DNA from: a bacterium
GTDB lineage: Bacteria; DYJV01; JALVYZ01
Assembly (NCBI GenBank): GCA_027037705.1
Contig: JALVYZ010000193.1
Location: 1-12,640, forward strand
Length of the DNA stretch: 12,640 bases
Direction: 5' to 3'
Part shown: positions 1 through 12,640 of the stretch, piece after piece
How the letters are laid out: each line of letters starts with the position of its first letter
Numbering within the stretch: the stretch's first letter is position 1
The notes under the pieces: model-generated
What the model saw: only the letters and a program-made list of their open reading frames with translations
Told to the model about the DNA's origin: nothing
The model's database searches: none
Program-made: the position numbers and the translations under genes

Positions 1-1663
1 TTTGAATATCTCTTATAGGTATTTGTTCTCTCAATAAGTTCTGTAAGACTTTCTGAATTTTTCCAACAGAAAGAATGTTAGGAACAAGTTCTTCCACTAA
101 TTTAGGATAATGTTTTTTAGCTGCATCTAAAATGTTTTGGACTTCCTGTCTTGATAGAATTTCATGAGCATAATCTTTTATTACTTCAGTTAAGTGTGTT
201 GCAATAACAGTAGGAATATCTACTACAGTGTAACCTGCTATTTGAGCTTTTTCCTTTTCATCTTCTTTGATCCAAATAGCAGGCAAGCCAAATGCTGGTT
301 CTATTGTTTTAATTCCTTTGATTTCTTCTTCCACAGTACCAGGATTCATAGCTAAATAATAACCTATCATAACTTCTGCTTTTGCAACTACATTTCCTTT
401 TATTAAGATAGCGTATTCATTAGGTTTTAATTGTAAATTATCTCTAATATGAATTGGAGGAATCACAAAACCCATTTCAAGAGCAAATTGTCTTCTTAAA
501 GATTTAATTCTATCTAATAATTCTCCATCCTGTTTTTTATCAACTAATGGTATTAAACCATAACCCACTTCAAATTCAATTAAATCAAGAGGCGGCAAAC
601 TTTCTGCAGTTTCAGCTGGAGTTTCTTTTTTTGCTTTTTCTTTTTCCTCAATTTCTTTTTCAATTTCTTTTTTTGTTTTAATTTTATCAGAATAGTATGC
701 TCCAATAGCTGTTAATAAAGCAATCCCCATAAAAGGAATTTTAGGTAATCCAGGAACTAATGAAAATATTGTTAGAGCAATTGCAGCTATACTTAATGCT
801 TTTGGATAATTAATAATTTGAGAACTAATTTCTTCTCCTAAATTCATAGTAGAAGCAGAACGAGATACTAAAATACCAGTGGATGTGGAGATTATAATAG
901 CTGGAATCTGAGAAACTAATCCATCACCTATTGTTAAAATTGTATAAGTTTTTAAAGATTCCATCAATGGCATGCCTTTTAAAGCACCAATTGTAAAACC
1001 TCCAATTATATTTATAAGAGTAATTATTAATCCAGCTTTAGCATCATTTGATACAAACTTTGCAGCTCCATCCATTGCTCCAAAAAAATCAGCTTCTCTT
1101 CTTATTTTTTCTCTTCTTTCTCTTGCTTCATCTTCTGTGATTAATCCTGCGTTTAAATCAGCATCAATACTCATCTGTTTTCCTGGCATTGCATCAAGAG
1201 TGAATCTTGCAGCAACTTCTGCAATTCTATTTGCACCAGCTGTAATAACTTTTATATTGATTATTACTAACAATGAAAATATCACTGCTCCAACTACATA
1301 ATTTCCACCTACTACAAATTCACCAAATGCTTGAATAACTTTTCCTGCAACAGCAGTTCCTTCAGTTCCATGAAGTAAAATTAATCTTGTTGAAGCAATG
1401 TTTAAAGACAATCTAAAAAGTGTTGTAATTAACAATAATGACGGGAAAACACTAAAATCAAGAGTTTCAGGAGTATACATTGTAATTAATAGAATTAAAA
1501 TTGCAAATGTTATATTAAAAGAAAGAGAAAAATCAAGAAATATTGGTGGCAGAGGGATCATCATTAATGCCAATGCCATTAATACTCCTAATGAGAGGAC
1601 AACATCTTTTTTCATTAGCATTTCTTTAAAATCAAATTTTTGTAATGTTCCAACTTGAGCCAT
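1..1663 (-). CDS. flhA: FlhA, flagellar type III export gate protein (partial, C-terminus outside window)
   Basis: FlhA is the large inner-membrane subunit of the flagellar type III export gate; it forms a ring and passes substrates on through its cytoplasmic domain. I translated 554 codons from the ATG at 1663 without a stop; the family is about 690 residues, so roughly the last fifth lies beyond position 1. Visible parts are an N-terminal block of hydrophobic segments (about residues 20-320), the FHIPEP-family signature around LDAMPGKQMSIDADLNAG (156-173), a charged Lys/Glu linker (about 327-350) and the start of the cytoplasmic domain, ending in the conserved LLREQIPIRD. The start is supported by an AAAGGG ribosome-binding site just upstream. 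It lies 54 bases downstream of flhB on the same strand, so the two are probably cotranscribed. Two tandem 12-base repeats (648-671) encode the KEIE-KEIE part of the linker. The assignment is secure. Confidence 0.97.
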   Translation of the reverse strand, partial: MAQVGTLQKFDFKEMLMKKDVVLSLGVLMALALMMIPLPPIFLDFSLSFNITFAILILLITMYTPETLDFSVFPSLLLITTLFRLSLNIASTRLILLHGTEGTAVAGKVIQAFGEFVVGGNYVVGAVIFSLLVIINIKVITAGANRIAEVAARFTLDAMPGKQMSIDADLNAGLITEDEARERREKIRREADFFGAMDGAAKFVSNDAKAGLIITLINIIGGFTIGALKGMPLMESLKTYTILTIGDGLVSQIPAIIISTSTGILVSRSASTMNLGEEISSQIINYPKALSIAAIALTIFSLVPGLPKIPFMGIALLTAIGAYYSDKIKTKKEIEKEIEEKEKAKKETPAETAESLPPLDLIEFEVGYGLIPLVDKKQDGELLDRIKSLRRQFALEMGFVIPPIHIRDNLQLKPNEYAILIKGNVVAKAEVMIGYYLAMNPGTVEEEIKGIKTIEPAFGLPAIWIKEDEKEKAQIAGYTVVDIPTVIATHLTEVIKDYAHEILSRQEVQNILDAAKKHYPKLVEELVPNILSVGKIQKVLQNLLREQIPIRDIQ

Positions 1664-1717
1664 ACTTAACTTACCCTTTCAATTTTAAATTTAATTTATG
1701 CAAAATAAATACCAGAT

Positions 1718-2779
1718 TTAAATCACTCCTTTTAATTTATAAACATAAGCTAATACTTCTGCAACAGCTTTATATAAATTTTCTGGAATAAAATCACCTA
1801 ATTCTACTATTTTAAATAGTGTCTGTGCTAATGGTTTATTTTCCACAATAGGAATATTATTTTCTCTTGCAATTTCTTTAATTCTTTCTGCTATTATACC
1901 TGCACCTTTAGCTATAACCTTGGGCGCAATCATAGTAAGCTTGTCATATTGTAATGCTATTGCGAGATGTGTAGGATTTGTTATTACTACATCAGCTTTT
2001 GGAACTTCTTGCATCATTCTTCTTCTGGCAATTTCTAATTGTTTACTCCTTATTTTCTTTTTAACTTCAGGATCTCCTTCAGATTGTCTCATTTCATCTT
2101 TAATTTCTTCTTTTGTCATTTTTAAATTTTCTTCATATTCAAACTTTTGATATACAAAATCTATTATTCCTAAAGGAATGAGAAATAAGAAAAAAATTTT
2201 TAAAAATATTTTGAAGGTTGTATTAGAAATATATGAAAGAGAATTATAAGGAGATTTATCCATTAAAAGTATAATAGAATAAATATCATCTTTTATTGTA
2301 AAATATAAGATTAAAGCAATTATTATTATTTTTAGTAATGATTTTAATAAATTAATTAATAATTCTTTAGAAAAGAATCGTGTAAAACCTTTAATTGGAT
2401 CTATTTTGGATAATTTTGGTTGTATAGGCTTCCATGTCAAAAACCAGCCAACTTGAAAAATATTAATGAAGAATCCTATGAAAGCTGTAATTAATAACCA
2501 TGGAGATATTACAAATAAGAATTTTTTCATGGTCATTTGTAAAAGAAAGTTAGTATTTGTAGGATTTAAATTAATAAGTAACCAGTTTGAAAAAAAATCT
2601 TGTAAAATGTCAAAAAGGTGACGATAGGTAAATTTACCAAATATTATCATATTTATAATTATTGCCAGAAATATACCTGTATTATTTAATTCAATACTTC
2701 TTGCAACCTGCCCTTCTTCTCTCGCCTTTTTCCTTCTTTTCGGCGTTGCTGGTTCAGTACGTCTTGGATCTTTAGCCAT
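1718..2779 (-). CDS. flhB: FlhB, flagellar export switch protein
   Basis: FlhB is the membrane export-gate component that switches flagellar secretion from rod/hook to filament substrates after cleaving itself. The 353-residue protein has the typical basic N-terminus (TEPATPKRRKKAREEGQ, about residues 8-24), four hydrophobic segments (about 35-50, 85-112, 145-170, 188-212), and a cytoplasmic domain with the autocleavage motif NPTH at residues 268-271, almost exactly where Salmonella FlhB has it (N269-P270). Length and ends match the family. It is the first gene of the visible flhB-flhA pair and is divergent from sufC. The ATG has only a weak purine-rich stretch upstream, and a sigma54-like motif sits unusually close to it (see separate entry). 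No fliP/fliQ/fliR genes are visible upstream, so the usual export-gate cluster is split here. Confidence 0.97.
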   Translation of the reverse strand: MAKDPRRTEPATPKRRKKAREEGQVARSIELNNTGIFLAIIINMIIFGKFTYRHLFDILQDFFSNWLLINLNPTNTNFLLQMTMKKFLFVISPWLLITAFIGFFINIFQVGWFLTWKPIQPKLSKIDPIKGFTRFFSKELLINLLKSLLKIIIIALILYFTIKDDIYSIILLMDKSPYNSLSYISNTTFKIFLKIFFLFLIPLGIIDFVYQKFEYEENLKMTKEEIKDEMRQSEGDPEVKKKIRSKQLEIARRRMMQEVPKADVVITNPTHLAIALQYDKLTMIAPKVIAKGAGIIAERIKEIARENNIPIVENKPLAQTLFKIVELGDFIPENLYKAVAEVLAYVYKLKGVI

Positions 2780-2790
2780 GCTTTTTAATT

Positions 2791-2806
2791 AACAATATAT
2801 GTGCCA
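2791..2806 (-). promoter_or_regulatory. Possible sigma54 (-24/-12) promoter for flhB-flhA
   Basis: Read on the minus strand, TGGCAC is followed by five bases and then TTGTT, against the RpoN consensus TGGCACG-N4-TTGCW. The -24 element is perfect; the -12 element has T in place of C. Flagellar genes in many diderm bacteria use sigma54, which makes the match plausible. Against it, the implied transcription start falls about one base before the flhB ATG, which would make the mRNA essentially leaderless, and AT-rich DNA gives chance matches. Confidence 0.3.
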
Positions 2807-2849
2807 TTTAAACAATAATAAATATTAATACTATTTAACAATGTTTTTA

Positions 2850-2878
2850 TTGACTAAAATCAAAAACAATATTATATT
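2850..2878 (+). promoter_or_regulatory. Sigma70-type promoter for the sufC-sufB-aat operon
   Basis: TTGACT (2850-2855), a 17-base spacer, then TATATT (2873-2878): each hexamer matches consensus at five of six positions with ideal spacing. It ends 31 bases before the sufC ATG, leaving room for a short leader containing the GGAGG site. The -35 and the next five bases (TTGACTAAAAT) are identical to those of the argB promoter in this window. No Fe-S regulator box (IscR/SufR) was recognised. Confidence 0.65.
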
Positions 2879-2899
2879 TAAGAAAGTTTTATTCAATCT

Positions 2900-2904
2900 G
2901 GAGG
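2900..2904 (+). promoter_or_regulatory. Ribosome-binding site fixing the sufC start
   Basis: GGAGG lies five bases before the ATG at 2910. It decides between that start and an in-frame ATG at 2841, which would add 23 residues with no family similarity, has no Shine-Dalgarno sequence, and lies upstream of the predicted promoter. Confidence 0.8.
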
Positions 2905-2909
2905 TAAAT

Positions 2910-3641
2910 ATGTTAGTAATTGAAAATTTACATGTAGAAGTTGAGGGAAAAGAAGTACTGCATGGGATAAACATGAGTATTTTAAAAGGAGAAACTCATG
3001 TAATTTTTGGAAAAAATGGAAGTGGGAAAACTACTCTTTTATTGACTCTTATGGGATTTGAAAAATATAAAGTAACTCAAGGCAAAATATATTTTAAAGG
3101 AAAAGATATTACCAATGTCCCAATGTATGAAAGAGCAAGAATGGGTATGGGGATGGCTTTTCAGAGGCCACCTGCTATAAAAGGCCTAAAAACAAAAGAT
3201 ATTTTGAAAAAAATAAAAAACGTTGATTTTTCAGTTGAAGATATTGCTAAAAAGGCTAATTTTGAAAATTTTTTAGACAGAGATCTAAATTGGGGGTTTT
3301 CAGGTGGAGAATTAAAAAGGTCAGAGATGGCACAATTGCTTGCTCAAAATCCTGATTTCATTATGCTTGATGAACCAGAATCTGGGGTAGATGTTGAAAA
3401 TATAAAACTTATTGGAAAAATTGCAGCAATATTATTGGAAAAACATAAAAGATTAAAAGAAGGTAGAAATAAATCTGGACTAATTATTACTCATACAGGA
3501 TTAATTTTAGATTATATAGATGCTGATAAAGGACATGTATTATTAGATGGATACCTTGTTTGCACAGGAAATCCAAGAGAAATGTTTAAATTAATACAAG
3601 AAGAAGGATATGAGAGGTGTATAAAATGTATGATGAATTAA
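2910..3641 (+). CDS. sufC: SufC-type Fe-S cluster assembly ATPase
   Basis: SufC is the soluble ABC-type ATPase that binds SufB and drives conformational changes needed for Fe-S cluster assembly on the scaffold. The 243-residue product carries Walker A GKNGSGKT (34-41), the Q-loop in FQRPP (84-88), the signature FSGGE (130-134), Walker B with the SufC-typical MLDEPESGVDVE (152-163) and the H-loop histidine in ITHTG (H195). There are no membrane segments and no transporter gene nearby; the next gene is the SufB scaffold, which separates this from transport ABC proteins. It is the first gene of the sufC-sufB-aat run and overlaps sufB by 16 bases, which suggests translational coupling. Length and start match the family. 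It resembles the compact SufC of two-gene (SufCB-only) systems, since no sufD, sufS, sufU or sufE is present alongside. Confidence 0.95.
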   Translation: MLVIENLHVEVEGKEVLHGINMSILKGETHVIFGKNGSGKTTLLLTLMGFEKYKVTQGKIYFKGKDITNVPMYERARMGMGMAFQRPPAIKGLKTKDILKKIKNVDFSVEDIAKKANFENFLDRDLNWGFSGGELKRSEMAQLLAQNPDFIMLDEPESGVDVENIKLIGKIAAILLEKHKRLKEGRNKSGLIITHTGLILDYIDADKGHVLLDGYLVCTGNPREMFKLIQEEGYERCIKCMMN

Positions 3642-4846
3642 AAAAGAAAGCTGAAGAGGCACTAAATAAAAAGCCATCAATAGGTGAAGATATAGATTTA
3701 AATGCTTTTAGACATGATGCTCCTGAATATGAATATGACCCTAATTTGACTAAAGTATTAGATGAAAAAGAAAAAGAAAATTTAGAAAGTATTGGAATTG
3801 ATGTAAAAAGAGAAACGAGAGCTGGTTCTTTTATACAAACAGATCATTCTGTTGTCCAATGCAATGTTAAGCAAGAAGGTATTGAAATATTACCAATGAA
3901 AGAAGCAATGAAAAAATATGAATGGTTAAAGGATTACTGGTGGAAAGCTGTAAGTGTTGATACAGATAAATTTACTGCTGAAGCTGAACTTCACTTTGAT
4001 AATGGTTATTTTATTAGAGCAAAAAAGGGTGTAAAAACAAAATTTCCTCTTCAAACATGCTTATATATTTCAACTGACAATCTTGTGCAACATGTTCATA
4101 ATATTATAATTGCTGAAGAAGGTGCTCAACTTGATATTATATCTGGATGTGCTACCTCTCATAAAGTAAATTCTGCTCTACATGTTGGAATTAGTGAATT
4201 TTATATAAAAAAAGGTGGCAAAATTACATTTACAATGATTCATAGATGGGGAGAAAATATAGCTGTTAGACCAAGAAGTGGCACCATAGTAGAAGATGAT
4301 GGGGTTTTTATATCAAATTACATATCTTTTGAAAAAGCCAAATCATTACAGATGAATCCTATTACATATTTAAATGGCAAAAATGCAACAGCAATATTCT
4401 CATCAATAGTTTTTGCTCCAGAAGGCTCAAATATTGACCTTGGCTCAAGAATTATTTTAAATGGTGAAAAATCAAAAGCAGAAATAATTTCAAGAACCGT
4501 TTCAAATGGTGGGAATGTAATTGCAAGAGGACAGCTTGTTGGGAAAGCACCAGAGATTAAAGCACATCTTGAATGTAATGGTTTAATGTTAAAAGATAAA
4601 GGATATATTAACGCAATTCCAATTTTAGAGGCTCATCATAATAATGTTGATATGAGTCATGAAGCTGCAGTTGGGAAAATTGCACAGGAAGAAATTGAAT
4701 ATCTAATGGCAAGAGGTTTAACAGAAGAAGAAGCAACTTCAATTATTGTTAGAGGATTTTTGAATGTAAAAATTGAAGGATTACCTAAAAAATTAGAGAG
4801 TCAAATTGAAAATTCATTAAATGAATTACAAGATAAATTTTTCTAA
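3626..4846 (+). CDS. sufB: SufB-like Fe-S cluster scaffold
   Basis: SufB/SufD-family scaffold on which Fe-S clusters are assembled in complex with SufC. I choose the ATG at 3626 (406 residues), 8 bases after GAGAGG; a GTG at 3617 in the same frame would merge with that ribosome-binding site. The C-terminal core is diagnostic: HLECNGLML (314-322) places C317 at the position of the essential E. coli SufB Cys405 (alignment from memory), and DMSHEA (342-347) supplies the conserved His-Glu. The C-terminal segment LMARGLTEEEATSIIVRGFL (360-379) is the family helix. The protein is shorter than E. coli SufB (about 495), lacking much of the N-terminal region, as in archaeal and deep-branching two-gene systems. 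Retention of Cys and His-Glu favours SufB over SufD. With no second SufB/D gene, the scaffold may be a SufB homodimer with two SufC. Confidence 0.92.
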   Translation: MYDELKKKAEEALNKKPSIGEDIDLNAFRHDAPEYEYDPNLTKVLDEKEKENLESIGIDVKRETRAGSFIQTDHSVVQCNVKQEGIEILPMKEAMKKYEWLKDYWWKAVSVDTDKFTAEAELHFDNGYFIRAKKGVKTKFPLQTCLYISTDNLVQHVHNIIIAEEGAQLDIISGCATSHKVNSALHVGISEFYIKKGGKITFTMIHRWGENIAVRPRSGTIVEDDGVFISNYISFEKAKSLQMNPITYLNGKNATAIFSSIVFAPEGSNIDLGSRIILNGEKSKAEIISRTVSNGGNVIARGQLVGKAPEIKAHLECNGLMLKDKGYINAIPILEAHHNNVDMSHEAAVGKIAQEEIEYLMARGLTEEEATSIIVRGFLNVKIEGLPKKLESQIENSLNELQDKFF

Positions 4847-4848
4847 AA

Positions 4849-5481
4849 ATGTTTAACTTTTCTATTTTCCCTGATCCTGAAACAGCAAATGAAGAAGGTT
4901 TAGTTGCTATTGGGGGAGATTTCTCCCCTATCACACTTCTTGAAGCATATTCACATGGAATTTTCCCTTGGTATGAAAATAATGGAATAATATTCTGGTA
5001 TAGTCCTGACCCAAGATTTATAATTTTTCGTGAAGATTTCAGAATTGGAAAAAGACTTTTACGGTATTATAAAAAACATCACTACAATATAACATTTAAT
5101 AAAGACTTTTATGCAGTAATGAAATATTGTCAAATGGTAAAAAGGAATGATGCAGGCACATGGATAACAGATGAAATGATCCAAGGATATTACGAACTTC
5201 ATAAATTAGGATATGCTATTTCAGTAGAAGTTTGGGATAATAAAAAGTTGGTTGGAGGCCTGTATGGTGTGAATATTGGAAGATACTTTTGTGGAGAATC
5301 TATGTTTTCTCTTGAGAAAAATGCCTCAAAATTTGCTTTTATTGAACTTGCAAAAAAACTATTCTTTGAATTAAATTATAGATTTATAGATTGTCAAATA
5401 TATTCTGAACATATGAACAGATTTGGTGGAATTAGCATTCCAAGAAAAGAATTTTTAAAACTTTTAAAAAGAGTTATTTAA
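4849..5481 (+). CDS. aat: Leucyl/phenylalanyl-tRNA--protein transferase
   Basis: Aat transfers Leu or Phe from aminoacyl-tRNA to N-terminal Arg/Lys of proteins, creating N-degrons read by ClpS for ClpAP degradation; it is cytoplasmic. The 210-residue product shows the family N-terminus FPDPETANEEGLVAIGGDFS (7-26), HGIFPWYE (36-43), WYSPDPR (50-56), FCGESMFS with E150 (147-154) and DCQIYSEHMNRFGG with Q183 (181-194); E150 and Q183 correspond to the catalytic pair known in E. coli Aat (E156/Q188). It begins 2 bases after the sufB stop and has no Shine-Dalgarno sequence, so its translation probably depends on ribosomes finishing sufB. Its 3' end overlaps convergent trmFO by 18 bases. It is slightly shorter than the E. 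coli protein (234) but within the family range. ClpS and ClpA are not in this window. Confidence 0.95.
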   Translation: MFNFSIFPDPETANEEGLVAIGGDFSPITLLEAYSHGIFPWYENNGIIFWYSPDPRFIIFREDFRIGKRLLRYYKKHHYNITFNKDFYAVMKYCQMVKRNDAGTWITDEMIQGYYELHKLGYAISVEVWDNKKLVGGLYGVNIGRYFCGESMFSLEKNASKFAFIELAKKLFFELNYRFIDCQIYSEHMNRFGGISIPRKEFLKLLKRVI

Positions 5482-6783
5482 TAGTTTATCTCTCCATTCT
5501 AAAAATTTATTAAATGAAAATTCTGCAATCTTTTCTTTTCTCAATCTTTTATTCTTAATTTTTTTAATATTTTCAGGATATGAAAAAAGACTAAAATTTA
5601 TATTTGAAGGTTGAAAATTCTTTCTTTTTTCTCTTAAAAAATTGTAAAGAGCACCAAAAGCAAAGGTCTTTTCAGGATAAGGGAATTTTTTTTCTATTAC
5701 TCTAAAATAGACAATCAGAGCAACTAATAACCCATGAGCAATAGATTCAATGTAACCTTCAACTCCTGATAACTGACCAGCAATAAATATATCTTTTTTA
5801 TTTTTTAAACTCATATCATCATTTAATACTTCAGGAGCGTTTAAATATATATTTTTATGCATAGAACCATATCTTAAAAATTTTGCATTTTTTAAAGCAG
5901 GTATTAGTCTAAAAACTCTCTCCTGTTCTTGTATTAACATTTTTGTTTGAAAACCAACAATATTGTAAGCAGTTCCTTCTTTATTTTCTTTTCTCAATTG
6001 TACAACAGCAAATGGTTGTTTACCTGTTTTTGGATCTATTAAACCAACTGGTTTCATTGGCCCAAAAGATAAAGTCATATCTCCTCTTTTAGCCATTTCT
6101 TCAATTGGCATACATCCTTCAAAATGAATCTCTTTTTCAAATTCCTTTAAAGGAAATGTTTTAGCATTTTTTAATTCTTTTACAAAGTTAAAATATTCTT
6201 CTTCTGATAAAGGACAGTTTATATAATCTTTATCATTAGAATATCTTGAGCCATAAAAAGCATTAGTCATATCAATTGATTCTGCATCAATAATTGGAGC
6301 AATTGCATCAAAAAAATAAAAATTTTCTTTACCTGTTATTTTGATTAAATCTTCTGCTAATGATTTTTCAGTAAGTGGGCCAGTGGCAATTATAGAAATG
6401 CCATTAAGTTCATTTAAATTTTTTATCTCTTTATGAATTATATTAATATTTGGATTTTGTTTTAAAATTTCTGTAATTTCTTCTGAAAATTTTTCTCTAT
6501 CAACTACAAGGGCATTTCCACCAGGTATAGAATATTTTATTGCAGTTTTAATTAATAATGAATCAAGTTCTAATAATTCCCTTTTTAAAATTCCCGCTGG
6601 ATGAGTCATGTTGTTTGACCTTAAAGAATTGCTACAAACAAGCTCTGCAAATTTTTCTGTTTTATGTGCAGGTGTAAACTTTTCTGGGCGCATTTCAAAT
6701 AAATTAATTTTAATTCCTCTTTTTGCAAGTTGATATGCAGCTTCACTTCCTGCAAGTCCAGCACCAATAATATTAATAATCAT
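5464..6783 (-). CDS. trmFO: TrmFO, folate/FAD-dependent tRNA m5U54 methyltransferase
   Basis: TrmFO makes 5-methyluridine at position 54 of the tRNA T-loop using 5,10-methylenetetrahydrofolate and FADH2. The ATG at 6783 gives 439 residues beginning MIINIIGAGLAGSEAAY, the expected start with the GxGxxG FAD motif (7-12). Cysteines in ELVCSNSLRS (C50) and FEGCMPIEEM (C224) match the catalytic pair known from B. subtilis (C53/C226). FIAGQLSGVEGYIESIAHG (333-351) is the family C-terminal flavin-binding segment. A longer frame from a TTG at 6819 adds 12 unlike residues and is rejected. There is no convincing Shine-Dalgarno sequence before the ATG; a perfect TTGACA lies on this strand at 6814-6819 but with a poor -10. 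It is divergent from argB and overlaps aat at its 3' end. No topA or xerC, its frequent Firmicutes neighbours, is nearby. Confidence 0.96.
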   Translation of the reverse strand: MIINIIGAGLAGSEAAYQLAKRGIKINLFEMRPEKFTPAHKTEKFAELVCSNSLRSNNMTHPAGILKRELLELDSLLIKTAIKYSIPGGNALVVDREKFSEEITEILKQNPNINIIHKEIKNLNELNGISIIATGPLTEKSLAEDLIKITGKENFYFFDAIAPIIDAESIDMTNAFYGSRYSNDKDYINCPLSEEEYFNFVKELKNAKTFPLKEFEKEIHFEGCMPIEEMAKRGDMTLSFGPMKPVGLIDPKTGKQPFAVVQLRKENKEGTAYNIVGFQTKMLIQEQERVFRLIPALKNAKFLRYGSMHKNIYLNAPEVLNDDMSLKNKKDIFIAGQLSGVEGYIESIAHGLLVALIVYFRVIEKKFPYPEKTFAFGALYNFLREKRKNFQPSNINFSLFSYPENIKKIKNKRLRKEKIAEFSFNKFLEWRDKLLNNSF

Positions 6784-6832
6784 GGAGTTTGAGTTAAATT
6801 GTTTTAAATTAAATGTCAATTAAAATTTATTC

Positions 6833-6861
6833 TTGACTAAAATAATGTTATTATGCATAAT
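6833..6861 (+). promoter_or_regulatory. Sigma70-type promoter for argB
   Basis: TTGACT (6833-6838), a 17-base spacer, then CATAAT (6856-6861); each hexamer is one mismatch from consensus. It ends 25 bases before the argB ATG. It shares TTGACTAAAAT with the sufC promoter. The -10 element lies inside a perfect palindrome (see next entry). Confidence 0.65.
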
Positions 6862-6862
6862 A
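6849..6862. promoter_or_regulatory. Palindrome over the argB -10: candidate operator
   Basis: TATTATGCATAATA is a perfect 14-base inverted repeat centred between 6855 and 6856 and covers the whole -10 hexamer of the argB promoter. A dimeric repressor bound here would block RNA polymerase. ArgR boxes in other bacteria are AT-rich imperfect palindromes of similar size, so ArgR is a reasonable guess, but no ArgR gene is visible and the match to the E. coli ARG box is loose. In AT-rich DNA such palindromes also arise by chance. Confidence 0.35.
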
Positions 6863-6883
6863 TATGACCAATTTTTGGGGTAA

Positions 6884-7768
<885 letters not shown>

Positions 7769-7782
7769 TTAAGGAGCACAAA

Positions 7783-8697
7783 ATGTATGATGTTATAATA
7801 ATTGGAGGAGGTCCTGCGGGATTAACTGCTTCAATATATACTTCAAGAGCAAAACTAAAAACATTAATTTTAGAAAAAATGATCCCTGGTGGCCAGGTAA
7901 CTACAACACACTTAGTAGAAAATTATCCAGGCTTTCCTGAGCCAATTAATGGATTTTTATTAATGAGCCACTTTCAGAAACAGGCACAAAATTTTGGAGC
8001 TGAAATAGTTATTTCTAAAGAAGTTACCTCAATTGAAAAAGAAGATAAAATTTTTAAAATTAAAACGCCTGATAATGAATATAAAGCAAAAGCAGTATTA
8101 ATTGCCACAGGAGCAAAATATAAAACCCTTGGAATCCCAGGAGAGGAAAAATTTAAAGGAAGAGGTGTTTCATATTGTGCAACCTGTGATGGTGCTTTTT
8201 TTAAAGATAAAGAAGTTGCAGTTATTGGAGGAGGAAACTCTGCATTAGAAGAAGCATTGTTCTTAACTAAATTTGTTAAAAAAGTTTATTTAATTCATAG
8301 AAGATTTCAATTTAGAGCAGATAAAATATTACAGGACAGGGTAAAAGAAAATGAAAAAATTGAACCTATTTTAAATTATGTTCCAGTATCAGTAAATGGT
8401 AAGGATGAGGTAGAAAGTATTACAATTGAAGAAAGGGACACAAAAGAGAGAAAAGAAATTAAGGTTGATGGAGTTTTCTTTTTTATTGGATTAAGTCCAA
8501 ATTCTGAATTTTTAAAAGATTTTGTTAAAAAAGATGAAAATGGATATATTATTGTAAATGAAAATTTAGAAACTAATGTTGAAGGATGTTTTGCAGCAGG
8601 AGATGTAATTAAGAAAAAGGTTCGTCAAATAGCAACTGCAGTAGGAGATGGAGCAACTGCAGGAGTTAATATTAGGGAATATTTGGAGAATTTATAA
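7783..8697 (+). CDS. trxB: Thioredoxin reductase
   Basis: This flavoprotein transfers electrons from NADPH to thioredoxin and maintains cytoplasmic thiols. The 304-residue product has the FAD motif GGGPAG (8-13), the redox-active CATC (C132, C135) in SYCATCDGAF, a second nucleotide motif IGGGNSALEEA (148-158), HRR (172-174) with arginines suited to the NADPH 2'-phosphate, and the C-terminal FAD motif AAGDV with QIATAVGDGATAG (271-294). Its length matches low-molecular-weight bacterial TrxB. AAGGAG at 7771-7776 lies at proper spacing. It follows argB by 14 bases and is probably cotranscribed, though the pathways are unrelated. A ferredoxin- or F420-dependent variant cannot be excluded by eye, but the NADPH-site residues favour NADPH. 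The 220-base repeat-filled spacer follows it, and I see no clear terminator. Confidence 0.95.
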   Translation: MYDVIIIGGGPAGLTASIYTSRAKLKTLILEKMIPGGQVTTTHLVENYPGFPEPINGFLLMSHFQKQAQNFGAEIVISKEVTSIEKEDKIFKIKTPDNEYKAKAVLIATGAKYKTLGIPGEEKFKGRGVSYCATCDGAFFKDKEVAVIGGGNSALEEALFLTKFVKKVYLIHRRFQFRADKILQDRVKENEKIEPILNYVPVSVNGKDEVESITIEERDTKERKEIKVDGVFFFIGLSPNSEFLKDFVKKDENGYIIVNENLETNVEGCFAAGDVIKKKVRQIATAVGDGATAGVNIREYLENL

Positions 8698-8726
8698 TAT
8701 CAGTCTGTAGTGCGGAGTAGGTTTTA

Positions 8727-8756
8727 AAGGTTAATTGAGGTTAGTTGAGGTTAGTG
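8727..8756. repeat. Three tandem 10-base repeats
   Basis: The units AAGGTTAATT, GAGGTTAGTT and GAGGTTAGTG follow without gaps. Units two and three differ at one base. They begin the repeat mosaic that fills the trxB-ybaB spacer; the last two bases run into the first heptad of the next array. No coding frame or RNA gene is apparent. Confidence 0.85.
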
Positions 8757-8817
8757 AATAGTGAATAGTGAACCGTGAACTGTAAATTGTGAATAGTTAG
8801 TAATGAATAGTGATTAA
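8755..8817. repeat. Nine phased heptads of the TGAATAG type
   Basis: Reading in steps of seven gives TGAATAG, TGAATAG, TGAACCG, TGAACTG, TAAATTG, TGAATAG, TTAGTAA, TGAATAG, TGATTAA: nine units in register over 63 bases, four of them identical. The stretch is nearly free of C on this strand (three in 63). Heptanucleotide short tandem repeats of this sort are known between genes in cyanobacteria (STRR elements) and in other genomes. The register frequently places TGA or TAA in frame, so a translated product is unlikely. Function unknown. Confidence 0.88.
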
Positions 8818-8830
8818 CTTAGAAACTACA

Positions 8831-8850
8831 AATAACAATGAATAACAATT
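8831..8850. repeat. Two tandem 10-base repeats
   Basis: AATAACAATG and AATAACAATT are adjacent, differing only at the last base. They sit between the heptad array and the octamer array. Confidence 0.75.
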
Positions 8851-8857
8851 TTTTCAT

Positions 8858-8889
8858 ATACGCATTTACGCATTGTCGCATATACGCAT
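8858..8889. repeat. Four tandem octamers ending in CGCAT
   Basis: ATACGCAT, TTACGCAT, TGTCGCAT and ATACGCAT are contiguous; the last five bases CGCAT are invariant and the first three vary. The array ends 28 bases before the ybaB ATG, so it would lie in the ybaB promoter or leader. It could be a multi-site protein-binding region or simply slippage-generated repeat DNA. Confidence 0.82.
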
Positions 8890-8917
8890 AAACTATAAAA
8901 ATTAAAAAGGAGGAAAT

Positions 8918-9238
8918 ATGAAAGGCTTTGGCAATATGATGAAACAGATTAAGTTAATGCAACAAAAAATGCAAAAAATTCAGGAAGAACTTGCTGAAAA
9001 AAAGGTAGAAGGTAGTGCTGGCGGTGGAATGGTTACAGCAGTTGTTAATGGCAAACAAGAATTACTTGAAATTAAAATAGATAAAGAAGTTGTTGATCCT
9101 GAAGATGTTGAAATGTTACAAGATCTAATAGTCGCTGCAGTTAATCAGGCATTAAAAAAATCTCAAGAAATGATGAATGAAGAAATGGCAAAATTGACCG
9201 GTGGCCTTGGCATTAATATTCCAGGATTGTTTGGATAG
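8918..9238 (+). CDS. ybaB: YbaB/EbfC-family nucleoid-associated protein
   Basis: YbaB/EbfC proteins are small dimeric DNA-binding proteins that coat the nucleoid and influence transcription. The 106-residue product has the long N-terminal coiled helix rich in Met, Gln and Lys (about 5-30), the central sheet with [20 protein letters not shown] (36-55), the conserved [19 protein letters not shown] (61-79) and the Gly-rich tail ending NIPGLFG. The size is normal. A strong AAGGAGG (8907-8913) precedes the ATG. In many bacteria ybaB lies between dnaX and recR; here neither is present and the gene instead leads directly into the double-cubane/dehydratase pair, whose ribosome-binding site overlaps the ybaB stop codon. 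That arrangement implies cotranscription but no known functional tie. Confidence 0.95.
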
Positions 9239-9247
9239 GAGGATATT

Positions 9248-10477
9248 ATGAAAAAGCCGTTAAAATCTTTTAAAAAGATGCGTGAATTAATGTCAAAACA
9301 TTTTCATGAAGTTTATGAAGCAAGCCAGGATGATAAACAAAAAGTTGCTTGGTGTACAAGTGTTGGGCCAGCTGAATTATTACATTCTTTTGGTTTTAAA
9401 GTTTATTATCCTGAGAATCATGGTGCAATGATTGGAGCAAGTAAAAAAGCTTCTGAATATATTCCATATGCTAATGCCATAGGATATTCTCAAATGATAT
9501 GCTCCTATTTAACAAGTGATATTGGAGCATTTTTAAAAGGTGAAACTCCTTTACAAAAGGCATATAATATTCCATCAATTCCAAAACCAGATGTTTTAGT
9601 TTATAATACAAATCAATGTAGAGATGTTTATGACTGGTTTAGTTTTTATGGAAGAAAATTTAATGTGCCAGTCATTGGTATAAGTTCACCAGTTAATGTT
9701 GGAGAAGTGACTGAAAATATAATAAATGATGTTGCAACACAGATGAAATCTTTAATTCCTACTTTGGAAGAGGTTTCAGGAACAAAATTTGATATTGATA
9801 GATTAAAAGAAGTAGTTAAACTATCATATGAATGCACAAAATTATGGAAAGAATGTTTATTTTTTGGCACTCATATCCCAAGCCCTTTAACTTTTTTTGA
9901 TTATACTGTTTTAATGGCTCCAGCTGTTGTTTTAAGAGGTCTTCCTGAAGCAATTGATTTTTACAAGGAAGCAAATGAAGAAATAAGACAGGAAATGAAA
10001 AAAGGTTTAACAGCAGTACCAGATGAAAAAGTTAGGCTTTATTGGGAAGGAATGCCTATCTGGGGAAGATTAAGAATGCTTGCAGAATTATTTTATGAAC
10101 TAAACACTTCAATAGTAGTCTCAACATACTGTAATAGCTGGATATTTGAAGATTTTGCATACGATTTTGACAGACCTTTTGAATCAATGGCAAAAGCTTA
10201 TACAGAGTTATTTATTGTAAGAAATGAAGAAGTAAAAGAGAAAGTTATTGCAAATTGGATAGAAGAATTTAAAGTAGATGGAATTATCTATCATGAAGCA
10301 ATGACATGTCCTAACAATTCTAACACAAGATATGGGATGCCAAAAAGATTACAAGAAAAAACAGGCAAACCTTACTTAATAATAAATGGTGATTTAAATG
10401 ATATGAGATTATTTTCTGATGAACAAGCACGTACAAGTATTGAAACTTTTATAGAACAAATTCTGGAGAATAAATAA
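9248..10477 (+). CDS. BcrC/BadD/HgdB-family Fe-S protein, double-cubane (DCCP/YjiM)-like
   Basis: Member of the 2-hydroxyacyl-CoA dehydratase D-component family, which holds Fe-S clusters and receives low-potential electrons from an ATP-hydrolysing activator. The 409-residue protein has seven cysteines: AWCTSVGPAELL (C36), MICSYL (C85), NQCRDVYDW (C124), C196, C203, STYCNSW (C295) and MTCPN (C354). Classical enzymes need two subunits of this fold (HgdA/HgdB, BcrB/BcrC); only one is encoded here, directly before its activator, as in E. coli YjiM/YjiL and the double-cubane cluster protein (DCCP) of Carboxydothermus, a homodimer whose [8Fe-9S] cluster uses six cysteines per subunit. Seven cysteines allow that, but which ones are ligands I cannot show. 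Substrate unknown: a small molecule, as tested for DCCP, or a 2-hydroxyacyl-CoA. The AGGAGG site overlaps the ybaB stop; its own stop overlaps the activator start by one base. Confidence 0.85.
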   Translation: MKKPLKSFKKMRELMSKHFHEVYEASQDDKQKVAWCTSVGPAELLHSFGFKVYYPENHGAMIGASKKASEYIPYANAIGYSQMICSYLTSDIGAFLKGETPLQKAYNIPSIPKPDVLVYNTNQCRDVYDWFSFYGRKFNVPVIGISSPVNVGEVTENIINDVATQMKSLIPTLEEVSGTKFDIDRLKEVVKLSYECTKLWKECLFFGTHIPSPLTFFDYTVLMAPAVVLRGLPEAIDFYKEANEEIRQEMKKGLTAVPDEKVRLYWEGMPIWGRLRMLAELFYELNTSIVVSTYCNSWIFEDFAYDFDRPFESMAKAYTELFIVRNEEVKEKVIANWIEEFKVDGIIYHEAMTCPNNSNTRYGMPKRLQEKTGKPYLIINGDLNDMRLFSDEQARTSIETFIEQILENK

Positions 10478-11271
10478 TGTATTATCTTGGTTTGGACCTT
10501 GGAAGCACATGGTGTAAAGGAGTTATAATTGATAATAAAAAAGAAGTTATTGCAACATCTCTTGAAAAAACAGGTTATAGTTTTATAGAAACATCAGAAA
10601 AACTTCTTGATGAGTTATTTAAAAAAAGTTCTTTAAAAAGAAAAGATATAACTAAAATAGTTGCCACAGGATATGGTAGAAAAAGTATTGAAATTGCAGA
10701 TATTATAAAAACAGAAATTATGTGTCATGCAAAAGGTGCTTATCACTATTTTCCAGAAAAGTTTATTTTAATAGATATTGGAGGACAGGATAATAAGATT
10801 GTCCATATAGGTGAAAATGGTGAAATTTTGAATTTTAAATTAAATAGAAAATGTGCAGCAGGAACTGGCGCTTTTATAGAAGAATCATTGTCAAGACTTC
10901 AGGTGCCTTATGAAAAAGTTAAAGAATTAATAGAAAAATCAGATAAAGATATTACTATTGCCAGTTTCTGCACTGTTTTTGCACAAACTGAAATTATTAA
11001 ATTAATTAAAGAGAATGAAAAAGTTGAAAATATTATAAAAGGAATTTTTAACTCAGTTGCAACAAGAGTTATTGAGATGGAAACACTCCATGGAACAGTA
11101 GTATTAACTGGTGGAGTTATTGCATTTTATCCATTTTTTAAAGAAATTTTAGAAAAAAAAGCAAATTGTAAAGTTAAAGTCCCTCCTTATCCACAATTTT
11201 CAGGTGCTATTGGTGCTGCTCTGTTTGGATTAAATTCTGAATTTCATAAAAAACATCAATTGGTTTTATAA
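10477..11271 (+). CDS. BadF/BcrA/HgdC-family activator ATPase (DCCP reductase/YjiL-like)
   Basis: Homodimeric ATPase of the ASKHA fold that carries one [4Fe-4S] cluster between subunits and uses ATP hydrolysis to inject a low-potential electron into its partner. In 264 residues it shows the phosphate-1 loop LGLDLGSTWCKG (4-15), IDIGGQDNK (99-107, phosphate 2), RKCAAGTGAFIEE (124-136) and ASFCTVFAQTEII (162-174), and LTGGVIAFYP (210-219, adenosine motif). C126 and C165 lie at nearly the same positions as the cluster ligands of Acidaminococcus HgdC (C127, C166). Its ATG overlaps the stop of the preceding gene (TAATG), with GGAG at 10465-10468, so the pair is translationally coupled and probably made in fixed ratio. 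The last roughly 13 residues follow the conserved GAIGAALFGL and are encoded where the convergent waaF overlaps by 65 bases. Confidence 0.93.
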   Translation: MYYLGLDLGSTWCKGVIIDNKKEVIATSLEKTGYSFIETSEKLLDELFKKSSLKRKDITKIVATGYGRKSIEIADIIKTEIMCHAKGAYHYFPEKFILIDIGGQDNKIVHIGENGEILNFKLNRKCAAGTGAFIEESLSRLQVPYEKVKELIEKSDKDITIASFCTVFAQTEIIKLIKENEKVENIIKGIFNSVATRVIEMETLHGTVVLTGGVIAFYPFFKEILEKKANCKVKVPPYPQFSGAIGAALFGLNSEFHKKHQLVL

Positions 11272-12226
11272 ATTTCATACAGTTATTATGCCCATAAGGG
11301 CATACTCTTTCTTTACAAGGAGAACATTCTAAATTTTTGTAAATTATTACCCCATTTTTTCTAAATGGAGGAGTCTCATTAACATCTGTTGGGCCAAAAA
11401 TAGCTACAACCTTAACTCCTAATGCATCTGCAATATGCATTGGACCTGTATCATTCGTTATAAATATATTCATTTTTTCTATTAAAGAAGCGCTTTCAAT
11501 AATTGATAGTTTACCTGCAAAATTAAAAACTTTTGTTTTTTCTTCTATATATTTACATTTTTCAACATTATCTTTTCCACCTATCAAAAATATTGCACAA
11601 TCATACTCCTTTTTTAACAATAAAATTAACTCTACAAAATAGTCTTTATCCCAGCATTTAGCCTCTCCGTATGTTGCACCTGGATTGACTCCTATAAGTA
11701 ATTTGTCTTTTACTTTCAAATGATTCAATAAATCCCGCGACCTTTTTTTATATTCTTCTGGAATTATCAATGTTGGAGGATTATAAGAACTAAACTCTTT
11801 AATCTTTTTAGGAAGCTCAAGATAGTAAAAGACTCTATGTTGAGACAAAATTTTTTTATCTCTTGGGATACATTCTTTCATTAAAATTTTTTTTAGAATA
11901 TCATTCCCGTAACCGTAAATATCATTTATTCCAGATAAAACTGAAATAGCAAACATTCTGTAAGAGCGAGGAAAAACAAATGCTTTATTAAATTTCATTT
12001 TTCTTAATTTTTTTATTAATATTATTGTTTCTTTTAAGTCTTTTCTATTATAAAAAATAGGCTCTATATTTAAAATTCTTAAATTTTCTTTAATCAATGG
12101 ATAAAAATTTTTTCTGATTAATATAAAGATATTTTCACTATGATAAATTCCCCTAATTTTTTCAATAGCTGGCAAACTCATTACAATATCACCTATCCAG
12201 TTAGGTAAAATAATTAAAATTTTCAT
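11207..12226 (-). CDS. waaF: Lipopolysaccharide heptosyltransferase, GT9 family (WaaF-like)
   Basis: Glycosyltransferase family 9 enzymes add heptose (or a related sugar) to the inner core of lipopolysaccharide at the cytoplasmic face of the inner membrane. The 339-residue protein begins MKILIILPNWIGDIVMSLPA with the conserved Gly-Asp (12-13), and has NPGATYGEAKCW (181-192), FITNDTGPMHIADALG (255-270), FGPTDVNETPP (277-287) and the cysteine-bearing segment CSPC..CP.GH..C (301-316) typical of WaaF. The donor and acceptor sugars cannot be fixed by eye. Its start overlaps the murJ stop (ATGA), so the two envelope genes are coupled. Its 3' end overlaps the convergent activator gene by 65 bases; the overlapped region encodes the non-conserved tail KPIDVFYEIQNLIQTEQHQ, and translation is open on both strands. 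Confidence 0.9.
   Translation of the reverse strand: MKILIILPNWIGDIVMSLPAIEKIRGIYHSENIFILIRKNFYPLIKENLRILNIEPIFYNRKDLKETIILIKKLRKMKFNKAFVFPRSYRMFAISVLSGINDIYGYGNDILKKILMKECIPRDKKILSQHRVFYYLELPKKIKEFSSYNPPTLIIPEEYKKRSRDLLNHLKVKDKLLIGVNPGATYGEAKCWDKDYFVELILLLKKEYDCAIFLIGGKDNVEKCKYIEEKTKVFNFAGKLSIIESASLIEKMNIFITNDTGPMHIADALGVKVVAIFGPTDVNETPPFRKNGVIIYKNLECSPCKERVCPYGHNNCMKFIKPIDVFYEIQNLIQTEQHQ
11287..11304 (+). terminator. Possible Rho-independent terminator inside waaF, for the plus-strand operon
   Basis: A 7-base perfect stem (TATGCCC / GGGCATA) with a four-base loop (ATAA) lies 15 bases after the activator stop and is followed by the pyrimidine-rich CTCTTTCTTT. It could end the ybaB-dehydratase-activator transcript. 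It is also the waaF coding sequence for the conserved CPYGH segment, so the symmetry may be accidental, and the T-run is interrupted. Confidence 0.35.
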
Positions 12227-12640
12227 TTGATAAACCTTTTTATTATAAATTTAATTTCATGAATTTTAAAAAAATAACATAAAATAAGGTAAATTAAAAA
12301 TGATACTATAATTAAAAACAATAAATAAAAAGCTTGCATTATAGATGAGAGCTCTTGATATGGAAAAATATTTAAAAAAGTAAAAATAAAAAAACCCATT
12401 ACAGATGAGGCAAAAATTATTTTTATAATATAAATAAACTGTGAAAAATAATCAACATCTACATATCTTTTTATAAAATATCCTAATAAAATAAAATTTA
12501 TTGAAGAAGATATAAATGTTGCCAACGCAAGACCAGTATAACTAAAATATTTCATAAAAATTAAACTTGAAGATATATTAACTATTAATGCTAAAAATGC
12601 TATTTTTACAGGAGTTTTTGTATCTTCGTATGCATAGTAA
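12223..12640 (-). CDS. murJ: MurJ/MviN-family lipid II flippase (partial, C-terminal part)
   Basis: MurJ flips lipid II across the inner membrane for peptidoglycan synthesis. The window contains the last 138 codons; the frame is open to position 12640, so the N-terminal two thirds or more (the family is about 500 residues) lie outside. The part nearest the edge reads YYAYEDTKTPVKIA, the widely conserved MurJ segment following a transmembrane helix, then SYTGLALATFISSSINFILL, also typical. Four or five hydrophobic segments are visible, ending in a short basic tail. The internal ATG at 12555 is not the start, because similarity continues upstream of it without a break. The TGA stop overlaps the waaF ATG by four bases in all (ATGA), so waaF is translated by coupling. 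Confidence 0.9.
   Translation of the reverse strand, partial: YYAYEDTKTPVKIAFLALIVNISSSLIFMKYFSYTGLALATFISSSINFILLGYFIKRYVDVDYFSQFIYIIKIIFASSVMGFFIFTFLNIFPYQELSSIMQAFYLLFLIIVSFLIYLILCYFFKIHEIKFIIKRFIK

Follow-up and report, generated by a model that had tools for sequence, protein, structure and literature searches.

The overlapping genes H and A, which encode a lone dehydratase-like subunit and its ATP-dependent activase, are best explained in full as a one-subunit 2-hydroxyacyl-CoA dehydratase-type system, a reading to which we give a probability of about 0.5. H is a member of the superfamily of 2-hydroxyacyl-CoA dehydratases and benzoyl-CoA reductases, which are ATP-powered iron-sulphur enzymes, and it appears to do without the second subunit on which its known relatives depend. 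It represents an uncharacterised family whose genes lie next to others for the degradation of acids, probably aromatic ones. We hold with high confidence that H is a one-subunit, catalytic-type component D. The family is real, conserved and found in many lineages; it is a one-subunit form of an enzyme type already known, and is not DCCP. The substrate is very likely an acyl-CoA, judging from the genes that surround relatives of H, while the dehydration itself and the proposal that the substrate is an aryl compound are the least certain parts.

Locus layout

The window, which is the whole stretch of DNA analysed (12,640 nucleotides), is the entire contig C193 of G000, a draft genome that totals 2.05 Mb. 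Both ORFs described in the initial annotation, of 409 and 264 residues and overlapping by one base (TAATG), were present as claimed. The following features were mapped around them:

8918-9238: YbaB-family gene, 9 bp ahead of H
9237-9242, + strand: AGGAGG, a Shine-Dalgarno-like motif for H that overlaps the YbaB-family stop codon
9248-10477, + strand: H, 409 residues, a component D of catalytic type that stands alone; HGD-D superfamily (PF06050, 2.8e-64)
10477-11271, + strand: A, 264-residue ATP-dependent activase (archerase) of the HgdC/HadI/BcrA-D type
10852-10854, + strand: Cys126 codon of A, for a ligand of the cluster that two A subunits share (4eht/1hux alignment)
10969-10971, + strand: Cys165 codon of A, for the other ligand of this cluster (4eht/1hux alignment)

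The end of A is overlapped by the 3' end of a heptosyltransferase gene on the opposite strand. Upstream of H, at 2841-4846 of the window, SufC- and SufB-like genes were recognised by reading, and aat-, trmFO-, argB- and trxB-like genes lie between them and H.

A matched TIGR00241 with 228 bits (cutoff 125), PF01869 (2.6e-51) and the HadI structure PDB 4eht (E 5.6e-56), with C126 and C165 aligning with HadI, so that the earlier description of an activator carrying both cluster cysteines was confirmed. An A-type gene was found nearby in 70 of 83 relatives of H, and less than 60 bp away in 51.

Family, fold and tree position of H

The closest PDB sequence to H was HadB (3o3m_A, E 1.4e-54). An AlphaFold model of H made with 52 homologues (pLDDT 94.9, pTM 0.92) aligned with HadB from end to end (Z 51.4, rmsd 1.6 A, 392 residues), and gave Z scores of 46.7 with BzdO, 42.7 with MbdO and 33.5 with both DCCP and the beta-type HadC. 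In the phylogenetic tree two sides were separated with full support, one holding DCCP, YjiM, BzdN, HadC and MbdN and the other HadB, BzdO, MbdO and H, and on this catalytic side H formed a 100/100 clade. A denser tree of the catalytic side again gave H a 100/100 clade of its own, beside HadB-, MbdO- and C424b-like groups, with BzdO outside the HadB/MbdO part that holds H (100/97). MbdO as a sister of H, seen in one tree (94/83), lost its resolution in the denser tree, making it weak evidence for a reductase role. H stayed below the HadB cutoff, with 245 bits against 750, and below those of the benzoyl-CoA reductase equivalogs TIGR02260 and TIGR03191, with 167 against 486.55 bits and 89.5 against 448.6, respectively.

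Three known systems resemble the pair. HadBC/HadI (PDB 3o3m, 4eht) shares with H and A the catalytic fold, the three cluster cysteines, the active-site Glu and the activase; unlike HadBC, H has no HadC-like beta subunit, carries an extra conserved C295 and usually C36, and is 31% identical. BzdNOPQ and MbdONPQ (PDB 8s02, 9gai) have an O-type catalytic subunit with the three cysteines and the Glu65 equivalent, a BcrA/D-type activase and neighbourhoods with Had/Oah, whereas H and A come without the double-cubane N subunit and with one activase gene rather than two. DCCP/DCCP-R and YjiM/YjiL (PDB 6eno, 7yyl) likewise consist of one subunit with the superfamily fold and one activase, but H lies on the other side of the tree, shows 17% identity, and has an incomplete ligand set.

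In the initial annotation the last of these likenesses was taken to mean that H and A are a DCCP-type system, in which an [8Fe-9S] protein reduces small molecules. YjiM/YjiL likewise pair a single subunit with a dedicated activase, which speaks for this reading, as does the alignment of C85, C124, C295 and C354 with double-cubane ligands and of C36 one residue off. The tree, the profile score, the fold and the cysteines nonetheless led us to reject DCCP membership. Forcing H and DCCP into one clade cost 123 log-likelihood units (p-AU 6.8e-14), and on NF040772, the double-cubane family model, H scored 64 bits against a cutoff of 350. The annotation had itself named, as counting against a DCCP type, a tree with H among the dehydratase and reductase subunits and a separate partner elsewhere; in our tree H was on the catalytic HadB/BzdO/MbdO side, and six genomes had no separate partner. 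With the ligand and neighbourhood results given below, we regard the DCCP-type reading as highly improbable.

Cysteines and predicted cluster sites

The seven cysteines earlier listed for H (36, 85, 124, 196, 203, 295 and 354) were verified at their positions. The five that the family alignment picks out are as follows:

9353-9355, + strand: Cys36 codon, adjoining the invariant Trp35, one residue off the BzdN ligand C36
9500-9502, + strand: Cys85 codon, predicted [4Fe-4S] ligand, equivalent to HadB C84, BzdO C95 and BzdN C73
9617-9619, + strand: Cys124 codon, predicted [4Fe-4S] ligand, equivalent to HadB C117, BzdO C128 and BzdN C100
10130-10132, + strand: Cys295 codon, family-specific, aligning with the double-cubane ligand C263 of BzdN
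10307-10309, + strand: Cys354 codon, predicted [4Fe-4S] ligand, equivalent to HadB C346, BzdN C327 and, by homology, BzdO C380

C85, C124 and C354 were invariant (83/83), and from the alignment they are predicted to hold the catalytic [4Fe-4S] cluster of H. C295 occurred in 80 of the 83 relatives and was absent from the remaining catalytic side; C36 occurred in 82, the exception being a Val in G001, which has the nearest relative (71% identity), and MbdO also has a Cys at this position. C196 and C203 were variable. The active-site Glu, E56 (equivalent to BzdO E65), was invariant in true members of the family.

Of the six double-cubane ligands of BzdN, four aligned with Cys in H, C36 was out of register and the counterpart of C293 was missing, so that the expected conservation of all six DCCP ligand cysteines was not borne out: four aligned, one was shifted and lost in G001, and one was absent. 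In addition, the conserved Trp35 aligns with BzdO W46, which in the BzdNO structure occupies the space of the lost sub-cluster (PMC11971306). Taken together, the missing C293 counterpart, the shift of C36 and its replacement in G001, and Trp35 make a complete [8Fe-9S] cluster in H unlikely, and we infer a cluster of the [4Fe-4S] type. The nearest relative itself (L042, G001:C140, 8439-9653), with Val for Cys36, has no adjoining activase gene.

A one-subunit state across relatives

In a scan of a genome collection 257 relatives of H were found, and the best 80 of the 257, with 55-61% identity and from many bacterial phyla and archaea, were retained. The neighbourhood survey then covered 83 members of the family, with HadB, HadC, BzdN, BzdO, MbdO, MbdN, DCCP, YjiM and the other HGD-D proteins of G000 as queries. 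The family is widespread among sediment bacteria and archaea, including Desulfobacterota, Planctomycetota, Aminicenantes, Chloroflexota, Zixibacteria, Asgard archaea and Thermoplasmata. Within 7 kb of the 83 relatives no second HGD-D gene was found, apart from one paralogue in G007, and in whole-genome counts H was the sole HGD-D protein in 6 of 26 genomes (G063, G064, G079, G080, G082 and G083); the assemblies of G063 and G064 each consist of one complete chromosome. It therefore seems that component D works without a second kind of subunit, presumably as a homodimer. The earlier proposal of one subunit with its own activase and an ATP-driven reaction was thus upheld, as the state is conserved and several genomes lack any partner.

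An apparent second subunit in 22 loci was an artefact of single-linkage clustering that arose from a fused ORF; almost all of the proteins involved resemble ketopantoate reductase (KPR). The real exception among the 22 was the G007 paralogue (L043, G007:C81, 10603-12732), a paralogue of H whose three cluster cysteines are gone and which carries a fused KPR-like domain. A further paralogue without these cysteines was found in G026 (L045, G026:C212, a small contig), where the frame opens with a KPR-like stretch. Could these two cysteine-less paralogues represent an independently evolved second subunit?

It was also stated in the initial annotation that no second dehydratase subunit, CoA-transferase, acyl-CoA dehydrogenase or aromatic-degradation gene is in the window. 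The window is one contig only, and the rest of the genome carries a subunit pair on contig C424 and many acyl-CoA genes. The suggested search for HgdA-like partners elsewhere in the genome accordingly returned a two-subunit HAD-type pair with an activase (C424) and a lone HGD-D protein (C305). The three further HGD-D genes in G000, and a C305-like protein in G001, give some ground for supposing a heterodimer of H with an HGD-D protein from another locus, in G000 the C305 protein or the C424 subunits. However, H is the sole HGD-D protein of six genomes, including two complete chromosomes; C424 comes with a partner and an activase of its own, and no match to it was found in G001. G004, in which no H turned up, also has a C305-like match. 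A heterodimer is consequently considered very improbable.

As to the two loci themselves, L005 (G000:C424, 2-3018) is a classical two-subunit HAD-type set with its own activase, in which the beta-like subunit is cut by the contig start and the HadB-like subunit is 37% identical to H, with relatives of the latter in G015, G045 and G074. L006 (G000:C305, 9216-10229) encodes a lone 337-residue HGD-D protein, scoring 53 bits on the double-cubane model; it is flanked by a PpiC-like gene and pyrF and has no adjoining activase; it has a homologue in G001:C72, and the match in G004 is a lone HGD-D protein of similar size.

Neighbouring genes and a probable acyl-CoA substrate

A CoA ligase, AMP- or ADP-forming, was encoded at 60 of the 83 loci, a beta-oxidation-type gene at 45, and a KPR or GlcD-type gene at 44 (26 GlcD, 23 KPR, 5 both); at least one gene of these kinds was present at 76. 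As there are few KPR-family genes per genome (two in G000, four in G001), a KPR gene in a 15-kb stretch at 28% of the loci is far above the roughly estimated chance level of about 1%. In a panel of 60 genomes, AMP-ligases at least 50% identical to that of G000 were confined to the H-bearing G000, G001 and G007, and thiolase matches of at least 56% to the H-bearing G000 and G001. Contig C6 of G000 carries a thiolase, the AMP-ligase, a KPR, an enoyl-CoA hydratase, a 3-hydroxyacyl-CoA dehydrogenase and a second ligase; G001 has the same set together with an indolepyruvate:ferredoxin oxidoreductase and a TRAP transporter. Since the pathway genes of G000 lie on contigs other than C193, where H and A follow the YbaB gene, the link in G000 rests on gene-set homology.

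The neighbourhoods vary by lineage, and in the Asgard loci a MaoC hydratase comes after H. Acyl-CoA-degradation neighbours of this kind make a small inorganic-type substrate unlikely, and they count against the DCCP-type reading as well; the small-molecule reduction put forward at first is therefore improbable, as relatives of H sit among genes for the degradation of CoA esters.

Links to the benzoyl-CoA pathway

Among the enzymes dedicated to this pathway are Had (TIGR03201) and Oah (TIGR03200). Oah was found over its cutoff in 10 of 15 genomes with H and in none of 14 controls, and Had in 6 of 10 tested, G001 included, while linkage of Dch, Had and Oah within 7 kb was seen at 18 of the 83 loci. 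In L064 the gene order is Had-Dch-A-H, with Dch scoring 439 bits against a cutoff of 292.5. In G001 two acyl-CoA-dehydrogenase-like genes, a thiolase, a Dch-like gene, Had and Oah are consecutive, and contig C341 of G000 carries a glutaryl-CoA dehydrogenase (over cutoff), a Dch-like gene and a Had cut by the contig end. In G083, a Syntrophus MAG, H lies within an Oah-Dch-HAD-Had-IorA-H-thiolase run and A within a separate KPR-A-AMP-ligase run.

These findings might mean that H and A are a one-subunit, ATP-dependent aryl-CoA reductase of the benzoyl-CoA type, feeding dienoyl-CoA to Dch, Had and Oah. Apart from the distribution of Oah and Had, the L064 order and the G083 run in a genome where H is the sole HGD-D protein, this is favoured by the presence of MbdO, a subunit of 3-methylbenzoyl-CoA reductase, in the same part of the tree. 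Next to H no BzdN/HadC-type subunit was found in G001, G063 and G083, all with Had and Oah over cutoff, nor in G064, where Oah is present and Had is below cutoff; H could thus be the ring reductase in these four genomes. On the other hand, G060, G069, G075, G076 and G077 have true BzdNOPQ-type operons on the contig that carries H, at a distance of about 6-15 kb. BzdN and BzdO of G060 are above their cutoffs, and G069 and G075 share the order Bzd, Had-like, Dch, Oah-like, AMP-ligase, thiolase, H. The reductase reading is lowered by these operons, and further by G080, in which H is the sole HGD-D protein and neither Oah nor Had is over cutoff, as well as by the scores of H below the benzoyl-CoA reductase cutoffs and its lack of a double-cubane electron-storage subunit. 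We therefore regard an aryl-CoA reductase as unlikely, though deserving some weight; that H and A form a homomeric, Birch-type benzoyl-CoA-type reductase without a double-cubane subunit in G001, G063 and G083 is, in our judgement, doubtful. In the approximately 1.07 Mb read of the roughly 2.1-Mb G083 genome two AOR-family genes were seen, neither of them identified as BamB.

Proposed one-subunit dehydratase

Known 2-hydroxyacyl-CoA dehydratases are alpha-beta heterodimers in which a cluster of the beta subunit stores the electron; from the activase the electron passes to the beta cluster and on to the catalytic cluster, where a ketyl radical is formed, the hydroxyl group is lost and the electron is recovered (PMC11574389). 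By analogy, a homodimer of A around one [4Fe-4S] cluster would use ATP to drive an electron into H. In the H homodimer the open iron of the C85/C124/C354 cluster would bind the CoA thioester of the substrate, giving a ketyl radical, and an (R)-2-hydroxyacyl-CoA, probably aryl-lactyl-CoA-like, would be dehydrated to a 2-enoyl-CoA. The beta-oxidation genes might then hydrate, oxidise and cleave this product, leading into benzoyl-CoA-type ring degradation. Candidate stand-ins for the electron-storing beta subunit are the second H subunit, or C295 together with C36.

The proposed order of the module would be a 2-oxo/(R)-2-hydroxy acid enzyme, a CoA ligase, H and A, a hydratase, a dehydrogenase, a thiolase and ring-degradation genes. 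Such an order suits the dehydration of a 2-hydroxyacyl-CoA, perhaps aryl-lactyl-CoA, yielding benzoyl-CoA-type products, and it is plausible that the KPR and GlcD-type proteins are the (R)-2-hydroxyacid enzymes. The dehydratase proposal is supported by KPR/GlcD genes at 44 of 83 loci, the fusion of KPR to the G007 paralogue, the MaoC genes of the Asgard loci and the nearby BzdNOPQ; true BzdNOPQ reductases close to H in several genomes favour the upstream step, and a proposed dehydratase role would in turn explain why these genomes keep a separate benzoyl-CoA reductase beside H. Dehydration is thus more likely than ring reduction. Against it stand the lack of a beta partner, whereas the known enzymes are alpha-beta heterodimers, and the breadth of the KPR and GlcD families. 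A literature search for a one-subunit dehydratase found no report.

Another ATP-dependent radical step on an acyl-CoA was considered as well; it might, for instance, take a substituent off the ring reductively or reduce an alicyclic enoyl-CoA. Four loci have molybdenum hydroxylase genes, which are nearest to 4-hydroxybenzoyl-CoA reductase but below its cutoff, and the differences in neighbourhood between lineages would also fit; we consider such chemistry rather improbable.

In class I benzoyl-CoA reductases, too, the catalytic subunit is paired with a partner, the double-cubane subunit (PMC11971306). With a family that has neither this nor a beta subunit, the role of the second subunit becomes directly testable. 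In a deep-sea seep survey, Aminicenantes, Anaerolineae and Thermoplasmata were among the groups with class I bcr genes, a result that its authors termed surprising (PMC6472368); lone H genes could be among the class I bcr counts of that survey, with the caution that true BzdNO genes also occur in such genomes.

Two further observations were made. An 835-residue protein of G000 (L052, G000:C125, 1934-4438), encoded away from H, has two BadF/BcrA-type activase domains in one chain. In the Asgard loci L062, L083, L085, L090 and L130, H, MaoC and GlcD are followed by an AOR-family enzyme, a ferredoxin and a small ORF of ThiS/MoaD size, and it is possible that these genes are a tungsten aldehyde/acid module of the same pathway.
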